A stretch of DNA of 64,000 nt from a virus. The position numbers were made by a program, and so were the translations under genes. Every line of letters starts with the position of its first letter. Within the stretch, counting starts at the first letter, position 1. This document shows, piece by piece, positions 1 to 64,000 of the stretch. Location of the stretch: positions 22,567-86,566 of the IMG/VR virus record IMGVR_UViG_3300006176_000004. One strand, written 5' to 3'. The notes below the pieces were generated by a model. That model was not told where the DNA came from and made no database searches. It was given only the letters and a program-made list of their open reading frames with translations.

Positions 1-394
1 TATCGGTCATAATCGCCGATGCCTGCTTGTTGTTGTCATCCAGCGTCCGGGACGTCATTTCGTCACAGACGAGGGATTGAACCCGAGACCTAACTGGACC
101 ATCCATCACTTGGGCAAGCGACTTTCTGTAATAGACCGAAGTAAATATTACGTTCGGATCGGCACGATCGCCAGTCGGCGGATTGACGCCAAATCTGAAT
201 AGAAATTTGGCGGCATTTTCTTCGAAAACTGACGCGCCGATCGCGATTCCGACCGTGATATCTAGGCCTTCCGATGACTGGCACGGAAACGAGGGATTCT
301 TAACTTCTTCTCGCAATGTTTCCTCAGACTTTTGAGGAAAACTGCCTTCGCGGATGTCTCTGGCAATTTGATCCATTAGAGATTTCTCGCTCAT
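1..394 (-). CDS. hypothetical protein, truncated by window edge
   Basis: An open frame runs leftward from an ATG at 394 (product starts MSEKSLMDQIARDI) to the window edge without a stop, giving at least 131 residues. It starts 2 bp after the stop of the gene at 397-609, so it belongs to the leftward operon that contains the recombinase. The visible part is soluble and mixed alpha/beta in character (VGIAIGASVFEENAAKF), with no signal peptide or membrane span. I do not recognise the family. The carboxy end lies outside the window. Confidence 0.75.
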   Translation of the reverse strand, partial: MSEKSLMDQIARDIREGSFPQKSEETLREEVKNPSFPCQSSEGLDITVGIAIGASVFEENAAKFLFRFGVNPPTGDRADPNVIFTSVYYRKSLAQVMDGPVRSRVQSLVCDEMTSRTLDDNNKQASAIMTD

Positions 395-396
395 GC

Positions 397-609
397 CTAT
401 AACCTTTCGATCAGATGCTGCACACGCGGACCGCGCACGATCTTGCATTGGAAAGCTTCATCCGGCGCATTGAGTATCTTCTCAGCGCGTTCTTTTTCGA
501 ATGCGGCCCATTCACGGGTTTTCTGTATGATCTCGGCACGCGTGAGCCGTCCCCAGTCTTGGTATCCGCCTGCGCCTTTGAGGCTGCAGACCGTCATGAT
601 TTCGCTCAT
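397..609 (-). CDS. small hypothetical protein (70 aa)
   Basis: A 70-residue frame starting MSEIMTVCSLKGAGG. It is charged, probably helical (TRAEIIQKTREWAAFEKERAEKI) and has no membrane segment. Its ATG overlaps the stop of the upstream gene at 606-764 in an ATGA junction, which suggests translational coupling. The tight packing on both sides supports a real gene. Function unknown. Confidence 0.7.
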   Translation of the reverse strand: MSEIMTVCSLKGAGGYQDWGRLTRAEIIQKTREWAAFEKERAEKILNAPDEAFQCKIVRGPRVQHLIERL

Positions 610-764
610 GCCACTTTCCGATCACCACGAATTTCCTGTTTCATCTGCTTGAGCACGAGCCATACTAGCCTTTCCTCAAGCACGGTGCGGCGGCGAGCGC
701 GCGGCTTGAGGGTTTTCGATTGGAGTTCGTCGCGCGTGACGGTGATTTGCGCGGAAAGGATCAT
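606..764 (-). CDS. small basic hypothetical protein (52 aa)
   Basis: A short frame of 52 residues (MILSAQITVTRDEL...) rich in Arg and Lys. Its ATG overlaps the TGA of the gene at 761-1000 (tcat at 761-764 on the + strand), and its own TGA overlaps the next ATG at 606-609. Being locked between two ATGA junctions is the main evidence. The basic composition would suit nucleic-acid contact, but no known motif is visible. Confidence 0.62.
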   Translation of the reverse strand: MILSAQITVTRDELQSKTLKPRARRRTVLEERLVWLVLKQMKQEIRGDRKVA

Positions 765-1000
765 TTCGGTGGTTCCAGCATCGGCATCCAGTGCGTGAAA
801 GCATCATCAGGCCAAACCGTGCAGAGCGTCTTTTCTAGCCACGGACAATCCTCGCGGACATTCAGTTTATAGCTAACTGAAACGGGGCATTTCCAAACCC
901 TGTGCCAAACTAAGATCGTTGTGCCATCCCTCGGTGCCGCTTCGATCGGTTGCCACTGAGGCAAGACGCCGACCTCAAACTGAACTGATTCGTCGGTCAT
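761..1000 (-). CDS. DUF551-like small phage protein (79 aa)
   Basis: 79 residues with the pattern WQPIEAAPRDGTTILVWHR followed by a Trp-rich end (DAFTHWMPMLEPP). This is the layout of DUF551-type proteins common in phage early regions: W-P-I at the start, a G-x-x-I-L-V-W strand, then THW-P-L-P. Function is unknown for the family. A good ribosome-binding site (GAGG, 6 nt before ATG) supports the start. It is the first gene after a 250-bp non-coding stretch. Confidence 0.75.
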   Translation of the reverse strand: MTDESVQFEVGVLPQWQPIEAAPRDGTTILVWHRVWKCPVSVSYKLNVREDCPWLEKTLCTVWPDDAFTHWMPMLEPPK

Positions 1001-1022
1001 TTAGATTCCTCAGAATTGGTTG

Positions 1023-1192
1023 GCCCGCGCCTTCGAAGGCGGCTCCGTTAGCGCGGGCGTGCCGGGCCTATTTGGAACATCACCGGCGTTTACCGGCTCA
1101 ATGGCCCGGAATCGGGGCTTTCGTCTTGAAAGTTTTTCTTCTTTCCGTTATAGCAGTCGAGGTCGTCATTCCCGGCAAGGAACGACGACCTC
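1023..1192. other. two inverted repeats in a 250-bp gene gap
   Basis: The gap 1001-1253 holds two hairpin-forming repeats. One is GCCCGCGC at 1023-1030 against GCGCGGGC at 1051-1058. The other is a 14-bp stem with one mismatch, 1159-1172 against 1179-1192, with a 6-nt loop. Neither is followed by a clear T-run on either strand. They could be a weak terminator, an RNA processing site or regulator sites splitting the leftward operon. Only very short frames are present here. Confidence 0.45.
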
Positions 1193-1253
1193 TGATTGTC
1201 GGGGCGGAATGTCGCCCTCTCGCTGGAGAAATCCCTATTATTTTGGGATGACA

Positions 1254-1760
1254 TTAATGGCCGGAATTTTGTTGTAGTTCATCGGGCGAAACCTTAATCA
1301 TGTTGCTTACGATCTGGAGAATAGCATCCTTGGATTCCTGAAAGTCTTTCTTGTTCATTTTCCTGCGTGATTGGCTCTTTGCGGTACGGCGAACCACGAG
1401 AGGACCACGAACGATCACGAGGGCAAAATCACCCAAACCTTGAAATGCTGCCGCGACGCGCAGTGCGGCAGCATTTGATCCAGCGTCGATAATAGTTTCA
1501 TTAAAATAACCAGCGTCAATGAGGGCTCGTTTTCTAAGATGCTCTGGCGTCGGGTAGATGTCGGCTAAGTCCTCTGAAAGATGCTTCCATGCCTCACGCA
1601 AAAAAGCGAACTCATGACGGTGACTGGCTTCCGATCGTTCTTCTATCGGCGCAAGAAAATATTCCTCTCCGACTGTGTAGATTTTGTCGGCATACTTTGG
1701 GCGTAGAGGGCGCATAACATCCCCCTCCCAAACAAAGGCCAGAGGTGGCTCACCACTCAT
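1254..1760 (-). CDS. DUF1367-like protein next to recombinase (168 aa)
   Basis: 168 residues. The order of features resembles DUF1367 / NinB-like phage recombination accessory proteins: a basic P-x-P-x-x-A-D start, an H-x-x-F-x-F-L-x-E-A-W segment (HRHEFAFLREAW), a PTPEHLRK-ALIDAGYF segment and a helical end. The match is from memory of pattern, so the family name is tentative. It overlaps the recombinase gene by 4 bp and lies downstream of it, which fits a role in recombination or in regulating it. Confidence 0.5.
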   Translation of the reverse strand: MSGEPPLAFVWEGDVMRPLRPKYADKIYTVGEEYFLAPIEERSEASHRHEFAFLREAWKHLSEDLADIYPTPEHLRKRALIDAGYFNETIIDAGSNAAALRVAAAFQGLGDFALVIVRGPLVVRRTAKSQSRRKMNKKDFQESKDAILQIVSNMIKVSPDELQQNSGH

Positions 1761-2743
1761 TTAGATGTCCTCAGTACTCCTGCGATCTTGTCCAATTCCT
1801 GGCGTACCTGCAGCGCATCATCTTTGTGTTTGGCCCAATAGCGTTGCAGTCCCTCTCGGTTGCGAACCATCATGCTTTCCAACTCTTCCGGTTTGGTGCA
1901 TTTGTGTGCCGCGATCAGGATATCATCCCCGTAACGACCGGCCGAAATAAACTTGAGCGTGCCTTCTGCATCGACGAAGGGATATTCGTCATCAAGCATG
2001 GAAATCGTTTTCTTGCGGCGTTCCTCGCGCTCCTGTTCGACCATCTCGGAGGCGGTCAAATCCTGGGCGATGGCGCGGTCCATTTCTTCCGGTGCATAGA
2101 CACCTGAGAATGTTTCGGGCCAGCCGCCGCGAAGCGCCTGCATCCTAGCGCATTTGTCGATTTGATTGCGGCCCATCTTGGCCCATAGGCCACTCGAATC
2201 TACCGCGAGCCCAGCATCTGCGCCCTCACGCAGAACCTTCTTTTTCTTCGGCTTCCCGCTGTCTTTCCACGTCTCGCCGGTATCGATCCAGTCGAACGCA
2301 TCTGGATTGGTTTTTAGAGGAACAAATTCATCCCAATAGGCAGTTCCGTTGACGGGATGCCATATTGCCGAGCTGTCTTGCTTCCATAGCGTTACCGTCG
2401 ATTTTATGATGCCAAGCGGATTTGTCGGACCCTTCAAAGTCGGATCGTATTCCTTGACTGGTTCGGTTTCCTCAGGGCGATAATCGCGGCAGCGTGCCGC
2501 AAGCACTCGGCAACCATCCTGCGTCGTGATGATCGTCATCTGCCGCTTGGCTTCATCGTTCTTCGAAAAGACGATCGCAATCACCTGTTTCGAGAATGGA
2601 TCAAGTTGCTTGACCCGCGCATACTCCAAAAAAAGATTGAATTCGTCATCGTTCGTATCCTTGGCGACGGTACGCTTGATCGTATCAAGCTGGCGACCGG
2701 TCCATGGCATTGCCGATTGAGCGATGGAAACTAGATTATTCAT
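1757..2743 (-). CDS. bet: phage recombinase, RecT/Bet family
   Basis: 328 residues, about the usual length or slightly longer than lambda Bet (261). The amino half has the family signature: TGRQLDTIKRTVAKDTNDD, then LFLEYARVKQLDPFSKQVIA, then TTQDGCRVLAARCRDYRPEE. These proteins bind single-stranded DNA and anneal complementary strands. The adjacent genes (Gp157-like and DUF1367-like) are usual neighbours. I did not find the partner exonuclease or an SSB within the visible part of the operon; they may lie left of position 1. Confidence 0.92.
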   Translation of the reverse strand: MNNLVSIAQSAMPWTGRQLDTIKRTVAKDTNDDEFNLFLEYARVKQLDPFSKQVIAIVFSKNDEAKRQMTIITTQDGCRVLAARCRDYRPEETEPVKEYDPTLKGPTNPLGIIKSTVTLWKQDSSAIWHPVNGTAYWDEFVPLKTNPDAFDWIDTGETWKDSGKPKKKKVLREGADAGLAVDSSGLWAKMGRNQIDKCARMQALRGGWPETFSGVYAPEEMDRAIAQDLTASEMVEQEREERRKKTISMLDDEYPFVDAEGTLKFISAGRYGDDILIAAHKCTKPEELESMMVRNREGLQRYWAKHKDDALQVRQELDKIAGVLRTSK

Positions 2744-2744
2744 G

Positions 2745-3347
2745 TCAGGCTCTCCGAATCGTTAGTGAAACGCCACCGGTTTCCAAGTGGCACCCTGGTA
2801 TCGCTGGCATTTCCCGATCTAGTGCCGCCATAGCCTCGCGGCGAGCGTCGATGTTTTTGATCTTATTGATGGCATCGATCTTTTTCTGCCGCTCGCGTAG
2901 GACTTTTACGAGGCCAGCCTTATCCAGGCTAGGGTCCTCGCGGCGCCAAAACTGAGTTGGAATCTCGCTTTCGTTATCGACCTCAACCCGTGGCGTTGCT
3001 TTGCCAAGTGAGACTGTACCGATATCGTACTCCTTGGAAGGCCATTCGGCGATGGTCATAGCCTGCTCAATTAGGCCACGTGTTGCCTCGATTCGCTTCT
3101 CCAATCGTGAGCGCCGGCTTTTCAATTCGGCCTCGCGTGCTCTGCAGCCAGCGATCATGATTTCGTCATCCTCGATCGCAAGGAGCGCCTTACGGATTTC
3201 GACATCAAGCGTCGTCTCGCCCTCAAAGGTATCGGCGAAAGCTTCATGATCGATCTCGCCATCGGCGCCGGTGAGCAACCGAGCCAATTCAAGGCGCAAA
3301 CTCTTTGCTGCCTCAATAGACCGATGCAGGGTATTCGGTTCAGTCAT
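2745..3347 (-). CDS. Siphovirus Gp157-like protein (200 aa)
   Basis: Start chosen at the ATG at 3347 (MTEPNTLHRSIEAAKSL), which has GAAGGTG 6 nt upstream. A longer frame to 3467 would overlap the upstream gene without a ribosome-binding site. A central coiled coil (REAELKSRRSRLEKRIEATR) is followed by the Gp157 pattern: an acidic amino half, then GTVSLGKATPRVEV and two conserved proline segments ending IPGCHLETGGVSLTIR. Gp157 proteins accompany single-strand annealing systems in phages. Their biochemical role is not settled. Confidence 0.8.
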   Translation of the reverse strand: MTEPNTLHRSIEAAKSLRLELARLLTGADGEIDHEAFADTFEGETTLDVEIRKALLAIEDDEIMIAGCRAREAELKSRRSRLEKRIEATRGLIEQAMTIAEWPSKEYDIGTVSLGKATPRVEVDNESEIPTQFWRREDPSLDKAGLVKVLRERQKKIDAINKIKNIDARREAMAALDREMPAIPGCHLETGGVSLTIRRA

Positions 3348-3357
3348 AAATTCACCT

Positions 3358-4596
3358 TCAAAATGGAATGGTATCGTCGTCAGCAACGGGAGCACGAACG
3401 ATCGGAGTGTGCTCAATATGTATCTTGTCCGATCTGTCCATGACGTGCAGGCGTTCGACCACCGCAAATAACTTCTCGAATAGGAGATTTTGCATATCTC
3501 GGCAACAATCAGCTAAGCCTTCGTTCTTGTGCAACCATTCCTCGTATAGGGTACTGGCAATGAACCGATGGCCCATATCCAAGGAACGGTGGGCAAGCAA
3601 AATGCGCTGATCCCGGACAGTGCCAAACACGCCCTCTCCAAGGCCATCAACGATCGTGAAATCCTGCCGTGACAGTTTGACTCCTAGCCTCGCGATTAGA
3701 GCAATGGCTCGGTCAATCATCTCATTTTCGAACTCATCCGGTTCGATTTCATTGTACGCCATCTTGATATCAGCGTACTTTTCCCAAAGCTTGATTGCGG
3801 CCTGGTTGCAATGGATATTGGCCCGCAGACGGAAAGCAACCGACATGAAAGCCTCTGACGGCTTCTCGTAAACGCCTGCGAAGTCGAATCCGTTTTCGAA
3901 CGTACCTTTTGGCGCCATCAAAACGGCCTGGATCAAGCTTTCATCGTCGCAGCCCGCTACGGCAATCTCCGCATTGTGCTCAAGCACAAATGGATATTTG
4001 ACGGTGCGGTCTTCCGTCAGTTCCATTTTTGCCGTCACATTATAGGTAAACAGCGAATGGTTTCCGTGCTTATGGGCACGAACGCCGCGATAGAAAGCCT
4101 TGTCACCACTTCCAGCATGGATTTCGCAACCCGTACTAGCCGAGATCGGCTTCGTTGCGAGGAAGGTATCATGCCGATTGCGATGGCATTGTTCGATGCC
4201 TTCACCGTCAACAGCAAAGACGGTGCCATACTCGACTTCTGGCGCGAAATCGTTGATGCTGCCTTCCTCATCAATGCAGTTGCAGTATAGTTCTCGATAG
4301 GCCTGCCAGACTTCCCAGTTACGTCCCAACTTCGTCGTGAAGCCTAATCGTTCGGCACCCATGCAGATGCGGTCGAACGATTCTCCGCGAATGTTCTCGG
4401 TCGCAACGGAAAATGGTATCGTCTCGCCATTACGGATCAGCGTGACCTTGTGTCCGGTCCGCAGAAGCGTGGCGATTGAGAATTTCAGGCCAGTGCCAAA
4501 GAACCCGATAGGACTAGCACCGACCTTCACCGAAACGCCCATGAGGGCAATCGCGTTGAGATCAATCGGCTCGGCGTTGCAAAAATAGATGGTCAT
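3358..4596 (-). CDS. GHKL-type ATP-binding protein with EExxH carboxy motif
   Basis: 412 residues. The amino part reads IALMGVSVKVG, then SPIGFFGTGLKFSIATLLR (residues about 29-47), which resembles the G-box/lid region of histidine-kinase/Hsp90/MutL-type (GHKL) ATP-binding folds. The carboxy part has TLYEEWLHKNEGLADCCRD, an E-E-x-x-H arrangement at residues 352-356 like a degenerate HExxH metallopeptidase helix, followed by a possible downstream Asp ligand. Such ATPase-like genes occur beside annealase genes in alphaproteobacterial phages. Function is unknown, and both domain calls are pattern-based. Confidence 0.6.
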   Translation of the reverse strand: MTIYFCNAEPIDLNAIALMGVSVKVGASPIGFFGTGLKFSIATLLRTGHKVTLIRNGETIPFSVATENIRGESFDRICMGAERLGFTTKLGRNWEVWQAYRELYCNCIDEEGSINDFAPEVEYGTVFAVDGEGIEQCHRNRHDTFLATKPISASTGCEIHAGSGDKAFYRGVRAHKHGNHSLFTYNVTAKMELTEDRTVKYPFVLEHNAEIAVAGCDDESLIQAVLMAPKGTFENGFDFAGVYEKPSEAFMSVAFRLRANIHCNQAAIKLWEKYADIKMAYNEIEPDEFENEMIDRAIALIARLGVKLSRQDFTIVDGLGEGVFGTVRDQRILLAHRSLDMGHRFIASTLYEEWLHKNEGLADCCRDMQNLLFEKLFAVVERLHVMDRSDKIHIEHTPIVRAPVADDDTIPF

Positions 4597-4901
4597 GCCT
4601 TCACCTTTTGCTTGCTAGCTTCCATCATCTCGACTTTCTCCGCATCCGTCTCAAAGAAAGTCGGGCGCCGATCGTCCTCATTCTTCCAAACCGCGAGTGC
4701 GTGCTTCATACGCTTGCAGTTTGGACCAGCGATCTCGCGCGCAAAGGCATCACGAATGTGCTGTTCGGCGTATTCTCGGCTATAATCAACGCCGATAAAC
4801 ATGCCATGTGTCGGATTGGCGTAGTTATGGACAATCTCGCCTGCAGCCAAAAGGCTGATAGCTTCCTCTGGAGTGAGAATGATTGGCGCATCGTCGGTCA
4901 T
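4593..4901 (-). CDS. hypothetical protein (102 aa)
   Basis: Start chosen at the ATG at 4901 (MTDDAPIILTPEEAISLLAAGEIVH). A longer frame exists, but this ATG overlaps the TGA of the preceding 26-residue gene. The product is acidic to neutral and soluble, with a possible helical amino end and a basic tail. It overlaps the GHKL-type gene by 4 bp (4593-4596), so the two are probably coupled. No known family recognised. Confidence 0.7.
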   Translation of the reverse strand: MTDDAPIILTPEEAISLLAAGEIVHNYANPTHGMFIGVDYSREYAEQHIRDAFAREIAGPNCKRMKHALAVWKNEDDRRPTFFETDAEKVEMMEASKQKVKA

Positions 4902-4978
4902 ATCGGCAACTCGACCCAAAGCGTGACGAAGATAGCGAGCCATACGGATATGGCGAGAAGGTTCGCGGCGGTTCTCAT
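4898..4978 (-). CDS. 26-residue membrane micropeptide
   Basis: A 26-codon frame reads MRTAANLLAISVWLAI followed by FVTLWVELPI. Nearly the whole peptide is one hydrophobic helix with a positively charged start, which predicts N-in insertion into the inner membrane. Its ATG overlaps the TGA of the gene at 4975-5397, and its TGA overlaps the ATG of the gene at 4593-4901. Both junctions are 4-nt overlaps, the standard coupling in this operon. It could be a small holin-like or regulatory membrane peptide, but nothing in the sequence decides that. Confidence 0.6.
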   Translation of the reverse strand: MRTAANLLAISVWLAIFVTLWVELPI

Positions 4979-5397
4979 TTCTGCTCCGATATCGGTTTGA
5001 CGGCGAGAACAACGATTTGAAGCTGATCCAGCACCTCATCGGTCACCAAATCGGAGAACCTCTGCACGCTCAATTGCTGGCAAAGTTTCTTGAATTTATG
5101 ATAGCGATTATAGGTTCCAATAGCAGCGGCGATTTCAGCATCGTTTGTATCATCCCATATACGCAGAGTTCTGCTGGCACCCCAGCCACGATCTCCAGTT
5201 TGAGTCGCGGTCCAATAGTCTTGACCCTTCCAGCCTTTGAAGGGACTCCATTGCTGTTTCGGCTCGCTCTTTAGCGTAAAACGTCCGCTCTTATGAACTT
5301 TAAGAACAAAGTCCTCGCGGTATCCCATTGCAGAATGACGATCACCGATATGGATCGCGACGCGTGCGCCTTCTTTGAAGGGAGAAATATCGCTCAT
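4975..5397 (-). CDS. hypothetical protein (140 aa)
   Basis: Start chosen at the ATG at 5397 (MSDISPFKEGARVAIHIG), with AGGGTGG about 8 nt upstream; a GTG four codons earlier lies inside that site. The first half reads like a small beta barrel (GARVAIHIG, then EDFVLKVHKSGRFTLK with Trp-rich turns), as in KOW/SH3-like folds. The second half is helical. It ends in a 4-nt overlap with the membrane micropeptide. Family not recognised. Confidence 0.7.
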   Translation of the reverse strand: MSDISPFKEGARVAIHIGDRHSAMGYREDFVLKVHKSGRFTLKSEPKQQWSPFKGWKGQDYWTATQTGDRGWGASRTLRIWDDTNDAEIAAAIGTYNRYHKFKKLCQQLSVQRFSDLVTDEVLDQLQIVVLAVKPISEQK

Positions 5398-5399
5398 GG

Positions 5400-5531
5400 C
5401 TAATTCCACCCTATCAGGTCAATTCCAGTTGCGAGACTGACGGTTAGAGCAAATGCCGCGATCATGGCACCAGCGCCCGCTGTTGCGAACCACTGCACGC
5501 GCTCAAGGATTTGGATCGTGCGGACGGTCAT
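5400..5531 (-). CDS. 43-residue single-span membrane protein
   Basis: A 43-codon frame reads MTVRTIQILERVQWFATAGA, then a hydrophobic stretch (GAMIAAFALTVSLATGIDLI). It predicts a short amphipathic start followed by one membrane span. The ATG overlaps the TGA of the first operon gene (5528-5743), and the stop is 2 bp from the next ATG. With the 26-residue peptide it gives two tiny membrane proteins in one early operon. Confidence 0.58.
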   Translation of the reverse strand: MTVRTIQILERVQWFATAGAGAMIAAFALTVSLATGIDLIGWN

Positions 5532-5743
5532 TGGCCGCGCTCCAAAACGCCGACAATCGTATGGCGTCCCCAAATAGATGATCTCCGGAGGCTGTCATAC
5601 TTATCGAGTACAACGACCATCTTGCCAGGAGGCGTTCCGATGCCAGCCGAAACGCGAACGACAACTTCGCGGGTACCGGATAAAATATCGCCAGGCTGAA
5701 GGGCATAAACTGGGATTCTCTTAATCTGTGTGGTTGATGTCAT
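5528..5743 (-). CDS. small hypothetical protein, first gene of leftward operon
   Basis: 71 residues starting MTSTTQIKRIPVYALQPGD. The pattern VYALQPGDILSGT...VVVRVSAG...KMVVVLDKYDSLR...GRHTIVGV suggests a compact beta-rich fold of the small phage KOW or RNA-binding type, but I cannot name a family. It lies just downstream of the leftward promoter at 5767-5795, with AGGAGAG upstream of the ATG, so it is probably the first protein made from that transcript. Confidence 0.7.
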   Translation of the reverse strand: MTSTTQIKRIPVYALQPGDILSGTREVVVRVSAGIGTPPGKMVVVLDKYDSLRRSSIWGRHTIVGVLERGQ

Positions 5744-5766
5744 GGCATCTCTCCTGCTGCCCGTCC

Positions 5767-5795
5767 CTATTAATCGATCTCCACAGGCCAGTCAA
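5767..5795 (-). promoter_or_regulatory. leftward early promoter
   Basis: Read on the minus strand: TTGACT (5795-5790), a 17-bp spacer, then TAATAG (5772-5767). The -35 box matches 5 of 6 sigma-70 consensus bases and the spacing is ideal. It sits about 24 bp before the ATG at 5743 and would drive the recombination operon. This is seen in sequence and has not been tested. Confidence 0.7.
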
Positions 5796-5806
5796 GGGAA
5801 ATTCCC
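5796..5806. promoter_or_regulatory. candidate operator in the divergent region
   Basis: The perfect odd palindrome GGGAA-A-TTCCC directly abuts the -35 box of the leftward promoter. It lies between that promoter and the rightward gene at 5850. A rightward promoter candidate, TTGCGA (5815-5820), 17 bp, CATAAA (5838-5843), lies just beyond. A protein bound here could control both directions. Confidence 0.4.
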
Positions 5807-5849
5807 GCAGCCTCTTGCGATTTTTTACGCGACGTGGCATAAAGTTGAT

Positions 5850-6260
5850 ATGCAACCATCCAAAATCGAACGTCGAACGCAATGGAACCTGATCCAGATA
5901 GCAGAGGCGTGGTGTACAGTCACAGGCGGTAATCTATCGTCGGCAGGGCGCCAGGCGGTGGGTGATTCACGCTTTTTCACCAAATTGATAGAACGGTATG
6001 CGGCTGGAGAACGTGAGCCCGGAGACCGCGAGGGTTCTATTACGACACGGGTTTACGATGAAACTATTTCATGGTTCTGTGATCGCAAGAACTGGCCGGA
6101 TGGCAAAGTAAGACTTCCGGATATTGACGATCCATTCAGCAAACCGAAAGGAAAGAAAAATGGCAGGTCGGCCAAAAGGCTCGAAGAACAAGAATCCACG
6201 CAAATCCAAGCAGGAAGCGGCCTCGCCAGCGACCTCCTCGCAAAGCTTCGGGGCGGCTGA
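5850..6260 (+). CDS. regulator-like DNA-binding protein (136 aa)
   Basis: Start chosen at the ATG at 5850 (MQPSKIERRTQWNLIQIAEA). The frame remains open further upstream, but only through the promoter region. The order of features (an amino helix, GRQAVGDSRFFTKLIE, then TTRVYDETISWFCDRKNWPDG) resembles a family of small helix-turn-helix repressor-like proteins of alphaproteobacterial phages. The basic tail overlaps the next gene by 101 nt in another frame. As the first rightward gene opposite the recombination operon, it could be a Cro/cII-type regulator (inference). Confidence 0.55.
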   Translation: MQPSKIERRTQWNLIQIAEAWCTVTGGNLSSAGRQAVGDSRFFTKLIERYAAGEREPGDREGSITTRVYDETISWFCDRKNWPDGKVRLPDIDDPFSKPKGKKNGRSAKRLEEQESTQIQAGSGLASDLLAKLRGG

Positions 6261-6660
6261 GTTTAAGAAGCCCATTCCGTCTGAGATTGTATCTCTTACT
6301 GCTGCACTGGATGAGTTAGACGGCGACAAGAAAGCCCTCACGGACAGCGGCAAGGATTGGATTGATTCGCTTTCAGAAACAAAGGGACTCGACAAAAAAG
6401 CCTTTGGTTGGGTTCGGACAATCTGGAAATACGTGCAGAAGGAACCCGAGAAATCCGCGATATCCATTCCTCATTTCCTGTCCTACATGGCGGATTTGAA
6501 AATCGCGGAGACGGCCGATGCGAATCGGGGCATGGAGATCAACGGCGAGCCAAATGAGCCCGATATCTCGCAGGAAACCACTGGCGCCGAGACAGCATGG
6601 CCAGACGATCAGCAAATCAGATCGAGGCTGTCGATTGTTCCGGGCAGCGACGCGGCGTGA
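6160..6660 (+). CDS. AT-hook-like basic protein (166 aa)
   Basis: Start chosen at the ATG at 6160 with AAAGGAAAG upstream. The amino end MAGRPKGSKNKNPRKSK is an AT-hook-like or terminase/KGG-type basic tail. A mostly helical acidic body follows (VSLTAALDELDGDKKAL, FGWVRTIWKYVQKEP). It overlaps the previous gene by 101 nt, unusually long for this phage, and ends in a GTGA overlap with rusA. Probably DNA binding; family not named. Confidence 0.65.
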   Translation: MAGRPKGSKNKNPRKSKQEAASPATSSQSFGAAEFKKPIPSEIVSLTAALDELDGDKKALTDSGKDWIDSLSETKGLDKKAFGWVRTIWKYVQKEPEKSAISIPHFLSYMADLKIAETADANRGMEINGEPNEPDISQETTGAETAWPDDQQIRSRLSIVPGSDAA

Positions 6661-7007
6661 CCGTCATCTGCCTTCCTATGTGCCCATCTACGAACGGGCT
6701 ATTCGCCGGCAACGGCAAGCGCCGCTACAAGACCAAGGAATACGCCGCTTGGATTGAGGAAGCCGGATATGCGCTCAATCGGCAGAGACCGGAACCGATT
6801 CGCGGAAAGGTCCGTCTTTTGATTGAGATTGCTGAGCCAAAAGACGCAAAATATCGTGATTGCAGTAACTTAATTAAGGCCCCAGAGGATTTATTAGTTC
6901 GGCATGGCATCATCGAAGGCGACGACCAACGATACGTCCGATCGGTTACCGCCGAATGGTCCCGGCATATCGAAGGCGTGCGAATCACCATCAGTCCGGT
7001 CGTCTGA
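6657..7007 (+). CDS. rusA: RusA-like Holliday junction resolvase
   Basis: Start chosen at GTG 6657, which overlaps the previous stop (GTGA) and gives the usual RusA opening: a beta strand, then P-S-x-N-x-L-F (PMCPSTNGLF). RRYKTKEYAAW and the key acidic segment RDCSNLIKAPEDLLVRHGI-EGDDQ follow. The aspartates of D-x-x-N-x-x-K and of EGDD are those RusA uses to bind metal. The length of about 116 residues is normal. It would resolve branched DNA during replication or annealase-driven recombination. Confidence 0.88.
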   Translation: MTVICLPMCPSTNGLFAGNGKRRYKTKEYAAWIEEAGYALNRQRPEPIRGKVRLLIEIAEPKDAKYRDCSNLIKAPEDLLVRHGIIEGDDQRYVRSVTAEWSRHIEGVRITISPVV

Positions 7008-7070
7008 TCTCCTAGCCCAGCTTCGCAGCAAAATACGGCCAATGAATATCCCGAAATTGGAAAGCGGCAA

Positions 7071-7685
7071 ATGAGCCAATTAGCGTCAGGATCGGGCGAT
7101 AAGCGGCATGCGCTGAAAGTGCGGAAGGATGATCTTTATCAAACCCCGCCAGAAGCGGTTACGGCGCTCCTGCGCGCGGAGAATCTACCCGAGGTGGTTT
7201 GGGAGCCGGCCTGCGGTCCGGGCTCAATCGTGCGCGTCCTGAGAGAGTCCGGGCGACAAGTCTACGCGACCGATCTTGTGGACTACGATTCGCCCGATCA
7301 GGATTGCGCCGGGTGGGACTTTTTAATGGAAAAGCAGGTTCCAATCGGGGTTGAGGCGATTATTACGAATCCTCCTTTTAAAAATGCTGCTGATTTTGTC
7401 CGGAAAGGGCTTGAGCTTTGTCCATTGGTAATCATGCTCATGCGGCTTGCTTTCCTAGAAGGTGTAGGCCGCTCTGACATTCTCGATGGAGGCTCGCTCG
7501 CCAGAGTTCATGTCTTTAAAAACCGCCTCCCTTTAATGCATAGAGAGGGATGGACAGGAAACGTATCGACCAACACCATAGCTTTTGCATGGTTTGTTTT
7601 TAATAGGTCTCATACTGGACCCACAGAGATACATCGAATCGCTTGGCGTCGTGAGGTTGACTCCTGTTCTGATTCAGACCTATAA
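7071..7685 (+). CDS. SAM-dependent DNA methyltransferase
   Basis: 204 residues. Motif I is WEPACGPGSIVRVL (residues 44-57), binding S-adenosylmethionine. Motif IV is ITNPPFKNAADF (about residue 97), an N-P-P-F catalytic loop typical of N6-adenine or N4-cytosine methyltransferases. YQTPPEAVTALL at the start is common in phage adenine methylases. It is probably an orphan methyltransferase protecting phage DNA or altering regulation, since no restriction partner is next to it. GGAAAG lies 8-12 nt before the ATG. Confidence 0.85.
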   Translation: MSQLASGSGDKRHALKVRKDDLYQTPPEAVTALLRAENLPEVVWEPACGPGSIVRVLRESGRQVYATDLVDYDSPDQDCAGWDFLMEKQVPIGVEAIITNPPFKNAADFVRKGLELCPLVIMLMRLAFLEGVGRSDILDGGSLARVHVFKNRLPLMHREGWTGNVSTNTIAFAWFVFNRSHTGPTEIHRIAWRREVDSCSDSDL

Positions 7686-7692
7686 AACGAAA

Positions 7693-7718
7693 CAACCCGC
7701 CGGGGCTTGGGCGGGTTG
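7693..7718 (+). terminator. hairpin after methyltransferase gene
   Basis: A 9-bp perfect stem, CAACCCGCC (7693-7701) against GGCGGGTTG (7710-7718), with an 8-nt loop. It begins 8 bp after the methyltransferase stop. There is no long T-run, so termination may be weak or Rho-assisted. The rest of the gap to 7848 shows no gene. Confidence 0.5.
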
Positions 7719-7848
7719 CACGTAGCTTAAGTCCGATGGTTGCTGCCAGGCGATTTCGGACAGGAATTGATTTAGGGCGTTATCCGTCCCCCGTCAACCC
7801 TGTATCCCAACCCCGCCCAAGTGCCATCGGTTCCTATAGGGGAATCGA

Positions 7849-8202
7849 ATGAGCCGCTGGTTTCGAATTTATGACGATTTGGTCCACGACAGGAAGGTGC
7901 AAGACCTTCCTGGGCCAACGTTCAAAGGTTGGATAAACATTCTCTGTCTTGCCTCGAAGCACGAGGGCGTTCTTCCTCCGCTCAGAGATATCGCCTTTGC
8001 CCTTCGGCTTCCTGAAGAAAAAGCTTCCAAACTAATCGACGCTCTCACCGACGCATGTCTGCTAGATAGATTGCAGGATGGCAATCTAGCGCCGCACAAT
8101 TGGGATTCCCGTCAGCATAAAAGCGATAGCTCAACCGAGCGCGTAAAAGCATTCCGGGAACGGCAGAAGAATGTTTCATTGAAACTAATTGAAACATCAT
8201 GA
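7849..8202 (+). CDS. replisome-organiser-like protein with shortened tail
   Basis: 117 residues. MSRWFRIYDDLVHDRKVQDL, FKGWINILCLASKHEGVLP and IAFALRLPEEKASKLIDAL form the winged-helix start typical of phage replication-initiation proteins (lambda O-like / DnaT-like). HNWDSRQHKSDSSTERVKAFRERQ leads into the linker. The frame then stops, whereas relatives I know continue into a Ser-Glu-rich tail. A TCTGAG repeat able to code such a tail lies just downstream, out of frame (8236-8281). It probably helps load the helicase. Confidence 0.72.
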   Translation: MSRWFRIYDDLVHDRKVQDLPGPTFKGWINILCLASKHEGVLPPLRDIAFALRLPEEKASKLIDALTDACLLDRLQDGNLAPHNWDSRQHKSDSSTERVKAFRERQKNVSLKLIETS

Positions 8203-8235
8203 AACAGTTTCGTAACCGTTTACGTAGCGGTTTCC

Positions 8236-8281
8236 CTCTGAGTCTGTTTCTGAGTCTGAGTCTGTATCTGCTTCTGTATAG
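8236..8281 (+). repeat. short degenerate TCTGAG repeat
   Basis: About seven tandem hexamer-like units alternate TCTGAG, TCTGTT, TCTGTA and TCTGCT. In one frame they encode Ser-Glu/Ser-Val repeats, but that frame is closed upstream by TAG and is not joined to the gene at 7849-8202. It looks like the remains of the acidic tail of that gene. No other gene is evident between 8203 and 8364. A TATTAT box at 8340-8345 could be a promoter element for the next gene. Confidence 0.5.
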
Positions 8282-8364
8282 AGGCTATCCAGTAAAGATT
8301 CTTAGTAAGGGTACGTATGTGACCGACCGACGAAAGTACTATTATACCACAAGGAAATCAGACG

Positions 8365-8751
8365 ATGAAACTGACGCTGGATGAGATCGAGGCAGGCAAA
8401 TCCGAACGAGGGGGGTGGACTAGGACGACATTAGCGGGCTGGGGAGTGCCATGGCCGCCTCCGAAGGGGTGGAAGGACCAACTACTAGCTGGAACCGCAC
8501 CAGCGCCCTCGCCAGCCTCACTGGAGGCCCATCTATTGCGCGAGGTAGTCATGGCGGTGATCAATGCGGGGCAAAATGACATCCTGAAGGGCTTGGAGGG
8601 CATGAATGCTTACTACGGAAGTTCCCTTCCGACCGTGGCGGATATCGTCGGCGGCCGACCCAAGACGGCGATCATTGAAGGCGGCATCACGTGGGAGGAC
8701 AAAGTTTATCGATTTTCGGTCGCACGGACGATCGGGGGAGACGGCCGATGA
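8365..8751 (+). CDS. hypothetical protein (128 aa) coupled to helicase
   Basis: 128 residues starting MKLTLDEIEAGKSERGGWTR. The opening RGGWTRTTLAGWGVPWPPPKGWK recurs in phage replication regions of Hyphomicrobiales, where it often lies beside replication genes, but its role is unknown. The body has a helix (EAHLLREVVMAVI) and a beta-rich end. The TGA overlaps the helicase ATG (ATGA at 8748-8751). AAGGAAA precedes the start. Confidence 0.75.
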   Translation: MKLTLDEIEAGKSERGGWTRTTLAGWGVPWPPPKGWKDQLLAGTAPAPSPASLEAHLLREVVMAVINAGQNDILKGLEGMNAYYGSSLPTVADIVGGRPKTAIIEGGITWEDKVYRFSVARTIGGDGR

Positions 8752-10274
8752 TCTCGGAACTTCGTCCGTACCAACTGCAGGCCCTAGCTGACATTCGGGA
8801 TTCGGTCAGGTCTGGGGTGAAAAGGCTGGTGGTCCAAGCGGCCACAGGCGCCGGAAAAACTAAGTTAGCCGCAGCGATCGTGGAAGGAGCACGCGAAAAA
8901 CGTAATCGGGTAGCGTTCGTGTGCCCAGCAATTAGCCTGATCGACCAAACAGTCGAAAGTTTTTACGCAGAAGGCATTCACGATATCGGTGTGGTGCAGA
9001 GCAACCACGAAATGACTGATTCTGCTCAGCCGGTCCAGGTCTGTTCCATCCAGACAGTGCAGAGACGTGGATTTCCCCATTCTAATGTCGTGATATTCGA
9101 TGAGATTCATCGGCTTCATGATGCGCATAAGACGTGGATCAAACATCCCGATTGGCAAGCTATACCGATGATAGGACTGTCGGCAACGCCGTGGACGAAA
9201 GGGCTTGGTAAATACTTTGATAGCCTCTTGATTGCTGCAACGACACAGGAATTGATTGAACAAGGATATCTTTCGCCATTCAGAGTTTTTAGCACGGGTC
9301 ACCCTGATCTTTCTGGGGTTAAGATAGTTGCGGGTGACTATCAAGAAAATCAGCTTAGCGCTGCGATGCAAGGTGGCGAGTTAACAGCGGATATTATCCG
9401 GACGTGGCAGGAAAAATGGGGGAAAGACAAAACGCTGTGCTTTGGCGTCGATAAAGCCCACGCGAAATCGATCCAAGAACGATTCGAACATGCGGGTATC
9501 ACTTGTGGCTATCAGGATGCTGAGACCACGGCTGATGAACGTCGTGAGATCAAACGCAAGTTCCACAACGGAGAATATCGGGTAGTTTCTAATATCCAGA
9601 CGCTAACAACTGGCGTGGATTGGGACTGTCGGTGCTTGATCTTGGCGCGGCCGACCCGATCGGAAATGCTTTTCGTTCAAATTATTGGGAGAGCATTGAG
9701 GACAGCGCCAGGAAAATTGGAAGCGTTGATTCTCGATCATTCCGACACCACGGCAAAGCTTGGTTTTGTTACTGACATTCATCACGAGCATCTTGATTCC
9801 GGGAAGGCAAATACGAAAGCTGCACCGCAGGAACGCAAAGAGCCTTTGCCAAAGGAATGTGAATCCTGCACCTATCTCATGCCGCCGAGGGTACCGATCT
9901 GTCCTAATTGCGGGCATCAGAGAAAGCCGGTCTGTTCGATTATGGAGCAAGACGGTGAATTGGTTGAGATCGTGCCAGGCCAACTTGGCAAGATCGGTAA
10001 AAAGAAGGATTGGACGTATAAAGAAAAGCACATCTTTTTGGCTGAGTTGAAGGGATATGCTCGTCAGCACGGGTATAAACCTGGGTGGGCCGGAATGAAA
10101 TTCCGCGAAAAGTTTGGCGAATTTCCACCCCGTTATATGGATAAGATCGAACCTGCCACTGAGCTTTCACCCGGTGTTGCCCTGTGGATTAGAAGCCGAA
10201 ATATTGCTTTTCATAAAGCCAGAGCAAAACAGAATGCCACGGTTGAACATTCGGTAAATACCGATGAGCAATGA
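8748..10274 (+). CDS. DEAD/DEAH-box superfamily 2 helicase
   Basis: Start chosen at the ATG at 8748, in 4-nt overlap with the previous gene. 508 residues. The Q-like start is LRPYQLQALADI, Walker A is ATGAGKT (residues 32-38), motif II is DEIH and motif III is SATP. The carboxy helicase domain ends with QIIGRALRT (motif VI). After it comes a treble-clef-like zinc ribbon (CESC, then CPNCG), then a basic tail. It belongs to the phage SF2/UvsW-like group that unwinds branched DNA or D-loops. With RusA and Bet it supports recombination-dependent replication (inference). Confidence 0.9.
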   Translation: MISELRPYQLQALADIRDSVRSGVKRLVVQAATGAGKTKLAAAIVEGAREKRNRVAFVCPAISLIDQTVESFYAEGIHDIGVVQSNHEMTDSAQPVQVCSIQTVQRRGFPHSNVVIFDEIHRLHDAHKTWIKHPDWQAIPMIGLSATPWTKGLGKYFDSLLIAATTQELIEQGYLSPFRVFSTGHPDLSGVKIVAGDYQENQLSAAMQGGELTADIIRTWQEKWGKDKTLCFGVDKAHAKSIQERFEHAGITCGYQDAETTADERREIKRKFHNGEYRVVSNIQTLTTGVDWDCRCLILARPTRSEMLFVQIIGRALRTAPGKLEALILDHSDTTAKLGFVTDIHHEHLDSGKANTKAAPQERKEPLPKECESCTYLMPPRVPICPNCGHQRKPVCSIMEQDGELVEIVPGQLGKIGKKKDWTYKEKHIFLAELKGYARQHGYKPGWAGMKFREKFGEFPPRYMDKIEPATELSPGVALWIRSRNIAFHKARAKQNATVEHSVNTDEQ

Positions 10275-10494
10275 CGACGACCACAAGGATTTTGTGCTCT
10301 CGGCTCTCCGATCGGCAAGCCTGCGGGCAAGAATGTACGAGATCGAAATACAGAGCATCGGCATAGCGCTGAAAGGTGATATGGTTTCGGTAATTGAGGC
10401 TCTGAAATGGATAAAGGATATCGGAGCGTGGGAATTGATTGGTAAAATACCGGATGAAATCGTGGAGACGGCCGAAAAAAATGCCGGTGGATAG
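10264..10494 (+). CDS. small hypothetical protein (76 aa)
   Basis: 76 residues starting MSNDDDHKDFVLSALRSASL. It overlaps the last 11 nt of the helicase gene in another frame. Predicted helical with an acidic start; the segments EIEIQSIGIALKGDMVSVI and ALKWIKDIGAWELI look like amphipathic helices. It opens the cassette of small genes. No family recognised. Confidence 0.65.
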   Translation: MSNDDDHKDFVLSALRSASLRARMYEIEIQSIGIALKGDMVSVIEALKWIKDIGAWELIGKIPDEIVETAEKNAGG

Positions 10495-10565
10495 CGCGGA
10501 ACCATATTTTTGTCGGCTAATAAGGCTGATACACACGGAGGAACTGATTCCCTGGGATAACGGCT

Positions 10566-10766
10566 ATGTGCGACAGCGATCTATTCGACGCGACGATTCA
10601 TTCTGGCATTGCGATGGGAACATGCGTCATGCTGGAAAATAACGATCTGGTTTATGCTGGACCGCTATGCGATGCGAGGCGCCCTGATCCGGCTGGCAAA
10701 ATGACGCTGTTGCACCCAGACGATTTTGCGCAATTGAAGCAGCATGTGGATTCGCGGAGGCATTAG
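10566..10766 (+). CDS. small hypothetical protein (66 aa)
   Basis: 66 residues starting MCDSDLFDATIHSGIAMGT, ending FAQLKQHVDSRRH. The ribosome-binding site is weak (GGGATAA). A competing frame, 10481-10642 (53 residues, starting MPVDSAEPYFCRLIRL), overlaps it and has no better start signal. I prefer this frame because its composition and spacing to the next gene (2 bp) look normal. Function unknown. Confidence 0.5.
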   Translation: MCDSDLFDATIHSGIAMGTCVMLENNDLVYAGPLCDARRPDPAGKMTLLHPDDFAQLKQHVDSRRH

Positions 10767-10768
10767 CC

Positions 10769-10978
10769 GTGGCGCTGATTCTATCGCAATTGGATAAACT
10801 ATCGCTTATGCGAAAAACTGGATGCATGCATGTCTGCGAGGAATGTGGCCAACGCTTTCGTCGGATGTCCGATCCGAGGTATACCACCCCGATTTGTGGT
10901 GGGTGTTTCCCGCCGCCGAGCATTGCATTTCGGTGCGCGATCCCCTATTCTACGCAAACGTCCTCCAAGGGCGATTGA
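10769..10978 (+). CDS. zinc-ribbon small protein (69 aa)
   Basis: GTG start at 10769, 2 bp after the previous stop. CEECGQRF and CGGC, about 20 residues apart, form a C-x-x-C...C-x-x-C zinc ribbon. The tail after the second knuckle is Pro/Ser-rich and probably disordered. Several other proteins in this cassette carry the same type of ribbon. Partner and role unknown. Confidence 0.6.
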   Translation: MALILSQLDKLSLMRKTGCMHVCEECGQRFRRMSDPRYTTPICGGCFPPPSIAFRCAIPYSTQTSSKGD

Positions 10979-10994
10979 TCCTCCCTGGTCAACA

Positions 10995-11037
10995 GGGGTG
11001 CCCGATGCCCTGCTGCAACTCGGTTTCCGGGCACCCC
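10995..11037 (+). terminator. hairpin at end of first small-gene block
   Basis: A perfect 10-bp inverted repeat, GGGGTGCCCG (10995-11004) against CGGGCACCCC (11028-11037), with a 23-nt loop, 16 bp after the stop at 10978. There is no strong T-run. It may end or attenuate the replication transcript just before the promoter at 11046-11097. Confidence 0.45.
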
Positions 11038-11045
11038 TCATCATC

Positions 11046-11097
11046 CTGAAAATAATTCAAAATAGGGCTTGCGGGTTTTCCCGCTTCGTGTCATGAT
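11046..11097 (+). promoter_or_regulatory. promoter with upstream CTGAAAATAATT element
   Basis: CTGAAAATAATT (11046-11057) lies 11 bp before TTGCGG (-35, 11069-11074). A 17-bp spacer and CATGAT (-10, 11092-11097) follow. A hairpin-type dyad, GCGGG-TTTT-CCCGC, spans the -35 and spacer (11071-11084) and could be an operator. The same 12-bp element and the same 15-bp leader segment (here 11103-11117) recur before the gene at 18495, which marks both as one regulated promoter class. Confidence 0.55.
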
Positions 11098-11122
11098 CTC
11101 TTTGCAGCAGGAGATACCGATC

Positions 11123-11296
11123 ATGCCCCTAACCAAATCGCAACTTTTCTCGCACGTCCATTCGATTTGCCGTACCAAGAACGTCGCCTATTTCGGCGGC
11201 TATCAGAAGGCGTTCGGCCACTACCTGCGCATTTGCGCATCTGAGAAGCTGGGCTATGGTTTCCAGGTCGTCGAACCGGCGCGGGTGTGGGCATGA
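11123..11296 (+). CDS. small basic protein (57 aa)
   Basis: 57 residues starting MPLTKSQLFSHVHSICRTKN. The ribosome-binding site AGGAGA lies within the shared leader segment. The product is basic and aromatic (FGGYQKAFGHYLRICASEKLGYG), suggesting a small DNA- or RNA-contacting protein. It is the first gene after the promoter at 11046 and ends in an ATGA overlap with the next gene. Confidence 0.65.
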   Translation: MPLTKSQLFSHVHSICRTKNVAYFGGYQKAFGHYLRICASEKLGYGFQVVEPARVWA

Positions 11297-11490
11297 AGAC
11301 AGCATCAATTGAGTTTGAAAAGGCGCTTTCATTTCGTCCGCAAATCGCCCGGGAACGATATGGAAAAGAACCATGTATTCGTGATTTGATTTTCCAATAC
11401 TATCGGAATCAATTCAGGGCAGAAACTGCGGACGAATTGACCAAGGCATATACTGATCAGATATTTCAGATGCTTGGAATTGAGTCATGA
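11293..11490 (+). CDS. small hypothetical protein (65 aa)
   Basis: 65 residues starting MKTASIEFEKALSFRPQIAR; the ATG overlaps the stop of the previous gene. Predicted all-helical with many Tyr and Arg residues (ERYGKEPCIRDLIFQYYRNQFR). No motif recognised. It ends in another ATGA overlap. Confidence 0.6.
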   Translation: MKTASIEFEKALSFRPQIARERYGKEPCIRDLIFQYYRNQFRAETADELTKAYTDQIFQMLGIES

Positions 11491-11630
11491 CCGATCTCCG
11501 CACAGCGCTACAATCTCGCCTAGACCGCTACCGAGCGCAATACCGAGACGGGGCGATCTCGGCGGCAGAGTTTCGGCGGCGGCTGGTGATGCTGCCTTAT
11601 GTGAAACTGGATGAGGAGATCGCTGAGTGA
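11487..11630 (+). CDS. small helical protein (47 aa)
   Basis: 47 residues, MTDLRTALQSRLDRYRAQYR, then DGAISAAEFRRRLVMLPY. The charged helix-turn-helix-like layout resembles the short phage proteins with an R-x-x-Y-x-x-G-x-I-x-x-x-x-F repeat, seen also as SHOCT-like tails. It is linked by ATGA upstream and GTGA downstream. Function unknown. Confidence 0.6.
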   Translation: MTDLRTALQSRLDRYRAQYRDGAISAAEFRRRLVMLPYVKLDEEIAE

Positions 11631-11869
11631 GCGATAAGATCAAGGCCATGGAGATGCGCCATGCGATTGACCAAATCGAATTGGCGGTGATGGGACTTGG
11701 TGAATTTGTCGCACTTCCCAAGATTTTCGATGGCGCGTCGGATGATCTTATCGTGATGCCAAAACTCAAACTGGCTGAGGTGCGGCGTGTCTGCAGAGCG
11801 TTGACGGAATGTACCAGAATTATAAATTCTCCGGAGTTTGATAAATTTATCGCCATCCAAAAGGTCTAG
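11627..11869 (+). CDS. small hypothetical protein (80 aa)
   Basis: GTG start overlapping the previous TGA (GTGA). 80 residues starting MSDKIKAMEMRHAIDQIELA. Three predicted helices around a central PKIFDGASDDLIVMPK loop. Soluble, no cysteines in a motif. No family recognised. Confidence 0.62.
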   Translation: MSDKIKAMEMRHAIDQIELAVMGLGEFVALPKIFDGASDDLIVMPKLKLAEVRRVCRALTECTRIINSPEFDKFIAIQKV

Positions 11870-11871
11870 CC

Positions 11872-12147
11872 ATGACGCGCGCTGCAATTCTCGCTCTCGC
11901 CCTGATCTCGATCGCCGCACCAGCAATGGCCGATCACACGACACAGCGGCCAATTCAAGAATGCGTGGTGATTCACCAAGTCGGCATGGTTCGAAACGCC
12001 ACACCGGCCGAGGTGGCTAGTGGAATCAAGGTTCCATGCTATCTCAATGATGATGACGCGGTGCGATATTATTTCCGTAAGCTACAAGAGCGAGAGGAAG
12101 AGTTTTGTCAGCGCTGTTGCTGCGCTGTTGGATGGGAGGAACGATAA
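11872..12147 (+). CDS. small exported protein (91 aa)
   Basis: 91 residues with a clear signal peptide (MTRAAILALALISIAAPAMA, cleavage expected after AMA). The mature part is short, with Cys residues in EECVVI-like and FCQRCCCAVG segments that could form disulphides in the periplasm. It is the first of a run of exported or membrane proteins (11872-12711). Confidence 0.65.
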   Translation: MTRAAILALALISIAAPAMADHTTQRPIQECVVIHQVGMVRNATPAEVASGIKVPCYLNDDDAVRYYFRKLQEREEEFCQRCCCAVGWEER

Positions 12148-12266
12148 TGCTGACATTAGCTCTGATCGGAGCCGCTACGGTCGCCGTCATTGTGATCCGT
12201 GAGGCGCGCTATCAGTGGAAAACACGCAACTGGAAGCCTACGCCCTGGCTTTGTTTGCCGCGATGA
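12147..12266 (+). CDS. 39-residue membrane protein
   Basis: A 39-codon frame starts MLTLALIGAATVAVIVIREA and ends in a basic, Trp-rich tail (YQWKTRNWKPTPWLC). One membrane span with a positive cytoplasmic tail is predicted. The ATG overlaps the previous TAA (TAATG), and its TGA overlaps the next ATG. Confidence 0.58.
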   Translation: MLTLALIGAATVAVIVIREARYQWKTRNWKPTPWLCLPR

Positions 12267-12559
12267 CCAGCACCTTCTTCCTCATCGCCGCTCTCGGCGC
12301 GTTGATTATGCCGGCTGAAGCGCACGATTGGTATCCGCTTGAATGCTGTGGCGGCCATGAATGCCATCCTATCCCTTGTGAGGAAATCAAATCGGATGGC
12401 CCCGATATTGTCTGGAAGGGTTTCAGAACCAGGAGAGAATTTGCGTGGCATTCGCAGGACGATAAATGCCATATCTGTCTCATTGATGAGAGCGACACTC
12501 GCACTCTTCCGCGATGTTGGTTTATGCCTCGCGATAAAACCCCGGACCCCACATCATGA
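12263..12559 (+). CDS. exported Cys-rich protein, AHDWYP family
   Basis: Start chosen at the ATG at 12263 (ATGA overlap) rather than GTG 12215, because it begins a signal peptide (MTSTFFLIAALGALIMPAEA) followed by HDWYPLECCGGHECHPIPC. The HDWYP-CC-x-x-x-C start is a small exported family I have seen in Hyphomicrobiales phages and genomes; its role is unknown. The first 41 nt of the gene plus 4 nt upstream are repeated exactly at 15069-15113. Confidence 0.68.
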   Translation: MTSTFFLIAALGALIMPAEAHDWYPLECCGGHECHPIPCEEIKSDGPDIVWKGFRTRREFAWHSQDDKCHICLIDESDTRTLPRCWFMPRDKTPDPTS

Positions 12560-12711
12560 TCAGAACAATCCTTCTTTTTATCGCTCTCGGCGCGTTCCTG
12601 GTCGGCACCGTGATCCCGCTCGGCAGGATATTCTACATGTACAACATCGAGTAGCATCCGCAGATGTGCGGAGTGCCAGGCGATTATCGGCCGTGCGAGG
12701 TGATGCCGTGA
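12556..12711 (+). pseudogene. small membrane protein interrupted by an amber codon
   Basis: The frame starts at 12556 (MIRTILLFIALGAFLVGTVI) with one membrane span and reaches TAG at 12652-12654 after 32 codons. The same frame continues after TAG with HPQMCGVPGDYRPCEVMP and ends at TGA 12709-12711. The paralogue at 15225-15392 has the full form (YNIQPHPWSDFCGW...TKPCKDMP). The next gene can start at GTG 12708, in GTGA overlap with the distal stop, as if the full-length form were ancestral. It is either decayed, shortened, or read through at UAG. Confidence 0.6.
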
Positions 12712-12968
12712 AAATGTCCGAACTGATAGCAGCTGTCGGCGATGAGAACGTGCGGTTTCAAAACTTGGACCAGGATGCGCACACCGTGGACAAGACCAAG
12801 CATGGTACGAAAATATCGTTCTACACCGACGCCATCCAGGCCGAAGAACTGCTCGGTGGTGGCAAGACGGAGAAGATCGGATTGGTGTTGTGGCTGCCAC
12901 GAGATCGTGTTGATGCGGCAATCGCAGCGGCAAAGGCCGGAACAACTGCTTATCGAAAGGACGAGTGA
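12708..12968 (+). CDS. small phage protein (86 aa)
   Basis: Start at GTG 12708 (GTGA overlap) or ATG 12714. The product KMSELIAAVGDENVRFQNLD, then GTKISFYTDAIQAEELLGGG, and a helical end matches a recurrent small protein of alphaproteobacterial phages: an LIE-x-VGDEN-x-x-FQNLD opening and a GLVLWLPRD-x-VDAAI end. Its function is not known. Confidence 0.68.
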   Translation: MKMSELIAAVGDENVRFQNLDQDAHTVDKTKHGTKISFYTDAIQAEELLGGGKTEKIGLVLWLPRDRVDAAIAAAKAGTTAYRKDE

Positions 12969-12972
12969 TCCC

Positions 12973-13233
12973 GTGGATAGATTATCTAGCGCGCATCGCG
13001 ATTTGCTCAATCCGTACGGCGAGATTTTCGGGCAAATGAACGAGAAGGTTTTTGATCTGCCCGACGCTGATTTGAAGGCGCTCGGCGAGGCTGTCGATGC
13101 TGTCGATAGCGGGAACTGTTGGTGCATGATCTATGACGCCGCGAAATGGCTCCGCGTTCAGATCGACGAAGAACTCGCCCGCCGGATCGATAGGGATACA
13201 GCGTTAAAGGCCTCACAGGGAAAAGTCAGATGA
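12973..13233 (+). CDS. small hypothetical protein (86 aa)
   Basis: GTG start at 12973, 4 bp after the previous stop; an internal ATG at 13036 is the alternative. Acidic helical product (MNEKVFDLPDADLKALGEAV, then VQIDEELARRIDRDTAL). The last residues (TALKASQGK) are encoded by one copy of a gene-junction repeat that recurs at the ends of the next two genes. Confidence 0.58.
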   Translation: MDRLSSAHRDLLNPYGEIFGQMNEKVFDLPDADLKALGEAVDAVDSGNCWCMIYDAAKWLRVQIDEELARRIDRDTALKASQGKVR

Positions 13234-13409
13234 CTAAGTTTAGCATTGGCGATTGTCGCTATGAAATCCGAGAGGACTTGAACGGCGCCTTCCACGTTCT
13301 TGATCTCGTAAACCATAGACGGCTAGCCACCTTCAATCAGTTCAAGGATGCCATGACGTTCGCGAAACAAGCAGCGTTAAAGACCGCACAGGGAAAATCC
13401 GATGAGTGA
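13230..13409 (+). CDS. small hypothetical protein (59 aa)
   Basis: 59 residues starting MTKFSIGDCRYEIREDLNGA; ATGA overlap upstream. A short beta hairpin then a helix (FKDAMTFAKQAALKTAQGK) are predicted. The carboxy AALKTAQGKSDE resembles the end of the previous gene, because both come from the repeated junction. The stop overlaps the next start by 8 nt. Confidence 0.6.
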   Translation: MTKFSIGDCRYEIREDLNGAFHVLDLVNHRRLATFNQFKDAMTFAKQAALKTAQGKSDE

Positions 13410-13575
13410 TCTCGCTCAAGCCTTCTTCGCGCTCATCGGCCTCGTGATTGCGGTCGGTTGTTGCGGCGGCTCATTCGCGTTCGGTGCCTGCCTGGTCTGC
13501 CGATGGATGGAGTGGTCACCGGTCAATACCACGATCAACGTCTTCACCGAGACCGCACAGGGAGAACAGAAGTGA
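13402..13575 (+). CDS. 57-residue membrane protein
   Basis: 57 residues: MSDLAQAFFALIGLVIAVGC, then CGGSFAFGACLVCRWMEW. One long or two short membrane segments containing Cys and Gly are predicted. A hydrophilic tail ends TETAQGEQK, the third copy of the repeated junction. GTGA overlap with the next gene. Confidence 0.6.
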   Translation: MSDLAQAFFALIGLVIAVGCCGGSFAFGACLVCRWMEWSPVNTTINVFTETAQGEQK

Positions 13576-13838
13576 CTCCGGTTCAACGAAGAATGGTGCG
13601 CCATGCCCTTGGCCTCGGAGAGGATCGCAAGCGATCTTATCGCAATCGGTACGTCGCGGCCCTGGGCGGCCCTCAGGAAGATGAATGGAATGCGCTTTGC
13701 CGGGATGGGCTTGCGATGCGCGGTAGGGACCGCGCCGCCTCCGTCGGATTTTGTCTGACTGAGGCCGGCGCTCTTGAGGCGCTTGACCCCGGAGAAATCC
13801 TTGATTTCGAGGATTTTCCAGCTTTGTACACCACTTAA
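13572..13838 (+). CDS. small hypothetical protein (88 aa)
   Basis: GTG start overlapping the previous TGA. 88 residues: TPVQRRMVRHALGLGEDRKR, NRYVAALGGPQEDEWNAL, then LTEAGALEALDPGEILDFED. The NRYVAG...W..M...GLA..R....LTEAG layout is a recurrent phage protein of unknown function. Confidence 0.68.
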   Translation: MTPVQRRMVRHALGLGEDRKRSYRNRYVAALGGPQEDEWNALCRDGLAMRGRDRAASVGFCLTEAGALEALDPGEILDFEDFPALYTT

Positions 13839-13848
13839 GGAATATCTC

Positions 13849-14124
13849 ATGAGCACCAAACTTGATGCAAAGTTCTCCGGCGTGATATTCAAAATCAAAA
13901 ATGGTGCAATCGTTCCGGACGACGAATACATGGTGTTCCTCGCCAAGGACGCGGCTTTCTGGAACACGATCAACTTTTACTATGAGGAATGCAAGCGGCT
14001 TGGCTCCGATGAGGAACAGCTCGCGGCGGTTAGCCGCGCGATCGAGCGGGTTCGCACATGGCGAGATGTGAATCACAATCGCATCAAGGTACCTGACGCC
14101 AAAGGCGAGCGATTGGTCGGATGA
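13849..14124 (+). CDS. hypothetical protein (91 aa)
   Basis: Start at the ATG at 13849 with TAAGGA 8 nt upstream. 91 residues: KFSGVIFKIKNGAIVPDDEY, MVFLAKDAAFWNTINFYYEE, then helices. The F-K-D-G-x-I-V-P-x-D-E-x-x-V-F-L-A-x-D pattern is seen in many siphophage and prophage early proteins of unknown role. Confidence 0.68.
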   Translation: MSTKLDAKFSGVIFKIKNGAIVPDDEYMVFLAKDAAFWNTINFYYEECKRLGSDEEQLAAVSRAIERVRTWRDVNHNRIKVPDAKGERLVG

Positions 14125-14149
14125 TTGCTCTAACGAGTTGTTAAAGCAC

Positions 14150-14575
14150 ATGACCAACGACGTTTTGATGACCGTTGATCGCGCGACGAGGCGCTCTCTT
14201 CTAAGGTCGGAAGAGTGCAACCGCGCGGCCGGCAAGTGGGGACCGTGGGAGATGTTGACGTTCCCTAAGGGAACGATCGGAACAGGCTGGACCTATGGCT
14301 TTGCAACCGCGCACAAGAATATGGTTTTCTCAGTTCTAGATCGCACGCTTGAGAATGGCATTCGACATTTGGCTGTTTCGAGCTTGTCTGGAATCCGTCC
14401 GACCTGGCGCGAAATGCAGCGGATCAAGGACGAGCTTGCTGGCTGCGATAAGACTGCGGTCGAGGTTTATCCACCCGCTACACAGATCGTCGATGAGGCC
14501 GACATGTTTCATATTTGGGTGCTCACCGAATCTCTGCCATTCGGCTTGCACAAATCAGCTTTAACCATCGGATAA
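14150..14575 (+). CDS. DUF7694-like protein (141 aa)
   Basis: 141 residues. The segment RHLAVSSLSGIRPTWREMQR, IKDELAGCDKTAVEVYPPAT, DEADMFHIWVL matches the DUF7694 pattern: surface-exposed strands, then RPTW-x-E-M-Q-x-I-K, YPP and MFHLWVL. The family is common in phages and prophages, with no assigned function. The start at the ATG at 14150 is preferred to an in-frame TTG at 14138. Confidence 0.75.
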   Translation: MTNDVLMTVDRATRRSLLRSEECNRAAGKWGPWEMLTFPKGTIGTGWTYGFATAHKNMVFSVLDRTLENGIRHLAVSSLSGIRPTWREMQRIKDELAGCDKTAVEVYPPATQIVDEADMFHIWVLTESLPFGLHKSALTIG

Positions 14576-14580
14576 CGAAA

Positions 14581-14796
14581 ATGACCCTTACGTGCCACGC
14601 CTGCGGTGAAGACTATTACGATCCTCTTCCGATCGAGACCACGGAACAGCAGGCGCGAAACGCGCTGCGAGCCGTCCTCCACTGGTATGCTGAGTGCCCT
14701 ATTCGAGAAATCCAAATGGCTAACGCCGCCTGTGGTATCCGATTCCCTATCGATAAAATCGAAGCAGCGTTAACCTCGGGCAAAAGCAACTCATGA
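14581..14796 (+). CDS. small Cys-containing protein (71 aa)
   Basis: 71 residues starting MTLTCHACGEDYYDPLPIET. One CxxC knuckle at residues 5-8 and later single Cys residues could complete a zinc site. The rest is helical. It is joined to the next gene by ATGA. Confidence 0.6.
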   Translation: MTLTCHACGEDYYDPLPIETTEQQARNALRAVLHWYAECPIREIQMANAACGIRFPIDKIEAALTSGKSNS

Positions 14797-15038
14797 GCCC
14801 TAAGTGGAAATGTGACGAATGCGGGTGGTGCGGAAGCGATGAGCAATTGCTTCGCGAACAAAATCCGTTCGCTGACGACATTGATACGATGGTGGGTTGT
14901 CCCGAGTGTCGCGAACCCAACAGCATGAGCAGAGCATGCGATCACGAAAGCTGTTGGCAGATTGCTGGCAATGGCACCTCGACGCCAGAGGGGTACAAGT
15001 GGACCTGTTTTAAGCATAGGCCAGATGCTGCGAAATGA
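14793..15038 (+). CDS. zinc-ribbon protein (81 aa)
   Basis: 81 residues: KWKCDECGWCGSDEQLLREQ, MVGCPECREPNSM, CDHESCWQ, then WTCFKHRP. Two C-x-x-C pairs form a rubredoxin-like ribbon and a third Cys/His cluster follows. It is an intracellular zinc-binding protein of unknown partner. A 13-codon frame follows at 15035, too short to judge. Confidence 0.65.
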   Translation: MSPKWKCDECGWCGSDEQLLREQNPFADDIDTMVGCPECREPNSMSRACDHESCWQIAGNGTSTPEGYKWTCFKHRPDAAK

Positions 15039-15072
15039 CCGACACTCTCGACCATGACACCCGCGAAACGCG

Positions 15073-15213
15073 ATGACCAGCACCTTCTTCCTCATCGCCG
15101 CTCTCGGCGCGTTCGTCAGTCTCAGCGCGCTGTTTTGGTGGGCCGGATCACCGCCTAATCCCAAGGATAAGGCGTCTTGGTGTGGCGCGTCCGGATATTT
15201 TTCGAAATGTTGA
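15073..15213 (+). CDS. 46-residue membrane protein with reused leader
   Basis: The first 15 residues (MTSTFFLIAALGAFV) are encoded by DNA nearly identical to the start of the gene at 12263. Of it, 45 bp is exact (15069-15113), including 4 bp upstream. The following sequence (SLSALFWWAGSPPNPKDK) is unrelated, so the leader has been joined to a different body. One membrane span is predicted. Confidence 0.58.
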   Translation: MTSTFFLIAALGAFVSLSALFWWAGSPPNPKDKASWCGASGYFSKC

Positions 15214-15224
15214 AGGATCAAGCC

Positions 15225-15392
15225 ATGTGCCGAACCTTTATCATCGTTGCCGCTCTATGCGCATTTGCTTATGTCAAGATCGTTCCGTTCGCCGAGCTAT
15301 ACTATGTGTACAATATCCAGCCACATCCATGGTCCGACTTCTGCGGCTGGACGCCTGGTGGAGAGACCAAACCGTGCAAGGATATGCCATGA
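15225..15392 (+). CDS. small membrane protein with Cys-rich tail (55 aa)
   Basis: 55 residues starting MCRTFIIVAALCAFAYVKIV with one membrane span, then YYVYNIQPHPWSDFCGWTPG and a TKPCKDMP end. AAGGAT precedes the ATG. It is the intact relative of the amber-interrupted frame at 12556-12711. The two share the Y-x-Y-N-I-x-x-HP...C...PC-x-x-MP pattern. The tail probably faces the periplasm. Confidence 0.62.
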   Translation: MCRTFIIVAALCAFAYVKIVPFAELYYVYNIQPHPWSDFCGWTPGGETKPCKDMP

Positions 15393-15556
15393 ATATCCTC
15401 GATCTTTTCTTTGCGTTACGGCCAGAAAATCGCCCAGCTGTGCTTGATTCAGAGTATATTCCGAGGGGCGAGAAATTGCGGATTTCTGTGGCGAAACCTA
15501 CAATAATTGAGCCAGAAAGACTCCCAGTGAGTTGGAATATCGGAGACCCGTTTTAA
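15389..15556 (+). CDS. small hypothetical protein (55 aa)
   Basis: 55 residues: MNILDLFFALRPENRPAVLD, then EKLRISVAKPTIIEPERLPV. ATGA overlap with the previous gene. A short amphipathic start is followed by an extended Pro-rich part. No motif recognised. Confidence 0.58.
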   Translation: MNILDLFFALRPENRPAVLDSEYIPRGEKLRISVAKPTIIEPERLPVSWNIGDPF

Positions 15557-15571
15557 CTGGAGGAATATGGA

Positions 15572-15733
15572 ATGTTTTATTGCGATAAATGCGCAAAGAA
15601 ATATGATTGGCCCGAAGGATTTAGCCGGTCAAGGGGGCCGTGTGAGATGTGCGGTCGTCATGCCACATGCTACAATGTTCCGTCAAGCGCTTTGCCTGAT
15701 CGGAAAGAAAAAATTAGATCGAAAGAACAATAA
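15572..15733 (+). CDS. zinc-ribbon protein (53 aa)
   Basis: 53 residues: MFYCDKCAKKYDWPEGFSRS, then RGPCEMCGRHATCYNVP. The C-x-x-C...C-x-x-C spacing and Tyr/Trp placement give a compact single zinc ribbon. GGAGG precedes the ATG by 8 nt, a strong start signal. Such ribbon proteins are frequent phage early products. Target unknown. Confidence 0.65.
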   Translation: MFYCDKCAKKYDWPEGFSRSRGPCEMCGRHATCYNVPSSALPDRKEKIRSKEQ

Positions 15734-15736
15734 GTT

Positions 15737-15835
15737 ATGCATTGGCGCAAGACAGAACGGCTAATGCCCGCTGCATGGCAGCCTTGGCTGATCGTGATTG
15801 CGCTATGGGTGCTAGCGGCGTGGTGGTTCTGGTGA
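15737..15835 (+). CDS. 32-residue Trp-rich membrane peptide
   Basis: A 32-codon frame: MHWRKTERLMPAAWQPWLIV followed by IALWVLAAWWFW. A basic start then one Trp-rich membrane span ends at the last residue. The next gene overlaps it by GTGA, which supports translation. A holin-like, pinholin-like or regulatory role is possible but unsupported. Confidence 0.55.
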   Translation: MHWRKTERLMPAAWQPWLIVIALWVLAAWWFW

Positions 15836-16083
15836 GCAACTTGCACGATCGACGGAACTCGCCGCAGCGCCGAATCAGGGGCGGCATTCATCCAGGATGG
15901 GCTTGCTTCCTGCTCGCATGGGGAAGCGGGATGTTTACGTTTGCTGGCGGATTGGCGACCATTCAGTATGGTCTTGGCCGAGCGACCGAGGGAGCTGCAA
16001 TTATTTCCTTTGTGCTTGCTGCATTCTTATTTATTCTCGGCGGTAATAAAGCTGAAGGCCTGACCGACCGCGAGGGGAAATGA
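15832..16083 (+). CDS. two-span membrane protein (83 aa)
   Basis: GTG start in GTGA overlap. A basic cytoplasmic start (HDRRNSPQRRIRGGIHPGWA) is followed by two membrane spans (FLLAWGSGMFTFAGGLAT and AAIISFVLAAFLFILGG) and the tail EGLTDREGK. The tail resembles that of the membrane protein at 20173-20355 (EGLADRKEK), suggesting shared origin of the ends. It could be a holin candidate, but there is no lysis neighbour. Confidence 0.62.
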   Translation: MSNLHDRRNSPQRRIRGGIHPGWACFLLAWGSGMFTFAGGLATIQYGLGRATEGAAIISFVLAAFLFILGGNKAEGLTDREGK

Positions 16084-16313
16084 TAACGATACTAGCTTTG
16101 GTCTGTAAGCTCAGCGTGGCTGATGAGCCAGAAGTGTGCTACGAAAGGGTTGTAGCGCGGCAAGATTCGATGGTGACTGTAATGGTCGCGTGCGAGCTAC
16201 CTCAGGCTGCGATAGCCAAATGGAAATCTGAATCAATTTATTCCGGTCCGGAGTGGTATATTTCTCGCATAACATGCCGATCGGGCGATTATCAGCCAAA
16301 GGACACGATTTAG
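16080..16313 (+). CDS. small exported protein (77 aa)
   Basis: 77 residues starting MITILALVCKLSVADEPEVC. A short hydrophobic start suggests export, or a weak signal, with possible cleavage after SVA. The mature part has paired Cys (CYERVVARQ, VACELPQAA, ITCRSGD) consistent with periplasmic disulphides. ATGA overlap upstream. Confidence 0.6.
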   Translation: MITILALVCKLSVADEPEVCYERVVARQDSMVTVMVACELPQAAIAKWKSESIYSGPEWYISRITCRSGDYQPKDTI

Positions 16314-16316
16314 CTC

Positions 16317-16526
16317 ATGTGCCGCCCCTGCATTCATTTTGTCGGTTTCCGTGGCAACGAATATTGGTCCGCCGTCAAGGTATGGGGCAAGCCTGATTTC
16401 TTTCATCGCGGCTGGGACCATCGAGCGCAACGTGAGATTTATCATAGTGATACCGTGGTTTTTGCCAAGGGCGAATGGACGCAAGAACCGAGTAAATATA
16501 ATTTCGACGACAGTTCCGTAATGTGA
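16317..16526 (+). CDS. small hypothetical protein (69 aa)
   Basis: 69 residues: MCRPCIHFVGFRGNEYWSAV, KVWGKPDFFHRGWDHRAQRE, then IYHSDTVVFAKGEW. Beta-rich, aromatic and soluble. A similar small protein is recurrent in alphaproteobacterial phages, but I know no function. It lies 3 bp after the previous stop. Confidence 0.65.
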   Translation: MCRPCIHFVGFRGNEYWSAVKVWGKPDFFHRGWDHRAQREIYHSDTVVFAKGEWTQEPSKYNFDDSSVM

Positions 16527-16536
16527 GGATAAATTA

Positions 16537-16713
16537 ATGCCTGCTCAGATAATTGCATTTCCGAAATCAGAAGGAAACGGAGCCCGCGAGGCGCTGATTG
16601 AGATATTGGCCGCCTCGGAGCAGCGCAATCCGGAGGGCAGAGCCGATAGCTTGTTGACGTTGCTATGGTTTCACGGGTTTAAGGTGGTTCCATTGGACGG
16701 AACGGAAGAGTAA
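16537..16713 (+). CDS. small hypothetical protein (58 aa)
   Basis: 58 residues: MPAQIIAFPKSEGNGAREAL, then helical IEILAASEQRNPEGRADS. The end LLTLLWFHGFKVVPLD is short and hydrophobic but not a full span. The start is preceded by GAGGA. No family recognised. Confidence 0.58.
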   Translation: MPAQIIAFPKSEGNGAREALIEILAASEQRNPEGRADSLLTLLWFHGFKVVPLDGTEE

Positions 16714-16735
16714 ACTTAACAAAGGAAATATCGGA

Positions 16736-17002
16736 ATGAATGGATCAAATCAGTTATTTGGTGCCGTAAAATCCAACTCAAGGATTGAGAACGATGTTGA
16801 GTTGGTCAAAACCATGACGAATCAAGTCGAATCGACTACTGATCGAATTATTCGTCATGCCCGTTCTCTTGGTTATTTCGAGCCCCCATCTGATACGAAG
16901 GCATCCGCTCCAACGCCAGTTATTACGACATTAGCTGATGCTTTACTGGCTCTTAGCCGAGCGATTGACCATTGCTCGGGATCGCTCAACGTTTTCGATT
17001 GA
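16736..17002 (+). CDS. small hypothetical protein (88 aa)
   Basis: 88 residues starting MNGSNQLFGAVKSNSRIEND. Two amphipathic helices (VKTMTNQVESTTDRIIRHAR and LADALLALSRAIDHCSG) separated by a Pro-rich loop suggest a small coiled-coil protein. AAAGGA precedes the ATG. Confidence 0.62.
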   Translation: MNGSNQLFGAVKSNSRIENDVELVKTMTNQVESTTDRIIRHARSLGYFEPPSDTKASAPTPVITTLADALLALSRAIDHCSGSLNVFD

Positions 17003-17103
17003 GCTTCGGATATCCCCTACCGGCGGATATTCTGAGGGCATCCGGGGCCGGGATGGACCCCAGAATCTTGAAGGTCCCGGATGCAACCTTTCGAGGAACC
17101 CAG

Positions 17104-17334
17104 ATGAAGCTTGGCAAAAAGAACAAAATCTATCTCCGTGAGGCTAGGCGCCGCACCAAAGACGATGCTTCCGACATGGGCAAATTCGATATGCGACCCC
17201 GCGATCCCTACGAAATTCTCGGCTTGATCAGACCCAAGCGGGTGATGCCCGCAATAGGAGAAGGTCATGCGCAATCGAGCATTTCGCCGAGCCAAAGCCG
17301 ACAGCAAGATGTGGCGGCGGCTAAAAGAGGATAG
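17104..17334 (+). CDS. small basic protein (76 aa), weakly supported
   Basis: Frame starting at 17104 (MKLGKKNKIYLREARRRTKD), with ATG 17053 as an alternative. The amino part is very basic and the end is Ser/Gln-rich. The last 68 nt overlap the better supported gene at 17267 in another frame. Coding is plausible but not certain. Confidence 0.45.
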   Translation: MKLGKKNKIYLREARRRTKDDASDMGKFDMRPRDPYEILGLIRPKRVMPAIGEGHAQSSISPSQSRQQDVAAAKRG

Positions 17335-17509
17335 AAATCAGCACTATAACGACCTGTCTTGCCCATGCTGGACCGACAAGAAGGCGATGGCGCGGTTTAA
17401 GGAGCAGCCCAAGCGCGATATGCGCTGTATTTGCTGCGTAAATCAGCGTGCTCTATACGGTCCGACGATCGCCGAACTTCGTCAGTTCCAATGCGAGTTT
17501 GACGAATGA
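17267..17509 (+). CDS. Cys-motif basic protein (80 aa)
   Basis: 80 residues: MRNRAFRRAKADSKMWRRLK, SCPCWTDKKAMARFKEQP, then MRCICCVNQRALYGPTIAE. Two Cys pairs (C-x-C and C-x-C-C) could bind zinc, and the basic start suggests nucleic-acid contact. A good ribosome-binding site, AGGAGAAGG, lies upstream. Confidence 0.6.
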   Translation: MRNRAFRRAKADSKMWRRLKEDRNQHYNDLSCPCWTDKKAMARFKEQPKRDMRCICCVNQRALYGPTIAELRQFQCEFDE

Positions 17510-17562
17510 CAGGATTATTCATATCGTCCGGATAGAAAACGATAGATAGGAAATGTTCCATA

Positions 17563-18189
17563 ATGCCGCGCCCGGCTGGATTGCCAAAGACCGGTGGTCG
17601 CCGTAAAGGCTCGGCAAATCGGCCAAAACCCGTGATTCTATCGCCAGATGAGGCAGCCCAAAGCCGTGCGATGACGATCGTGACGCCAGCAGAAGTGCGG
17701 ACTCCGAAGGCGGTTATGCTCGATGCGATGATGTTCTTTGATCGAATGGCGCGTCAGAGTGCTGAGCAGCTTGATTACGGAGCGGCGACCAAGTACATGG
17801 TGTCTGCGGTGCAAGTGGCTGAAAAGGTTGCACCTTTCATCCATGCGCGGCTATTAGCGGTCGAATCACGCACCGAAGACAAAGCCGCACCGTTTGTCGT
17901 GCGTGCGCCTGCGGTGATGGCGGACAGCTCGGCCTGGCAGGCTGCGGTAGGGGCGGCAGTGATTGACATGGAGGCAGCGCAATCGCCCAGCGCGGGCCGC
18001 ACAGAGGTTTCGGCACATCCGGCGCAGCAACATGCCCCTGAGCCTCAAAACGCACCAGCGGCCACGGCTGTTGCCCTGATGAACGACCCGAAGACGAACC
18101 GGATTACGGTCATGCCGCCTGGGCCGAGGGTGGTGCAGCCGTCTGGCACGGAGCAGTGGCTCGCTAGCATTCAGAAAAAGGTTGGCTGA
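17563..18189 (+). CDS. DNA-binding protein, possible small terminase subunit
   Basis: 208 residues. The amino end PKTGGRRKGSANRPKP is a KGG-type basic tail found on many phage small terminase and packaging proteins. The body has TPKAVMLDAMMFFDRMARQS and AVQVAEKVAPFIHARLLAVE, a helical segment shared by small-terminase-like proteins of Hyphomicrobiales phages. The carboxy third is Ala/Pro-rich. The large terminase is 17 kb away at 35272, unusual for a subunit pair, so the assignment is tentative. Confidence 0.5.
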   Translation: MPRPAGLPKTGGRRKGSANRPKPVILSPDEAAQSRAMTIVTPAEVRTPKAVMLDAMMFFDRMARQSAEQLDYGAATKYMVSAVQVAEKVAPFIHARLLAVESRTEDKAAPFVVRAPAVMADSSAWQAAVGAAVIDMEAAQSPSAGRTEVSAHPAQQHAPEPQNAPAATAVALMNDPKTNRITVMPPGPRVVQPSGTEQWLASIQKKVG

Positions 18190-18392
18190 TGGACAAGCAG
18201 CAACGAGCGATTCGTTCATGGCATGAAGGTCTGTGCGTTTGCCATAAGTGCTTGAAAGAACGCGATGAAGTCCGCGCTTTCATGATAGTATGTCCCGAAT
18301 GTGGTAACAAGCGCTGTCCGAAGGCATCAGATCACGATTTGTCCTGCACTGGCAGCAACAAACCTGGGCAGTATGGGAGCGTCTACGCCTAA
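18189..18392 (+). CDS. zinc-ribbon protein (67 aa)
   Basis: 67 residues: WHEGLCVCHKCLKERDEVRA, MIVCPECGNKRCPKASDHDL, then SCTGSNKPGQYGS. Two C-x-x-C knuckles, a further Cys/His cluster and the CPECGNKRCPKA-DH...C-GSN-PGQ pattern are highly typical of a small phage protein family of unknown role. It overlaps the previous stop by one base (TGATG). Confidence 0.72.
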   Translation: MDKQQRAIRSWHEGLCVCHKCLKERDEVRAFMIVCPECGNKRCPKASDHDLSCTGSNKPGQYGSVYA

Positions 18393-18406
18393 GGATGATT
18401 GCTGGA

Positions 18407-18459
18407 CTGAAAATAATTGTGCCAAGGCTCTTGTAATCCGGTCAAAATCCTGCCAATAA
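18407..18459 (+). promoter_or_regulatory. second copy of the CTGAAAATAATT promoter module
   Basis: CTGAAAATAATT (18407-18418), 12 bp, TTGTAA (-35, 18431-18436), 17 bp, CAATAA (-10, 18454-18459). The leader then contains the same 15-bp segment as at 11103-11117 (here 18476-18490), which includes the ribosome-binding site. The -10 is weak, so an activator may be needed. It drives the Ala-rich gene at 18495. Confidence 0.5.
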
Positions 18460-18494
18460 GCGGACACCGTAATTATGCAGCAGGAGATACTCCA

Positions 18495-19316
<822 letters not shown>

Positions 19317-19317
19317 A

Positions 19318-19737
19318 ATGGTTCTGAAATGTCCCGATTGCGGCGTGAGCGTCATGAGTTTGATGACGCATGTCTGCGGTCGGGCCAACAGTTCGCCGAA
19401 ATCGGAGCGCATTTCCGATAGCGGCGTTCAACCCCGAGCGAAAGGAGGCAATCACAAACCAACCAAACCTTCCGCCAAAGATGAAGCAGCAAGAGTGGCT
19501 GATATTGATAATGCGAAGAATGTGATCAATGGACCGACAATGGAGAGCGGTGTCGGCCCCGCCGGTCGTGGCCCCGAGATCGTAAATGAAAGTATCGGGG
19601 CACCTAATTCAAGGCGCGGACGCCCCCGAATCGGCGAGACCCGCGATAAGCCATGGCTGAGTTGCGAGCCTCCGATGAGTGAACGAACATGGCGGCGCCG
19701 GCTATCCGAGCAGCGATCTAAAGAGGGTGGGAAATGA
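19318..19737 (+). CDS. zinc-knuckle protein with helix-turn-helix-like tail (139 aa)
   Basis: Start at the ATG at 19318 (MVLKCPDCGVSVMSLMTHVC). The CPDCG...H-x-C amino knuckle is followed by a long disordered polar linker. The carboxy segment GRPRIGETRDKPWLSCEPPM, SERTWRRRLSEQR has the GRPR...PW...G/PMS..TWYRR pattern seen at the ends of many phage DNA-binding proteins. The final codons lie in the first copy of a repeated gene junction (19708-19740). Confidence 0.65.
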   Translation: MVLKCPDCGVSVMSLMTHVCGRANSSPKSERISDSGVQPRAKGGNHKPTKPSAKDEAARVADIDNAKNVINGPTMESGVGPAGRGPEIVNESIGAPNSRRGRPRIGETRDKPWLSCEPPMSERTWRRRLSEQRSKEGGK

Positions 19738-19904
19738 GCAAGCATCACGAAGAACATCCGGACTATGGCGCTCTCGGCATCTTTGCTGGGTATGGTGAAT
19801 GCGATGATCCAGTCCCGGGTGAAATGTCTGATCTTGAAATTGAGCAGTTGAAGGCTCAAGCCAAGCGTCATAGGGCAGAGCAGCGATCGAAGGAGCAGAA
19901 ATGA
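19734..19904 (+). CDS. small hypothetical protein (56 aa)
   Basis: 56 residues: MSKHHEEHPDYGALGIFAGY, then a helical end (EIEQLKAQAKRHRAEQRSKE). ATGA overlaps on both sides. The end AEQRSKEQK is encoded by the second copy of the repeated junction. Function unknown. Confidence 0.6.
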   Translation: MSKHHEEHPDYGALGIFAGYGECDDPVPGEMSDLEIEQLKAQAKRHRAEQRSKEQK

Positions 19905-20122
19905 GCGAGCGGCCGGCGAATGACGAAATGGTCCAAGGCTTTCTGGACGGCTATGATCTGACAGCACCTGAACCTTCCGCAAATCGCTCGGCCTCCTATC
20001 GTCATGGGTTTATGTGCGCTCGCATAGACAAAGGCGTCGTGCCATATCAAGGACCGGCCGATCAACTTAGGCGATTGGCGGATCAGGCGATGAATGAGGA
20101 TGATATCCGCGCGATTCAGTGA
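19901..20122 (+). CDS. small hypothetical protein (73 aa)
   Basis: 73 residues: MVQGFLDGYDLTAPEPSANR, SASYRHGFMCARIDKGV, then a helix. The FMDG-x-x-x-x-PEPS-NRS-SYRHGF pattern recurs in alphaproteobacterial phages and prophages; its role is unknown. After its stop, 20123-20172 contains an orphan third copy of the repeated junction that supplies the ribosome-binding site of the next gene. Confidence 0.7.
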   Translation: MSERPANDEMVQGFLDGYDLTAPEPSANRSASYRHGFMCARIDKGVVPYQGPADQLRRLADQAMNEDDIRAIQ

Positions 20123-20172
20123 TGTCGATAGTACCGACATCGTGTCCCTGAGCAGCGACCGAAGGAGCAGAA

Positions 20173-20355
20173 ATGAGCACAGTCAAGCTTCTGGCGCGGA
20201 GACGTTTCAATTACATTGATGTTACTGGGGTCTTGGCGCTGGTTGGATGTGTTTCGGGCGGAAAATATCTGATAGGAACAGCTATTTGGCTTCTATCCAT
20301 ATTGTTATCGCTCGTGGCGGAAGGCTTGGCCGATCGGAAGGAAAAGAGCGCGTGA
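20173..20355 (+). CDS. two-span membrane protein (60 aa)
   Basis: 60 residues: basic start MSTVKLLARRRFNYIDV, then hydrophobic VTGVLALVGCVSGGKYLIG and TAIWLLSILLSLVAEGL, and a charged tail ADRKEKSA. Two short membrane segments form a hairpin. The tail resembles that of 15832-16083. Confidence 0.6.
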   Translation: MSTVKLLARRRFNYIDVTGVLALVGCVSGGKYLIGTAIWLLSILLSLVAEGLADRKEKSA

Positions 20356-20537
20356 CCGACAAACTGACGAGCTTCGGCAACCAGGCCCCGATGAAGGTGC
20401 AGTGCGCGACGTGCCACTGGCTGGGGACGGCTGCCGATCTCGTAGGGCGTGATGAGAAACTGTGCTGCCCGATCTGCAACACGCCGTTTGCGCGGTATCC
20501 ACAGCGGATCGAGCATCTGTGGAGCGACCCGTACTGA
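20352..20537 (+). CDS. zinc-ribbon protein (61 aa)
   Basis: GTG start overlapping the previous TGA. MKVQCATCHWLGTAADLV and KLCCPICNTPFARYP give a C-x-x-C...C-x-x-C ribbon. Neighbouring small zinc proteins have the same size. Function unknown. Confidence 0.65.
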   Translation: MTDKLTSFGNQAPMKVQCATCHWLGTAADLVGRDEKLCCPICNTPFARYPQRIEHLWSDPY

Positions 20538-20538
20538 T

Positions 20539-20778
20539 ATGGCAAAGCAAGCCGCAGTCTTGTTCCGTAGAAAGGTCTTCGTGGTCGGGCCGAATCACAA
20601 AGACGCGATCGACGCTGCTTTCGCTAAGTTCACCGAGCATCAGGCGCATCGCGTGACGCTTCGGATCATGGACGGCAAAGAGGATATCGTATTCGGGTTT
20701 GCCTACATCGACGGAACGGACTTCAAACCATCCGATATGCAATCGGCACGCAAGCGAATGTACGGGTTTAATCCATGA
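20539..20778 (+). CDS. small hypothetical protein (79 aa)
   Basis: 79 residues: MAKQAAVLFRRKVFVVGPNH, KDAIDAAFAKFTEHQAHRV, TLRIMDGKEDIVFGFAYIDG. An alpha/beta mixture with no Cys motif. It starts 1 bp after the previous stop and ends in an ATGATG overlap. Confidence 0.62.
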   Translation: MAKQAAVLFRRKVFVVGPNHKDAIDAAFAKFTEHQAHRVTLRIMDGKEDIVFGFAYIDGTDFKPSDMQSARKRMYGFNP

Positions 20779-20966
20779 TGGCCTTATCTAATCCGCCCCT
20801 TCCTGAACGCCACTGGAACGGTGAGCAGTGGATTTATCCGCAAGATATTGACGACGCGCTGAACCAAGCGCTACTTGTGATAGACGAATATTATAACGGC
20901 GACCGAGCATGGGCTGAGGCGTGGCTGCTCAAGGCGCACGAGGCGAATCAGGAGAAGCCGAAGTGA
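20775..20966 (+). CDS. small hypothetical protein (63 aa)
   Basis: 63 residues: MALSNPPLPERHWNGEQWIY, then a helical acidic part (DIDDALNQALLVIDEYYNGD). Soluble. GTGA overlap with the next gene. No family recognised. Confidence 0.6.
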   Translation: MMALSNPPLPERHWNGEQWIYPQDIDDALNQALLVIDEYYNGDRAWAEAWLLKAHEANQEKPK

Positions 20967-21166
20967 CCGACGATGAGTTTATTTTCGCCATCAATAGGTT
21001 TGGCGTTGATATTCTATCTCGGAAGGCTGCGGAGTTGGTGAAGCGTCCGGCGACGCAAGCTCAGGTGACGGCCTATTATAAGGCGCTGAGTTTGCAGCGG
21101 GAGTGGAACCGAAACCACCGGAGGCTGATCGCGAAGGATCGAATGCAGGAGAAGGCGAGTAAGTGA
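20963..21166 (+). CDS. small helical basic protein (67 aa)
   Basis: GTG start in GTGA overlap. 67 residues: MTDDEFIFAINRFGVDILSR, AAELVKRPATQAQVTAYYKA, SLQREWNRNHRRLIAKDR. All helical with a basic carboxy half. It ends in a GTGA overlap with the lipoprotein gene. Confidence 0.6.
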   Translation: MTDDEFIFAINRFGVDILSRKAAELVKRPATQAQVTAYYKALSLQREWNRNHRRLIAKDRMQEKASK

Positions 21167-21342
21167 GATTCATATTTATTTTGTTGCTATTGACTGGTTG
21201 CGATAAAGTTGAAGTTACCACCACAAACACAGAGATTGAGTCGCCCATACAAAATACGTGCCAATCTGGTGATTTACTGCCTGATTTTCCGAGATGCGGG
21301 TTTGTGGTGCCTGAGGTGAAGATAGCGAGGGGAGGAAGTTAG
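21163..21342 (+). CDS. small prolipoprotein (59 aa)
   Basis: GTG start in GTGA overlap. The start RFIFILLLLTGC is a classic signal-peptidase II leader with the lipobox L-T-G-C; the Cys would be lipidated. The mature part is only about 47 residues (DKVEVTTTNTEIESPIQNTC...). Small phage lipoproteins act as outer-membrane spanins (Rz1) or in superinfection exclusion. No Rz partner is visible, so the role is open. Confidence 0.62.
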   Translation: MRFIFILLLLTGCDKVEVTTTNTEIESPIQNTCQSGDLLPDFPRCGFVVPEVKIARGGS

Positions 21343-21510
21343 ATGAGAGTATTTGTAGCCATTGGAGGATACGATTACGAAGGCTATGCCGCGCCGATCG
21401 GGGTGTATTCAACTAAAGAATTGGCAGAGGAAGCCATTAAGAAGGCGTCGAGAGGATACGATGATCGAGAAATCTTTGAATATGAAATAGACGATGAGCC
21501 ACGGACGTGA
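21343..21510 (+). CDS. DUF7336-like small protein (55 aa)
   Basis: 55 residues: MRVFVAIGGYDYEGYAAPIG, VYSTKELAEEAIKKASRGYD. The pattern (a beta strand, G/D-x-E, IGVYSS-x-ELAEEAI) resembles DUF7336 proteins of phages and bacteria. Start directly after the lipoprotein stop, with GGAGG upstream. Confidence 0.65.
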   Translation: MRVFVAIGGYDYEGYAAPIGVYSTKELAEEAIKKASRGYDDREIFEYEIDDEPRT

Positions 21511-21890
21511 GGATAGTTATAGCTCTTATCGTGACGCTACTAGCGGCCTTCCCCGCCCTAGCCTTCCCTGGTTGTATGACGCATAGCGAGGCAAAGCACG
21601 CATACGGCCGCGACACCTATTTGCATTGGCATGGCAATCATTGCTGGGGTATCCACCATGCAGCGTCTCGGCGATCGAAGGAATCAGCCCCAGTGCTTGT
21701 AGTCTCTCACAATCACGGTGAGAAACTACCTAACCGTGAGGCGGCAGGAACTGGGGCTGATACTGCTTCCATCTGGCCCGATACCCCGAGCGACTTCACC
21801 TGGGCAGATCGATGGCCGAATCAGGATAGGATATCGCCGGATAGGTGGCTGATGGAGTTGGTGCAGTTTGGAAGCAGCGGTAATAGGTAG
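21507..21890 (+). CDS. exported protein (127 aa)
   Basis: GTG start in GTGA overlap. Signal peptide MRIVIALIVTLLAAFPALA, then FPGCMTHSEAKHAYGRDTYL, HWHGNHCWGIHH. A His/Cys-rich first half (C-M-T-x-x-E-A...LYWHG-x-x-CW) recurs in Hyphomicrobiales small exported proteins. Two Cys may form a disulphide. The role is probably periplasmic but unknown. Confidence 0.65.
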   Translation: MRIVIALIVTLLAAFPALAFPGCMTHSEAKHAYGRDTYLHWHGNHCWGIHHAASRRSKESAPVLVVSHNHGEKLPNREAAGTGADTASIWPDTPSDFTWADRWPNQDRISPDRWLMELVQFGSSGNR

Positions 21891-21904
21891 TCAGGGAAAA
21901 CATA

Positions 21905-22213
21905 ATGAAACGAAGCATCAAAGTTGACGATGTCATGCTAGGCATGGGCTTCGCCGTTGCTGATATCGGTCCAAATGTCACCAAACTACGTTCCTTGATT
22001 GCGGGTCAGATCGAGAAAGGCTTGCGCTATCATAGTGCCGGCACATGGGCGCCGGAACATGGTCCTGCTGGAATGAAGCTATCGCCAGAAGAACGCGCCT
22101 CTTCCTTTATTGAAGTTCAGGAAGCGATCGATGCTGGCAACTATACTGAGTTGGACTTTGTCGATAGCTACCGAACGAAAAACAGCGTTGGTCAGCAGAT
22201 AAGGACGGAATGA
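21905..22213 (+). CDS. hypothetical protein (102 aa)
   Basis: 102 residues: MKRSIKVDDVMLGMGFAVAD, IGPNVTKLRSLIAGQIEKGL, then a Pro/Gly-rich middle and helical end (FIEVQEAIDAGNYTELDFVD). The start follows AGGGAAAA. ATGATG overlap downstream. No family recognised. Confidence 0.64.
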   Translation: MKRSIKVDDVMLGMGFAVADIGPNVTKLRSLIAGQIEKGLRYHSAGTWAPEHGPAGMKLSPEERASSFIEVQEAIDAGNYTELDFVDSYRTKNSVGQQIRTE

Positions 22214-22419
22214 TGCCGACCGAACAGGAAATTCAAACACTCGCAGAGGCGATGGATCAGCTCCTGGACGATATGGGCATAGCCGGGACCAACGTTTGCG
22301 TTGCTGCGAAAGCGCAAGCCCGTATCGCGTGGGAACCATTTCGAGACAAGGACGATCCGGCCCGTTGCTTGATGTCGCTTGAAGATGCCAAGCGCATCCT
22401 TAAAGAATGCGACGGCTAG
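22210..22419 (+). CDS. small hypothetical protein (69 aa)
   Basis: 69 residues: MPTEQEIQTLAEAMDQLLDD, MGIAGTNVCVAAKAQARIAW, then MSLEDAKRILKECDG. Helical, acidic and soluble. The next 44 bp hold no gene but are AT-rich (TTTTACAGG) and could include a promoter. Confidence 0.6.
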   Translation: MMPTEQEIQTLAEAMDQLLDDMGIAGTNVCVAAKAQARIAWEPFRDKDDPARCLMSLEDAKRILKECDG

Positions 22420-22463
22420 TTTCCTTTGCGTCACATTATCGCATATTTTACAGGTATTTTACC

Positions 22464-22640
22464 ATGCGACTAGCCCATTGCTTATTGAACGAATATGGAC
22501 CGCCAGCGACGTATATTCATGTAGAGGGCCACAGGTACGTGCTAGTGTCGCATGCGGCGGATCAGATGCTGGCGGCGATCGAGAGCGCTGAGATAGCGGA
22601 ACGAGCGAGATATGTCGAAGAAACCGAAAGACGCTCCTGA
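22464..22640 (+). CDS. small hypothetical protein (58 aa)
   Basis: 58 residues: MRLAHCLLNEYGPPATYIHV, EGHRYVLVSHAADQMLAAIE, then a charged helix. It overlaps the start of the following gene by 29 nt in another frame. No motif recognised. Confidence 0.55.
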   Translation: MRLAHCLLNEYGPPATYIHVEGHRYVLVSHAADQMLAAIESAEIAERARYVEETERRS

Positions 22641-22785
22641 GATCGGCGACCGCGTAGAGCGGCGCGGCTTTGGCGAGCGCGGGACGCTGGTGCAGGTGGA
22701 TACGGACGATCTCTGGAGTTGTGTGAAGTGGGACCGCACTGGTCCGGTACTGATCCATCTTTATGAACTGAGGAAGATATCATGA
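22612..22785 (+). CDS. small KOW-like protein (57 aa)
   Basis: 57 residues: PEIGDRVERRGFGERGTLVQ, VDTDDLWSCVKWDRTGPVLI, HLYELRKIS. The G-D-x-V...G-x-x-G-x-V...W-D...H-x-x-E-L pattern is that of a small SH3-like (KOW-type) barrel. ATGA overlap with the next gene. Confidence 0.6.
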   Translation: MSKKPKDAPEIGDRVERRGFGERGTLVQVDTDDLWSCVKWDRTGPVLIHLYELRKIS

Positions 22786-23024
22786 TCTCGAACATCCCGT
22801 CGTTCGCGGTGCACCAGGACTACCAGGCGCGGCATAGCGATATGCTGGTGGCGGCTCGGGGAGAAGTGTTTCCGGATTGGTATGAGGGCCATCAGCGACC
22901 ATCCGTAGTACGACCTGGCTGGTCTGTATGGCGTTCTTGTGCGCCAGCAGAGTTCTTCAACGAAACCAAAATAAGATGGATTGGCTGGGACCTTGCATCT
23001 CCTTGGGAAATATCGCAAGGATAG
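22782..23024 (+). CDS. hypothetical protein (80 aa), last gene of cassette
   Basis: 80 residues: MISNIPSFAVHQDYQARHSD, MLVAARGEVFPDWYEGHQRP, then a Trp-rich end (WSVWRSCAPAEFFNETKIRW). Soluble and aromatic. It is the last gene before the intrinsic terminator at 23074-23103. Confidence 0.62.
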   Translation: MISNIPSFAVHQDYQARHSDMLVAARGEVFPDWYEGHQRPSVVRPGWSVWRSCAPAEFFNETKIRWIGWDLASPWEISQG

Positions 23025-23073
23025 CGCGCCTGGCGGTTCTCCGCTGAGCATTCCTCAGAACTCCCTAGACTTC

Positions 23074-23103
23074 GGCCGCTCGGTAACACGGGCGGCCTTT
23101 TTA
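23074..23103 (+). terminator. intrinsic terminator of the early cassette
   Basis: A 9-bp GC-rich stem (GGCCGCTCG at 23074-23082 against CGGGCGGCC at 23089-23097, one G-T pair), a short loop and TTTTT directly after. This is a textbook Rho-independent terminator, 50 bp after the last stop, and it separates the early cassette from the RNA locus that follows. Confidence 0.85.
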
Positions 23104-23127
23104 TTATTTAAAGTTTAAAAATAAAAG

Positions 23128-23155
23128 TTGACATCCTTAGATTGAGTGCTATTCT
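23128..23155 (+). promoter_or_regulatory. strong sigma-70-type promoter for structured RNA
   Basis: A perfect -35 TTGACA (23128-23133), a 16-bp spacer and TATTCT (23150-23155), which matches TATAAT at four positions. The upstream DNA is AT-rich (23103-23127), like an UP element. Transcription should start near 23161. No start codon with a ribosome-binding site follows for 340 nt. Confidence 0.75.
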
Positions 23156-23160
23156 ACGGA

Positions 23161-23447
23161 CATCATAGCAGAGTTGGGAATGCCCAAGACCCGGGTGAGA
23201 CACGACCGGGGAGTGGCACAGAAAGAACTCCGGAAGGATTCAGTTCAGAGGGAGCCCCTCCAAGGCCAACTGGCCCGGCCCATGAAAACCTACTCGGCCT
23301 CTACCGAGAGACTGCATCGAGCAACGAAACGGATGCAGGTGGCGGTAACCTAAGTGAGACTTGCGATGCTCCCTCTGAACTGAATCCTTCCGCTCTCTTT
23401 GTGGCCCAAACACAGACAAGCCCCGCCCCTCAAAAGGCCGGGTTTCT
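23161..23447 (+). ncRNA. structured non-coding RNA candidate upstream of HNH gene
   Basis: The region lies between a strong promoter and a weak terminator-like hairpin (23421-23442 plus TTT). A perfect 25-bp inverted repeat (23231-23255 against 23368-23392) encloses 112 nt, which itself folds into local hairpins: GGCC-AACT-GGCC, CTCGG...CCGAG, CTGCATC...GATGCAG and AGGT...ACCT. Upstream, GAGTT (23171-23175) pairs with AACTC (23226-23230). This closes a second domain with GGG-AATG-CCC and CCCGG-GTG...CAC...CCGGG hairpins, stacked directly on the long stem. One frame happens to stay open, but without start signals. I know no RNA family with this layout. Confidence 0.65.
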
Positions 23448-23511
23448 GCTGCTGTTGATTCGTTCTGCGATCTCGGCTAAAAACGCGAAACCCGCCGCAG
23501 GGATGAATAAA

Positions 23512-24000
23512 ATGGCAAAAGGCCGACCTGGGCGACAATGGCATCGAAAGAGAGTCGCGAACGGCCATTATGAAAATGGTGGTTTGGGCACCCTACTGCC
23601 AAGGCTTCGTGCCCTGGGTTTTAAGAAATATTCAGAATATCTTTCTTCGGCGCACTGGCAAAATTTGCGATCCGAATTGATGATTTTGCGCAGTGCACAA
23701 TGTGAAATATGTTTGGCAACCGGAGTAAGGATTTCCCTCCATCACAGGACATATGAACGGCTCGGAAGTGAAAGACATGAGGATATTATCCTTGTATGTC
23801 CCGAATGCCACGATCGAATCCACGCTAGCGAGCGGATGGGTGGGAAAGGAGGCTTAGAAGGTGCTCTGAAGCGCGTTCGTCGTCATATTCTCAAAAAACA
23901 AGGTCGTATGGAAGAGCTTAGGATTGATCGAATAGCCTCGAAATTGGCCGCCAGAAGATCCAAAGACGAGTGCGTTGCCAAGGGGCGCGAAACCGCGTAG
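23512..24000 (+). CDS. HNH endonuclease
   Basis: Start chosen at the ATG at 23512 (MAKGRPGRQWHRKRVANGHY), with AGGG upstream; ATG 23503 is an alternative. About 162 residues: a basic amino tail, YSEYLSSAHWQNLRSELMIL, CEICLATG, LHHRTYERLGSERHEDIILV, CPECHDRIH. The HH-x-x-Y...H-x-x-D...C-x-x-C-H...H order gives the HNH/treble-clef zinc nuclease core with CxxC pairs. The basic tail after it probably binds DNA. It follows the structured RNA on the same strand with no terminator strong enough to exclude co-transcription. Confidence 0.85.
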   Translation: MAKGRPGRQWHRKRVANGHYENGGLGTLLPRLRALGFKKYSEYLSSAHWQNLRSELMILRSAQCEICLATGVRISLHHRTYERLGSERHEDIILVCPECHDRIHASERMGGKGGLEGALKRVRRHILKKQGRMEELRIDRIASKLAARRSKDECVAKGRETA

Positions 24001-24009
24001 GTTCCTCTT

Positions 24010-24102
24010 GATCTCGGCGAGCAAACAGCGCGCCAGAGTACGGAATGGGGGCGCTGCCTTAACCATCCGTCGCTTTATGCCGGTTGGGCCGGTGCCGAGA
24101 TC
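24010..24102 (+). other. paired inverted repeats before exported gene
   Basis: GATCTCGGC (24010-24018) is complementary to GCCGAGATC (24094-24102). Inside, AGCGC (24027-24031) pairs with GCGCT (24051-24055), and CCGG...CCGG follows. The gap 24001-24131 has no gene. It may be a folded 5' leader of the gene at 24132 or an extension of the RNA locus upstream. Confidence 0.4.
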
Positions 24103-24131
24103 GCGGGAATGATCGATCGGGGGTTTAGCCT

Positions 24132-24476
24132 ATGCGCAGAGTTTTGATGGCTTTGGCTGCGCTGCTGTGCAGCACGGCATTGGCGCACGCCAACTCATTC
24201 GATCAGACAGCATGCATCAATTCGCTCGGCTATCAGCAGATCACGAATCTATCGTCGGCGGTGGGATTTACGAGCGTTCCGAGTGGAACGAATTATGCCG
24301 TGATTACGGTAGAGACGGCCGGAATCAGATGGCGAGATGATGGAACGGCACCAACGGCGTCGGTAGGGATGCCAGTCAGTTCTGGCCAGTCTTTTTCATA
24401 CACGACTAGTTTCAGCAAATTTCAGGCTATCCAACAGACATCTGGGGCTATCCTAGATGTTTATTTTTGCAGATAG
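24132..24476 (+). CDS. exported virion-associated-like protein (114 aa)
   Basis: Signal peptide MRRVLMALAALLCSTALAHA, then NSFDQTACINSLGYQQITNL. The carboxy half (YAVITVETAGIRWRDDGTAP, TASVGMPVSSGQSFSYTTSF, FQAIQQTSGAILDVYF) is a beta sandwich pattern (IRWRDDGTAPTA-VG-P) that in phages is found on small decoration or baseplate-type proteins. The signal peptide would direct it to the host envelope, which is odd for a virion protein. Confidence 0.6.
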   Translation: MRRVLMALAALLCSTALAHANSFDQTACINSLGYQQITNLSSAVGFTSVPSGTNYAVITVETAGIRWRDDGTAPTASVGMPVSSGQSFSYTTSFSKFQAIQQTSGAILDVYFCR

Positions 24477-24479
24477 GTG

Positions 24480-25373
24480 ATGGCCATGAAAACCCTCCTC
24501 GCAACCGTCCTCTCGTGGCTTGCGCTGTCGGGCGCTGTGATGGCGCAGGGACCGATAGTGCCGAATGGGGCAGCGTATCAGCCGACGCAGCAATCGTTCT
24601 TTTGCACCACAAATGGTATTACGGTTACTTGCGGTGGTTCAGGTAATTTTACTTGCGTAGCTGGGTTTCCCGCGACCTGCACGGCCCCTCCATCAATAAC
24701 GGGTCTCATTCAAGTTGATGGGTGCGCCGCCGGTGGTGGCAATGGCCTCGGTCAAGCCTCGGCGAGTACGGCTGGCGGTGGTGGTGGCGGTGCGGGTGAA
24801 TGCATAGCGCCTCCTTACCCCATCTCAGTTGCTCCAGGTCAATCGCTCAGCATCACCGTTGGAGCCGGAATCGCTAATGCGAATGGTGGCAATACCGCGA
24901 TGTCAGGTGCTTCAACTCCAATGAAAACTCTTGTGGGCGGTCTAGTAGGCGCGCCCGGAGTGACAGCTGTCGGCGGTACTGGAGGCAGCGGGCGAGGTCC
25001 CTCGACTTCAGGGTCAAATGCCGGCGGAACAGCCGGCAATCCAGGACTCCCGGCTGTTCTAAATACTCCATATGCATGTGCTGGTTCAGGTGGCGGCGGC
25101 GGTGCATCAACGGCGGGTGCCGCTGGCAGCGGTGGTTCCCCGGGCAATTCGGCTGGCGCTGGCCCGATGACCGGTGGCACTCAAGGTGGAACGGATGGCG
25201 GCGGCGGTGGCGGAGCTTCCTGCTTTGGCAATGGTGGGGCAGGCGGAGCTAACGGTGCTGCTGGAAGTACGCCAACCATAGGCTTTGGTGGGGGTGCTGG
25301 AGGGAATGGCAGCAATAGCGCGACGACCGTTCCCGGCGCGAATGGCTTCCTTCGGATTACCGGATATTGGTAA
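24480..25373 (+). CDS. exported glycine-rich protein (297 aa)
   Basis: Signal peptide (MAMKTLLATVLSWLALSGAV-MA). Residues about 90-290 are Gly/Ala/Ser/Asn-rich (AGGGGGGAG, GGTGGSGRG, GGNGSNS), ending GANGFLRITGYW. This is the same layout as the Gly-rich tail-fibre-like protein at 41198 (GGxGG tracts and a final I-x-I-x-E/G-Y-W/Y strand). Such Gly-rich domains cap phage fibre tips and bind host receptors. ATG 24480 is chosen; GTG 24477 and ATG 24486 are alternatives. TAATG overlap with the next gene. Confidence 0.65.
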   Translation: MAMKTLLATVLSWLALSGAVMAQGPIVPNGAAYQPTQQSFFCTTNGITVTCGGSGNFTCVAGFPATCTAPPSITGLIQVDGCAAGGGNGLGQASASTAGGGGGGAGECIAPPYPISVAPGQSLSITVGAGIANANGGNTAMSGASTPMKTLVGGLVGAPGVTAVGGTGGSGRGPSTSGSNAGGTAGNPGLPAVLNTPYACAGSGGGGGASTAGAAGSGGSPGNSAGAGPMTGGTQGGTDGGGGGGASCFGNGGAGGANGAAGSTPTIGFGGGAGGNGSNSATTVPGANGFLRITGYW

Positions 25374-26791
25374 TGCGGAAAATTGGAATCGCTCTCGTCC
25401 TGGCTCTTGCCGCCTCCAATGCATACGCGCAGAGTCCGCTGCGTCGATCTTCGCAGGTCTATGCCAATCTGTCCGCGACCGGCTATACGATCCCATCTGG
25501 ATTTGTAGGATTCAGTGCTGAAGCCGGTGATCTCATAGCCGGATTTTACCAAGGCGCGACTGGGGCCAATGGTTCATGGCTCGGTGTTGCAAATCTGCTT
25601 GGAAGCAATGGTGTATTGAGGATCGGAGGAAACTCATCCGATCAAGCGGCAACCGCCCCAGCGTTGACTGCTGGCATAGCGAGCGGCCTCGCAACCTTCG
25701 TGGCTGGCCTCGGGGCAGGATGGAAGCTGGTCTATGGACTAAATCTTCAGATCAACAACAGTGCGACAGCTGCGACACAAGCTGGATTGATCGCAACAGC
25801 CATGGGCGGCGGAGCGAACGCTGTCTTTCAGTTTGGCAACGAAGCCATCGGCAATTATGTCACGAAGTCCCAATACGAAACCAACTGGAACGCCTATTAC
25901 ACAGCAGTTTCTGGAACGGTGTCGGGGCTAAAGGTAGCAGCCACCGACACGGAAGATTTCGGAGACACTCAAGCTGTCATCGCGGCTCTCACGCCCGGTG
26001 CAGCGGGAATGACCTATGTCACCCAACACTGGTACGGCTCGCTGAACGGCGCGCCGTATACGGTCGCAAGTGCATCGCAGATGGTTTCGACCGTCGCGAT
26101 AAATTATTATTTGAATTCAGGCACGGGAAACGCAGCACTCCCCTATTCAGGGTACGAGATAAATAACAACTGGGCCGCTGCCAATGGCATTAAACTACGT
26201 CTCTCCGAGAGCAATAACATCAACAATCTCGGATTGTTGACCTACAGCGACCGAATGATGAGCGCGACGTGGTATATTAATGAGGCTATCGCGTTCTCGA
26301 ACATGGGGTGGGACGGGATCAACACTCATGTTGCCTATGGCAATGGAGCGGGAAACGGCATAGGCAAATACAATCCAATCGTCAGCAAGGACGGCGGAAC
26401 GACTTATCAGGCTGCGCCAGAGTTCTATGGTCAATATCTGTTCGCAAAGATTGAGGGACAACAGACGGTCGAAGTGTCGATAGGTGGCAACGCAAACCTC
26501 AACGCCATCGCGACGAAGGGCACTAACGGAAACGCAAATATCCTTGTTGTAAATAATGATCCGAATAATGTGGCTTACGTCTCATTCGGGCAATCATTAG
26601 CATGGACAACGGCGAATGTTCTGCCGCTGTCGGGAACGAGTTGTTCAGATACTGCCCCAACGCTGGGGGGCTCGATCATCGGTCCAGGAGGTTCGTGGTC
26701 AGGATCGTCTACTGCCGTAAATAGCGTCGGAGGCATTGGCAGTACAGCCATTCTGCCCTGCGGCATAGTCCTGATCCAGATACAGCCATGA
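25373..26791 (+). CDS. exported GH79-like glycoside hydrolase
   Basis: 472 residues with signal peptide MRKIGIALVLALAASNAYA. The body matches the family-79 beta-glucuronidase/heparanase style TIM barrel: GFVGFSAEAGDLIAGFYQGA, NGVLRIGGNSSD, VFQFGNEAIGNYV with the likely acid/base Glu157, and LRLSESNNINNLG with the likely nucleophile Glu279. A beta-sandwich end follows. It would cleave uronic-acid-type or related polysaccharides outside the cytoplasm. A normal host export signal on a phage enzyme suggests it acts from the infected or lysogenic cell. Family assignment is from motif memory. Confidence 0.7.
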   Translation: MRKIGIALVLALAASNAYAQSPLRRSSQVYANLSATGYTIPSGFVGFSAEAGDLIAGFYQGATGANGSWLGVANLLGSNGVLRIGGNSSDQAATAPALTAGIASGLATFVAGLGAGWKLVYGLNLQINNSATAATQAGLIATAMGGGANAVFQFGNEAIGNYVTKSQYETNWNAYYTAVSGTVSGLKVAATDTEDFGDTQAVIAALTPGAAGMTYVTQHWYGSLNGAPYTVASASQMVSTVAINYYLNSGTGNAALPYSGYEINNNWAAANGIKLRLSESNNINNLGLLTYSDRMMSATWYINEAIAFSNMGWDGINTHVAYGNGAGNGIGKYNPIVSKDGGTTYQAAPEFYGQYLFAKIEGQQTVEVSIGGNANLNAIATKGTNGNANILVVNNDPNNVAYVSFGQSLAWTTANVLPLSGTSCSDTAPTLGGSIIGPGGSWSGSSTAVNSVGGIGSTAILPCGIVLIQIQP

Positions 26792-26806
26792 TTGAAAGAT
26801 AGCCTG

Positions 26807-27001
26807 ATGCCAGTTCAATCCGCCAAACTCAAATCCTCATGGCTTACCGATGCGACCTATGACGACGCGACACAGACGCTAACGGTGACAACGGCGAGCG
26901 GGACGAAGCACGCGCACCAGGTTCCCCCGCACGTGTTTGCTGAACTGATGGCGGCGCCGAGTCCCGGTAAATTTTATAATGCTGTGCTGAGGCAGAAATG
27001 A
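26807..27001 (+). CDS. KTSC-like small protein (64 aa)
   Basis: 64 residues: LTDATYDDATQTLTVTTASG, TKHAHQVPPHVFAELMAAPS, PGKFYNAVLRQK. The order (Y-D...L-x-V-x-x-x-x-G...Y/H-x-V-P...F-x-x-L-x-x-A-x-S-x-G-x-x-Y/F-N) matches KTSC domains often found near lysyl-tRNA synthetases and in phages. Its function is unclear. Confidence 0.65.
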   Translation: MPVQSAKLKSSWLTDATYDDATQTLTVTTASGTKHAHQVPPHVFAELMAAPSPGKFYNAVLRQK

Positions 27002-27345
27002 CGGACGACGCCAAGCCAGCGAGCGATATAATCCCGCCCGGGCAGGCGATCGAATCTTCGCGCCGGCTGGATACGCATCTAACCAAGGCGATCCGTGACA
27101 CGCGGCGCGGGAGCCTTGCCGGCAAGATCGCAGATATTACCGAGCAGATGGGCGATTTTGCTCAGGAAACCCACGTCGTTCTTGATGGTATTTCCGACAA
27201 GATCGCAACTGCCAGAATGAAGCGTGATGAGGCGGCAGAGGCACAGCACGCACACTTCGACGGCTTGATTGGCGATTTCCAAGATACGATCGACGCGGTC
27301 GATAGGCTCTCAAATTTTCCTTTAGACAGAGGTGGCGAGAAATGA
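26998..27345 (+). CDS. coiled-coil-like protein (115 aa)
   Basis: 115 residues, almost all helical: RRLDTHLTKAIRDTRRGSLA, KIADITEQMGDFAQETHVVL, IATARMKRDEAAEAQHAHFD. Soluble and acidic. ATGA overlaps on both sides place it in one operon with the next genes. Function unknown. Confidence 0.6.
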   Translation: MTDDAKPASDIIPPGQAIESSRRLDTHLTKAIRDTRRGSLAGKIADITEQMGDFAQETHVVLDGISDKIATARMKRDEAAEAQHAHFDGLIGDFQDTIDAVDRLSNFPLDRGGEK

Positions 27346-27674
27346 ATCCTCCTATTATTGACCGCCTGAACGCGCGGATTGCCGCCGAGCCGGCGCTGAC
27401 CAGCCTCGACACGCTGTTTGTGGACTTGCAGGATGCCCGGGATGAGATCACGAGCCTGGACGCCAAGGTAACGACACTGGCGACCGCAGCGCTGAAGCCT
27501 ATGACCATCCAGGCTGCACCACAACCGACTACAGCCACCGCTAGCGTAACCGAGGTCTATGCGCTAATGGTTGACGCCAAGGAACGGCTGGCGGTCCATG
27601 CGTTATCAACGGTCGCGGACTATATTGACCGAGCCATCAAGCTTTTGGAGCCAACTCCCAAGGAGACGACATGA
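27342..27674 (+). CDS. small helical protein, paralogue A (110 aa)
   Basis: 110 residues: IIDRLNARIAAEPALTSLDT, DLQDARDEITSLDAKVTTLA, then an Ala/Thr/Pro linker. The carboxy segment VYALMVDAKERLAVHALSTV, ADYIDRAIKLLE is repeated in the next gene (DAKERLAVNSLSDVGYFIGR). The shared tail suggests duplication of one small domain. Confidence 0.6.
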   Translation: MNPPIIDRLNARIAAEPALTSLDTLFVDLQDARDEITSLDAKVTTLATAALKPMTIQAAPQPTTATASVTEVYALMVDAKERLAVHALSTVADYIDRAIKLLEPTPKETT

Positions 27675-27943
27675 CCGACGAAACACAGCCGACCGTAGCA
27701 GCCACTCTGACGCCAGCGCCAACCACGACATTGGGACTATCTCCGTTCGCATCCAATAATCCGACCGCACTCGGCAATCAGCCGAAAGCCGCAAAGCAGC
27801 CAGCGGCAGGCGATGTTGCGGAAGCAATCACGCTCCTGCAGGACGCGAAGGAGCGGCTGGCCGTCAACTCGTTGTCCGATGTCGGGTATTTCATTGGGCG
27901 GGCGATTACCCTCCTCGGAGGTCCGAACGATGCCGGGCTTTGA
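27671..27943 (+). CDS. small helical protein, paralogue B (90 aa)
   Basis: 90 residues. A disordered Thr/Pro/Ala-rich start is followed by ITLLQDAKERLAVNSLSDVG, YFIGRAITLLG, the same domain as in the previous gene. The last 14 nt overlap the following gene. Role unknown. Confidence 0.58.
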   Translation: MTDETQPTVAATLTPAPTTTLGLSPFASNNPTALGNQPKAAKQPAAGDVAEAITLLQDAKERLAVNSLSDVGYFIGRAITLLGGPNDAGL

Positions 27944-28229
27944 TGATCTGGTAGATTGTGCCCGAGTCGCTTCTAGCGACAAATTCAGTTGCGAGAAGTA
28001 TTTGCGCCAGAAGGCAAAGGAAGCTAACTGCCGATTGATCGGACCTGACTTTAAGGTCAATCAAGATGCCCTTGTGTTCGTCCTCAAAAAGGATGGCATT
28101 AACGGTCATGCGGTGGTCTCACTGTCTGGATTGGAAATGCTCCAGAATGCGACTGAGGAGTCGATCAAGGATTTGATCAAAACTCGCTTTGGCAATGCAC
28201 TCAAGACACTGCTCAAGATAGGAGACTGA
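27930..28229 (+). CDS. hypothetical protein (99 aa)
   Basis: Start at the ATG at 27930 (MPGFDDLVDCARVASSDKFS). 99 residues: CEKYLRQKAKEANCRLIGPD, NQDALVFVLKKDGINGHAVV. Alpha/beta, soluble. A GGAGG sequence lies upstream inside the previous gene. No family recognised. Confidence 0.6.
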   Translation: MPGFDDLVDCARVASSDKFSCEKYLRQKAKEANCRLIGPDFKVNQDALVFVLKKDGINGHAVVSLSGLEMLQNATEESIKDLIKTRFGNALKTLLKIGD

Positions 28230-28230
28230 T

Positions 28231-28845
28231 TTGCCTGGCATCAAAGGTACGGTTAAGGAATTCGAGGCCGGAAAATTGCATAGCGGATCGAAACATGGTC
28301 CAGTCGTGAAGTCACTAGCGCAGGCCCGCGCCATTGGGCTGTCCGAAGAACGCAAGGAGGGCCATAAAGTGGCTAAGAAGCACGAACCGCACCACGAAGC
28401 TACCGCCCCTGGTCATATGGGAAAAGTTCACAACCACCATGAGGAGCAAGGTCATATGACCAAAGCTCCGAGGCACGCTGAGCGCGACGGCGCCGGCCGT
28501 GGGGGCCATGACATGGACTACCATTCGGCAAGTGAGCACAAGGCTCCGCATCACCCTTCGAGGGGTGAGGCTGCAACGAACATGTCCCCGGGCTCGTTCG
28601 GCTATCCCGGCCAGAGCATGCGCCTCAATGAGGGCGACAAAGATCATGTGCTTGTCGGCGGGAACTACGACCAGTCGATGCACGAACCGGCTAAACTGAC
28701 GAACGTCAAGGGGCCTGCGGGCGGCATTGGCATGACGGCTGGCATGGGCAAGACGCCATCGGGATACGGGCACAAAGCATCGCAACGCGACGGGGTGCAT
28801 AGACTTTCTGGCCATAGTGGCGCGCATCGCCTCGGGAAAAGGTAA
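28231..28845 (+). CDS. DUF6496-like histidine-rich protein (204 aa)
   Basis: TTG start at 28231. The first 45 residues (GTVKEFEAGKLHSGSKHGPV, VKSLAQARAIGLSEER) match the DUF6496 pattern: E-x-x-x-G-x-L-H/K-SG-S-x-H-GPVV-x-x-QA-AIGLS-ER. The rest is His/Gly-rich and probably disordered (HHEATAPGHMGKVHNHHEEQ). His-rich tails may bind metal. The family is common near phage structural genes, role unknown. Confidence 0.68.
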   Translation: MPGIKGTVKEFEAGKLHSGSKHGPVVKSLAQARAIGLSEERKEGHKVAKKHEPHHEATAPGHMGKVHNHHEEQGHMTKAPRHAERDGAGRGGHDMDYHSASEHKAPHHPSRGEAATNMSPGSFGYPGQSMRLNEGDKDHVLVGGNYDQSMHEPAKLTNVKGPAGGIGMTAGMGKTPSGYGHKASQRDGVHRLSGHSGAHRLGKR

Positions 28846-28847
28846 CG

Positions 28848-29033
28848 ATGTCAGACGGTTACGCGCCATGTATCTACCAACTGATGGATGGCCGTTTCAC
28901 CAAATGGTTCTGCCGTTCGCACAAGCGAGAAGCGGACCATATCTGTCTCAATCCTCGCGGTCGGATTACTGTCTCATGCTCGCCTAATCTCGGTGGGATA
29001 ACTATTCCATGTCAGTGCGAACGGATTAAATAA
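28848..29033 (+). CDS. small Cys-rich protein (61 aa)
   Basis: 61 residues: MSDGYAPCIYQLMDGRFTKW, FCRSHKREADHICLNPRGRI, TVSCSPNLGGITIPCQCERI. Six Cys plus His residues suggest a zinc-binding fold. It starts 2 bp after the previous stop. The 44-bp gap after it holds no gene. Confidence 0.58.
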   Translation: MSDGYAPCIYQLMDGRFTKWFCRSHKREADHICLNPRGRITVSCSPNLGGITIPCQCERIK

Positions 29034-29077
29034 CCGCGCTGGACGGCATCCAGCATAGCAGAAGTAGGAAGAAGCAG

Positions 29078-29482
29078 ATGTTTACGATAAAGTTCTATAG
29101 CGGAGACGGTTGCCGGCAGATAATCCGAGAGGCCGAAAGCTTCACGATTTTGCGGTGTCCTCCCAGGCCTGACGATGATGGCTCGGCGGAAATCACGCTT
29201 CATCAGAAGGTTGGTTTTGAATCATGTCGGATTGATATTGGGGACGATAGCAAAGCTTCATTGCCAGAGGGATTTCCACCCCGATTTGCCAAGGCCATCA
29301 TCGAGAACTCGGCTGGCCGAACTACGGAAATCATCCAGATTAAGCCGAGCAGTCCAAAGGTTTCACAGCAAATCAAACAAGCCCTTGATACGATGAAGAA
29401 ACAGCCCCTGAGGCAACCACAGCAATATTTCGAACAAGAGAAGGGCTATGCCAATCAGCCTGCTCAGGCTCAAGAATCATGA
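29078..29482 (+). CDS. hypothetical protein (134 aa)
   Basis: 134 residues: MFTIKFYSGDGCRQIIREAE, SFTILRCPPRPDDDGSAEIT, beta-rich, then a Gln/Pro-rich disordered tail. ATGA-type overlap with the phosphatase gene. No family recognised. Confidence 0.6.
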   Translation: MFTIKFYSGDGCRQIIREAESFTILRCPPRPDDDGSAEITLHQKVGFESCRIDIGDDSKASLPEGFPPRFAKAIIENSAGRTTEIIQIKPSSPKVSQQIKQALDTMKKQPLRQPQQYFEQEKGYANQPAQAQES

Positions 29483-30201
29483 AGAAACCTGAAGCCCGTT
29501 CATTGCGCGAGATCATTGAGGACGCCATCACGGGCGAGAGTTCTATCTATTTGGTCCGCCACGGATCGACCACCCTGAACCGTGGCGGCGCTGGCAAAGA
29601 TTTGATTCGCGGATGGCGGGATGTTCCGCTTTCAAGCGAGGGAATCTCCCAAGCGCATCGCATCGCCAACGATCTCGAAGATTGTGACTTTCGCATCATC
29701 CGTACCTCAGACCTGATTCGCGCCGAGAAGACGGCGGACATCATCGCTGATGCAACCGGAGCAGAGGTCGAATCACTGCCTGAACTGCGGTCATGGAACC
29801 TTGGACCTAAATTCGAGGGCAAGCTGACGAACGCCAAGATAGTCGATGAGATCAAAGACCTCGTGGAGAACGACGACAAGACGCCAGAGGGTGGAGAATC
29901 ATTCAACGACTTTGTGCAGCGCGTCATTGATTGCGCAATGCCGATATTCGAGGATGCCAAGGGCGAGACGGCGATCGTGACGCATGGTCGCTGCGTGCAG
30001 ATAATTTCGCTGTGGATCGCGGCGGATTGCGATCTGGACTGCATGCGGCGGGAATATGCGACTGAACTGGCGTCGGAGCCTGATTCGATCTCGCCTGGCG
30101 GGTATCTGGAATTGAAGAAGATTGACGGCCGCTGGCGGTGTCTCCAGGAGGAAAATTACTCCGAGGATGGCGAGAAGCCTAAGGCTATAGTTGGATCGTG
30201 A
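29479..30201 (+). CDS. histidine phosphatase (phosphoglycerate mutase-like)
   Basis: 240 residues. IYLVRHGSTTLNRGG holds the catalytic R-H-G (residues 27-29; His28 is phosphorylated). RTSDLIRAEKTADIIADATG and SWNLGPKFEGK follow, and IVTHGRCVQI supplies the second catalytic His. This branch includes small-molecule phosphatases such as CobC and SixA-like enzymes. Its substrate cannot be read from sequence. Its place among virion-associated small genes gives no pathway. A nucleotide or signalling phosphate substrate is possible. Confidence 0.85.
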   Translation: MKKPEARSLREIIEDAITGESSIYLVRHGSTTLNRGGAGKDLIRGWRDVPLSSEGISQAHRIANDLEDCDFRIIRTSDLIRAEKTADIIADATGAEVESLPELRSWNLGPKFEGKLTNAKIVDEIKDLVENDDKTPEGGESFNDFVQRVIDCAMPIFEDAKGETAIVTHGRCVQIISLWIAADCDLDCMRREYATELASEPDSISPGGYLELKKIDGRWRCLQEENYSEDGEKPKAIVGS

Positions 30202-30202
30202 T

Positions 30203-30637
30203 ATGGCCGCGCAACCACCATTTGCCGTACAGCCATCACAGAATACCCAGCTTCCCACGCTGCAGGAAATGCAGTTCCTCAATTGGCTCAAACAAAATAA
30301 CGTCCCATTCAATCCAAACGCCCAGCAGTCCGATTATGATATGAGGGGATTCTATCGAGGTATGCAGCAGGGAAACCCGATGGCGACGACCGGGATAAAC
30401 CCGAATGACAACCTCATGCATTACACGGACTATTGGAAAACGCCATCGCATCAGTCTTTCTCTGCAGGTTCCCAGTGGGCAACCCCGAGCACTCCAGATT
30501 GGATCAATGATAGTCAGTTGGCGGCACCGAGCGGGAAAATCGTGTTTGACGAGAAGCTTGCGAATGCACCTACCACTCCCGATAATCTGATGGACAAAGC
30601 CATGATGGGCCTAATGCAGTCTCCGACTGGACAATGA
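30203..30637 (+). CDS. phage structural-module protein (144 aa)
   Basis: 144 residues: YDMRGFYRGMQQGNPMATTG, INPNDNLMHYTDYWKTPSHQ, SFSAGSQWATPSTPDWIND, GKIVFDEK. The YD-RG-x-x...D-x-x-HYPD-x-x-KTP-H-SFS pattern is a family found in phage structural regions, frequently near portal or internal virion genes. Function unknown. A disordered Gln/Pro-rich start precedes it. Confidence 0.68.
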   Translation: MAAQPPFAVQPSQNTQLPTLQEMQFLNWLKQNNVPFNPNAQQSDYDMRGFYRGMQQGNPMATTGINPNDNLMHYTDYWKTPSHQSFSAGSQWATPSTPDWINDSQLAAPSGKIVFDEKLANAPTTPDNLMDKAMMGLMQSPTGQ

Positions 30638-30641
30638 TTAG

Positions 30642-30890
30642 ATGAGAACGGGAACGGCGATATTCATCCTCGGGATTATATTCCTAGCCATGAATTCGGC
30701 GGGGTTCCGGAATGCGCTGTTCGGGCTTGTGGTGATTGTCGGCGTCGCGGTTGAGGTGCTGATAGTTTACGGCTCCGACAAGCCGCAGACGATATTCTAT
30801 GATCATGACGCGCATCCTGCATTTCTGCTGCGGGTGGGTGATTCGTGCCCGGGCGATCGGCATGTGTGGAATGGATGGTGTGTGAAATGA
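30642..30890 (+). CDS. small membrane protein (82 aa)
   Basis: 82 residues: MRTGTAIFILGIIFLAMNSA, GFRNALFGLVVIVGVAVEVL, IVYGSDKPQTIFYDHD. Two membrane spans, then a hydrophilic periplasmic tail with two Cys (GDSCPGDRH, WCVK). A holin-like topology is possible, but no lysin adjoins. Confidence 0.6.
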   Translation: MRTGTAIFILGIIFLAMNSAGFRNALFGLVVIVGVAVEVLIVYGSDKPQTIFYDHDAHPAFLLRVGDSCPGDRHVWNGWCVK

Positions 30891-30894
30891 CTAT

Positions 30895-30971
30895 ACCTCG
30901 GTAGCTCAGTGGGTAGAGCGTCCGTTTGTTTAACGGAAGGTCGATGGTTCGAGCCCATTCCCGAGGTGCCA
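30895..30971 (+). tRNA. tRNA-Asn (GTT) with irregular T arm
   Basis: Acceptor ACCTCGG (30895-30901) pairs fully with CCGAGGT (30961-30967), discriminator G, encoded CCA (30969-30971). D arm GCTC/GAGC, anticodon stem TCCGT/ACGGA with loop TTGTTTA, anticodon GTT. The T-stem 3' side has one extra T (CCAT-T-C), so the T stem is bulged. Position 37 is T instead of a purine. The full acceptor and CCA argue for a real gene, but decoding efficiency is doubtful. Confidence 0.75.
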
Positions 30972-31056
30972 CGCTCTTGCTAATACCGGCCCATTGATCT
31001 AGAAACCTCCCATGAACGCGAACCGCCATATTTCCCCCGATCGACCGCGCCCATCT

Positions 31057-31132
31057 CAGGGCGTGGGGAAAATGGTATCCCGCCGCATCTGGAGTGCGGA
31101 GATTGTCGGTTCGAGCCCGACCGCCCTGACCA
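31057..31132 (+). tRNA. tRNA-Pro (TGG)
   Basis: 76 nt. Acceptor CAGGGCG/CGCCCTG with the C1-G72 pair typical of proline, A73 and encoded CCA (31130-31132). D stem GGGA/TCCC, anticodon stem CCGCA/TGCGG with loop TCTGGAG, anticodon TGG; T stem GTCGG/CCGAC with TTCGAGC. The base before the anticodon (position 33) is C instead of the almost universal T. Otherwise a regular cloverleaf. Confidence 0.82.
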
Positions 31133-31154
31133 TAACGACCACACGCTAGCTTTT

Positions 31155-31231
31155 GCTGGCGTAGCTCAGATGGGAGAGCATCCGTTTTGTACTCGGAAGG
31201 TCGGGAGTTCGAATCTACCCCGCCAGCCCCA
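31155..31231 (+). tRNA. tRNA-Thr (TGT) with irregular arms
   Basis: Acceptor GCTGGCG/CGCCAGC, D stem GCTC/GAGC, anticodon loop TTTGTAC (anticodon TGT), and CCA at 31229-31231. Irregularities: a T-T mismatch closes the anticodon loop (TCCGT against TCGGA), the T stem has an extra A on its 3' side (CT-A-CCC against GGGAG), and the discriminator is C. The same kind of one-base T-arm insertion is found in the tRNA-Asn gene. The remaining gap to 31390 shows no gene. Confidence 0.7.
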
Positions 31232-31390
31232 AGTTTACCGCAGGGTCGCCAAGTCTGGTTACGGGTGCGATTCCCCGGAATGCGATGACTATGAGACAAA
31301 CCGCGATTACGGTTAAAATGGCTTTCGTATATCGATCAACCATAGAAAAACCTCTTCTGCTATTATGGCCGCCTCAGTTGGCGACCTCTT

Positions 31391-32218
31391 TCATTTGGCC
31401 TGTCCGCTTCGGTCACGTTGATTGGCGTCAGCAATATCGTCATCGGAGGGAGCGCCGTCTTCGTCGGCCAAAATCTCTTTATCGATTTCGAGCTTCTGAA
31501 TCAGCCGCTCGATTTCTTTCACGCCAATGTTGCCGCTCACGATCAAGCGGAAACTGGCATCTTTCGCCAGCATCCCCGTAGTTAACTCTCGTTCTCCGGC
31601 CATAACCTTTACCTTTCCGCCAAGAGGGGGCGGCGGCGGCGGATTTTGCTCTTCCTGCGCCTCTCCTCCGGCATCCTCTTCCTCTGGCTGGCGGGCGCCA
31701 GCGATAGGGTCAGGTTTATCAGAACTAGTGAGTCCTGCATAGGATATAGTGGCGTCATAAACCTTCAAAAAGTCGCGCGCTCCAGCCTCTCCGAACTTGT
31801 GCTTAAACATCAGATCATCAAGACAGGCAGCGTCGGCGGGACGGTCAGTTCCCCACTGGCTCCAGAAAAAGGCGATTTGCTTCGGGAGTAGCGCCGCTTT
31901 CTTTATGACCGTTTGCTTGGTCTCCTCCTGCGCCGATCGCAGATATGCCTTTCCCCAATCGGACGTGACGATATAGCGATCTTTGCCGCCCCCTTGGTAT
32001 TCTAACAATCCATAATAGCGCAGTGCCGCAGTGGTGCGATCAACGTATGCCTTCCCCTTGATACCCCAAGCCTCCCCGATCTTTTCAGGACGGGCCGGGC
32101 TTCGTTTGAAATGGGCATCAAACTCGACGAGCCGCTCAATAGCAGCCTTTAGCGGGATATTCGGATATGCCGGGCTTCGATCCCGTTGAACTGATGGTGG
32201 CGGCACTGCATCCGTCAT
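31391..32218 (-). CDS. winged-helix regulator-like protein (275 aa)
   Basis: 275 residues, the only leftward non-HNH gene in this part. YPNIPLKAAIERLVEFDAHF, AWGIKGKAYVDRTTAALRYY, GLLEYQGGGKDRYIVTSDWG, KKAALLPKQIAFFWSQWG form winged-helix-type domains. A Pro-rich acidic linker leads to SFRLIVSGNIGVKEIERLIQ. Relatives (IDLK-AL-RA...Y..KS.GGL.TVAALK.FGL....G..R...LT) occur in prophages and genomes as presumed regulators. Monocistronic, with its own promoter at 32242-32272. It may control lysogeny or late genes (inference). Confidence 0.65.
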   Translation of the reverse strand: MTDAVPPPSVQRDRSPAYPNIPLKAAIERLVEFDAHFKRSPARPEKIGEAWGIKGKAYVDRTTAALRYYGLLEYQGGGKDRYIVTSDWGKAYLRSAQEETKQTVIKKAALLPKQIAFFWSQWGTDRPADAACLDDLMFKHKFGEAGARDFLKVYDATISYAGLTSSDKPDPIAGARQPEEEDAGGEAQEEQNPPPPPPLGGKVKVMAGERELTTGMLAKDASFRLIVSGNIGVKEIERLIQKLEIDKEILADEDGAPSDDDIADANQRDRSGQAK

Positions 32219-32241
32219 GGCTTTGCCCTCCTATGGCAAAG

Positions 32242-32272
32242 CGTATATGGAACCGAGGCGGATAAATGTCAA
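32242..32272 (-). promoter_or_regulatory. promoter of the leftward regulator-like gene
   Basis: Read on the minus strand: TTGACA (32272-32267), then CATATA or ATATAC about 17-18 bp further (32249-32243). It lies about 25 bp before the ATG at 32218, with GGAGGG just upstream of the ATG. AT-rich DNA (32273-32310) flanks it. Confidence 0.55.
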
Positions 32273-32312
32273 CGACAATTTTATTTTTATCAGTTTTTTA
32301 TCACAGATAGGC

Positions 32313-32341
32313 TTGACGGATAGATAGATAGTCCTCATGGT
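32313..32341 (+). promoter_or_regulatory. weak rightward promoter candidate before structured RNA
   Basis: TTGACG (32313-32318), a 17-bp spacer made mostly of TAGA repeats, and CATGGT (32336-32341). The -10 is poor (3 of 6). It would start a transcript near 32348 that contains the structured RNA and tRNA-like element and ends at the terminator at 32656-32677. Confidence 0.35.
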
Positions 32342-32380
32342 GGCTTCGGAACGGAGGTCGTCATGTTTAGGAGGGTTTGA

Positions 32381-32467
32381 GCCTTTCGGCGCGCTGGCCG
32401 AGCACCGAAGGGCAAGGAAAAAGGAAGGGCCGCTGCGTCAAACCTCGGGGGAGGAACGCAACGGCCC
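32381..32467 (+). ncRNA. structured RNA candidate before tRNA-like element
   Basis: Two strong hairpins. GCCTTTCGG (32381-32389) pairs with CCGAAGGGC (32405-32413). GGGCCG-TGCGT (32427-32432, 32434-32438) pairs with ACGCA-CGGCCC (32456-32460, 32462-32467), enclosing an inner CCTC-GGGG-GAGG hairpin. A further hairpin ATCCCG...CGGGAT lies beyond the tRNA-like element. No coding frame with a start signal covers this stretch. Function unknown. Confidence 0.5.
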
Positions 32468-32486
32468 TGCAATCGGCTCTAGCTTC

Positions 32487-32563
32487 TCAGGGATCGTCTA
32501 ATTGGCAGGACACCCGCCCCTACAAGTGTGGAGATGTCGGTCCGAACCCGGCTCCCTGAACCA
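32487..32563 (+). tRNA. tRNA-like element with 8-nt anticodon loop
   Basis: Acceptor TCAGGGA (32487-32493) pairs with TCCCTGA (32553-32559), A73, encoded CCA (32561-32563). D arm GTCT/GGAC, T stem GTCGG/CCGGC with loop TCCGAAC. The anticodon arm is abnormal: stem CCCGC against GTGTG with a mismatch, and an 8-nt loop CCCTACAA. Counted from the 3' side the anticodon is TAC (valine); counted from the 5' side it is CTA (reads UAG). It may be a tRNA, a decayed tRNA, or a tRNA mimic. Confidence 0.55.
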
Positions 32564-32655
32564 TCGAACTAGTGGGACCGACCGCGTTGGAGCGCTGCCG
32601 ATCCCGAGTTACCAACCCCGGGATTGCGCCCCGAAGCGATAACCAGCCTGAATAT

Positions 32656-32677
32656 ACGCCTTGGAGGGCGTCTTTTC
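32656..32677 (+). terminator. intrinsic terminator after tRNA-like element
   Basis: ACGCC (32656-32660), loop TTGGAG, GGCGT (32667-32671), then CTTTTCT. A short but typical Rho-independent terminator. It separates the RNA locus from the transposase gene at 32722. Confidence 0.6.
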
Positions 32678-32721
32678 TAGGGTCGCTGACGGGCCATCCT
32701 TAACCAGAGGATTGCGCCCTC

Positions 32722-33624
32722 ATGAACGTTCTTTCCCGCGAAAAGCAAATCGAAGTCATCGCCGCCCTCTGTGAAGGCGTCGGCATCCGCACTGCCTCCC
32801 GCCTAACTGGCGTCAACCGTGGCACCGTTGGCAGCCTCGCCCTACGCGTCGGTCTTGGCTGCATGGAATTGCACGACCGAATCATGGTCGGCGTTCGCAC
32901 AGAGCGTCTAGAACTGGATGAGGCGTGGTCGTTCGTCGCGAAGAAGCAAAAGAACGTGCAGCGCCATGAAATCCACGCCAAGGGCAATCAGTACGTTTTC
33001 ATCGCAATGGCCGGGACGCAAAAGGCCATCATCAGTTGGGGGGTCGGCAAGCGTAATGCCGAAAGCACCATGGATTTCCTGCACGACTTGCGCGGGCGCG
33101 TCATCGGCCAACCCGAGATCAGCACGGACGGCTTTCACCCGTACCGCGTAGCGATCCGGGATGCCTTCGGCGATAGCGCATCGCATGGCGTCATCGTAAA
33201 GACGTACAGCGTAACGCATCTGGTAAAGGAAGCGCAGGGCCGGTACTCGCCCGCCGCCGTAGTAGCTGTAAGCAAGGAAGTAGTAACAGGCGATCCCGAC
33301 CAATACATTTCGACCAGCTACGTCGAACGGCAGAACCTTTCGCTTCGCATGGGCAGCCGGCGCTTTACCCGGCTCACTAACGGCTTTTCAAAGAAGCTGG
33401 ATAACCACGTTGCGGCGGTCGCGCTGTACGTCGCTCACTACAATCTCTGCCGGGTTCACGAAGCCCTGCGCACGACGCCAGCGAAGGCGCTGGGCATTGC
33501 CGATCGGACTTGGAGCATTGCGCAGCTTGTGGACGCGGCGCTTGCCGTTGCCCCTGCTACGCCCACCGAGACCCCGCCAGATCGACGGCGAAAATTCACG
33601 GTAATTCAGGGGGGACGGGAGTGA
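32722..33624 (+). CDS. IS1-family-like transposase
   Basis: 300 residues. The amino helix-turn-helix is QIEVIAALCEGVGIRTASRL, TGVNRGTVG. The catalytic domain has ELDEAWSFVAKKQKNV (first Asp), STDGFHPYRVAI (second Asp), then STSYVERQNLSLRMGSRRFT, RLTNGFSKKL with the third acidic residue in YVERQN, and YNLCRVHEALRTTPA. This is the IS1-like DDE transposase layout in a single frame. I could not identify terminal inverted repeats or a target duplication, so it may be a domesticated or transferred gene rather than a complete insertion sequence. Confidence 0.82.
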   Translation: MNVLSREKQIEVIAALCEGVGIRTASRLTGVNRGTVGSLALRVGLGCMELHDRIMVGVRTERLELDEAWSFVAKKQKNVQRHEIHAKGNQYVFIAMAGTQKAIISWGVGKRNAESTMDFLHDLRGRVIGQPEISTDGFHPYRVAIRDAFGDSASHGVIVKTYSVTHLVKEAQGRYSPAAVVAVSKEVVTGDPDQYISTSYVERQNLSLRMGSRRFTRLTNGFSKKLDNHVAAVALYVAHYNLCRVHEALRTTPAKALGIADRTWSIAQLVDAALAVAPATPTETPPDRRRKFTVIQGGRE

Positions 33625-33697
33625 ACCAAGTCCCTCGGAGCGGGACTAACTGCTGAGTCTTAGGTGCAACAGTCAAAAAAATAGGAACCGAACCGCT

Positions 33698-33879
33698 TGA
33701 CACGCATTGACTCGCATGGGTCAGCACAAGCATAGATTGAATATGGCGAGTTTGCGATTCCACCTGAAATTTCAGCAGGATCAAAGATTCGTTAACTGTC
33801 AAGGGCTTTCTTGTTGACCATCTGTTAAATACCTATATCCTGACGGAAGCGGCTTGACAGGCGCGGATGGGCATCCGCG
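33698..33879 (+). promoter_or_regulatory. promoter-like boxes and operator dyad in a 327-bp gap
   Basis: The gap 33625-33951 has no gene. It contains near-repeats TTGACACGCA and TTGACTCGCA (about 33698-33720). A second TTGACA (33854-33859) is followed at once by a perfect dyad, CGCGGATG-GG-CATCCGCG (33862-33879). The dyad lies where a spacer would be, which suits an operator. The likely target is the 52-residue gene at 33952. Confidence 0.42.
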
Positions 33880-33951
33880 TCACAATTAGTCGCGAATCAA
33901 ACGTTAATACTTTTTTGCGAAGATAATAATGGCGAGAAACTGGAGCGTCCT

Positions 33952-34110
33952 ATGGCAAAAACATCGGAAAAGACAACGGCGCCGACCCGGACGGGCGACG
34001 ACTTCGTCCGTATGTATCCCTGTAACCGCCTAAATGAGCAAATCCGCGACCCGAAAGAAGGCCTGAGCGCCTTCACCGTGCTCAAAGAGACGTTTTTCGC
34101 GGAAAAATAA
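33952..34110 (+). CDS. small hypothetical protein (52 aa)
   Basis: 52 residues: MAKTSEKTTAPTRTGDDFVR, MYPCNRLNEQIRDPKEGLSA, FTVLKETFFAEK. GGAG lies 7 nt before the ATG. It is a stand-alone gene between a promoter-like region and a strong terminator (34138-34167), suggesting separate regulation. No family recognised. Confidence 0.62.
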   Translation: MAKTSEKTTAPTRTGDDFVRMYPCNRLNEQIRDPKEGLSAFTVLKETFFAEK

Positions 34111-34137
34111 GCGGTTCCCTAGCAAATAGTTAACGGA

Positions 34138-34167
34138 AGGCCTTGCTAATTGCAGGGCCTTTTTTTA
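34138..34167 (+). terminator. intrinsic terminator
   Basis: A 9-bp stem (34138-34146 against 34152-34160, one G-T pair), loop TAATT, followed by a run of seven T. It ends the 52-residue gene transcript. Confidence 0.88.
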
Positions 34168-34222
34168 TGGCTGAACGCTTGGTTTTTTGCAACTCCGCCG
34201 CGAATCGCGGCAAGGTAGTAAA

Positions 34223-34777
34223 ATGAACGGTATTTTCAAATCTCTCGAAGATCCGGCTTTTTTCAAAAAGTATGTAACGGAAAGCTTCGAGACTGCACCA
34301 TCGGCCGTGATCGAGGATTTCCCCTGTGAGCACACGATCGATCCCGAGCGTGTTCAATTTTCGCATGGCGAATATGTCCAAAACATCAAACAGTATGAGG
34401 TACTGCTCCATTCCGAGAACCCAGATCACTACAAGCGATCTGGCGCTATGCTGCACGCGCTTTACAAAAGCGACATCGTGACATCGGTAGAATTTCATGC
34501 AAGCCAATACGGCTCGCTGGAAGACGTCGAATGCGGTCATGTCTTGGGCGTTGATTATTCTCAGGCCCAGCAAATGATCCGCTTCCCCCTCTTTTATCAG
34601 TCATTTCACAATCAGATTTTGGCATTCAACTTGGCGTATCAATTGTGCTCTGCTTATGAGCCGTCTCCGCGCGGATATGATTTTGGGTATCTTTATAATG
34701 TGGCTCATTACCTGAGGAAGAACAGAGACACGACCGTCGATTCTCTGTCCATGCTCTTCAGGTCTCTCATGCATTGA
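34223..34777 (+). CDS. hypothetical protein (184 aa)
   Basis: Start at the ATG at 34223, with AAGG upstream. 184 residues: MNGIFKSLEDPAFFKKYVTE, HGEYVQNIKQYEVLLHSENP, SGAMLHALYKSDIVTSVEFH, then a helical aromatic end. Soluble, alpha-rich and unknown. It lies between terminators together with the next gene, just before the large terminase, a common place for accessory genes. Confidence 0.62.
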   Translation: MNGIFKSLEDPAFFKKYVTESFETAPSAVIEDFPCEHTIDPERVQFSHGEYVQNIKQYEVLLHSENPDHYKRSGAMLHALYKSDIVTSVEFHASQYGSLEDVECGHVLGVDYSQAQQMIRFPLFYQSFHNQILAFNLAYQLCSAYEPSPRGYDFGYLYNVAHYLRKNRDTTVDSLSMLFRSLMH

Positions 34778-34848
34778 AAGCCATTAGTGGCCTATTTCGC
34801 ATCTGCGAGTGGCCTATTTCGGCCAGTACCCACGGAGGCAAACCGGAA

Positions 34849-35187
34849 ATGCGCGAGGACATGACAAAAATCGGAAGCGGCCTTAACAAAATCGCGAATC
34901 TTGCCTATCGGGGCCAATTCACCGTCTGGGCGATGAAAATCACCGGTCAGTTCAATCCGGTTGTTCTTACGGCGGAAGCGCTTTCGTTCCTCGTGCAGGA
35001 ATCTGGCCTCGCTAGTGGTTTGGGCGAATGGCGAAATGAACGTCGCGGCGTTTTCGGCGCGTTCCATCTCGCTACCGCACAAGAAGAAAAAGAATGGGAA
35101 TCCTATGTGAAGGGAAAGGGTCCGCTTCCCATGCCCGAAGGCTATCGGCAGCTTTGCTTGTCGCTGACAGGCAAATTCCGGTCCTGA
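34849..35187 (+). CDS. hypothetical protein (112 aa)
   Basis: Start at the ATG at 34849 (MREDMTKIGSGLNKIANLAY) with GGAGG 10 nt upstream. An in-frame TTG at 34774 is less likely. 112 residues, alpha/beta: QFTVWAMKITGQFNPVVLTA, EALSFLVQESGLASGLGEWR. The stretch between the two genes holds a 13-bp direct repeat, GTGGCCTATTTCG (about 34786 and 34810), which could be a regulator site. Confidence 0.58.
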   Translation: MREDMTKIGSGLNKIANLAYRGQFTVWAMKITGQFNPVVLTAEALSFLVQESGLASGLGEWRNERRGVFGAFHLATAQEEKEWESYVKGKGPLPMPEGYRQLCLSLTGKFRS

Positions 35188-35210
35188 TCGGAACGGTAAT
35201 AAAAGGAAAG

Positions 35211-35241
35211 CCTCCTCAGGAAAAATCTTGGGGAGGTTTTT
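35211..35241 (+). terminator. intrinsic terminator before large terminase
   Basis: CCTCCTCA (35211-35218) pairs with TGGGGAGG (35229-35236), one G-T pair, loop of 10 nt, followed by TTTTT. It isolates the morphogenesis module transcript from upstream genes. Confidence 0.85.
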
Positions 35242-35271
35242 CTTATGGTTATTCGTGCTAGTTAAGAGTGC

Positions 35272-36870
35272 ATGAATGCTCGTACTGAAGCCGCCGCTTA
35301 TCGTATTATATGGGAAGCATTGCCTGGCCCTCAGACGTGGCTTTTGTCGTGTCCGATATTTGAAGTATTTTTCGGAGGTGCTAGAGGTGGTGGAAAATCA
35401 GACGGAATGCTTGGAGATTTTGCATCGCATGCCGATGAATTCGGAGAGGATGCAATCGGTCTGATTCTCAGAAGAGAATTGACCCAACTTCGTGAACTTA
35501 TTGAACGATCTAAACAAATTTATCGGCCGCTCGGCGCCGAATGGAATGTTCAAGAAAAGATGTGGCGTTTCCCGAATGGAGCGCGTCTCACATTTGCGTA
35601 TATGGACAACGACGATGATGCTGACCGGTACCAAGGCAGCGCTTTTTCCAGAATATACATCGAGGAATTAGGCGGCTTTCCCGATCCGAAACCCATTTTC
35701 AAACTCATGGCGTGTATTCGTTCACCCAACCCCAAAGTACGTTGCGGGTTCAGAGCGACTGGCAACCCAGGCGGTAGCGGTCACCAGTGGATTCGACAAC
35801 GCTATATTTCTCCTGCTCCGGGCGGGATGAAAGTCATAAAATCGAAGTTTGTCAATCCGTTCACGAAAGAGGAATTTGAACAAGAAAGGGTATATATTCC
35901 TAGCAAGATAACGGACAATAAGTATAATAATACCCCTCAATATGTTGCCCGTCTGCAGATGGTTGGTAATGCCAATCTGGTTAAGGCATGGCTGGAGGGA
36001 AGTTGGGACATCATCGAAGGTGCCTATTTTGATGAATGGAACGAGCACCGCCATGTGATTCCGCAGTTTATAATCCCTGCACATTGGACGCGATACGTAT
36101 CGATGGATTGGGGGAGCGCTAGACCCTCTGCGGTGCAATGGTGGGCCGTCGTTCCAGATAAATTCGATCCGATGCCAGATCATTTGCCCAGTACCTTTGA
36201 CCCGCGATATGCTTATAAAAATAATCTGCCTCGGGGAGCGCTCGTCTGTTATCGAGAATGGTATACTTGTGCCACAGATGAAAATGGCCAGAGTTTGCAC
36301 AACAATACCGGTCAAAAGTTAACGGCTGAGCAATTCGCAAGCGGGGTGGCGGAACGAGAAAAGCGCGAACCGCGAGACGAGAATGGGCGTCCGAGGATGG
36401 CGTATCGAGTCGCTGATCCGTCAATATTCAAGGAGGATGGTGGCCCCTCTCTCGCTGAGCGGTTTGCGGCTGAACCTTATTTTCATTTCTGGCGCCCAGC
36501 CGATAATGCTCGCGTCGCACGAAAAGGTGCTATGGGTGGCTGGGATTTGGTCCGCGCTCGGCTAATTGGGGAGGATGGCGAGCCAATGATTTACTTTTTC
36601 CCCAATTGCGTTGATACTATTAGGACATTACCAGTGCTTCAGCATGACAAAGATAATATTGAGGATGTGGAAACCGACAATGTTGAAGACCATTGCGCAG
36701 ATTCCACACGCTATAGTTGCGCAAGCCGCCCCTATTCCCGCCCGGAAGGCGATCCCGACAAAGGCCGCATCATGACGGTAGGCCCGGACAATCAGTTGCA
36801 GATCAAAGATGTCATGGGAGACTTCGAAGCACCGCGCGAGGCGAAGTTCATTCCGATTAAGAGGATTTAG
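35272..36870 (+). CDS. terL: terminase large subunit
   Basis: 532 residues. The ATPase domain has Walker A GGARGGGKS (residues 35-43), an adenine-binding Q-type region before it, and a Walker B-like IYIEELG near residue 130 with catalytic Glu. RATGNPGG is the coupling motif. The nuclease domain has YVSMDWGSARPSAVQWW with the first metal-binding Asp, and later RVADPSIF and DCADST-like acidic segments (EDHCADSTRY). It packages DNA into the prohead. It starts the morphogenesis module and is followed 5 bp later by the portal gene. Confidence 0.93.
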   Translation: MNARTEAAAYRIIWEALPGPQTWLLSCPIFEVFFGGARGGGKSDGMLGDFASHADEFGEDAIGLILRRELTQLRELIERSKQIYRPLGAEWNVQEKMWRFPNGARLTFAYMDNDDDADRYQGSAFSRIYIEELGGFPDPKPIFKLMACIRSPNPKVRCGFRATGNPGGSGHQWIRQRYISPAPGGMKVIKSKFVNPFTKEEFEQERVYIPSKITDNKYNNTPQYVARLQMVGNANLVKAWLEGSWDIIEGAYFDEWNEHRHVIPQFIIPAHWTRYVSMDWGSARPSAVQWWAVVPDKFDPMPDHLPSTFDPRYAYKNNLPRGALVCYREWYTCATDENGQSLHNNTGQKLTAEQFASGVAEREKREPRDENGRPRMAYRVADPSIFKEDGGPSLAERFAAEPYFHFWRPADNARVARKGAMGGWDLVRARLIGEDGEPMIYFFPNCVDTIRTLPVLQHDKDNIEDVETDNVEDHCADSTRYSCASRPYSRPEGDPDKGRIMTVGPDNQLQIKDVMGDFEAPREAKFIPIKRI

Positions 36871-36875
36871 CCTGC

Positions 36876-39488
36876 ATGTCCATGGTTGAGGACGATCGTG
36901 ATCCGACAGAAGACGATGAGCCGGAAGACACTGGCCGCGATCCGATCATGGATGATCCGCAAGAATCCCAGCGGATGGCGAAGTATTGGAAGGGCGAGAT
37001 ACATGCGGTCGAGCAGGCCAATGAGAATTGGTACAAGCGCGGCGAGGATATCCTAAAGCGGTACCGGGATGAGCGGAAAGCGGCTCAGAATGAACAACGA
37101 CGGTTGAACCTGCTTTGGTCGTCGGTGCAGATTTTGAAACCGGCGGTTTACGCCAAGGTTCCCCAAGCAGTTTGTGAGAGGAAATTCAATGATCGTGATC
37201 CTGTCGGGCGTGTATCTGCTACTATCCTTGAGCGCGCCCTTCGGAACGAACTACAGGAAAACGGTTTTCATCCGTCTATGCGCCGCGCGCGGGATGACTA
37301 CCTCCTGCCTGGACGCGGGCAACTCTGGGTAAGATATGAGCCAGAAATCGGTGAAGGATTATCCGTCCCGACCTCAGTTGAGCCGGACGTTGCTGACGCT
37401 AGCGGAGAGATTGAGCCGCCAGACGAGAGCGAGGAGACCGAGAAACTTGAGGAGACAGGTTCCCAAATCCTGAGCGAATCGGTTCCGGTGGATTACGTCC
37501 ACTGGAAAGATTTTATGATGTTTCCGAGCACGGCTCGGACGTGGGAAGAGGTTCAAGCGGTCGGCAAACGGATATTCACGTCGAAAACCTACAATATTGA
37601 GAGATTCGGCGAGGAGATCGGCCGCAAGATATTGGCTGATCCGCAGATGTCGATGCGCGATCGTATCGCAGGGGATACAGCCGCTTATACATTGGACGAT
37701 CATAATACCCGGAAGCGGGTAATTTACGAGATTTGGAACAAGGCGGACCGGAAAGCCTATTGGGTTTCGACGGGGTATGATTCGCTGTGTGACTGTCGTC
37801 AGGACCCGCTAGAACTTAGGAATTTTTTCCCGTGCCCGGAGCCGCTTTCGGCCACGATGACGAACGAATCGCTGATTCCGGTCCCCGATTTCACGGAATA
37901 TCAGGATCAGGCCAACCAAATCGACGAATTGACGCAGCGAATCAGCCTTTTGGCGAAGGCGTGTAAGCTTGCGGGCACCTATGATGCTTCGAATAAGGGT
38001 TTGCGTCGTCTTTTGGATGAAACGGTCGAGAATGAACTGATTCCGGTAGAGAATTGGGCGATGTCGGCGCAAAAAGGCGGTGTTGCGGGCTCGATTTCGT
38101 TCCTGCCGATTAAAGAAGTCGCGGAAGTGCTCCAAATATTGATGGGAGTCCGCGATAAGGTCATGCAGGACTTTGATCGGGTCACTGGAATGCAGGCATT
38201 GGTCAGCCAAACCGATGATGCGCGGGAAACCCTTGGCGGACAGCGATTGAAAGCTAATGGAGGGCAGACCAGGATTGAGGACCGGCGGGAGGAAGTCGGT
38301 CGATTTGCTCGTGATGTTGTCCGATTGGTGGCTGAGGTTATCGCCAAGCATTTCCAGCCGGCCACACTGATAGAAATATCCGGGATTTTGTATGAGGAAG
38401 GCATTGATCCTGCCTCAATGCAGCCAGTGGCAACGGATGCGCCACCGATCGCGCCTCCAATGGCTCCTCCTGCTACGGGAATGGCCCCTCCGGGCGGACA
38501 GATACAGTTACCGCCGCCACAGCCCGGCGCGCCGATGGCCCCGCCAATGGTGCCCGGGCAGCCTCCTGGCACGATGCCACCGCCCGGAACCGGAATGGTG
38601 CCGTTTCAGCCTCCGATGGGTGGCGCACCTCCCGGAATGCCGATGCCCGGCCAGATGCCATCCCCGCCTGGAATTGGCATGCCGACGCCTCCACCTGGGG
38701 CATCGCCGCTGCTGTCACCAAAGGTGATGCAGGTATTGCAGCGCATCAAGAAGGCGATAGACCTCCTAAAGCAGGATATCCCTCGCGGCTACCGGATTGA
38801 TATCGAAACCGACACGATGATTGCGGGCGATGTCCAGCAAGAGCGGCAGGACGCGACTGAATTTATCACGGCGGTGACGAAATTCCTTGAGACGGCACAG
38901 ATGTTGGGCGGACAAAATCCTGCCATCGTTCCGTTACTGGCCAAAATGCTGCAATGGGGTGTGCGGAAATTCCGGACCGGTCGTGATCTGGAATCGGCGA
39001 TCGACGAATATGCAGAGAAGGCGGAAAAGACGGCTACGGCCAACGCAGCGAATATGGGGGGCCATCAGAATCCGGAACAGATTAAAGCGGCAGCCGATGC
39101 GGCGCGAGGCCAAGCCGAGATACAAAAGGCCAAGATCGATCAGCAATCCCAAGCCCAGAACGATCAGAGAGACCAAACTATTGCAGCGCAAAACCATCAA
39201 TGGGATGTCGAAAAGCTCCAGATGGAAATGCAGATGCAGCGGGAACGGCATGCATTCGAGATGCAGAAACTGGCCAGCGAGAGGATGGCGCATGCGGCGC
39301 AGACTGGTTTACCGGTCCCGTCGATGGAGACGGCGACGGCGCAAGGCCACCAAGACAACGTGATGCATTTGGCGAATGCGGCTAATCTTATCCACAAGGC
39401 AGCGACTACGAAAAAGAGGATAGTTCGCGACCCCAGCGGCCGTGCTATCGGTATTGAGCCTATTCCGGAAATAGAGAATCCACAATGA
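36876..39488 (+). CDS. portal protein
   Basis: 870 residues, long for a portal. The acidic start is followed by WKGEIHAVEQANENWYKRGE and ILKPAVYAKVPQAVCERKF. The core has VDYVHWKDFMMFPSTARTWE, YRKAYW-like strands, and LETVENELIPVENWAM-type wing segments. DKVMQDFDRVTGMQALVSQT and QRLKANGGQTRIEDRREEVG are the stem/crown region typical of P22-type portals. Residues about 515-620 are Pro/Met/Gly-rich, probably an exposed loop. The Gln-rich carboxy end is a long helix (barrel). The assignment rests on order, neighbours and these motifs. Confidence 0.85.
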   Translation: MSMVEDDRDPTEDDEPEDTGRDPIMDDPQESQRMAKYWKGEIHAVEQANENWYKRGEDILKRYRDERKAAQNEQRRLNLLWSSVQILKPAVYAKVPQAVCERKFNDRDPVGRVSATILERALRNELQENGFHPSMRRARDDYLLPGRGQLWVRYEPEIGEGLSVPTSVEPDVADASGEIEPPDESEETEKLEETGSQILSESVPVDYVHWKDFMMFPSTARTWEEVQAVGKRIFTSKTYNIERFGEEIGRKILADPQMSMRDRIAGDTAAYTLDDHNTRKRVIYEIWNKADRKAYWVSTGYDSLCDCRQDPLELRNFFPCPEPLSATMTNESLIPVPDFTEYQDQANQIDELTQRISLLAKACKLAGTYDASNKGLRRLLDETVENELIPVENWAMSAQKGGVAGSISFLPIKEVAEVLQILMGVRDKVMQDFDRVTGMQALVSQTDDARETLGGQRLKANGGQTRIEDRREEVGRFARDVVRLVAEVIAKHFQPATLIEISGILYEEGIDPASMQPVATDAPPIAPPMAPPATGMAPPGGQIQLPPPQPGAPMAPPMVPGQPPGTMPPPGTGMVPFQPPMGGAPPGMPMPGQMPSPPGIGMPTPPPGASPLLSPKVMQVLQRIKKAIDLLKQDIPRGYRIDIETDTMIAGDVQQERQDATEFITAVTKFLETAQMLGGQNPAIVPLLAKMLQWGVRKFRTGRDLESAIDEYAEKAEKTATANAANMGGHQNPEQIKAAADAARGQAEIQKAKIDQQSQAQNDQRDQTIAAQNHQWDVEKLQMEMQMQRERHAFEMQKLASERMAHAAQTGLPVPSMETATAQGHQDNVMHLANAANLIHKAATTKKRIVRDPSGRAIGIEPIPEIENPQ

Positions 39489-39667
39489 ATGTCGATAAGG
39501 ATGGCATTGTGCACCAGCCAAGCCGGAAGTGGTATTCCATGCGAGAGACGCTGGAAATTTATGCCAACGGCGGCCATGTTGTTTTGACATTGAAAGAACC
39601 GACGCCGCGCCAGAAGTCTTTGGCGGCGTTTAGGGCTAGAAAAGATAATGGAGATTCCAATAAATGA
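39485..39667 (+). CDS. small structural-module protein (60 aa)
   Basis: 60 residues: MNVDKDGIVHQPSRKWYSMR, ETLEIYANGGHVVLTLKEPT. ATGA overlaps on both sides join it to the portal and the Rossmann-type gene. Small, basic-ended and soluble. Function unknown. Confidence 0.62.
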   Translation: MNVDKDGIVHQPSRKWYSMRETLEIYANGGHVVLTLKEPTPRQKSLAAFRARKDNGDSNK

Positions 39668-40413
39668 AGGTTGCCCTTGTCGGCACGTGCCCAAGCTCCC
39701 GCATGCTAGCCCCCTACGCTAACGGAGATTGGGAAATATGGGCATGTTCTCCCGGTAACGCCTATGGGTTACTGCCTCGGATAACGCGGTGGTTTGAGAT
39801 ACACGGCGATCTTGGCTGGGCGGAATCGGGGAGATGGGGGGCGTCGAAATATGTGGATTGGCTGAATGAGCAAGAGTTTATGATCTATGCTCAGAGCCGA
39901 GAATATATCAAGCACGCAACGCCGTATCCGATTGACGAGATGATCGCGAAGCACAGTCTGTATTTCTTCACCAGCACGTTCGCCTATATGATGGCGCTGG
40001 CGATTGCGGAGGGGGCAACAGAAATCGGGCTGTACGGCATCGATATGTCCGGGTCAACGGAATATCAGGAACAGCGTCCCGCAATGCAGCATTTCATTGT
40101 CATGTGTATGGCGATGGGGATCAAGGTTGGCGCTCCGGACGAGAGCGATATCATGCGACCACCGCCACTGTATGGTTATGGCGATGCCACACCGCACGGT
40201 AGGAAAATGTATGTCTACCAGAACGAAATCGAATCCAAGATCAAGGAAACCGAGAACTTCAAGCGGCAGTCCGAATTGGACATTGCCTTGCTCAAGGGTG
40301 TGAGTGAAGGAATCGATTATGCGCGCCGGATTTGGGGAAATGATCGGGTTCCGCTGCGACCATTGAACGTGGTAGAACCAAAACCGCTCAAGCTTGTGAC
40401 GACGAACGAATAG
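39664..40413 (+). CDS. Rossmann-fold enzyme-like protein in virion module (249 aa)
   Basis: 249 residues: MKVALVGTCPSSRMLAPYAN, DWEIWACSPGNAYGLLPRIT, RWFEIHGDLGW, STFAYMMALAIAEGATEIGL, YGIDM. The opening V-G-x-x-P-S-S and later G-x-D-M resemble the DUF115/MptE-like Rossmann proteins, known in archaea as a pterin pyrophosphokinase and found in bacteria near surface glycosylation. A longer relative lies at 50060. In phages they sit among head genes and may modify virion or host glycans (inference). Confidence 0.6.
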   Translation: MKVALVGTCPSSRMLAPYANGDWEIWACSPGNAYGLLPRITRWFEIHGDLGWAESGRWGASKYVDWLNEQEFMIYAQSREYIKHATPYPIDEMIAKHSLYFFTSTFAYMMALAIAEGATEIGLYGIDMSGSTEYQEQRPAMQHFIVMCMAMGIKVGAPDESDIMRPPPLYGYGDATPHGRKMYVYQNEIESKIKETENFKRQSELDIALLKGVSEGIDYARRIWGNDRVPLRPLNVVEPKPLKLVTTNE

Positions 40414-40422
40414 GAGGCGACA

Positions 40423-40887
40423 CTGAGTTACTTTTTTATCAACGGCGCACTGACGGCATCAGCCGCGTTCAACCAATACGGTGCTCTTGTTTATGCTGGA
40501 GCGACGCCTCGACGCGGCAAGGTATATGAATTGCTGATGGGAGCGGCATCGGCACCAAGCGCGACCGATACGCCGATTCAGTATGATCTTTCCCGGGTCA
40601 CCAGCTCGGCGAGCGGCGGAACATCATATGCGCCTCAGGTTCTCGATCCTGCGGATATAGCGACGCCATCAGCGGTTGCTTACATCACGGCATCGGGGGC
40701 GACGCTCACCGCATCAAGTTCGGTATTCAACGTCAACCTGAACCAGCGCAACTCGCAGCGATGGACGGCGGCGCAGGAAAGCCAGGCGCTGATTTATCCG
40801 GCTACAGCGAGCAACGGATTTGCGTTCCGGGCGCTGTCACCGTCCTACGGTGGTTCGGTTGGCACCGGATTATATTTCCAGGAGTGA
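40423..40887 (+). CDS. structural protein starting at CTG (154 aa)
   Basis: The open frame has no ATG, GTG or TTG near its start. AGGAGG (40412-40417) is followed after 5 nt by CTG (40423), in frame with a complete protein: SYFFINGALTASAAFNQYGA, LVYAGATPRRGKVYELLMGA, then beta-rich. Relatives I know begin M-x-YYF-x-G-x-x-TASAAFN, so CTG replaces the normal ATG. The first conventional in-frame start (TTG 40531) would remove the conserved first 36 residues. Probably a small virion or head-joining protein. Confidence 0.7.
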   Translation: MSYFFINGALTASAAFNQYGALVYAGATPRRGKVYELLMGAASAPSATDTPIQYDLSRVTSSASGGTSYAPQVLDPADIATPSAVAYITASGATLTASSSVFNVNLNQRNSQRWTAAQESQALIYPATASNGFAFRALSPSYGGSVGTGLYFQE

Positions 40888-40891
40888 TTTT

Positions 40892-41194
40892 GTGTCGCTC
40901 CGTTACGGAAAATCAACTGGGTTTTTCGAAACGATCGGGCCAGAGGGCACGGTTCGCAAAAATACGTATAAGTGTCAACATTGCCAGTTCATTGTCAGTT
41001 TTGAACCGTTCTGCGATCCTGCGGACGCTGGCGGTCATTGCAAGCTTTGCGATGATTTGATCTGCAAGAACTGTGTCCGTCGCGGCGTGTGCATCACGGT
41101 TGAGGAGATGTTGGCCCACATGGAAGGCGGCTGGATAGATCGCGCCAAGCTTGAGGAATGGGAGAAAACTCCTGTGATCGCGATCGGAACGTGA
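40892..41194 (+). CDS. zinc-ribbon protein (100 aa)
   Basis: GTG start at 40892 with GGAG upstream. YKCQHCQFIVSFEPFCDPAD, AGGHCKLCDDLICKNCVRRG, VCITVEEM. Several C-x-x-C pairs (CQHC, CKLC, CKNC) bind two zinc ions. The DPAD-GG-C-x-x-C...IC-x-x-C pattern recurs in phage head modules, role unknown. Confidence 0.7.
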   Translation: MSLRYGKSTGFFETIGPEGTVRKNTYKCQHCQFIVSFEPFCDPADAGGHCKLCDDLICKNCVRRGVCITVEEMLAHMEGGWIDRAKLEEWEKTPVIAIGT

Positions 41195-41197
41195 TGC

Positions 41198-42151
41198 ATG
41201 ACATTGTTATTTGTTGATCTTGCCAGATTTAATCCGACACTTGGCGGCACAACGGATTGGGTAGTTTCATCAGCTGCTGCTGGTTGTCAGACACCAGCCT
41301 TGGGTGGAATTACGAATGGAATCACGGTTAAATATTATGCTGTCAGTGCTGATCTGACACAATGGGAAATCGGTCAAGGAGTCTATAATACCGGTACAAG
41401 CACCCTTCCCCGCACCACAGTGCTTTATAACTCTTCGGGCACCGGGACTGCATCAGGCCAGTCTGGTGCTGGCACGAAAATCAATTTTTCGACCGTGCCC
41501 CAAGTATCGCTTGTCGCACTCGCGGAGGATATGGCCTTTACGCCGGGTAGTTGGACACAAACCGTATTAACTTCCGGTTCCGGGACGTACAACCGAAAAA
41601 CAGGTTGCACAGCAATTCGGGTCCGACTTGTCGGCGGCGGCGGCGGCGGCGGCGGCTCTGGTACGACCCCTGGCGCGGCAACAGGCGGCGGCAACACGAC
41701 GTTCGGAACGTCACTATTGACAGGCAATGGTGGCGCTCCCGGTACTACCGGGGGCGGTTCTGCGGCTGGCGGCACTGGCACTGGCGGAACTGTCAATGTT
41801 ACAGGACAAAATGGCGGTTCAAGTCAAGGCGGCCTAAATCATGATGGTGGTTATGGTGGTAATGCGCCCTTCGGGCTTGGATTCGGTGGTCCAGGTGGTC
41901 CAGCGGGGGCAAATCAGGGATCAGCTGCGACTGGCTTTGGTGCTGGCGGCGGGGGCGCTGGTGATGCCGGTACCGGAAATACTGGTGGTGGTGGCGCCGC
42001 TGCCGGTGGTGTTGAAACTCTGATCGTAAGTCCTGCTGCAAGTTATTCCTATGTTGTAGGTGCAGCAGGAGCCGCAGGAACTGCCGGCACAGCGGGTGCT
42101 GCGGGCGGTGCTGCAGTTGGCGGAATTATCATAATTGATGAATACTATTAA
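41198..42151 (+). CDS. glycine-rich fibre-like protein (317 aa)
   Basis: 317 residues. The amino third (FVDLARFNPTLGGTTDWVVS, QWEIGQGVYNTGTSTLPRTT) is a phage structural domain with the repeated W-x-x-x-Y and LPRTTVL pattern seen in tail fibres. The remainder is Gly/Ala/Thr-rich (GGGGGGGGSG, GGNTTFG, GAGGAG) and ends VGGIIIIDEYY. Gly-rich tips of this kind form host-binding bundles. It resembles the exported Gly-rich protein at 24480 but has no signal peptide. Confidence 0.68.
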   Translation: MTLLFVDLARFNPTLGGTTDWVVSSAAAGCQTPALGGITNGITVKYYAVSADLTQWEIGQGVYNTGTSTLPRTTVLYNSSGTGTASGQSGAGTKINFSTVPQVSLVALAEDMAFTPGSWTQTVLTSGSGTYNRKTGCTAIRVRLVGGGGGGGGSGTTPGAATGGGNTTFGTSLLTGNGGAPGTTGGGSAAGGTGTGGTVNVTGQNGGSSQGGLNHDGGYGGNAPFGLGFGGPGGPAGANQGSAATGFGAGGGGAGDAGTGNTGGGGAAAGGVETLIVSPAASYSYVVGAAGAAGTAGTAGAAGGAAVGGIIIIDEYY

Positions 42152-42163
42152 AGGAGAGATTTA

Positions 42164-42937
42164 ATGCGTCTTCTAATCGCGATCGTTGTTTTTATGATGT
42201 TAGGTGCTCAAGCAGAGGCGCGTATCTGCACGGCTTCGCTGACTTTCACGGCCAACGCGCCCGTGACTAGCGCTTATGACGATCATTGCATTTACGTTGA
42301 CACCACGGCTGGCCCTATCACCTTGACGATTGATCCACCGACCACGTTCGGAGTAGGCGAGGTCACCATTAAGAAGATCGGCATCGTATCGAACCCCGTC
42401 ATCATCAACGGCGCGTTCGAACAAAGCCAATCGCAACTGCGCGAGGCGCTTGAGGGCGATAGCCTCACACTCCACAGCGATGGCGTCAGTTCAAATTGGT
42501 TCATGGTAGCGCCTGGATTCGCTCTGCAGCGAGGTTGGTCGCACTGCCGTACCGAGCATGACATTTCGACCGTGAGCAATACGGTCAATGAGCAAGACGG
42601 TGGTTTCTGCTATGCCGTGGATGTTTGTTCGGCTGGCGCAAGCGTCATGGAAAACCTGCCAGCTATCTCGGCGGTGACCTTCGATCATCAGAATTTCACC
42701 ATCAAAATCATGCGGCTAGATAGCTGTTCAACCCCGCCTCCCGGAGCCGTCGTCAGCATCATCGCTAACTCGGTGCCCGATACGATCAGATGGAACCACG
42801 TCGGCAGCGCTACTGGCGGGACATGCGGAACTGGCGGTCTATGCAAGATAGACTTGACCACAAATTATCAGGTCGTTGATCTATGGGCGCAAGGCGTTGG
42901 CGTTGGTTGGATCGTCACTGGTTCTCAGGGCTTTTGA
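42164..42937 (+). CDS. exported beta-rich protein (257 aa)
   Basis: 257 residues. Signal peptide MRLLIAIVVFMMLGAQAEA, then RICTASLTFTANAPVTSAYD. The rest is beta-rich with many Cys (CIYVDTT, CRTEHD, CYAVDVCSAG, CGTGGLCKID) suitable for disulphides outside the cytoplasm. AAGGAGAG precedes the ATG. It may decorate the envelope or serve as a fibre-associated factor. An export signal in this module is unexpected. Confidence 0.6.
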   Translation: MRLLIAIVVFMMLGAQAEARICTASLTFTANAPVTSAYDDHCIYVDTTAGPITLTIDPPTTFGVGEVTIKKIGIVSNPVIINGAFEQSQSQLREALEGDSLTLHSDGVSSNWFMVAPGFALQRGWSHCRTEHDISTVSNTVNEQDGGFCYAVDVCSAGASVMENLPAISAVTFDHQNFTIKIMRLDSCSTPPPGAVVSIIANSVPDTIRWNHVGSATGGTCGTGGLCKIDLTTNYQVVDLWAQGVGVGWIVTGSQGF

Positions 42938-43120
42938 CGGATGGGATATCGGGGTCTCGTGTAGGCCACCATCACAATCACCAAATAGAACGATGGTGCT
43001 GCCCAACAATAGGCACGCAGGCGATGCTGGAAGGTTAGAACGCTTGTAATGTTGTAGACTGGCGGTCACCGCTATGGACATCGTCGCGATGGCAATGATC
43101 AAGTAAAAAGGACGAACCAT
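42881..43120 (-). CDS. possible leftward membrane protein (79 aa)
   Basis: A minus-strand frame starts MVRPFYLIIAIATMSIAVTA with GGAG 7 nt upstream. A membrane span or signal peptide is followed by a polar part. Its end overlaps the preceding + strand gene by 57 nt, antisense. It fills the 208-bp gap 42938-43145, which has no other frame. Plausible but isolated on this strand. Confidence 0.4.
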   Translation of the reverse strand: MVRPFYLIIAIATMSIAVTASLQHYKRSNLPASPACLLLGSTIVLFGDCDGGLHETPISHPSKALRTSDDPTNANALRP

Positions 43121-43145
43121 TTTCGGACTCCGTTAAAGGATTACG

Positions 43146-43994
43146 ATGTCGCTTCTCGGCTTTGATGCTATCGGTCGTGAGGCGATTGGTCAAAATCCAT
43201 TCCAAACGTCGCCATCAACCTTTGGTGGTCAGTTTGGGATATGGCCGCCAGCGCCGAAGCCAGTTAACTTTGCCAAAGACTGGATAGCATTTTCCGGTAA
43301 TGTTCAGGTTCAAATACCGCACGTCCTGCCGTTCTTTTCTCCGTTTGATCCAGCACCACGACCACGGAATTTCGCGAGGGATTGGGTAGCTTATTCGGAG
43401 ACGGGATTTACGGTCGTCCCCGTCAATCAGATTGGCATTGATTTTACCCAATTTTCACCTGGGCAACATGCTCGGAACTTCGCTCGGGATTGGATCGCAT
43501 ATTCCGGCAGCATCCAGATCGAAGAATTTCCGCTCATCGGTATCGATTTTCTGCCGTTTGCGCTGGGACGAGCGGCCAAGCTATGGTCCGGTCAGGGGCC
43601 GCAATGGTGGCCGTACTACTTCAATGCGCCGTTCAAGCCATCCGGACGAGATACCCATGATGGCGGCCATCTGCGGCGGCATTGGCATCATCGGCGTCCC
43701 TCGGTTTATTCGCAGGAATATTACGACGAACTACGCAGACTCCAGAAGCTTCGCGAGTCCAAGGACGATGACGACGAGGAACTGATCGAGGAAATCAAGC
43801 GGATCGTTCCGAATCTGCTGATTCCGATCAATCGGTTAATTCCGCCGCTAATGCTGCCATCGCTGAGACAATTACCCCCATTTCGGCCGGTCCCGTCATT
43901 GACGATGAACCCGCCAGCCTTTAGGCTTGCAACTCCAGAGGAAATAGCGGCGGATGATGAGCAGATTATAGCCATGATTCTCGCTCAAGAATGA
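43146..43994 (+). CDS. structural protein with repeated NFAxDWxAYS motif (282 aa)
   Basis: 282 residues. Three internal repeats, NFAKDWIAFSG, NFARDWVAYSE and NFARDWIAYSG, about 43-50 residues apart, are each preceded by a hydrophobic PFxP or IGID segment. A His/Arg-rich patch (HLRRHWHHRRP) and a charged helix (KLRESKDDDDEELIEEIKRI) follow. The repeats suggest a fibrous or peripheral virion protein. No named family. Confidence 0.62.
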   Translation: MSLLGFDAIGREAIGQNPFQTSPSTFGGQFGIWPPAPKPVNFAKDWIAFSGNVQVQIPHVLPFFSPFDPAPRPRNFARDWVAYSETGFTVVPVNQIGIDFTQFSPGQHARNFARDWIAYSGSIQIEEFPLIGIDFLPFALGRAAKLWSGQGPQWWPYYFNAPFKPSGRDTHDGGHLRRHWHHRRPSVYSQEYYDELRRLQKLRESKDDDDEELIEEIKRIVPNLLIPINRLIPPLMLPSLRQLPPFRPVPSLTMNPPAFRLATPEEIAADDEQIIAMILAQE

Positions 43995-44131
43995 TGATTG
44001 TGGAAATGTTTCTGCGCAACCTATGGTGTATGTTGTTTCACCGCCGAGCGGTCCACGAGATATCGGCGGTCGGGGATTACAAGATCATGCGTTGCGATAA
44101 GTGCCAGATTACGTGGACGGAGCCGCGATAA
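43991..44131 (+). CDS. small zinc-knuckle protein (46 aa)
   Basis: 46 residues: MMIVEMFLRNLWCMLFHRRA, then YKIMRCDKCQITWTEPR. One C-x-x-C knuckle near the end; the pattern RC-x-x-C-x-x-x-W/F-T is common in tiny phage proteins. ATGA overlap upstream, TAATG overlap downstream. Confidence 0.6.
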   Translation: MMIVEMFLRNLWCMLFHRRAVHEISAVGDYKIMRCDKCQITWTEPR

Positions 44132-44433
44132 TGGAGCGTATGTGCAAGGTTTGTCGCAAATGGCACGACCTCGACAAGCCATGGCCCGCCAAATGCGTCC
44201 GATTCACCAAATCCAGCGCTCCGAACGTCATTTCGGACAACCTCGGGACGCATCTGCGGCACATGGGGACGGGACAGATGCTGGATAGTAAGTCGGCATT
44301 TCGAGCGGCGGATAAGGCCTGCGGTGCGGTATGCGTCGGGAACGAGGCGACGGCGAAACCACGGAAATTCATTGAACCGCCGCGACCGGGGCCGGATATC
44401 AAGCGGGCTATTGATCAGTTGCGGGGACGATGA
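44131..44433 (+). CDS. phage structural-module protein (100 aa)
   Basis: 100 residues: MCKVCRKWHDLDKPWPAKCV, SSAPNVISDNLGTHLRHMGT, GQMLDSKSAFRAADKACGAV. The C-x-x-C-x-K-WHD...PWP..C...SSAP-VI-D...DSKS-FR pattern is widespread in phage head modules upstream of the scaffold. Function unknown. Zinc probably bound by C-x-x-C. Confidence 0.72.
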   Translation: MERMCKVCRKWHDLDKPWPAKCVRFTKSSAPNVISDNLGTHLRHMGTGQMLDSKSAFRAADKACGAVCVGNEATAKPRKFIEPPRPGPDIKRAIDQLRGR

Positions 44434-44624
44434 TGAGTGACGATCGTTTCGCAGAATTATCGAAGGAAGATCAGCGCCGCTATATGGCACAAGCTCTCGG
44501 ATGCAATCCTAATTCTCCAGGCGGATGGCCAAATTCAATTATTGATAAGTTGGTCAATATCAGGCTAGCGAAGGGATCGAAGGCCTATTACCAAGAACTC
44601 GGATATTTTCTTAGCCTAAATTGA
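44430..44624 (+). CDS. small hypothetical protein (64 aa)
   Basis: 64 residues: MSDDRFAELSKEDQRRYMAQ, ALGCNPNSPGGWPNSIIDKL, VNIRLAKGSKAYYQELGYFL. Helical and soluble. ATGATG start in overlap with the previous stop. The 55-bp gap after it has no gene. Confidence 0.6.
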   Translation: MMSDDRFAELSKEDQRRYMAQALGCNPNSPGGWPNSIIDKLVNIRLAKGSKAYYQELGYFLSLN

Positions 44625-44679
44625 ACATGCGTATAACGCCACAGTTGCTTAATCGAAAATCCAATGATATGACGGAACC

Positions 44680-45939
44680 ATGATCAGGCATCTTTTCCTA
44701 AATTCGGCTGCAACATTTTCTCCCCCGGATGCCCCCGGTGCCGATTCTGGAGGTACCGATCAGGTTGCCGATCTCGGCGGATCGCCCGAACCCGCAGGAG
44801 GCGCGCCAGATGGTGGTGAAGCCCCTGCGGGCGGTGCGGAACCTGCGCCGGCACCGAAGGAAGATCACGCCAAACCCCGCGTCGAGACGGTTGGAGAGAG
44901 CGTTAGACGCGCCACGGCCGAGACGAAGGAAAAGGCTGAGGCCGCCGCGAAGGCCAAAACGACTAAGGCGGCTACCTCGGCTAAAGACAATCAGCAGACT
45001 GATGGCGCCACTGCTGGCGACAAGACTGCGAAACCAAGCTCCGAAGACGGAAGTACGGCGCAAACCGATCCTAGCCCAAAAGCAGAGGACGGACCGCCTA
45101 CCTCATGGACTGCGGCAGAAAAACAGCTTTGGACACAACTTCCAGACGCGGCCAAAACTGCAGTCTTGAGGCATGACCAGAACACCTCAAAGGGTGTAGC
45201 TGAACTACGAACACGATACCAAGAAATCGATACAGCAGTCGCTCCATACAAAGCGGTAATGACGCAAAATAACGTCACTCCCGGACAGGCCATTTCGCAA
45301 CTATTCAAATGGCACATGGAATTGGCTGGCCCGAACAAAATCGAGGCCTTCCGACAGCTCGCGAAATCATTTGGTGTTGACCCAGCAACCATTGCTGCTG
45401 CTCCCGCAACGACGGAGAAGCAAGCCGATGCCAACCCCGACAATTCGATTCCTGAAAACCTCCGACCGGTAATCACCAATCTGGAAACGCGCCTCAAGAC
45501 GTTTGAGGAACGCGAATCTGCCGCAATGCAAAACGCGGCAAAACAGACGTGGCAGAATTGGTCGAAAGACAAGCCGCATGCCGAGACGGTACGTGGTTTG
45601 ATGGCTAACTTGATCAATTCGGACCTCGCCCTTATTCAGGCAGGACAGCCGCAGATCAGCAACACCATCAAAAACGGATCAATCGACATGGATGCCGCAT
45701 ACGAAGCGGCTAAATACGCACATAAAGAAGTGCGAGAGGCTTTGATTCAAGAGGATCAGGCAAAGCGTGACAAGGAAGCCAGAGCGGCTGCCGAGAAGGC
45801 CAGGAAAGCGGGCGCAAGCCTGAAATCTGGCGCCCCGGCAGGCCCGATCAGCGCCAGTTCGAACGCAGCGCCAAGGAACGAAACCGTCGCGGAAAGCATC
45901 AAGCGTGCTCTCGCCGAAGTTCGGGGAACGCAGCACTAA
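44680..45939 (+). CDS. scaffold-like protein (419 aa)
   Basis: 419 residues. A Pro/Gly/Ala-rich acidic start is followed by an Ala/Lys/Thr-rich disordered middle. AEKQLWTQLPDAAKTAVLRH and DQNTSKGVAELRTRYQEIDT are followed by long helices and a short basic end (ETVAESIKRALAEVRG). The low-complexity start, coiled-coil body and position directly before the capsid gene are those of phage scaffolding proteins. A WT-x-LP-x-x-x-x-x-A-V-x-x-R segment also occurs in P22-like head assembly proteins. Confidence 0.72.
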   Translation: MIRHLFLNSAATFSPPDAPGADSGGTDQVADLGGSPEPAGGAPDGGEAPAGGAEPAPAPKEDHAKPRVETVGESVRRATAETKEKAEAAAKAKTTKAATSAKDNQQTDGATAGDKTAKPSSEDGSTAQTDPSPKAEDGPPTSWTAAEKQLWTQLPDAAKTAVLRHDQNTSKGVAELRTRYQEIDTAVAPYKAVMTQNNVTPGQAISQLFKWHMELAGPNKIEAFRQLAKSFGVDPATIAAAPATTEKQADANPDNSIPENLRPVITNLETRLKTFEERESAAMQNAAKQTWQNWSKDKPHAETVRGLMANLINSDLALIQAGQPQISNTIKNGSIDMDAAYEAAKYAHKEVREALIQEDQAKRDKEARAAAEKARKAGASLKSGAPAGPISASSNAAPRNETVAESIKRALAEVRGTQH

Positions 45940-45959
45940 CCCCACAGGGGAAATGTGCC

Positions 45960-48814
45960 ATGGCCTCTCCCGGCCTTTCCGAAATTGTTACCACTACGCT
46001 GCGTAACCGCACTGGTTCGCTGCAGGATAATGTAAGCAGGAACAATGCCCTGCTTCATCGTCTCAACAAAAAGGGCAATATCAAAACGTTTGACGGCGGT
46101 CGAACTATTGTCCAGGAGTTAGACTACAACAATAACTCCACCTTCGTCTGGTACTCCGGGTTAAGTGTTTGAGCCCCGGTTAATGCCTTAAGGGCGTAAT
46201 AAAGAGGACGATCTACGTGTTTCATCTTCCATCGATTGCAGGGACCACAAAGCGTCTGGGCGTTTTCCCGGATATTAATGCCGCTGCACATCACTGGCAG
46301 GATGTGGTCAAGAACAAGTTCTTCGGTCGATTTGCACCATTTGCATTGTGGTTCGATCCATTCGGCTTTCTGTTCCTTCGTAAAGATGAAGTGATGCCTC
46401 GGGGCGTTTTCTCTAAAATTATCCCAAGGTTTATTCTCTCCATTTCTACAGTATGCGATCATGTCAGCGCGATTGGTTCGCCAGCGCTCACGAAGGGCCG
46501 CCGACATTTTGGCGCGCGCTTCCTTAGTTTGCTTGAAGACACCTTTCTTCGGGCCTGTGCCTTTGGGCGGATTAAGTCTTCTGCCTTCGATAATACGTTG
46601 GCGAGATTCTGGAGAATGAGTTTTTCCGTAGAAAGGGTTATTTTTTCCTACGTTGTAGGCCGCTTTACAACCGACGTTGCAAAACTTTTTTGTATCCGTC
46701 CGAATATTATGGATGGCTCGGTAAATAAGCGTTCCGCAATTCAGGCAAGGAAAACTCTCGCCAGTCTTTTTACGTCCCATGGATTAACCTGCAAACTGGG
46801 TGAAAACGGTGAAAAACTTGTTACGGGGTAACTCGTACTAAGTCAATACCGTGCCAAGCTATCGATGTAAGGCGAAAGCCCGAGGGCGATAGAAGGTGTA
46901 ACGACTAGATGCCGCGCGAAAGCAGTAATGCATCCACGAGTGCCCAGGCCGAAAGGCATGAGATAGTCTGGACTATGCCGTGAGGTATAGATGCAGGGGA
47001 TAAAGAGCCTCTGCGGTAACATAGTAGCGATCAAACGCTTAATATTTCGCCAAGCCAAACGTTCACGGCAGCGGAATTTCCAATAAGGCAGGCCGCGCTC
47101 GCGATTTCGATCTCGGGCTTGGAAGAAATTCAGAACAGTGGTTGGTAACTTGGCCACTTAATCGGGTGAAACGGGGGACGGTGAGAATCCCAATCCCGTA
47201 GGAAGCTATCAACGTAAGACGAAAGTCCCAGGGTGATAGAACCTCTAACGCATAGGCAGTGACGAAAGAATAATCTGCCCACGAGCGCCCGACAGGAAAG
47301 AAAGACGAAATGACTAAAGGCCACGCAAAAGACCTATCCGGAATGAGGTTCGGAAATATGGTCGTCGAGTATCGGAATGGTTCCGATGCTAACTGCATGG
47401 CTCTTTGGATGTGCAAATGTGATTGTGGAAATTCAGCTTCAATTCGTGGCGCGTTTTTGCGTAAAGGTCAGATTTTCTGCTCTAAGCAGTGCAGCCTTTA
47501 TACAAAGCCGATGCGGATTGATTTAACAGGCCAGAAATTCGGACGGTTGACCGCAGTGGAATATCTGAAGTCGACAAAATCCGGAAAGTCTGTGTGGCTC
47601 TTCTTGTGTGATTGTGGGGAGACGACGATTTGTCCCCATGACAATGTGACGAACGGACATACCATAAGCTGCGGGTGCCATGGCATTCGTAGTCGTGTCC
47701 GGCACGGTCAAAGCAAGACGAGGGCGTATCAGAACGCCGCACATAGAAAATGGGTTGATGAAAACCCGGGTAAGTTTCTTGCGAACGTCAAGAGACGGAC
47801 TCCTGCCCTGAAGCTTAGAATTCCGCAATGGCTCACAGATGAGTATTGGTCGCAGATCGATGCCCATTACTCGGAAGCGAGGAGACTGACGAAGGAAACC
47901 GGTATCATTCACCACGTTGACCACATCTATCCCCTTCGTGGGAAGACGTGCAGCGGATTGCATGTACCGTGGAATCTTCAAGTCATCACTCGTACAGCGA
48001 ACTTGCACAAGGCTAATCGTTTTCCTGAAGATGTATGCTGGACTAACGCGAATTAGATGAAGCGTTAGAAGTAGGGGATAAAAAGCCTCTACGGTAACAG
48101 GCCTCGGAAGAAGCCATTATCAACCTGCTTGAAGGCCGCGTCAAAAACGGTGAGCGCACTTTTTTGAACGGACTCAGCCAGGGGGCGTATGGGGACGGCA
48201 CGGTTGCCAACTCGATTGGCGGCTTGCAGTTGCTTGTGGCGGCGTCGCCTAACACGGGTATCGTCGGCGGTATTGATCGGTCACAGTATTCGTTCTGGCG
48301 GAACATCACGTTCTCGGCGGCAACGAATGGTGGCGCACCGACATCGGCTGCGAATATCCAGGACTACATGGATCAGATGTACGTACAGCTTGTGCGTGGC
48401 AATGACCATCCGGACCTGATCGTCGCCGACAACAACATGTATCGGTACTACCTATCGTCTCTACAGGCCATCCAGCGCTTGCAGGGAGACACCGACCTGG
48501 CGAACCTCGGATTTGAGACGCTGAAGTATCTCAACTGCGATGTCGTGCTCGACGGTGGCTACCAGGGCCAGTCAACCGATCCGTTGCCGTTCCAGACTAG
48601 CTCGGGAACGTCGGCAGTTGGTGGTTCACCAACCAACACGATGTTTTTTCTCAATTCGAACTATATTCACTGGCGCCCATACGCCGGTCGCAACATGGTC
48701 CCGCTTGATCCCGATCGGTTCAGCGTGAACCAAGACGCGATGGTCAGACTCGTGGGCTGGGGCGGGAATATGAGCCTTAGCTGCGCCTTCCTTCAAGGTG
48801 TTATTACGACCTAG
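45960..48814 (+). CDS. major capsid protein, split by two group I introns
   Basis: Exons 45960-46161, 47030-47142 and 48101-48814 join in frame to 342 residues (67 codons plus T; then AT...; 105 codons after exon 2; 237 after). Exon 1 ends NNNSTFVWYSG; exon 2 gives YQTLNISPSQTFTAAEF and ends GLEEIQNSG; exon 3 gives ASEEAIINLLEGRVKNGE. The spliced order (YSGY-x-x-LN-x-x-P...FTAAEF...ISGLE-x-x-QNSG...LLE-R-x-x-x) matches the HK97-like capsid family of podovirus-like phages. Without splicing, translation stops at TGA 46170-46172, so splicing is needed for capsid. Confidence 0.85.
46124..46780 (-). CDS. antisense HNH homing endonuclease in intron 1
   Basis: 218 residues on the minus strand. A zinc knuckle FPCLNCGTLI...FCNVGC opens it. 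NPFYGKTHSPESRQRIIEGR is a NUMOD3-type DNA-binding repeat, followed by the HNH core PQCKWCKSTEELVLDHILPV and CGPCNRWK. NUMOD3 plus HNH is the make-up of intron homing enzymes. It is encoded opposite to the capsid gene, and its last codons run 38 nt into exon 1. Expression must come from a separate leftward promoter, not identified. Confidence 0.8.
   Translation of the reverse strand: MGRKKTGESFPCLNCGTLIYRAIHNIRTDTKKFCNVGCKAAYNVGKNNPFYGKTHSPESRQRIIEGRRLNPPKGTGPKKGVFKQTKEARAKMSAALRERWRTNRADMIAYCRNGENKPWDNFRENAPRHHFIFTKEQKAEWIEPQCKWCKSTEELVLDHILPVMCSGINIRENAQTLCGPCNRWKMKHVDRPLYYALKALTGAQTLNPEYQTKVELLL
46162..47029 (+). other. group I intron 1 in capsid gene
   Basis: 868 nt, from after T46161 (exon end CCGGGT) to G47029. 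P1 forms between the exon end CCGGG-T and GCCCCGG (about 46173-46179), with one bulged C and U-G at the splice site. The core at 46840-47029 has AAGCTATC...GATAG, GGC-GAAA-GCC, a P7-like GACTA...TAGTC pair, and a P9-like GCAGGGG...CCTCTGC hairpin. All have counterparts in intron 2 with compensatory changes. The terminal G and exon phase fit exactly. Confidence 0.82.
47143..48100 (+). other. group I intron 2 in capsid gene
   Basis: 958 nt, from after T47142 to G48100. P1 is perfect: exon AGTGGT (47137-47142) pairs with GCCACT (47153-47158) with the U-G pair at the splice site. The core 47200-47250 contains AAGCTATC, GAC-GAAA-GTC and GATAG. CTAACGC (5' of the HNH gene) pairs with GCGTTAG (just after it, about 48061-48068), so the HNH gene sits in a peripheral loop between the two P7 strands. 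The 3' part GTAGGGG...CCTCTAC covaries with GCAG...CTGC of intron 1. Confidence 0.85.
47310..48056 (+). CDS. HNH endonuclease in intron 2
   Basis: 248 residues in capsid orientation. The amino part has two repeated modules, DLSGMRFGNMVVEYRNG...CKCDCGN and DLTGQKFGRLTAVEYLKS...CDCGETTICPHD, each ending in C-x-C-G zinc knuckles typical of phage HNH DNA-binding regions. The carboxy part, IIHHVDHIYPLRGKTCSGLH, VPWNLQVITRTANLHKANR, is the HNH core (HHVDH...N...N-x-x-K). It is a likely homing enzyme for the intron. It begins 167 nt inside the intron. Confidence 0.82.
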   Translation: MTKGHAKDLSGMRFGNMVVEYRNGSDANCMALWMCKCDCGNSASIRGAFLRKGQIFCSKQCSLYTKPMRIDLTGQKFGRLTAVEYLKSTKSGKSVWLFLCDCGETTICPHDNVTNGHTISCGCHGIRSRVRHGQSKTRAYQNAAHRKWVDENPGKFLANVKRRTPALKLRIPQWLTDEYWSQIDAHYSEARRLTKETGIIHHVDHIYPLRGKTCSGLHVPWNLQVITRTANLHKANRFPEDVCWTNAN

Positions 48815-48869
48815 TTTGTAATGCACTTTGTTTTATGTCATGTAGGTTTTCCCGAAATGGAGAACCAAA

Positions 48870-49496
48870 ATGACTGTAGATCGAACTGGACAACGTTATG
48901 GCCGTCTCACGGTTATCGAAAGAACTACCAAGTCTAAGCCTGTCAATACGGTCTCAAATCAAAGGAGAACATATTGGCTTTGCCGCTGCGATTGTGGAAG
49001 CGTTATCGAGGCATCGGGAGAAAATCTAAGGTGTGGCAATACATCATCATGTGGCTGCTCTCGTATCAAACATGGCATGTCAAAAACAAAAGTCCATCAC
49101 GTATGGCGGGCTATGCTTTATAGATGCGATAATCCTAATGATCATGCTTATCACAATTATGGTGGCCGTGGCATCAAGGTTTGCGAGGAATGGCGTAAGT
49201 TTGAGGTGTTCTATAGTGAAATGGGTGATCCACCTCGTGGAGGAACAATAGAGCGTAAAGACACGAGTGGTCCTTACGCCAAGTGGAATTGCAAATGGGC
49301 TTCTATGAAAGAGCAACAGAACAACAAGCGGAATAACGTGGTGCTTGAAGCATTCGGAAAATCTCAGACCATGACACAATGGGCTGAAGAATATAGGATG
49401 CCGCTGAATACACTACGTAACCGCTTGTTTCGGGCTAAGATGCCTGTGGAAGATGCTCTGACGGCGAGAAGCATGTTAGGAAAAAACAGGAGCTAA
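48870..49496 (+). CDS. free-standing homing-endonuclease-like protein (208 aa)
   Basis: 208 residues: DRTGQRYGRLTVIERTTKSK, WLCRCDCGSVIEASGENLRC, SSCGCSRIKHGMSKTKVHHV, WRAMLYRCDNPNDHAYHNYG, GRGIKVCEEWRKFEVFYSEM, GGTIERKDTSGPYAKWNCKW. This is the AP2/HNH-like phage nuclease pattern (YGGRGI-VC-W...F-x-D/EM...I-R-D-x-G-Y-x-x-x-N-x-x-W). A carboxy helix-turn-helix follows (TMTQWAEEYRMPLNTLRNRL). It lies between the capsid and next structural gene, in an intergenic insertion. Confidence 0.78.
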   Translation: MTVDRTGQRYGRLTVIERTTKSKPVNTVSNQRRTYWLCRCDCGSVIEASGENLRCGNTSSCGCSRIKHGMSKTKVHHVWRAMLYRCDNPNDHAYHNYGGRGIKVCEEWRKFEVFYSEMGDPPRGGTIERKDTSGPYAKWNCKWASMKEQQNNKRNNVVLEAFGKSQTMTQWAEEYRMPLNTLRNRLFRAKMPVEDALTARSMLGKNRS

Positions 49497-49502
49497 ACGG
49501 CT

Positions 49503-50060
49503 ATGGCCACGATCATCACTAATTTCTACACTGTGGACAATCAGGTCGGAGCAAACCTGAACACTCCGCAGACGATCAATACGACGACCAATCCGGAGGT
49601 GCCGGCACCGAACGATACTCTTGGCGACATCTGCCAAGGGATCAACGGTTCGCAGTGGTTGTTTGTGCAGGCATCGACGACAGTTACCGCGTTCAATGTT
49701 GTTATGATCGACAATTTGTTCAAAGCGAACAATGTCAACTTCAGCGATCTCAGCGGCTCGTCTACCTTCTCGCTATCGAAGACGCTCGGGCTTGCTGAGT
49801 TCCAGACATCGGTTGCTAATGCCGGCGATTACTTCTGGGCTCAGTTGGCGGGTCGCGGCGGTTCGGCCGTCAACGTACTGAGCACGGCGGCGGCGAATGC
49901 TCAATTGTATATTTCAAGTTCGTCTCCGGGATCGCTTACCACCACGGTAGCTTCGTCGGTTTCGAACGTTGCGGTATTCAATGCGGCTATTCCGTCATCT
50001 CTGACTGGTGCAACCGCTGCGGTTGAGTTGGTATTCGCCTATATGCGGGCATCCGCATAA
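49503..50060 (+). CDS. head structural protein (185 aa)
   Basis: 185 residues, Ser/Thr/Ala/Asn-rich and beta-rich: NDTLGDICQGINGSQWLFVQ, ASTTVTAFNVVMIDNLFKAN, then AGDYFWAQLAGRGGSAVNVL. The Y/F-x-W-A-x-L-x-G-x-G...V-x-V-L pattern is found in proteins directly after capsid genes in podovirus-like phages, where they may decorate the head. TAATGG start of the next gene overlaps its stop. Confidence 0.68.
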   Translation: MATIITNFYTVDNQVGANLNTPQTINTTTNPEVPAPNDTLGDICQGINGSQWLFVQASTTVTAFNVVMIDNLFKANNVNFSDLSGSSTFSLSKTLGLAEFQTSVANAGDYFWAQLAGRGGSAVNVLSTAAANAQLYISSSSPGSLTTTVASSVSNVAVFNAAIPSSLTGATAAVELVFAYMRASA

Positions 50061-50986
50061 TGGTCGTACACGAAATGCCGCCTCCGGAAATCCAGGAACA
50101 GGCTGAACACCTGTTCTGGAATAAACTCGGTGGGGTTACGACAACGGCTGCGACCTCGACGGATGAATCCATGGATAATGTTCGTGCCAATATCGGGCGT
50201 GGTTATCCATGGTTTCACGATGTTTGCTTGATTCGTGATGAGAACAAGATACCTGGGCGGCGGATTGCATTGGTTGGTGGCGGTCCATCGCTCAAGGATA
50301 CGGTCGGGGAATTGTTGGATTTTACTACTGTCATGGTTTGTGGTTCTGCTCATGATTGGTTGCAGGAATATTCTCCGCGTATTCCGACCTATTGCGCGGT
50401 TTGTGATCCTGACCCTGTGATGGCGAATTATCTTCGGAAACCTGACAAGGATACAACTTATCTGATCTCAAGCCACGTCAATCCAGTGGTATATGATGCC
50501 CTTGAGGGGCATAATATTATTATGTGGCATTGCTGGCCGATCGGTGAGGGTAATGAGGAAGCGAAAGATTTCCTCCAAGAGCATACCCCAGGATGGGTAG
50601 CTATTGGCGGTGGTTGCACGATTGGCCTTCGGGCAATTACTATAGCGATGATGATGGGATACACGGACCTTCATTTTTTTGGGTTTGATTCCTGTATGAC
50701 AATGCAGGATGATCATCATGCTTATCAGTTTGTTGATCCTACGAAGGAATTTCTTGGCGATGTTTACGATGTCAAGATAGGGATGGGAGAGATAAACGGT
50801 CCGGAGATCAAGGCTTATCGCGTCGCCGGTTATCAATTAGCCCAGGCTGAACATTATAAGCAAAGTCTCATGGCATTCGGTCATTTGTTCAAGCCGACGT
50901 TTCATGGTCCTGGCCTACTTGCGGATATGCAGAGAATGATTGATCTCGAAACTAAACGACTAACAGCAGAGGAGAAGGCCGCATGA
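50060..50986 (+). CDS. DUF115/MptE-like Rossmann protein (308 aa)
   Basis: 308 residues: GRRIALVGGGPSLKDTVGEL, TTVMVCGSAHDWLQEYSPRI, PTYCAVCDPDPVMANYLRKP, VAIGGGCTIGLRAITIAMMM, GYTDLHFFGFDS. The G-G-G-P-S-L nucleotide loop, the C-D-P-D segment and G-x-x-x-x-H-x-F-G-x-D-x match DUF115 / 6-hydroxymethylpterin pyrophosphokinase MptE-like proteins. Such genes inside phage head modules are known, but their substrate is not. A shorter relative is at 39664. Confidence 0.72.
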   Translation: MVVHEMPPPEIQEQAEHLFWNKLGGVTTTAATSTDESMDNVRANIGRGYPWFHDVCLIRDENKIPGRRIALVGGGPSLKDTVGELLDFTTVMVCGSAHDWLQEYSPRIPTYCAVCDPDPVMANYLRKPDKDTTYLISSHVNPVVYDALEGHNIIMWHCWPIGEGNEEAKDFLQEHTPGWVAIGGGCTIGLRAITIAMMMGYTDLHFFGFDSCMTMQDDHHAYQFVDPTKEFLGDVYDVKIGMGEINGPEIKAYRVAGYQLAQAEHYKQSLMAFGHLFKPTFHGPGLLADMQRMIDLETKRLTAEEKAA

Positions 50987-51822
50987 GCGGATATATCGGC
51001 GACGGACTTCCGGATAGTGGAAGATGGACTCGGGCACCGGACGGCAATGTTCAGACTGGCCCGTCTGATGATGCAATGCTGGTCATCTTCTATAAGCGAC
51101 CGGTTCACAATGAAATCAAGTCGGCTGCGGCTGGCATTCCGATTTATGAGGATGTGGATTTCGTCAAAATCCAAGCTCCTGGTGAAGGCAATCTTCAGGT
51201 TGTCGAGAAGCCGGTTGATCAGACCCACAAGCGCCGTTGGCCAGCGCAATGGGCTGCGTATGCGCAGGGCAAAGATCAGGTTGCGGACGGAACGCCGCTC
51301 GGTCTTCTCTTTCCCCGCCATCCATCGGCTATCGCCATGTTGCAGGGACTGGGCATCATGACGGTGCAGCACCTCGCTCATGCGAGTGCGACCGCAATTG
51401 ATGCGATCGGCATGCACGGACAGGATTACGTCAACTATGCCCAGAAATATCTCAATGCCGGGGCTGGTGGTGCGGCATTCCATCAGATGCAGCGTGATCT
51501 TGAGGTGGCGACCCGTGAAAATCATCGTCTCAAGAAGGATGTTGACGATCTTCGGCATCAGATGACACAGGTTAATCAGACTTTGATGGCTAATGCGGGA
51601 ATGGGCATTCCGATGCCTGGTGTTCCGCGCAACCCTGCGCCAGCACCGGCTCAGCCGATGCCGGGTGGTGCGCCGATGCCTCGTATGCCATCATTTGAAG
51701 GGCCGACGTTCGATGCGCAGACGGCGCAGATCAATGCAAATCACGCGATGGCCGACAATCAGCCCCAGCAGGAGCCAAAAAGGCGCGGTCGTCCTCCGGG
51801 ATCGAAGAATAAAGCGGCCTAA
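50983..51822 (+). CDS. structural-module protein (279 aa)
   Basis: 279 residues. The amino domain has DDAMLVIFYKRPVHNEIKSA, PIYEDVDFVKIQAPGE and HKRRWPAQWAAYAQGKDQVA. A coiled coil follows (RENHRLKKDVDDLRHQMTQV), then a Pro/Met-rich linker and the AT-hook-like end KRRGRPPGSKNKAA. The F-x-x-R...D-x-x-x-V-x-I...PG-x-x-x...RF-x-x-W-x-A pattern is common next to phage capsid or tail genes. The basic tail may contact DNA. Confidence 0.68.
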   Translation: MSGYIGDGLPDSGRWTRAPDGNVQTGPSDDAMLVIFYKRPVHNEIKSAAAGIPIYEDVDFVKIQAPGEGNLQVVEKPVDQTHKRRWPAQWAAYAQGKDQVADGTPLGLLFPRHPSAIAMLQGLGIMTVQHLAHASATAIDAIGMHGQDYVNYAQKYLNAGAGGAAFHQMQRDLEVATRENHRLKKDVDDLRHQMTQVNQTLMANAGMGIPMPGVPRNPAPAPAQPMPGGAPMPRMPSFEGPTFDAQTAQINANHAMADNQPQQEPKRRGRPPGSKNKAA

Positions 51823-51899
51823 CGGCCAAGGGCAAACCGTGCAATCCGTGCGGTCCCCTTTTTCTCTCCCCGCCAAATGCGGGCTAGGAGGATACTACA

Positions 51900-52289
51900 A
51901 TGGTTGAACCACGCGGACTTATTGGTGTTGGTATGCCATCGCAACTCGCTAAACGACTTGGTATTCCAGCAAGAACCACAGATTCCAACTTGAACGGCAT
52001 CGGAACGACATTTGCTGGCGCTGCGGCTATCGGTCAATTTCAATTTTATGTTCGTGCCAACGCGCAATCTACAGCCATTGGCTATGTAATGCCGAACAAT
52101 GCTGAAGTCGGCAGCGATTATATGATCTTTAATACGGGGGCGGTCACTGCGGAAATTTGGCCGCCATCCGGTGGAACATTCAATGTAGCTGCTGGTGCGA
52201 CGGCTACAGGGACTAGCCTCGCCGTAGGAAAGGGCATGTTCTTGATTGCCGTGACCGCAAGTACATTCGATGCTTTCCTGACTGCGTAA
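51900..52289 (+). CDS. small structural protein, paralogue A (129 aa)
   Basis: 129 residues: GLIGVGMPSQLAKRLGIPAR, FQFYVRANAQSTAIGYVMPN, NAEVGSDYMIFNTGAVTAEI, WPPSGGTFNVAA, STFDAFLTA. Beta-rich with a short signal-like linear start. It closely parallels the next gene in order and length. GGAGG lies upstream. Probably a small virion protein. Confidence 0.65.
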   Translation: MVEPRGLIGVGMPSQLAKRLGIPARTTDSNLNGIGTTFAGAAAIGQFQFYVRANAQSTAIGYVMPNNAEVGSDYMIFNTGAVTAEIWPPSGGTFNVAAGATATGTSLAVGKGMFLIAVTASTFDAFLTA

Positions 52290-52304
52290 GGGAGGAATGT
52301 CCAA

Positions 52305-52706
52305 ATGACTGCTCCAGGTTATCTCATGCGGTTAGGAATGCCGAGCCAACAAGCGAAACGTCTCGGCGTTGATTCAGGAGGTGGTGGTGCTAACCTCAAT
52401 GGTGGGGCAGCATTTGCCAGTGCTACCGCCATCGGACAATTTGCGATATATGTGCGTGCCAATGCTCAAACTGGCGCGAATGTATATCAAATGCCGAACA
52501 ATGCAGAAATTGGTACCGAATTTATGATTTTCAATATCGGAGGTACCACTGGTGGAGTCACCGCGAATGTTTACCCGCCAACTGGCGGAACGTTCAACAT
52601 CGGCAGCGCTTCTGCTACATCGACATTGACAACTGTTGCGACAGGAAAGGGTATCTTTTTGGTCGCGATTACGGCGAGTACATTTGACGTGTTTCTGTCT
52701 GCCTAG
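52305..52706 (+). CDS. small structural protein, paralogue B (133 aa)
   Basis: 133 residues: MRLGMPSQQAKRLGVDSGGG, FAIYVRANAQTGANVYQMPN, NAEIGTEFMIFNIGGTTGGV, YPPTGGTFNIGS, STFDVFLSA. It shares the GMPSQ-AKRLG, YVRANAQ, MPNNAE-G and FD-FL-A elements with the previous gene, so the pair arose by tandem duplication. Role unknown. Confidence 0.65.
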   Translation: MTAPGYLMRLGMPSQQAKRLGVDSGGGGANLNGGAAFASATAIGQFAIYVRANAQTGANVYQMPNNAEIGTEFMIFNIGGTTGGVTANVYPPTGGTFNIGSASATSTLTTVATGKGIFLVAITASTFDVFLSA

Positions 52707-52726
52707 AGGCTTCTGGAGCATGGTCA

Positions 52727-53728
52727 ATGCCAGTCACCGCGTTCACGCCAAAGACGTGTCTACAGATCGCTAACGCGGCACTGGGGGAGCTTGGCTTCCC
52801 TCAGGTCGCAAGCTTGAACGGAAATACCGACCCGACTGCGATACAGGTTCTCGCGCTGCTCAATGCGGAAGGCGAGGAACTGCGGGACACTGCGGAAGAG
52901 GGCTGGTCGTGTATGCAGACCGAGTTCAACTTGGTCGTGAACACGCCGATTATCACGACTGGTACAGTTAGCCTAAATTCTCCGGTGGTTTCTGCAATCC
53001 CAACCACTGCCGGCTTGAGTGCGGGCAACTGGGCTGTGTTTGGAGCGTTCCTGCCGAGCGCTGCCCGTATCCTCAATCTCGGGGATCAGAGCGGCAACAA
53101 TCCAACGACCACTGTTACGTTGACGATGGAATCGACCGGTGCGGTAGCGGGGACGCCGCTGACATTTGCGCAGGATACCTATGCTCTGCCGGCCGATTTG
53201 AAGGCCTATGTCGATCGAACATGGTGGGACCGGACAAATCGATGGGCATTGCTTGGCCCTGATAGTCCTCAATTAGATCAATGGCACCGATCCGGCATCG
53301 TCCAAACTGGTCCGCGCCGGCATTTCCGCCAGATCGGAAACTCACTGAACAATACCTATCGGATTTGGCCCGCCCCAGCCGAGTTGGTTAACCCGATTCA
53401 GATCGTATTCGAATATCTATCAACGAATTGGGTCAATATGACCGGTTCGACCGTGAGCACGGGCACCAATTCGCTGTTCACGAACGATCTCGACACGTCG
53501 TTCCTAGACGATCGCGCTCTGATCATGGGCCTGAAATGGAGGTTCAAGAAGATCAAGGGTTATGGCGGCTGGGAAGATGATCGCAACGATTATGTCGATT
53601 TCGTTGATCGGCTGATGGCGCGAGATGGAGCCTCGCCAACGCTATCGTTCGTGAGAAGGGTGCATCCATTCCTGATCAATCCAGAATTCGCGGTCCAAGA
53701 CGGCAACTACCCCGGATTTGGAAACTAA
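52727..53728 (+). CDS. tail accessory / head-tail adaptor protein (333 aa)
   Basis: 333 residues: CLQIANAALGELGFPQVASL, AEGEELRDTAEEGWSCMQTE, TYALPADLKAYVDRTWWDRT, PAPAELVNPIQIVFEYLSTN, TSFLDDRALIMGLKWRFKKI, GGWEDDRNDYVDFVDRLMAR. The helical start (ALLNAEGEEL...W..L) and the LP-D...W...Y-x-SxW...DD-x-L-x-x-GLKWRF elements match the gp4-like tail accessory factor of P22-type phages, which links portal and tail. Confidence 0.75.
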   Translation: MPVTAFTPKTCLQIANAALGELGFPQVASLNGNTDPTAIQVLALLNAEGEELRDTAEEGWSCMQTEFNLVVNTPIITTGTVSLNSPVVSAIPTTAGLSAGNWAVFGAFLPSAARILNLGDQSGNNPTTTVTLTMESTGAVAGTPLTFAQDTYALPADLKAYVDRTWWDRTNRWALLGPDSPQLDQWHRSGIVQTGPRRHFRQIGNSLNNTYRIWPAPAELVNPIQIVFEYLSTNWVNMTGSTVSTGTNSLFTNDLDTSFLDDRALIMGLKWRFKKIKGYGGWEDDRNDYVDFVDRLMARDGASPTLSFVRRVHPFLINPEFAVQDGNYPGFGN

Positions 53729-53738
53729 GGAGAAGCAG

Positions 53739-54038
53739 ATGGGATATCTTCAAACCACGACAGGTGTCACAACTGTTGGCCCAGGCGCAACATTGTCTTT
53801 TACTACGCCAATTTGCGCACAACTTGCTTTGCAAGTTTCAGGATCAGGGTCAGGAAATGTTGTCGTTGAAGCTAGTTTGGATGGGACAAATTTTGTCCAA
53901 ATAACCATGAGCGGAGGCGGAATTCTAAGTAGTAATTCCCAGTCTATCTGTCCGATTGCCGCTATCAGATATCACGTAATGAGTATTTCAGGTACTCTCT
54001 CTATTTCAATAGCTGCTGCTCCACTAGGGTCTGAATGA
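53739..54038 (+). CDS. small structural protein (99 aa)
   Basis: Start at the ATG at 53739 with AAGGAGA upstream. 99 residues, Thr/Ser/Gly-rich: LSFTTPICAQLALQVSGSGS, GNVVVEASLDGTNFVQITMS, IRYHVMSISGTLSISIAAAP. A jelly-roll or Ig-like small beta domain (V-E-x-S-x-D-G-x-x-F...R-x-x-v-x-s-x-S-G-T) as in phage fibre or decoration proteins. Confidence 0.65.
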   Translation: MGYLQTTTGVTTVGPGATLSFTTPICAQLALQVSGSGSGNVVVEASLDGTNFVQITMSGGGILSSNSQSICPIAAIRYHVMSISGTLSISIAAAPLGSE

Positions 54039-54041
54039 TTC

Positions 54042-55688
54042 ATGCGAAAGCTTCAGGCCAGCAGACCCAAAGCGCCTTATGCGCAACAGGAAACTGAAGC
54101 AGTTCAGATTCCGGCGCCCACGTCTGGCTGGAATGCCATTGACGCTTTGGCAAATATGGACCCGAAGTATGCGCCAATCCTAATCAACTGGGTGCCGAGA
54201 ACATCATGGATAGAGCTTCGCGCTGGTTATAACGCTTGGGTACAGGGACTCGGTGCTAATAGTCCAGTCGAAACGTTGATGGCATACAAGCCAGTTAGCG
54301 GCACACAATTCTTGTTCGCGGCATGCGGCGGCAACATCTACAACGCAAGCAATCAGGCGGCTCCGGTTCAGGTTCTTAGCGGATTTGCTAGCAACCGTTG
54401 GCAATATCTCAATTTCGATGTTCCTGGCGGGTCAGATTATCTCTACATGGTCAACGGCAGCGATAATCCGCAGCTTTGGGATGGCACCGTCTGGACATCG
54501 CCGACGATCACAGGTGGACCAGCACAGACGACTTTCTTCAATATCCACTCGCATCAGAACCGGCTTTGGTTCATCCCTAATAATTCGACGACAGTTTATT
54601 ATTTGGCTGCCAGCGCGATTACTGGAGCATGTTCGCCGCTTGCTCTTGGCTCATTCATGACCGAGGGCGGCTTTGTCGTCGCCATGGGGACGTGGACCTA
54701 TAATGGTGGGACAGGCCCGCAAAATCTTGCTGTGTTTATCACCTCCCGTGGTCAGACAATTATTTATGCTGGCACTGATCCGACAAGTTCGAGCACTTGG
54801 ACACTGGTTGGCGTATTCAATCTGCCACCTCCACTTGGTATCCGATGCTTTCAACAGATTGGCTCCGATCTCGGCATCATCACGCAACAAGGCGTCTTGC
54901 CGCTGTCCCAAACCATCCAGCTTGATACCGGTGCGGTGCGAGCAAATGCGATCACGGGACGCATTCAAAATGCGATGCTCCAGGCTGCAACATCATACGG
55001 AAGCAATTTCGGCTGGCAATTGATTAGCTATCCGGCACAAGGGCTGCTGTTCCTCAATGTGCCGCAGCAAACCAACACTTCTCAGGTTCAATTCGTCCAA
55101 AACTTTCTGAACGGCGCATGGACGCAATTCCAAGGATGGAATGCGAATTGTTTCGAGATTTTCAACGATCAATTATTCTTCGGTGGAAATAATGGGGTGG
55201 TGTCGAATGCCTACCAGGGGCCGGCCGATCTAGTCTCGCCGATAGTCGCCGATATGCAGTGTGCATTCAACTATTTCGGTGCGCCTGGTCGTATCAAACG
55301 CATGACTATGATTCAGCCGATGCTTGTGACGGGTGGCACGATCGTGCCGACAATTGGCGTTGATGTCGATTTCGGTTCTGTCTCGCCAACGGCCGCCGTC
55401 AGTTCGTTCGTGGCGACTGGTGGAATTTACGATACGTCACTTTACGATGCTTCGTTCTATGCGCAGGGGCCGTTACCGCAATCAACTTGGCAATCCGTTC
55501 AGGCGGAAGGTCATGCACTCGCGGTTCGGATGAAAGTCAACGTTCTGCCGAGCGGCAGCGGCGCTGGTTCTGTATTTGATACGGGAACGTTCGACAATAT
55601 GCTTTTCGATGGTTTCCAAGGGCAACAGCCATCGATACTCCAGATAAACGCGTTTAACGCAGTTGTGGAAATGGGCAACTGGGTATGA
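54042..55688 (+). CDS. tail hub / stabilisation-like protein (548 aa)
   Basis: 548 residues: PAPTSGWNAIDALANMDPKY, APILINWVPRTSWIELRAGY, then many short beta repeats with W/Y and Gly (FLFAACGGNIYNAS, WQYLNFDVPGGSDYLYMVNG, HQNRLWFIPNN). This is a beta-propeller-like P22 gp10/tail-hub layout: PTSGWN-x-x-D-x-LA-M-x-P-YA-x-LDNW-P and repeated F-x-A-x-G-x-x-x-Y. It plugs or stabilises the portal channel. Confidence 0.75.
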   Translation: MRKLQASRPKAPYAQQETEAVQIPAPTSGWNAIDALANMDPKYAPILINWVPRTSWIELRAGYNAWVQGLGANSPVETLMAYKPVSGTQFLFAACGGNIYNASNQAAPVQVLSGFASNRWQYLNFDVPGGSDYLYMVNGSDNPQLWDGTVWTSPTITGGPAQTTFFNIHSHQNRLWFIPNNSTTVYYLAASAITGACSPLALGSFMTEGGFVVAMGTWTYNGGTGPQNLAVFITSRGQTIIYAGTDPTSSSTWTLVGVFNLPPPLGIRCFQQIGSDLGIITQQGVLPLSQTIQLDTGAVRANAITGRIQNAMLQAATSYGSNFGWQLISYPAQGLLFLNVPQQTNTSQVQFVQNFLNGAWTQFQGWNANCFEIFNDQLFFGGNNGVVSNAYQGPADLVSPIVADMQCAFNYFGAPGRIKRMTMIQPMLVTGGTIVPTIGVDVDFGSVSPTAAVSSFVATGGIYDTSLYDASFYAQGPLPQSTWQSVQAEGHALAVRMKVNVLPSGSGAGSVFDTGTFDNMLFDGFQGQQPSILQINAFNAVVEMGNWV

Positions 55689-56164
55689 TCCCGAACCCAA
55701 TCAAAACAGAACGACAGACCGGCCTCTGCCTGCCGCATGGGCTGTTGTTCGGCCATGATATGCCTGTGGCGCATTGGGCATGGAATGCGTTTTGCCTGAC
55801 TCCTACGCATATAAACGCCGCAGTTGGTGTCGTGCGGGATAATCGCATTGTTGGGGCGGTCCTCTTCCAAGGATATTCCACCCACAATATCGAATTGAGC
55901 TATTACGGGCCGATGACGCTTTCGGCTGGCATATTTAAAATGCTGGCTAAGTTCACCCTTGAAAGATTTAAGGTCGATCGATTAACGGTCCGAACAAATC
56001 GCAAAAATATTAAACTGATAAGGTCTTTTCGCGGATTAGGTTTTAAGTTTGAGGGAGTCCAGCATCGTTTTTATGGGCCGTTTGGAGACGCTGCGGTTTT
56101 TGTGCTATTCAGGCAAGACCTTGAGCGGATTAGCGGTCTGGACAGGCAGGAGACGGCGCTATGA
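55685..56164 (+). CDS. GNAT-like acetyltransferase fold protein (159 aa)
   Basis: 159 residues: MPVAHWAWNAFCLTPTHINA, AVGVVRDNRIVGAVLFQGYS, NIELSYYGPMTLSAGIFKML, VRTNRKNIKLIRSFRGLGFK, FEGVQHRFYG. The G-V-V-x-x-x-x-I-x-G-A-V-x-F strands, the N-x-x-x-x-x-x-x-x-G-L-G-F-x-x-E-G acetyl-CoA end and the length suit a GNAT enzyme. Phage tail modules commonly carry such a gene, and its substrate is unknown. ATGA overlaps bind it to its neighbours. Confidence 0.75.
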   Translation: MIPNPIKTERQTGLCLPHGLLFGHDMPVAHWAWNAFCLTPTHINAAVGVVRDNRIVGAVLFQGYSTHNIELSYYGPMTLSAGIFKMLAKFTLERFKVDRLTVRTNRKNIKLIRSFRGLGFKFEGVQHRFYGPFGDAAVFVLFRQDLERISGLDRQETAL

Positions 56165-57219
56165 GTTTCGATTCCCCATCCGTGCCGGCTGTTCCTAGCC
56201 CGCAGATCACGGCCGATCAACAGCAGCAACTCAATCTCCAGACGACGGAGCAGAATCAGGCTGCATCCAATGTCAATCAGGTCACGCCGACTGGATCATT
56301 GACCTATGCGCAAACTGGTGTGGGTCCTAACGGGATTCCGACCTATACGGCAACACAAACGCTTTCGCCGCAAGAGCAAGCGTTGCTGACCACGATGCAA
56401 GGTACTCAGCAGACCGCTGGTACACAGGCCGGAAATCTGTTGACCAACGCCAACTATGGTGCTCCGGGTTCGAATCCAGCAACGACGATTGGCAATTCGA
56501 CCTCGGGTGAGACACAGGCGCTCTTGGGACAGGAGACCTCGTATCTCAATCCGCAATTCACGCAACAGACGAACCAACTCGATACGCAGTTGCGCAGTCA
56601 GGGTATCTTTCCTGGATCGCCTGCCTATACGCAGCAGATGCAGAATTTGCAGCTTAACCAAAATCAGGCAATTACCGGATTTCTGGCGACTGCGGAGCCG
56701 GCTGCCTATCAGCAGGCAACCCAAAGCTATGAATTACCGCTCACGATGGCGGAAAGCGAAATGGGCGTAGCGCAGCCTTCTGGCATCGGCACCACGAGTA
56801 CACCACAGGCCACCGGATCGCCAGCAAATCTTGAGGGTGACGTGGCGTCTGCGAATAGTGCAAATATGGCGGCCTATAATGCACAATTGCAGCAGCAAAA
56901 CGCGATGATGAGCGGATTATTTGGGCTCGGTGCGGCCTCAATCAGTGGCGGCGCAGGTGGATTCGGAAATTCATTGCTCGGAAGCATGGTTTCAGGCTCG
57001 GACCGTCGAATAAAGAAAAATATCGAGCAGGTTGGAACGCTGTTCGATGGCACACCGATTTATCGTTTCCAATACATTGATGGACCTCCCGCTTATCAGC
57101 TTGGCGTCATGGCACAGGACATCGAACAATTCGAGCCGAATGCTGTGCATGAAATAGACGGCATCAAATATGTCGATTATCTAATGGCTACAGAGAGGGC
57201 CGCGAAACATGCCATATGA
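56161..57219 (+). CDS. virion protein with S74-like intramolecular chaperone end
   Basis: 352 residues. A Gln/Ala/Thr-rich start (QITADQQQQLNLQTTEQNQA; LGQETSYLNPQFTQQTNQLD) is typical of ejection or tail-needle-like proteins. The last 85 residues, SDRRIKKNIEQVGTLFDGTP, IYRFQYIDGPPAYQLGVMAQ, DIEQFEPNAVHEIDG, match the peptidase S74 (intramolecular chaperone) domain: a catalytic Ser at SDxR, KxxI, Y-x-F-x-Y, G-x-MAQ-x-x. It self-cleaves after trimer assembly in fibres. Confidence 0.75.
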   Translation: MSFDSPSVPAVPSPQITADQQQQLNLQTTEQNQAASNVNQVTPTGSLTYAQTGVGPNGIPTYTATQTLSPQEQALLTTMQGTQQTAGTQAGNLLTNANYGAPGSNPATTIGNSTSGETQALLGQETSYLNPQFTQQTNQLDTQLRSQGIFPGSPAYTQQMQNLQLNQNQAITGFLATAEPAAYQQATQSYELPLTMAESEMGVAQPSGIGTTSTPQATGSPANLEGDVASANSANMAAYNAQLQQQNAMMSGLFGLGAASISGGAGGFGNSLLGSMVSGSDRRIKKNIEQVGTLFDGTPIYRFQYIDGPPAYQLGVMAQDIEQFEPNAVHEIDGIKYVDYLMATERAAKHAI

Positions 57220-57562
57220 TCCAAACTCAGGTGGCTGGTCGATGGGGCCTCTTGGCGGTTCGTCGCAGCCGACCATGGCACCAGCCGCGCCGGGCCAATT
57301 GACACCGGCCCAAGTCGCGCAAATTCAGGCTACTACTGGAGCGATGGGACAACCCACGACTTTAGCCTCGCCGCAACAGCAAACGATGCTCGGTGGATTA
57401 TTCGGCTCACAGAACAATATGGGTCAGAATCTTGGTAGCATGGGTAACACTTTATGGGGCAGCACCCCGGCCTATGGTGGCGGAAACATGTTGAGTGGCG
57501 ATGCGTTCGGCGGAAGTGCCGCTGCTCCGCTTGCTGGTCTTACGTCGGCTGATTACGGATGA
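57209..57562 (+). CDS. Gly/Gln-rich virion-module protein (117 aa)
   Basis: 117 residues of low complexity (Gly, Gln, Thr, Pro, Ala): GPLGGSSQPTMAPAAPGQLT, PAQVAQIQATTGAMGQPTTL, LGSMGNTLWGSTPAYGGGNM. It overlaps the previous gene by 11 nt. Probably an intrinsically disordered internal virion protein. Confidence 0.6.
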   Translation: MPYDPNSGGWSMGPLGGSSQPTMAPAAPGQLTPAQVAQIQATTGAMGQPTTLASPQQQTMLGGLFGSQNNMGQNLGSMGNTLWGSTPAYGGGNMLSGDAFGGSAAAPLAGLTSADYG

Positions 57563-57568
57563 TGAAAA

Positions 57569-60472
57569 ATGGCGCTTAATCCAGCGACGACAACTGGAAC
57601 TGGCGGATGGGGTTTGGCCCCGGTCGGCACAGCATCGCAATCGACGATGCCGCTTGCGCCAACTCAACAGTCAATATTGACGCCGGAACAGATCGCGCAG
57701 TTGCGTCAGCAATCTGTGGCGATGCAGACACCGCCGACGCAAAACATTCAGAGTTGGACGCAGGGTGTTGCCGAGCTTGTCCGGGCCATGCAGGGCAATC
57801 GCGAGGCTGATTTCGCACGGCAACAGGAACTGCAGGGTCGCCAGCAAGGCGCAGATGCGATCGGCAAGATTTATGCGCCATACCTATCCCAGGGCGGAAG
57901 TTCCCCTTCTGCTGCTGGAGCGGCGCCGGCTGGAACACTGGGGAGTGGCCCGGCCGGCGCTACTGCTTCGGCGGATAGTCCTACGCCGAGCGATGCGAAC
58001 ACGCCAGCGGCACTAGCGGCGACCGCAGATGCATCGGCTCCTCGCGGTATCCGGAATAACAATCCGCTGAATATTGAGGATGGCCAATTTGCACGCGGTC
58101 AACCCGGATATGCTGGTTCGGATGGACGATTTGCGAAGTTTGAGACACCGGAACATGGCGTTTCGGCGGCGGATAAACTGCTGAACAGTTATCAAGCAAA
58201 TCAGGGCCTAAATACGATCAATGGGATTGTCGGTCGGTGGGCTCCCTCAACTGATGGCAACAATACCAAGGCCTATGCGGCACATGTCGCGGCTCAGATG
58301 GGGATCGGCCCCAACGACCCGATTCCGCCAGCAATGCGTCCGCAACTGATTGCGGCAATGGCTGCGCATGAAAATGGCATACCGTTGCCTCCTGCAGCCA
58401 CGAAGGTACCGCAGGCGGCTCCGACTGGCCTTTTGGCGCCTATCCAGCCTCCCGCAACGCCTCCAGCGGCTGTGCCTCCTACCGCCGCTGCGCCAAGTCC
58501 GGCACCGACACAACTTGCCTATGCTGGAACTGGTCCAATTCCTCCCGGTATGGTCCCGAATCCTGTCACGCAAGCCTCGCAAGGCCCCGGAACACCTCCT
58601 GGTGTGGCCCCGATGGTCAATGCCATCGCTGGGCGACCCATGCCGCCTGCCGCACCGACAACTCCCCAGCCAATTGCGCCTTCCGCTGCTCCGATCGCTC
58701 CACCGGATTTTGTGAGACAGGCCGCCGCGATGGAAGCGGCTAAAGCATCCGCCCCACAGGCACCGTTACCGTCTCCCGGTGCAGCCATTCCGCCAGCGGA
58801 CTTTGCGGCGCAAGTGGCGGCTATGGAGGCTGCTAAAGGTGCTCCGAATCAGCCTCCCATACCTGCATCAGGTGCGCCACCGATTGCGCCGGCTGATTTT
58901 GCCAAAATGGCAGCGACGATGGAAGCGATGAAGGCTGGAGCGCCAGCCTCCCCTCCAAGTGGATCGGCTGCGGTTGTGCCCCCGACGCAAACGGCCGCTA
59001 TTCCGCCAGCTCCGCCGATTGCGGCAGGAACGCCTCCCGCTGCACCACTACCGCCCGCGTTCCTACCTACTGGATCAGCAATTCCGGGTGCCGTAGGTCC
59101 GACCTCGGTCAATGGTGCTCCGCTAGCCATTCCGCCACCATTTGGGGCAACATCGGTAAACGGCGCTCCGCTACCGCAGCGCGGAACCCCTCCGACCAAT
59201 CCAGCGCTGGTTTCGTTCATTGCCGGACAAAATCTTCCGCCGAATGCCGCGCCAACGGCTGGCACCGGTTCGCCAATTCCTGGTGCCCCTCCCCAAGTGG
59301 CTCAGAATGGACCGCCAGCCGGCGCCGCTCCTAGCCCCGCTGGTGGCCCTGCGGGATTGCCTTCTCCGCTTACTTCTCCGACTGGACAGGTGACACAGGC
59401 CCAACTGACCCAAGTTCTCGCGAATCCGTGGGTTTCGGAAAGCGCCAAGGCGTCCATGTTGCAGATGATTCAGCAACGTGGACAGCCGCAGTCTATGCCG
59501 GTTGAGGGCGGAACACTCATGTTCAATGCTGCCGGGCAGAAGGTCTTCATTCCGGAACCGAAGATGGGAACGGTAAAAATTGGTGGTGCGGAGATTCCGA
59601 CTGTCAGCCATTTCGATCCGGCTTCGGGACGATGGAATACACAAACTCTCGCACCAGGTGGTGGCGTGCAGACCGGGGCACCATCATCGGACGGCGGCGG
59701 TCCGATGCCTCATCCGGCTCAGGCTCAAGGTGGAATAGCCCAACCTGATCTTTCGTCTATCGGAGGCATTCAGGCCGCAGAGGTAGCGCAAGCTGGTGCC
59801 AAGAAACAGGCTGAGGAACAGGGCACCACAACCGCCAAAACATTCAATACGATTTACACGGGTGTTACCGGAGACGCCTTTAACGCTGCACGTCAAGCTC
59901 CGATCGTCGATGTTTTACAAAGAATCGCTCCAGCCGCACTAACCGGAGCGGGTTCAGATGCAATGCTTGCGTTGAATCGCGTCGCGTCTCAGTTAGGCAT
60001 TAATCCTGAGGGAGCCGCACCGCGCGAACTTTTCAACCAACTATCTGCTAAGGTTTTGGCCGATCAATTCGCCAATATTCGCAATATGAGTACGGAGGAA
60101 GGGTCTCCAGGGGGCCGCATTTTCAAATCGATGCTGGATTTGGAAGAAAAGGCAAATATCACTCCTGATGATAGCCTTGCAGGCGTTCAGGCCAAATTGG
60201 CTTTCATTAAAAATTCAGGCGATATGTTGCAGCGTTGGGGCAACATGGCAGATGACTACGTGAAAGAGCATGGTGCACTTGATCCAGGATTTATGAAAGC
60301 TTTACGTAGCGATATAGCTTCTCAGAAATTCGACAATATCATGCCTGAGGCGGATGCTAGTTCTCCGACCGGAATGAAGACTGCGCCTACCGCGCCAGTA
60401 TCCAAAGTGATCAACGGCAAGACCTACTATCAAATCAACGGCAAAGTTTACGATAATCCCGAGGGAAAGTAG
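57569..60472 (+). CDS. internal virion protein with lysozyme-like domain (967 aa)
   Basis: 967 residues. Residues about 155-270, RGIRNNNPLNIEDGQFARGQ, PGYAGSDGRFAKFETPEHGV, SAADKLLNSYQANQGLNTIN, GIVGRWAPSTDGNNTKAYAA, match the virion-associated lytic transglycosylase/structural lysozyme domain (RG-RNNNPGN...DGRFA-F-TPE-G). A long Ala/Pro-rich part follows with three repeats, P-P-x-DFxxxxAxMEAxKA. The helical end may form the ejection channel. The lysozyme domain would open peptidoglycan during DNA entry. Confidence 0.78.
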   Translation: MALNPATTTGTGGWGLAPVGTASQSTMPLAPTQQSILTPEQIAQLRQQSVAMQTPPTQNIQSWTQGVAELVRAMQGNREADFARQQELQGRQQGADAIGKIYAPYLSQGGSSPSAAGAAPAGTLGSGPAGATASADSPTPSDANTPAALAATADASAPRGIRNNNPLNIEDGQFARGQPGYAGSDGRFAKFETPEHGVSAADKLLNSYQANQGLNTINGIVGRWAPSTDGNNTKAYAAHVAAQMGIGPNDPIPPAMRPQLIAAMAAHENGIPLPPAATKVPQAAPTGLLAPIQPPATPPAAVPPTAAAPSPAPTQLAYAGTGPIPPGMVPNPVTQASQGPGTPPGVAPMVNAIAGRPMPPAAPTTPQPIAPSAAPIAPPDFVRQAAAMEAAKASAPQAPLPSPGAAIPPADFAAQVAAMEAAKGAPNQPPIPASGAPPIAPADFAKMAATMEAMKAGAPASPPSGSAAVVPPTQTAAIPPAPPIAAGTPPAAPLPPAFLPTGSAIPGAVGPTSVNGAPLAIPPPFGATSVNGAPLPQRGTPPTNPALVSFIAGQNLPPNAAPTAGTGSPIPGAPPQVAQNGPPAGAAPSPAGGPAGLPSPLTSPTGQVTQAQLTQVLANPWVSESAKASMLQMIQQRGQPQSMPVEGGTLMFNAAGQKVFIPEPKMGTVKIGGAEIPTVSHFDPASGRWNTQTLAPGGGVQTGAPSSDGGGPMPHPAQAQGGIAQPDLSSIGGIQAAEVAQAGAKKQAEEQGTTTAKTFNTIYTGVTGDAFNAARQAPIVDVLQRIAPAALTGAGSDAMLALNRVASQLGINPEGAAPRELFNQLSAKVLADQFANIRNMSTEEGSPGGRIFKSMLDLEEKANITPDDSLAGVQAKLAFIKNSGDMLQRWGNMADDYVKEHGALDPGFMKALRSDIASQKFDNIMPEADASSPTGMKTAPTAPVSKVINGKTYYQINGKVYDNPEGK

Positions 60473-62263
60473 TTGGCCGAAATTACGGACCCAGATGTTC
60501 TGAAGCAATTTGAGGTGCAGCCTGCCGCAGCGCCTAGTGGGCTCGTGACCGATCCGGAGATTCTGAAGCATTTTGATACTGGGGAATCAGATAAGCCATC
60601 CGTCGCGGCCGATGTCGCAAAGAGCATTGGCTCTGGGGCGGTTAGCGGCCCCGTCATAGCCGCCGGTACCCCCGGTGACCTCTCCAATCTGCTCGCTAAG
60701 GGCAGCAAGGTTGCGGGAGATTATATCGCCGGAAAGATGGGCTTCGGGCCGAGTCCAGAGATTGCTCCACCGATTCTGCCTACTAGCGAAGGAATTAAAC
60801 AGTCCATTGGTAATGAGAATCCCGTTGGACAAGCTATAAATTATGATCCGCAGACGAATTGGGGAAAGCTTGCAAAATCTGGCGCTGAAACCGCCGCTAA
60901 TCCGTTTTCCTATCTTGGTCCTGGCGGTGTACTAGCCAAAGGCGCGACGGCTGCTGCTAGTGGAGTCGGATCGGAGGCTGCAACCGAGGCGACAGAGAAC
61001 GCTAAGCCTTGGGTGAAAGCTGTTGCGCCATTGGTTGGAGCCATCGCGGGCGGTCACGTCACGAGCCTACCGCGCGTCATCACGCCAAATGTCATCTCGA
61101 ATGAGCGGCAGGCAATGATTGATGTCCTGCAACATGAGGGTGTGCCGCTGACGGCTGGAGACCGCACCGGAAATCTCACCATGAAGGCAGCAGAATCGGA
61201 ATTGAGCCCCGGGGTAAACGAAGCTCAACGGGATGCCTTCCACCAAGCCGCCTTTAACCGTGTCGGGGAAACGATCGGCGATCGACCAATTCAAGGTGCC
61301 AACGGTGCCGTTGATACTATGATGAGGCGAGTGGGCCAGCGTTTTGATGATTTAGCATCTCGCAATGATGTAAATTCAGACCCGCAATTGCGCGCTGAAT
61401 TGGCTGATATTTACAGAACATATAATGATGTTCCAGGATTGTATCCGCAGGAAACGGTGAATAGTATCAACGGAAGTCTTGGTCGGGTCCAATCTGCATT
61501 TCAACAAGGCGGAACTCTGAGTGGTCCAGAGTATCTAACATTGCGGTCTAATCTCAGGGCCGCAGCAATGGGAGCAACTGACCCACAGAGAGCGGAAGGT
61601 CTTCACGGCGTAACAAATGCTCTTGATGATGCGATGGATCGATCCATAAACGCGCGTTCAACACGTACTATTACGACAACAAACCCCGTAACAGGGACGG
61701 TTAATCAGACAACTATACAAGTTCCTAATCCTGACGCTGGCGCATTCGCGGATGCACGACGGGATTATCGTAATGCTCTGGTGCTTCAGCGCTGGGCAGG
61801 ATCAGCCAACATGACGCCATCAACCTTGGCTCAATCGGCAAAGGCGGTTTACGGCAAGAACCAATACGTTCGCGGAATGGATGATTTCTCCGATCTGGCT
61901 GAATCTGGCCGTAACGTCATGAAGCAATTTCAGGATAGTGGAACCGCGCGACGATTACAGATCGAAGGTATTCTGAAAGCTCTCGGTGGCGTTGCTGGCT
62001 TTGGTGCTGGGGCTGCCCATGGCGGAACGGCAGGGGCTGCGGAAGGTGGCGTCGCAGGATTGCTGCTCGGAGAATTGGCTGGTCCTATGATTGCGCGTCC
62101 GGCTGCCCGTGCTGCGCTAATGAATCCGGTCACACAGGCCGCACTCGCCAACCAACTTGCTCCCTATCGGTTTGGAACGTCACCGAGTACGATAGCGCTT
62201 ATGAATGCGATTAGGGGCGGACAGACTCCGCAGATTCCTGCGCAGAACGGACAGCGGCAATGA
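60473..62263 (+). CDS. internal virion / ejection protein (596 aa)
   Basis: TTG start directly after the previous TAG. 596 residues. The start TDPDVLKQFEVQPA...TDPEILKHFDTG is a repeated D-P-x-x-L-K-x-F segment seen at the amino ends of P22-like internal proteins. Helical parts follow (MKAAESELSPGVNEAQRDAF; FHQAAFNRVGETIG), with a Gly/Ala-rich hydrophobic segment near the end (GVAGFGAGAAHGGTAGAAEG). Such large helical proteins are ejected with DNA into the host. Confidence 0.72.
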   Translation: MAEITDPDVLKQFEVQPAAAPSGLVTDPEILKHFDTGESDKPSVAADVAKSIGSGAVSGPVIAAGTPGDLSNLLAKGSKVAGDYIAGKMGFGPSPEIAPPILPTSEGIKQSIGNENPVGQAINYDPQTNWGKLAKSGAETAANPFSYLGPGGVLAKGATAAASGVGSEAATEATENAKPWVKAVAPLVGAIAGGHVTSLPRVITPNVISNERQAMIDVLQHEGVPLTAGDRTGNLTMKAAESELSPGVNEAQRDAFHQAAFNRVGETIGDRPIQGANGAVDTMMRRVGQRFDDLASRNDVNSDPQLRAELADIYRTYNDVPGLYPQETVNSINGSLGRVQSAFQQGGTLSGPEYLTLRSNLRAAAMGATDPQRAEGLHGVTNALDDAMDRSINARSTRTITTTNPVTGTVNQTTIQVPNPDAGAFADARRDYRNALVLQRWAGSANMTPSTLAQSAKAVYGKNQYVRGMDDFSDLAESGRNVMKQFQDSGTARRLQIEGILKALGGVAGFGAGAAHGGTAGAAEGGVAGLLLGELAGPMIARPAARAALMNPVTQAALANQLAPYRFGTSPSTIALMNAIRGGQTPQIPAQNGQRQ

Positions 62264-62265
62264 GA

Positions 62266-62850
62266 CTATTTCAGATGCTTCCAACGTTCCCGAGATCGAA
62301 TTCGGCTTATGGCAGGTTGATGCACGCCAAAACGCTTAGCAAGCGCTGTGCTTGTTTCTTGAGAGTTTCGTATTTCATAGATTTCTTCATCAGTAAACTT
62401 AGCATGTCCGTTTCTCATGCCACGAGCATGTCGATCTTTTTCTATACAATCTTCAATATTTCTAGCATTAGTCCCGGGGAAAAGGTGCAATGGATTTACG
62501 CATGGAGGATTATCGCATGTGTGACAAATATCCATCCCTTTTGGAATTGGCCCTTTGTGAACTTGGTAAGAAATTCGGTGGGCTCTGTGGTGTTGAGAAT
62601 AGCCCTTTCCCTTAAATTCTGTCGTGATAATCCCGTAGTTATGTGTTCCGCCCTGTCGCGCTCCCGGCCATTCCATACATCCTTTTTCTGTAGGAACAAT
62701 CCTGTTGAAAAAGTCCATGAATCGATCTTCAAGTGGTCGTTTCTTTGTCGCATGTTGCAGAAGTGTTCCGAGGCGACGATGACGATAATAGCATGGCTTA
62801 CAAAAACCACGTGCGGCCACGGCTGGCGCGTTACAGTCACGACAAGGCAT
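62266..62850 (-). CDS. antisense HNH endonuclease inserted before tail gene
   Basis: Start chosen at the ATG at 62850 (MPCRDCNAPAVAARGFCKPC), with GGATAGGA upstream; ATG 62883 is an alternative. About 194 residues: a zinc-knuckle start, CMEWPGARQGGTHNYGIITT, HHRAHRISYQVHKGPIPKGM, DICHTCDNPPCVNPLHLFPG, then a helix-turn-helix end (FTDEEIYEIRNSQETSTALA, KRFGVHQPAISRI). This is the HNH homing nuclease type with HxCDNPxCVNPxHL. It occupies nearly all of a 664-bp insertion (62264-62927). Confidence 0.85.
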   Translation of the reverse strand: MPCRDCNAPAVAARGFCKPCYYRHRRLGTLLQHATKKRPLEDRFMDFFNRIVPTEKGCMEWPGARQGGTHNYGIITTEFKGKGYSQHHRAHRISYQVHKGPIPKGMDICHTCDNPPCVNPLHLFPGTNARNIEDCIEKDRHARGMRNGHAKFTDEEIYEIRNSQETSTALAKRFGVHQPAISRIRSRERWKHLK

Positions 62851-62926
62851 GATGTTCCTATCCATAAAACGTGCAAGGAACATATAAGACTTTTTGATGT
62901 AAAATCAAGTAAAATGGGAGGGTGTC

Positions 62927-63829
62927 ACGCCTAGAGGTTCGAACGGCGTTTACAGCTTGCCAGTTGCCGCGTTTGTTCCCGGCGGACTGATTAAGTCCTC
63001 CGATAATAATACAATCAACAACGACCTAGCCACTGCGCTAACACAATCGCTAGCGACCACTGGCGTATCGACAATGACGGGGCAACTTGTTGGGTCCGCT
63101 GGCCTCGTTACGGCACCAGGATACACGTTCAGCGGCGCGCCAAAGACGGGATTTTTCCTTGCTGGCGCAAATCAAATCGGATGGGCGGCGAATGGTGTCC
63201 AAGGCGCAACGTTCAATGCTGATACTTCCATCACATTTGCAGGAACAATTTCGGCAGCAAAAGGAACGATTCCAGTTGGTGCCGTGATGGATTATGCTGG
63301 CGGCGCTGCTTCTATCCCGTTGCCACCTGGTTGGTTGCTATGCTTTGGGCAGCAAGTATCGACGACAACCTATGCAGCATTGTTTGCTGTGCTTGGAAAC
63401 CTGTACGGAGCAGGTGTCGGAACATTCGGCATTCCTGATTATCGTGGTCGAGCCACATACGGCCAAGACAATATGGGTGGATCGGCGGCGAACCGGATCA
63501 CGATTGCTGGTCTTAACTTCGATGGTACTATACTTGGGAATGTAGGTGGAAATCAAAACCACACGCTTACAACTGCTGAATTAGCCGCTCATAATCATGG
63601 GATTACTGATCCGGGTCATAATCATACCACATCAACTCCTGTTCCTGGAGGTGGCTCTTCCTTCGAAACATGGAACACAAGCAGCCTTGCAACAGGCGCT
63701 ACTTTGGGAGGACCAAATACAGGTAGTTCAACGACAGGAATCACCATCAACAATGCGGGCAGCGGAAATGCTCATACGATTCTGAGTCCAGCCATCATTA
63801 CCAACAAAATTATTTTTGCAGGGGTTTAG
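62927..63829 (+). CDS. tail collar/fibre protein with displaced start (300 aa)
   Basis: About 300 residues. TPRGSNGVYSLPVAAFVPGG, DNNTINNDLATALTQSLATT and PGYTFSGAPKTGFFLAGANQ form the fibre amino domain. VMDYAGGAASIPLPPGWLLC, GTFGIPDYRGRATYGQDNMG is the phage tail collar domain (PGW-x-x-C/L-G...F-x-x-PD-RGR). No normal start codon precedes TPRGSNG. GGGAGGG (62916-62922) is followed by in-frame ACG at 62927. TTG 62957 is the first usable conventional codon but would cut the conserved start and has no ribosome-binding site. The HNH insertion removed the original ATGA. Confidence 0.72.
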   Translation, partial: TPRGSNGVYSLPVAAFVPGGLIKSSDNNTINNDLATALTQSLATTGVSTMTGQLVGSAGLVTAPGYTFSGAPKTGFFLAGANQIGWAANGVQGATFNADTSITFAGTISAAKGTIPVGAVMDYAGGAASIPLPPGWLLCFGQQVSTTTYAALFAVLGNLYGAGVGTFGIPDYRGRATYGQDNMGGSAANRITIAGLNFDGTILGNVGGNQNHTLTTAELAAHNHGITDPGHNHTTSTPVPGGGSSFETWNTSSLATGATLGGPNTGSSTTGITINNAGSGNAHTILSPAIITNKIIFAGV

Positions 63830-63833
63830 TTAT

Positions 63834-63968
63834 ATGCCATTCAACTGGACTCCAGAGAAATATAAACAATCACGTGAATGGCATGCAAATTATTTACGTC
63901 AGTGGAATGGGCCAGAGATAATCTGCTCAAGAGCAATAAGACATAGGAGGCGGATATTCCATTCGTAG
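63834..63968 (+). CDS. small basic protein (44 aa)
   Basis: 44 residues: MPFNWTPEKYKQSREWHANY, LRQWNGPEIICSRAIRHRRR. Basic, Trp/Tyr-rich and soluble. It starts 4 bp after the collar gene stop. Its end overlaps the start region of the following frame. Confidence 0.5.
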   Translation: MPFNWTPEKYKQSREWHANYLRQWNGPEIICSRAIRHRRRIFHS

Positions 63969-64000
63969 GAAATCAATACATCCCGGTCGCAGGTGCCATC
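63956..64000 (+). CDS. next fibre-like gene starting at ATT, truncated
   Basis: AGGAGG (63945-63950) is followed after 5 nt by ATT (63956), opening the frame PFVGNQYIPVAGAI, which runs to the window end. No ATG, GTG or TTG is available in this frame. The spacing is the same as for the CTG start at 40423. Too short to name; it is probably a tail or fibre gene. Confidence 0.45.
   Translation, partial: MPFVGNQYIPVAGAI

Follow-up and report, generated by a model that had tools for sequence, protein, structure and literature searches.

The locus lies in a viral record of 86,566 bases (86.6 kb), of which we analyzed a 64-kb stretch (referred to here as the window; positions are counted from its first base). 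At this locus, an intrinsic terminator that closes the upstream transcription unit is followed, all on the + strand, by a promoter, a structured RNA that spans 23161 to near 23455, and a small HNH endonuclease gene that is the first gene of its operon (Table 1). A promoter composed of TTGACA, a 16-bp spacer, and TATTCT had been reported in a preliminary description of this DNA. It was confirmed, and an extended −10 element was present as well. The pattern TTGACA-N15-18-TATTNT occurs only once in the 86.6-kb record. The predicted transcription start (23161) is 6 nt past TATTCT. The HNH gene was likewise found downstream on the same strand, as described, with a PF01844 match exactly at the cut-off, and its start is likely the ATG at 23512 behind AGGGA. 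No terminator separating the RNA from the HNH gene was predicted on the + strand; in the simplest reading, the RNA is therefore the leader of this operon, and the gene is probably cotranscribed with it.

Table 1. Features of the leader RNA locus (window positions)
Feature	Position	Strand	Remark
Intrinsic terminator	23074..23097	+	Closes upstream transcription unit, just 5' of promoter
Promoter TTGACA-N16-TATTCT	23128..23155	+	Extended −10, A/T-rich stretch upstream
Conserved 5' domain of RNA	23161..23226	+	First base is the predicted transcription start; 62/66 identical in G051
Stem extension, 5' side (CA-g-AAAGA)	23219..23226	+	
25-bp stem, 5' arm	23231..23255	+	Arm sequence diverged in G051, pairing retained
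Variable head	23256..23367	+	112 nt; G051 counterpart 78 nt, unalignable
25-bp stem, 3' arm	23368..23392	+	Perfect inverted repeat with 23231..23255
Stem extension, 3' side (TCTTT..TG)	23396..23403	+	
Small 3'-end hairpin	23419..23444	+	Tail TTTCTGCT; not flagged by terminator prediction
Small HNH endonuclease	23512..24000	+	165 aa; first gene of operon

The terminator upstream of the promoter forms the 3' end of a region (23031 to 23112) that matched the suhB/mmgR sRNA family below the Rfam threshold (36.9 bits versus a gathering threshold of 41; E = 9.6e-6). A weak match (19.9 bits) was seen at the syntenic place in a relative, G002, whose terminase is 80% identical. The suhB/mmgR match may be mere terminator resemblance; Rfam suhB matches in other phages were mostly plain terminators, and 14 of 14 controls also gave the signal.

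The perfect 25-bp inverted repeat enclosing 112 nt (23231 to 23255 and 23368 to 23392), to which the preliminary description had drawn attention, was borne out. The runner-up among perfect inverted repeats with arms at most 500 bp apart in the 64-kb window measured 13 bp, and the longest perfect inverted repeats in 20 randomized windows measured 11 to 14 bp; the 25-bp repeat is well outside chance expectation. Folding of the + strand, compared with that of shuffled sequences, gave z scores of −5.9 and −6.9 in two runs. In the predicted fold, the long stem is prolonged outward via AAAGA/TCTTT and then CA/TG, and the 5' end of the RNA is paired with its own 3' end. The small 3'-end hairpin and a pairing of 23165 to 23171 with 23449 to 23455 may close the folded leader. 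After removal of the stem and head, the flanks gave z scores of −2.5 on the + strand and −0.03 on the − strand, and this folding beyond chance on the + strand only fits an RNA transcribed from that strand. Two other structural details in the preliminary description did not hold. The 112-nt head, said to be rich in local hairpins, was no more structured than its shuffled versions (z = −0.64), and a second domain closed by GAGTT/AACTC had a pairing probability of about 1e-5 in the full transcript and was absent from the homologue described below.

Only one homologue of the RNA was found, at locus L158 of a phage record of 56,059 bases (G051). A search pattern taken from the 5' part of the RNA (GGTGAGACACGACCGG) matched seven viral contigs, six by chance and one as a true homologue. 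In a scored search, G051 positions 19125 to 19192 aligned with window positions 23161 to 23228 (94% identity over 68 nt; E = 4.7e-25), and this match was the sole DNA similarity between G051 and the record under study. The homology sets in at window position 23161, equivalent to L158 position 445, which lies 6 nt past TAGGGT and is the start expected there; the promoters themselves differ between the two phages. Neither a gapped pattern nor a covariance model of the 5' part (R1), the latter applied to 44 virus records and 1.5 Mb of retrieved DNA, yielded a third member. The model recovered just the two members, with an E value of about 1e-35. All comparisons of the RNA are thus between two homologues (n = 2).

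A homologue search with a check for covariation had been proposed in the preliminary description, and the single homologue exhibited compensatory changes in the stem. In a structure-aware alignment of 28 stem pairs, made with the structure already known, 27 still pair in G051: 19 pairs were unchanged, 8 were changed on both sides, none was changed on one side only, and 1 (T-T) was broken. A one-base shift of the 3' arm lowered the number of paired cells from 27 to 17 or 18. When the arms were aligned by sequence alone, 23 of the 24 comparable pairs were kept in L158, with two double changes and no one-sided change. When the 3' letters were shuffled 20,000 times, this count of 23 was never attained (best, 19). 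The G051 inverted repeat was also detectable on its own (E = 2.4e-4 within its record), and the heads of the two RNAs (112 versus 78 nt) were unrelated, with no alignment between them. Judged from this pair of sequences, the stem is maintained through matched changes on both strands; i.e., the pairing and not the sequence is kept.

These stem data also bear on a small nonautonomous transposon, a reading offered in the preliminary description, in which the 25-bp arms would be terminal repeats and the CTC that flanks both outer ends would be a 3-bp duplication. The complementarity extends past CTC, however, and in G051 a covaried stem follows the shared 5' element in the same position. Searches of 2.9 million viral contigs and 84,980 genomes with exact 24-mers and 22-mers of the stem gave no other copy. 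We assign almost no probability to such an element. A MITE was rejected as an identity of the RNA, as exact-match searches gave no further copies.

The 5' domain was predicted to form two small hairpins (TTGGG/CCCAA and CCC-GGT/ACC-GGG). Their folding energy was ordinary, and one is missing an outer pair in G051; because the domain is nearly invariant across both members, its hairpins show no covariation signal either way. Most of the differences in the domain would be nonsynonymous in all frames, one of which contains a stop in this phage, indicating that protein coding is not the source of the conservation. Translations of the RNA gave no family or database match, and a protein-coding identity was rejected. 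The frame in phase with the HNH gene is open across the RNA (expected at about 3% for that frame and about 9% for any frame), and its start options are poor. A tRNA-like reading of the RNA failed.

A DNA palindrome would also show compensatory changes, and the locus might accordingly be considered a DNA-level element, i.e., an origin, a protein-binding inverted repeat, or a packaging or recombination site. However, in both phages the conserved block begins where transcription is predicted to start, although the promoters differ, and it lies on one strand and keeps the same orientation to the downstream genes; the strand bias in the folding of the flanks also argues against this explanation, and the skew shows no change at the site. 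We consider a DNA-level element very unlikely.

Regarding known RNA families, Rfam 15 at gathering thresholds detected three tRNAs only in the whole window. Over 23161 to 23455, there was no Rfam match at E ≤ 10 except for implausible chance or eukaryotic families, in agreement with the earlier remark that no described family has this layout, and two head motifs used as patterns returned chance matches only. Together with the homologue and the compensatory stem changes, the Rfam result supports a structured noncoding RNA of no described family. A retron noncoding RNA was rejected, as the record contains no reverse transcriptase (PF00078). The long inverted repeat of another relative (L053) proved to be a pair of self-palindromes and not the leader RNA. 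The noncoding region concerned (L053:7961 to 8244) lies upstream of a structural gene and contains a 27-bp direct repeat (GTTGAACTGAAACCAGATTCATTCTTT) and two copies of a palindrome (TGCCGAAATTTCGGCA).

The position of a structured RNA 5' of an HNH-domain gene is reminiscent of HEARO and the IscB omega RNA, and the preliminary description had suggested an RNA that works with the nuclease. In such a partnership, the HNH protein would be an RNA-guided nuclease or would be accompanied by an antitoxin-like RNA. The gene is adjacent and on the same strand, and its HNH domain bears a faint resemblance to the one in IscB (26 bits against a cut-off of 175). In contrast to HEARO and IscB-IsrB systems, however, no RuvC-HNH gene is present, and the 165-aa protein consists of an HNH domain without RuvC or other IscB parts. 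Neither member of the RNA pair gave a HEARO or omega RNA covariance match at E ≤ 10, and these identities were rejected. Furthermore, the gene next to the RNA in G051 does not encode an HNH protein (an HNH gene of other PHROG families is about 5.5 kb downstream in the early operon), and the regions upstream of HNH relatives in other phages and in plasmids or other replicons contained no such RNA or stem. The partnership was not borne out by these comparisons and is highly improbable. Close relatives of the HNH protein were absent from the viral and genome contigs; the alignment of its relatives (A1) was too divergent to serve as a search profile, and alignment-free AlphaFold modeling gave a poor model (pLDDT, 50). 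The HNH domain also weakly matched a CRISPR Cascade subunit with an HNH region (PDB 8yb6; E = 0.0017). The resemblance to this subunit and to IscB is likely general HNH similarity.

Upstream of the RNA in G051 is a gene for a CI/Cro-like regulator (PF13560; PHROG transcriptional regulators); downstream, the leader directly adjoins the gene that opens an early operon with a Sak4-like recombinase. A palindrome (TTCACAGATTGTGAA) is located inside the promoter spacer, with two similar sites close by, and the promoter therefore looks repressor controlled. The relative G002 contains the terminator and the same promoter at the syntenic place, yet it lacks the RNA; in G002 the conserved promoter is followed by genes for a peptidyl-tRNA hydrolase and for tRNAs. 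The RNA is thus a module whose presence downstream of this conserved phage promoter is optional, and the operon can dispense with it. What the sequences themselves show is the inverted repeat, the existence of a homologue, a common start point, the compensatory changes, and the leader position in both phages. The locus very probably encodes a genuine conserved structured leader RNA.

Given that 66 nt at the predicted 5' end of the transcript are almost invariant, that the helix is conserved in its pairing only, and that the loop is free to vary, the RNA appears to carry an element that some conserved component of the host recognizes by its sequence, followed by a structural helix. The explanation that we put first, tentatively and as somewhat less than probable, is a cis-acting leader in which the 5' element acts on the host transcription machinery and is followed by an RNase III-type helix. 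The nearly invariant 66-nt element would work through its sequence and, while nascent, would in cis let the polymerase read through the operon, like the HK022 put RNA. The helix would be a processing site of the RNase III type or an insulating structure, freeing or protecting the leader, and the loop on it would be dispensable. Transcription, cis action, binding to RNA polymerase or a partner, antitermination, and RNase III cleavage are all inferred. Against antitermination, terminator-like sites downstream were no more common than in shuffled sequences.

The HK022 putL element is about 70 nt long, comprises two stem-loops, and is located at the very start of its transcript; put RNA binds the zinc-binding domain of the RNA polymerase beta' subunit and suppresses termination in cis (PMC9378689). 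The leader may be comparable to the HK022 put elements (putL and putR): its predicted transcript opens with a conserved 66-nt domain and two predicted hairpins, which are of ordinary folding energy and of which one has lost an outer pair in G051. The G051 copy resembles put in place, being directly behind a repressor-type switch. The leader differs from put in that a long helix and a variable head follow, which the put element as described is without, and in that the leader RNA does not occur in lambdoid phages. The best ungapped match in the HK022 immunity region (24000 to 34000) covered 31 of 66 positions, equal to the shuffled control, and a search of a phage collection with the RNA gave no significant match. 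We do not claim membership in the put family; the likeness would be one of mode of working only. In the phage lambda N leader, a nut site is followed by a stem cut by RNase III and then by the first gene. The order of promoter, recognition element, long helix, and first gene is similar here, whereas no boxA-like sequence was found at the right place and no N-like protein was identified.

The long helix maintained by covariation also resembles rRNA leader-trailer helices, which are 25 to 40 bp long and are cut by RNase III (PMC10250234), although the loop in our case is variable, 78 to 112 nt long, and not rRNA. Preservation of the helix by pairing, as in those rRNA helices, would be expected of a leader that serves RNase III processing together with control of mRNA stability or translation and has no effect on transcription. 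Such a leader does not account for the much stronger conservation of the preceding 66 nt relative to the helix, and we consider it unlikely. The fixed 5' domain could instead be that of a discrete trans-acting sRNA, which would pair with or sequester a conserved RNA or protein of the host, with the stem as a stabilizing structure. A fixed target would account for the invariance of the domain, and the strong promoter and the closed fold with paired ends are consistent with an sRNA. However, no terminator is predicted before the next gene, and the G051 RNA continues into the first gene. In addition, DNA searches with both members against phages, plasmids, and E. coli genomes on both strands gave short chance-level matches only, a result that rules out long complementarity only. 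A trans-acting sRNA is therefore rather doubtful, without being far-fetched.

Phage RNA-only antitermination is known from the HK022 put family. As an independent RNA element that stands at the start of phage operons and is nearly identical in otherwise dissimilar phages, the leader would be a good candidate for a second such class and a tool to drive long operons. It is conceivable that RNA-only antiterminators include a second class, unrelated to put, to which the leader belongs, or that it reprograms some other host machine; in either case, a 66-nt 5' element fixed in sequence, together with a helix fixed in pairing and an exchangeable loop, would have spread between dissimilar phages. We hold this with less confidence than the cis-acting leader itself. 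At minimum, the locus adds a new RNA family with a helix backed by compensatory changes.

Several other features were observed in the window and its relatives. The gene at 32722 to 33624 is partly similar to IS1-family transposases (PF03400 at the cut-off; NF033558, 47.7 bits with a cut-off of 100), and an open frame at 18417 to 19316 encodes a long run of alanine/aspartate/tyrosine repeats (AAAADAAAA). A histidine phosphatase family gene (29479 to 30201; PF00300, E = 4.7e-34) has similar DNA or protein in G002 and two other relatives (G004 and G021). In G002 (L023:3752 to 4338 and L005:5054 to 8658), the peptidyl-tRNA hydrolase gene behind the conserved promoter is of the PTH2 type and has an in-frame TAG as its third codon. 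The same phage carries a tRNA with the anticodon CTA, another tRNA-like gene with CTA in the anticodon loop as well, and, further on, a cluster of 28 tRNAs. From its sequence, G002 is a candidate for amber recoding.
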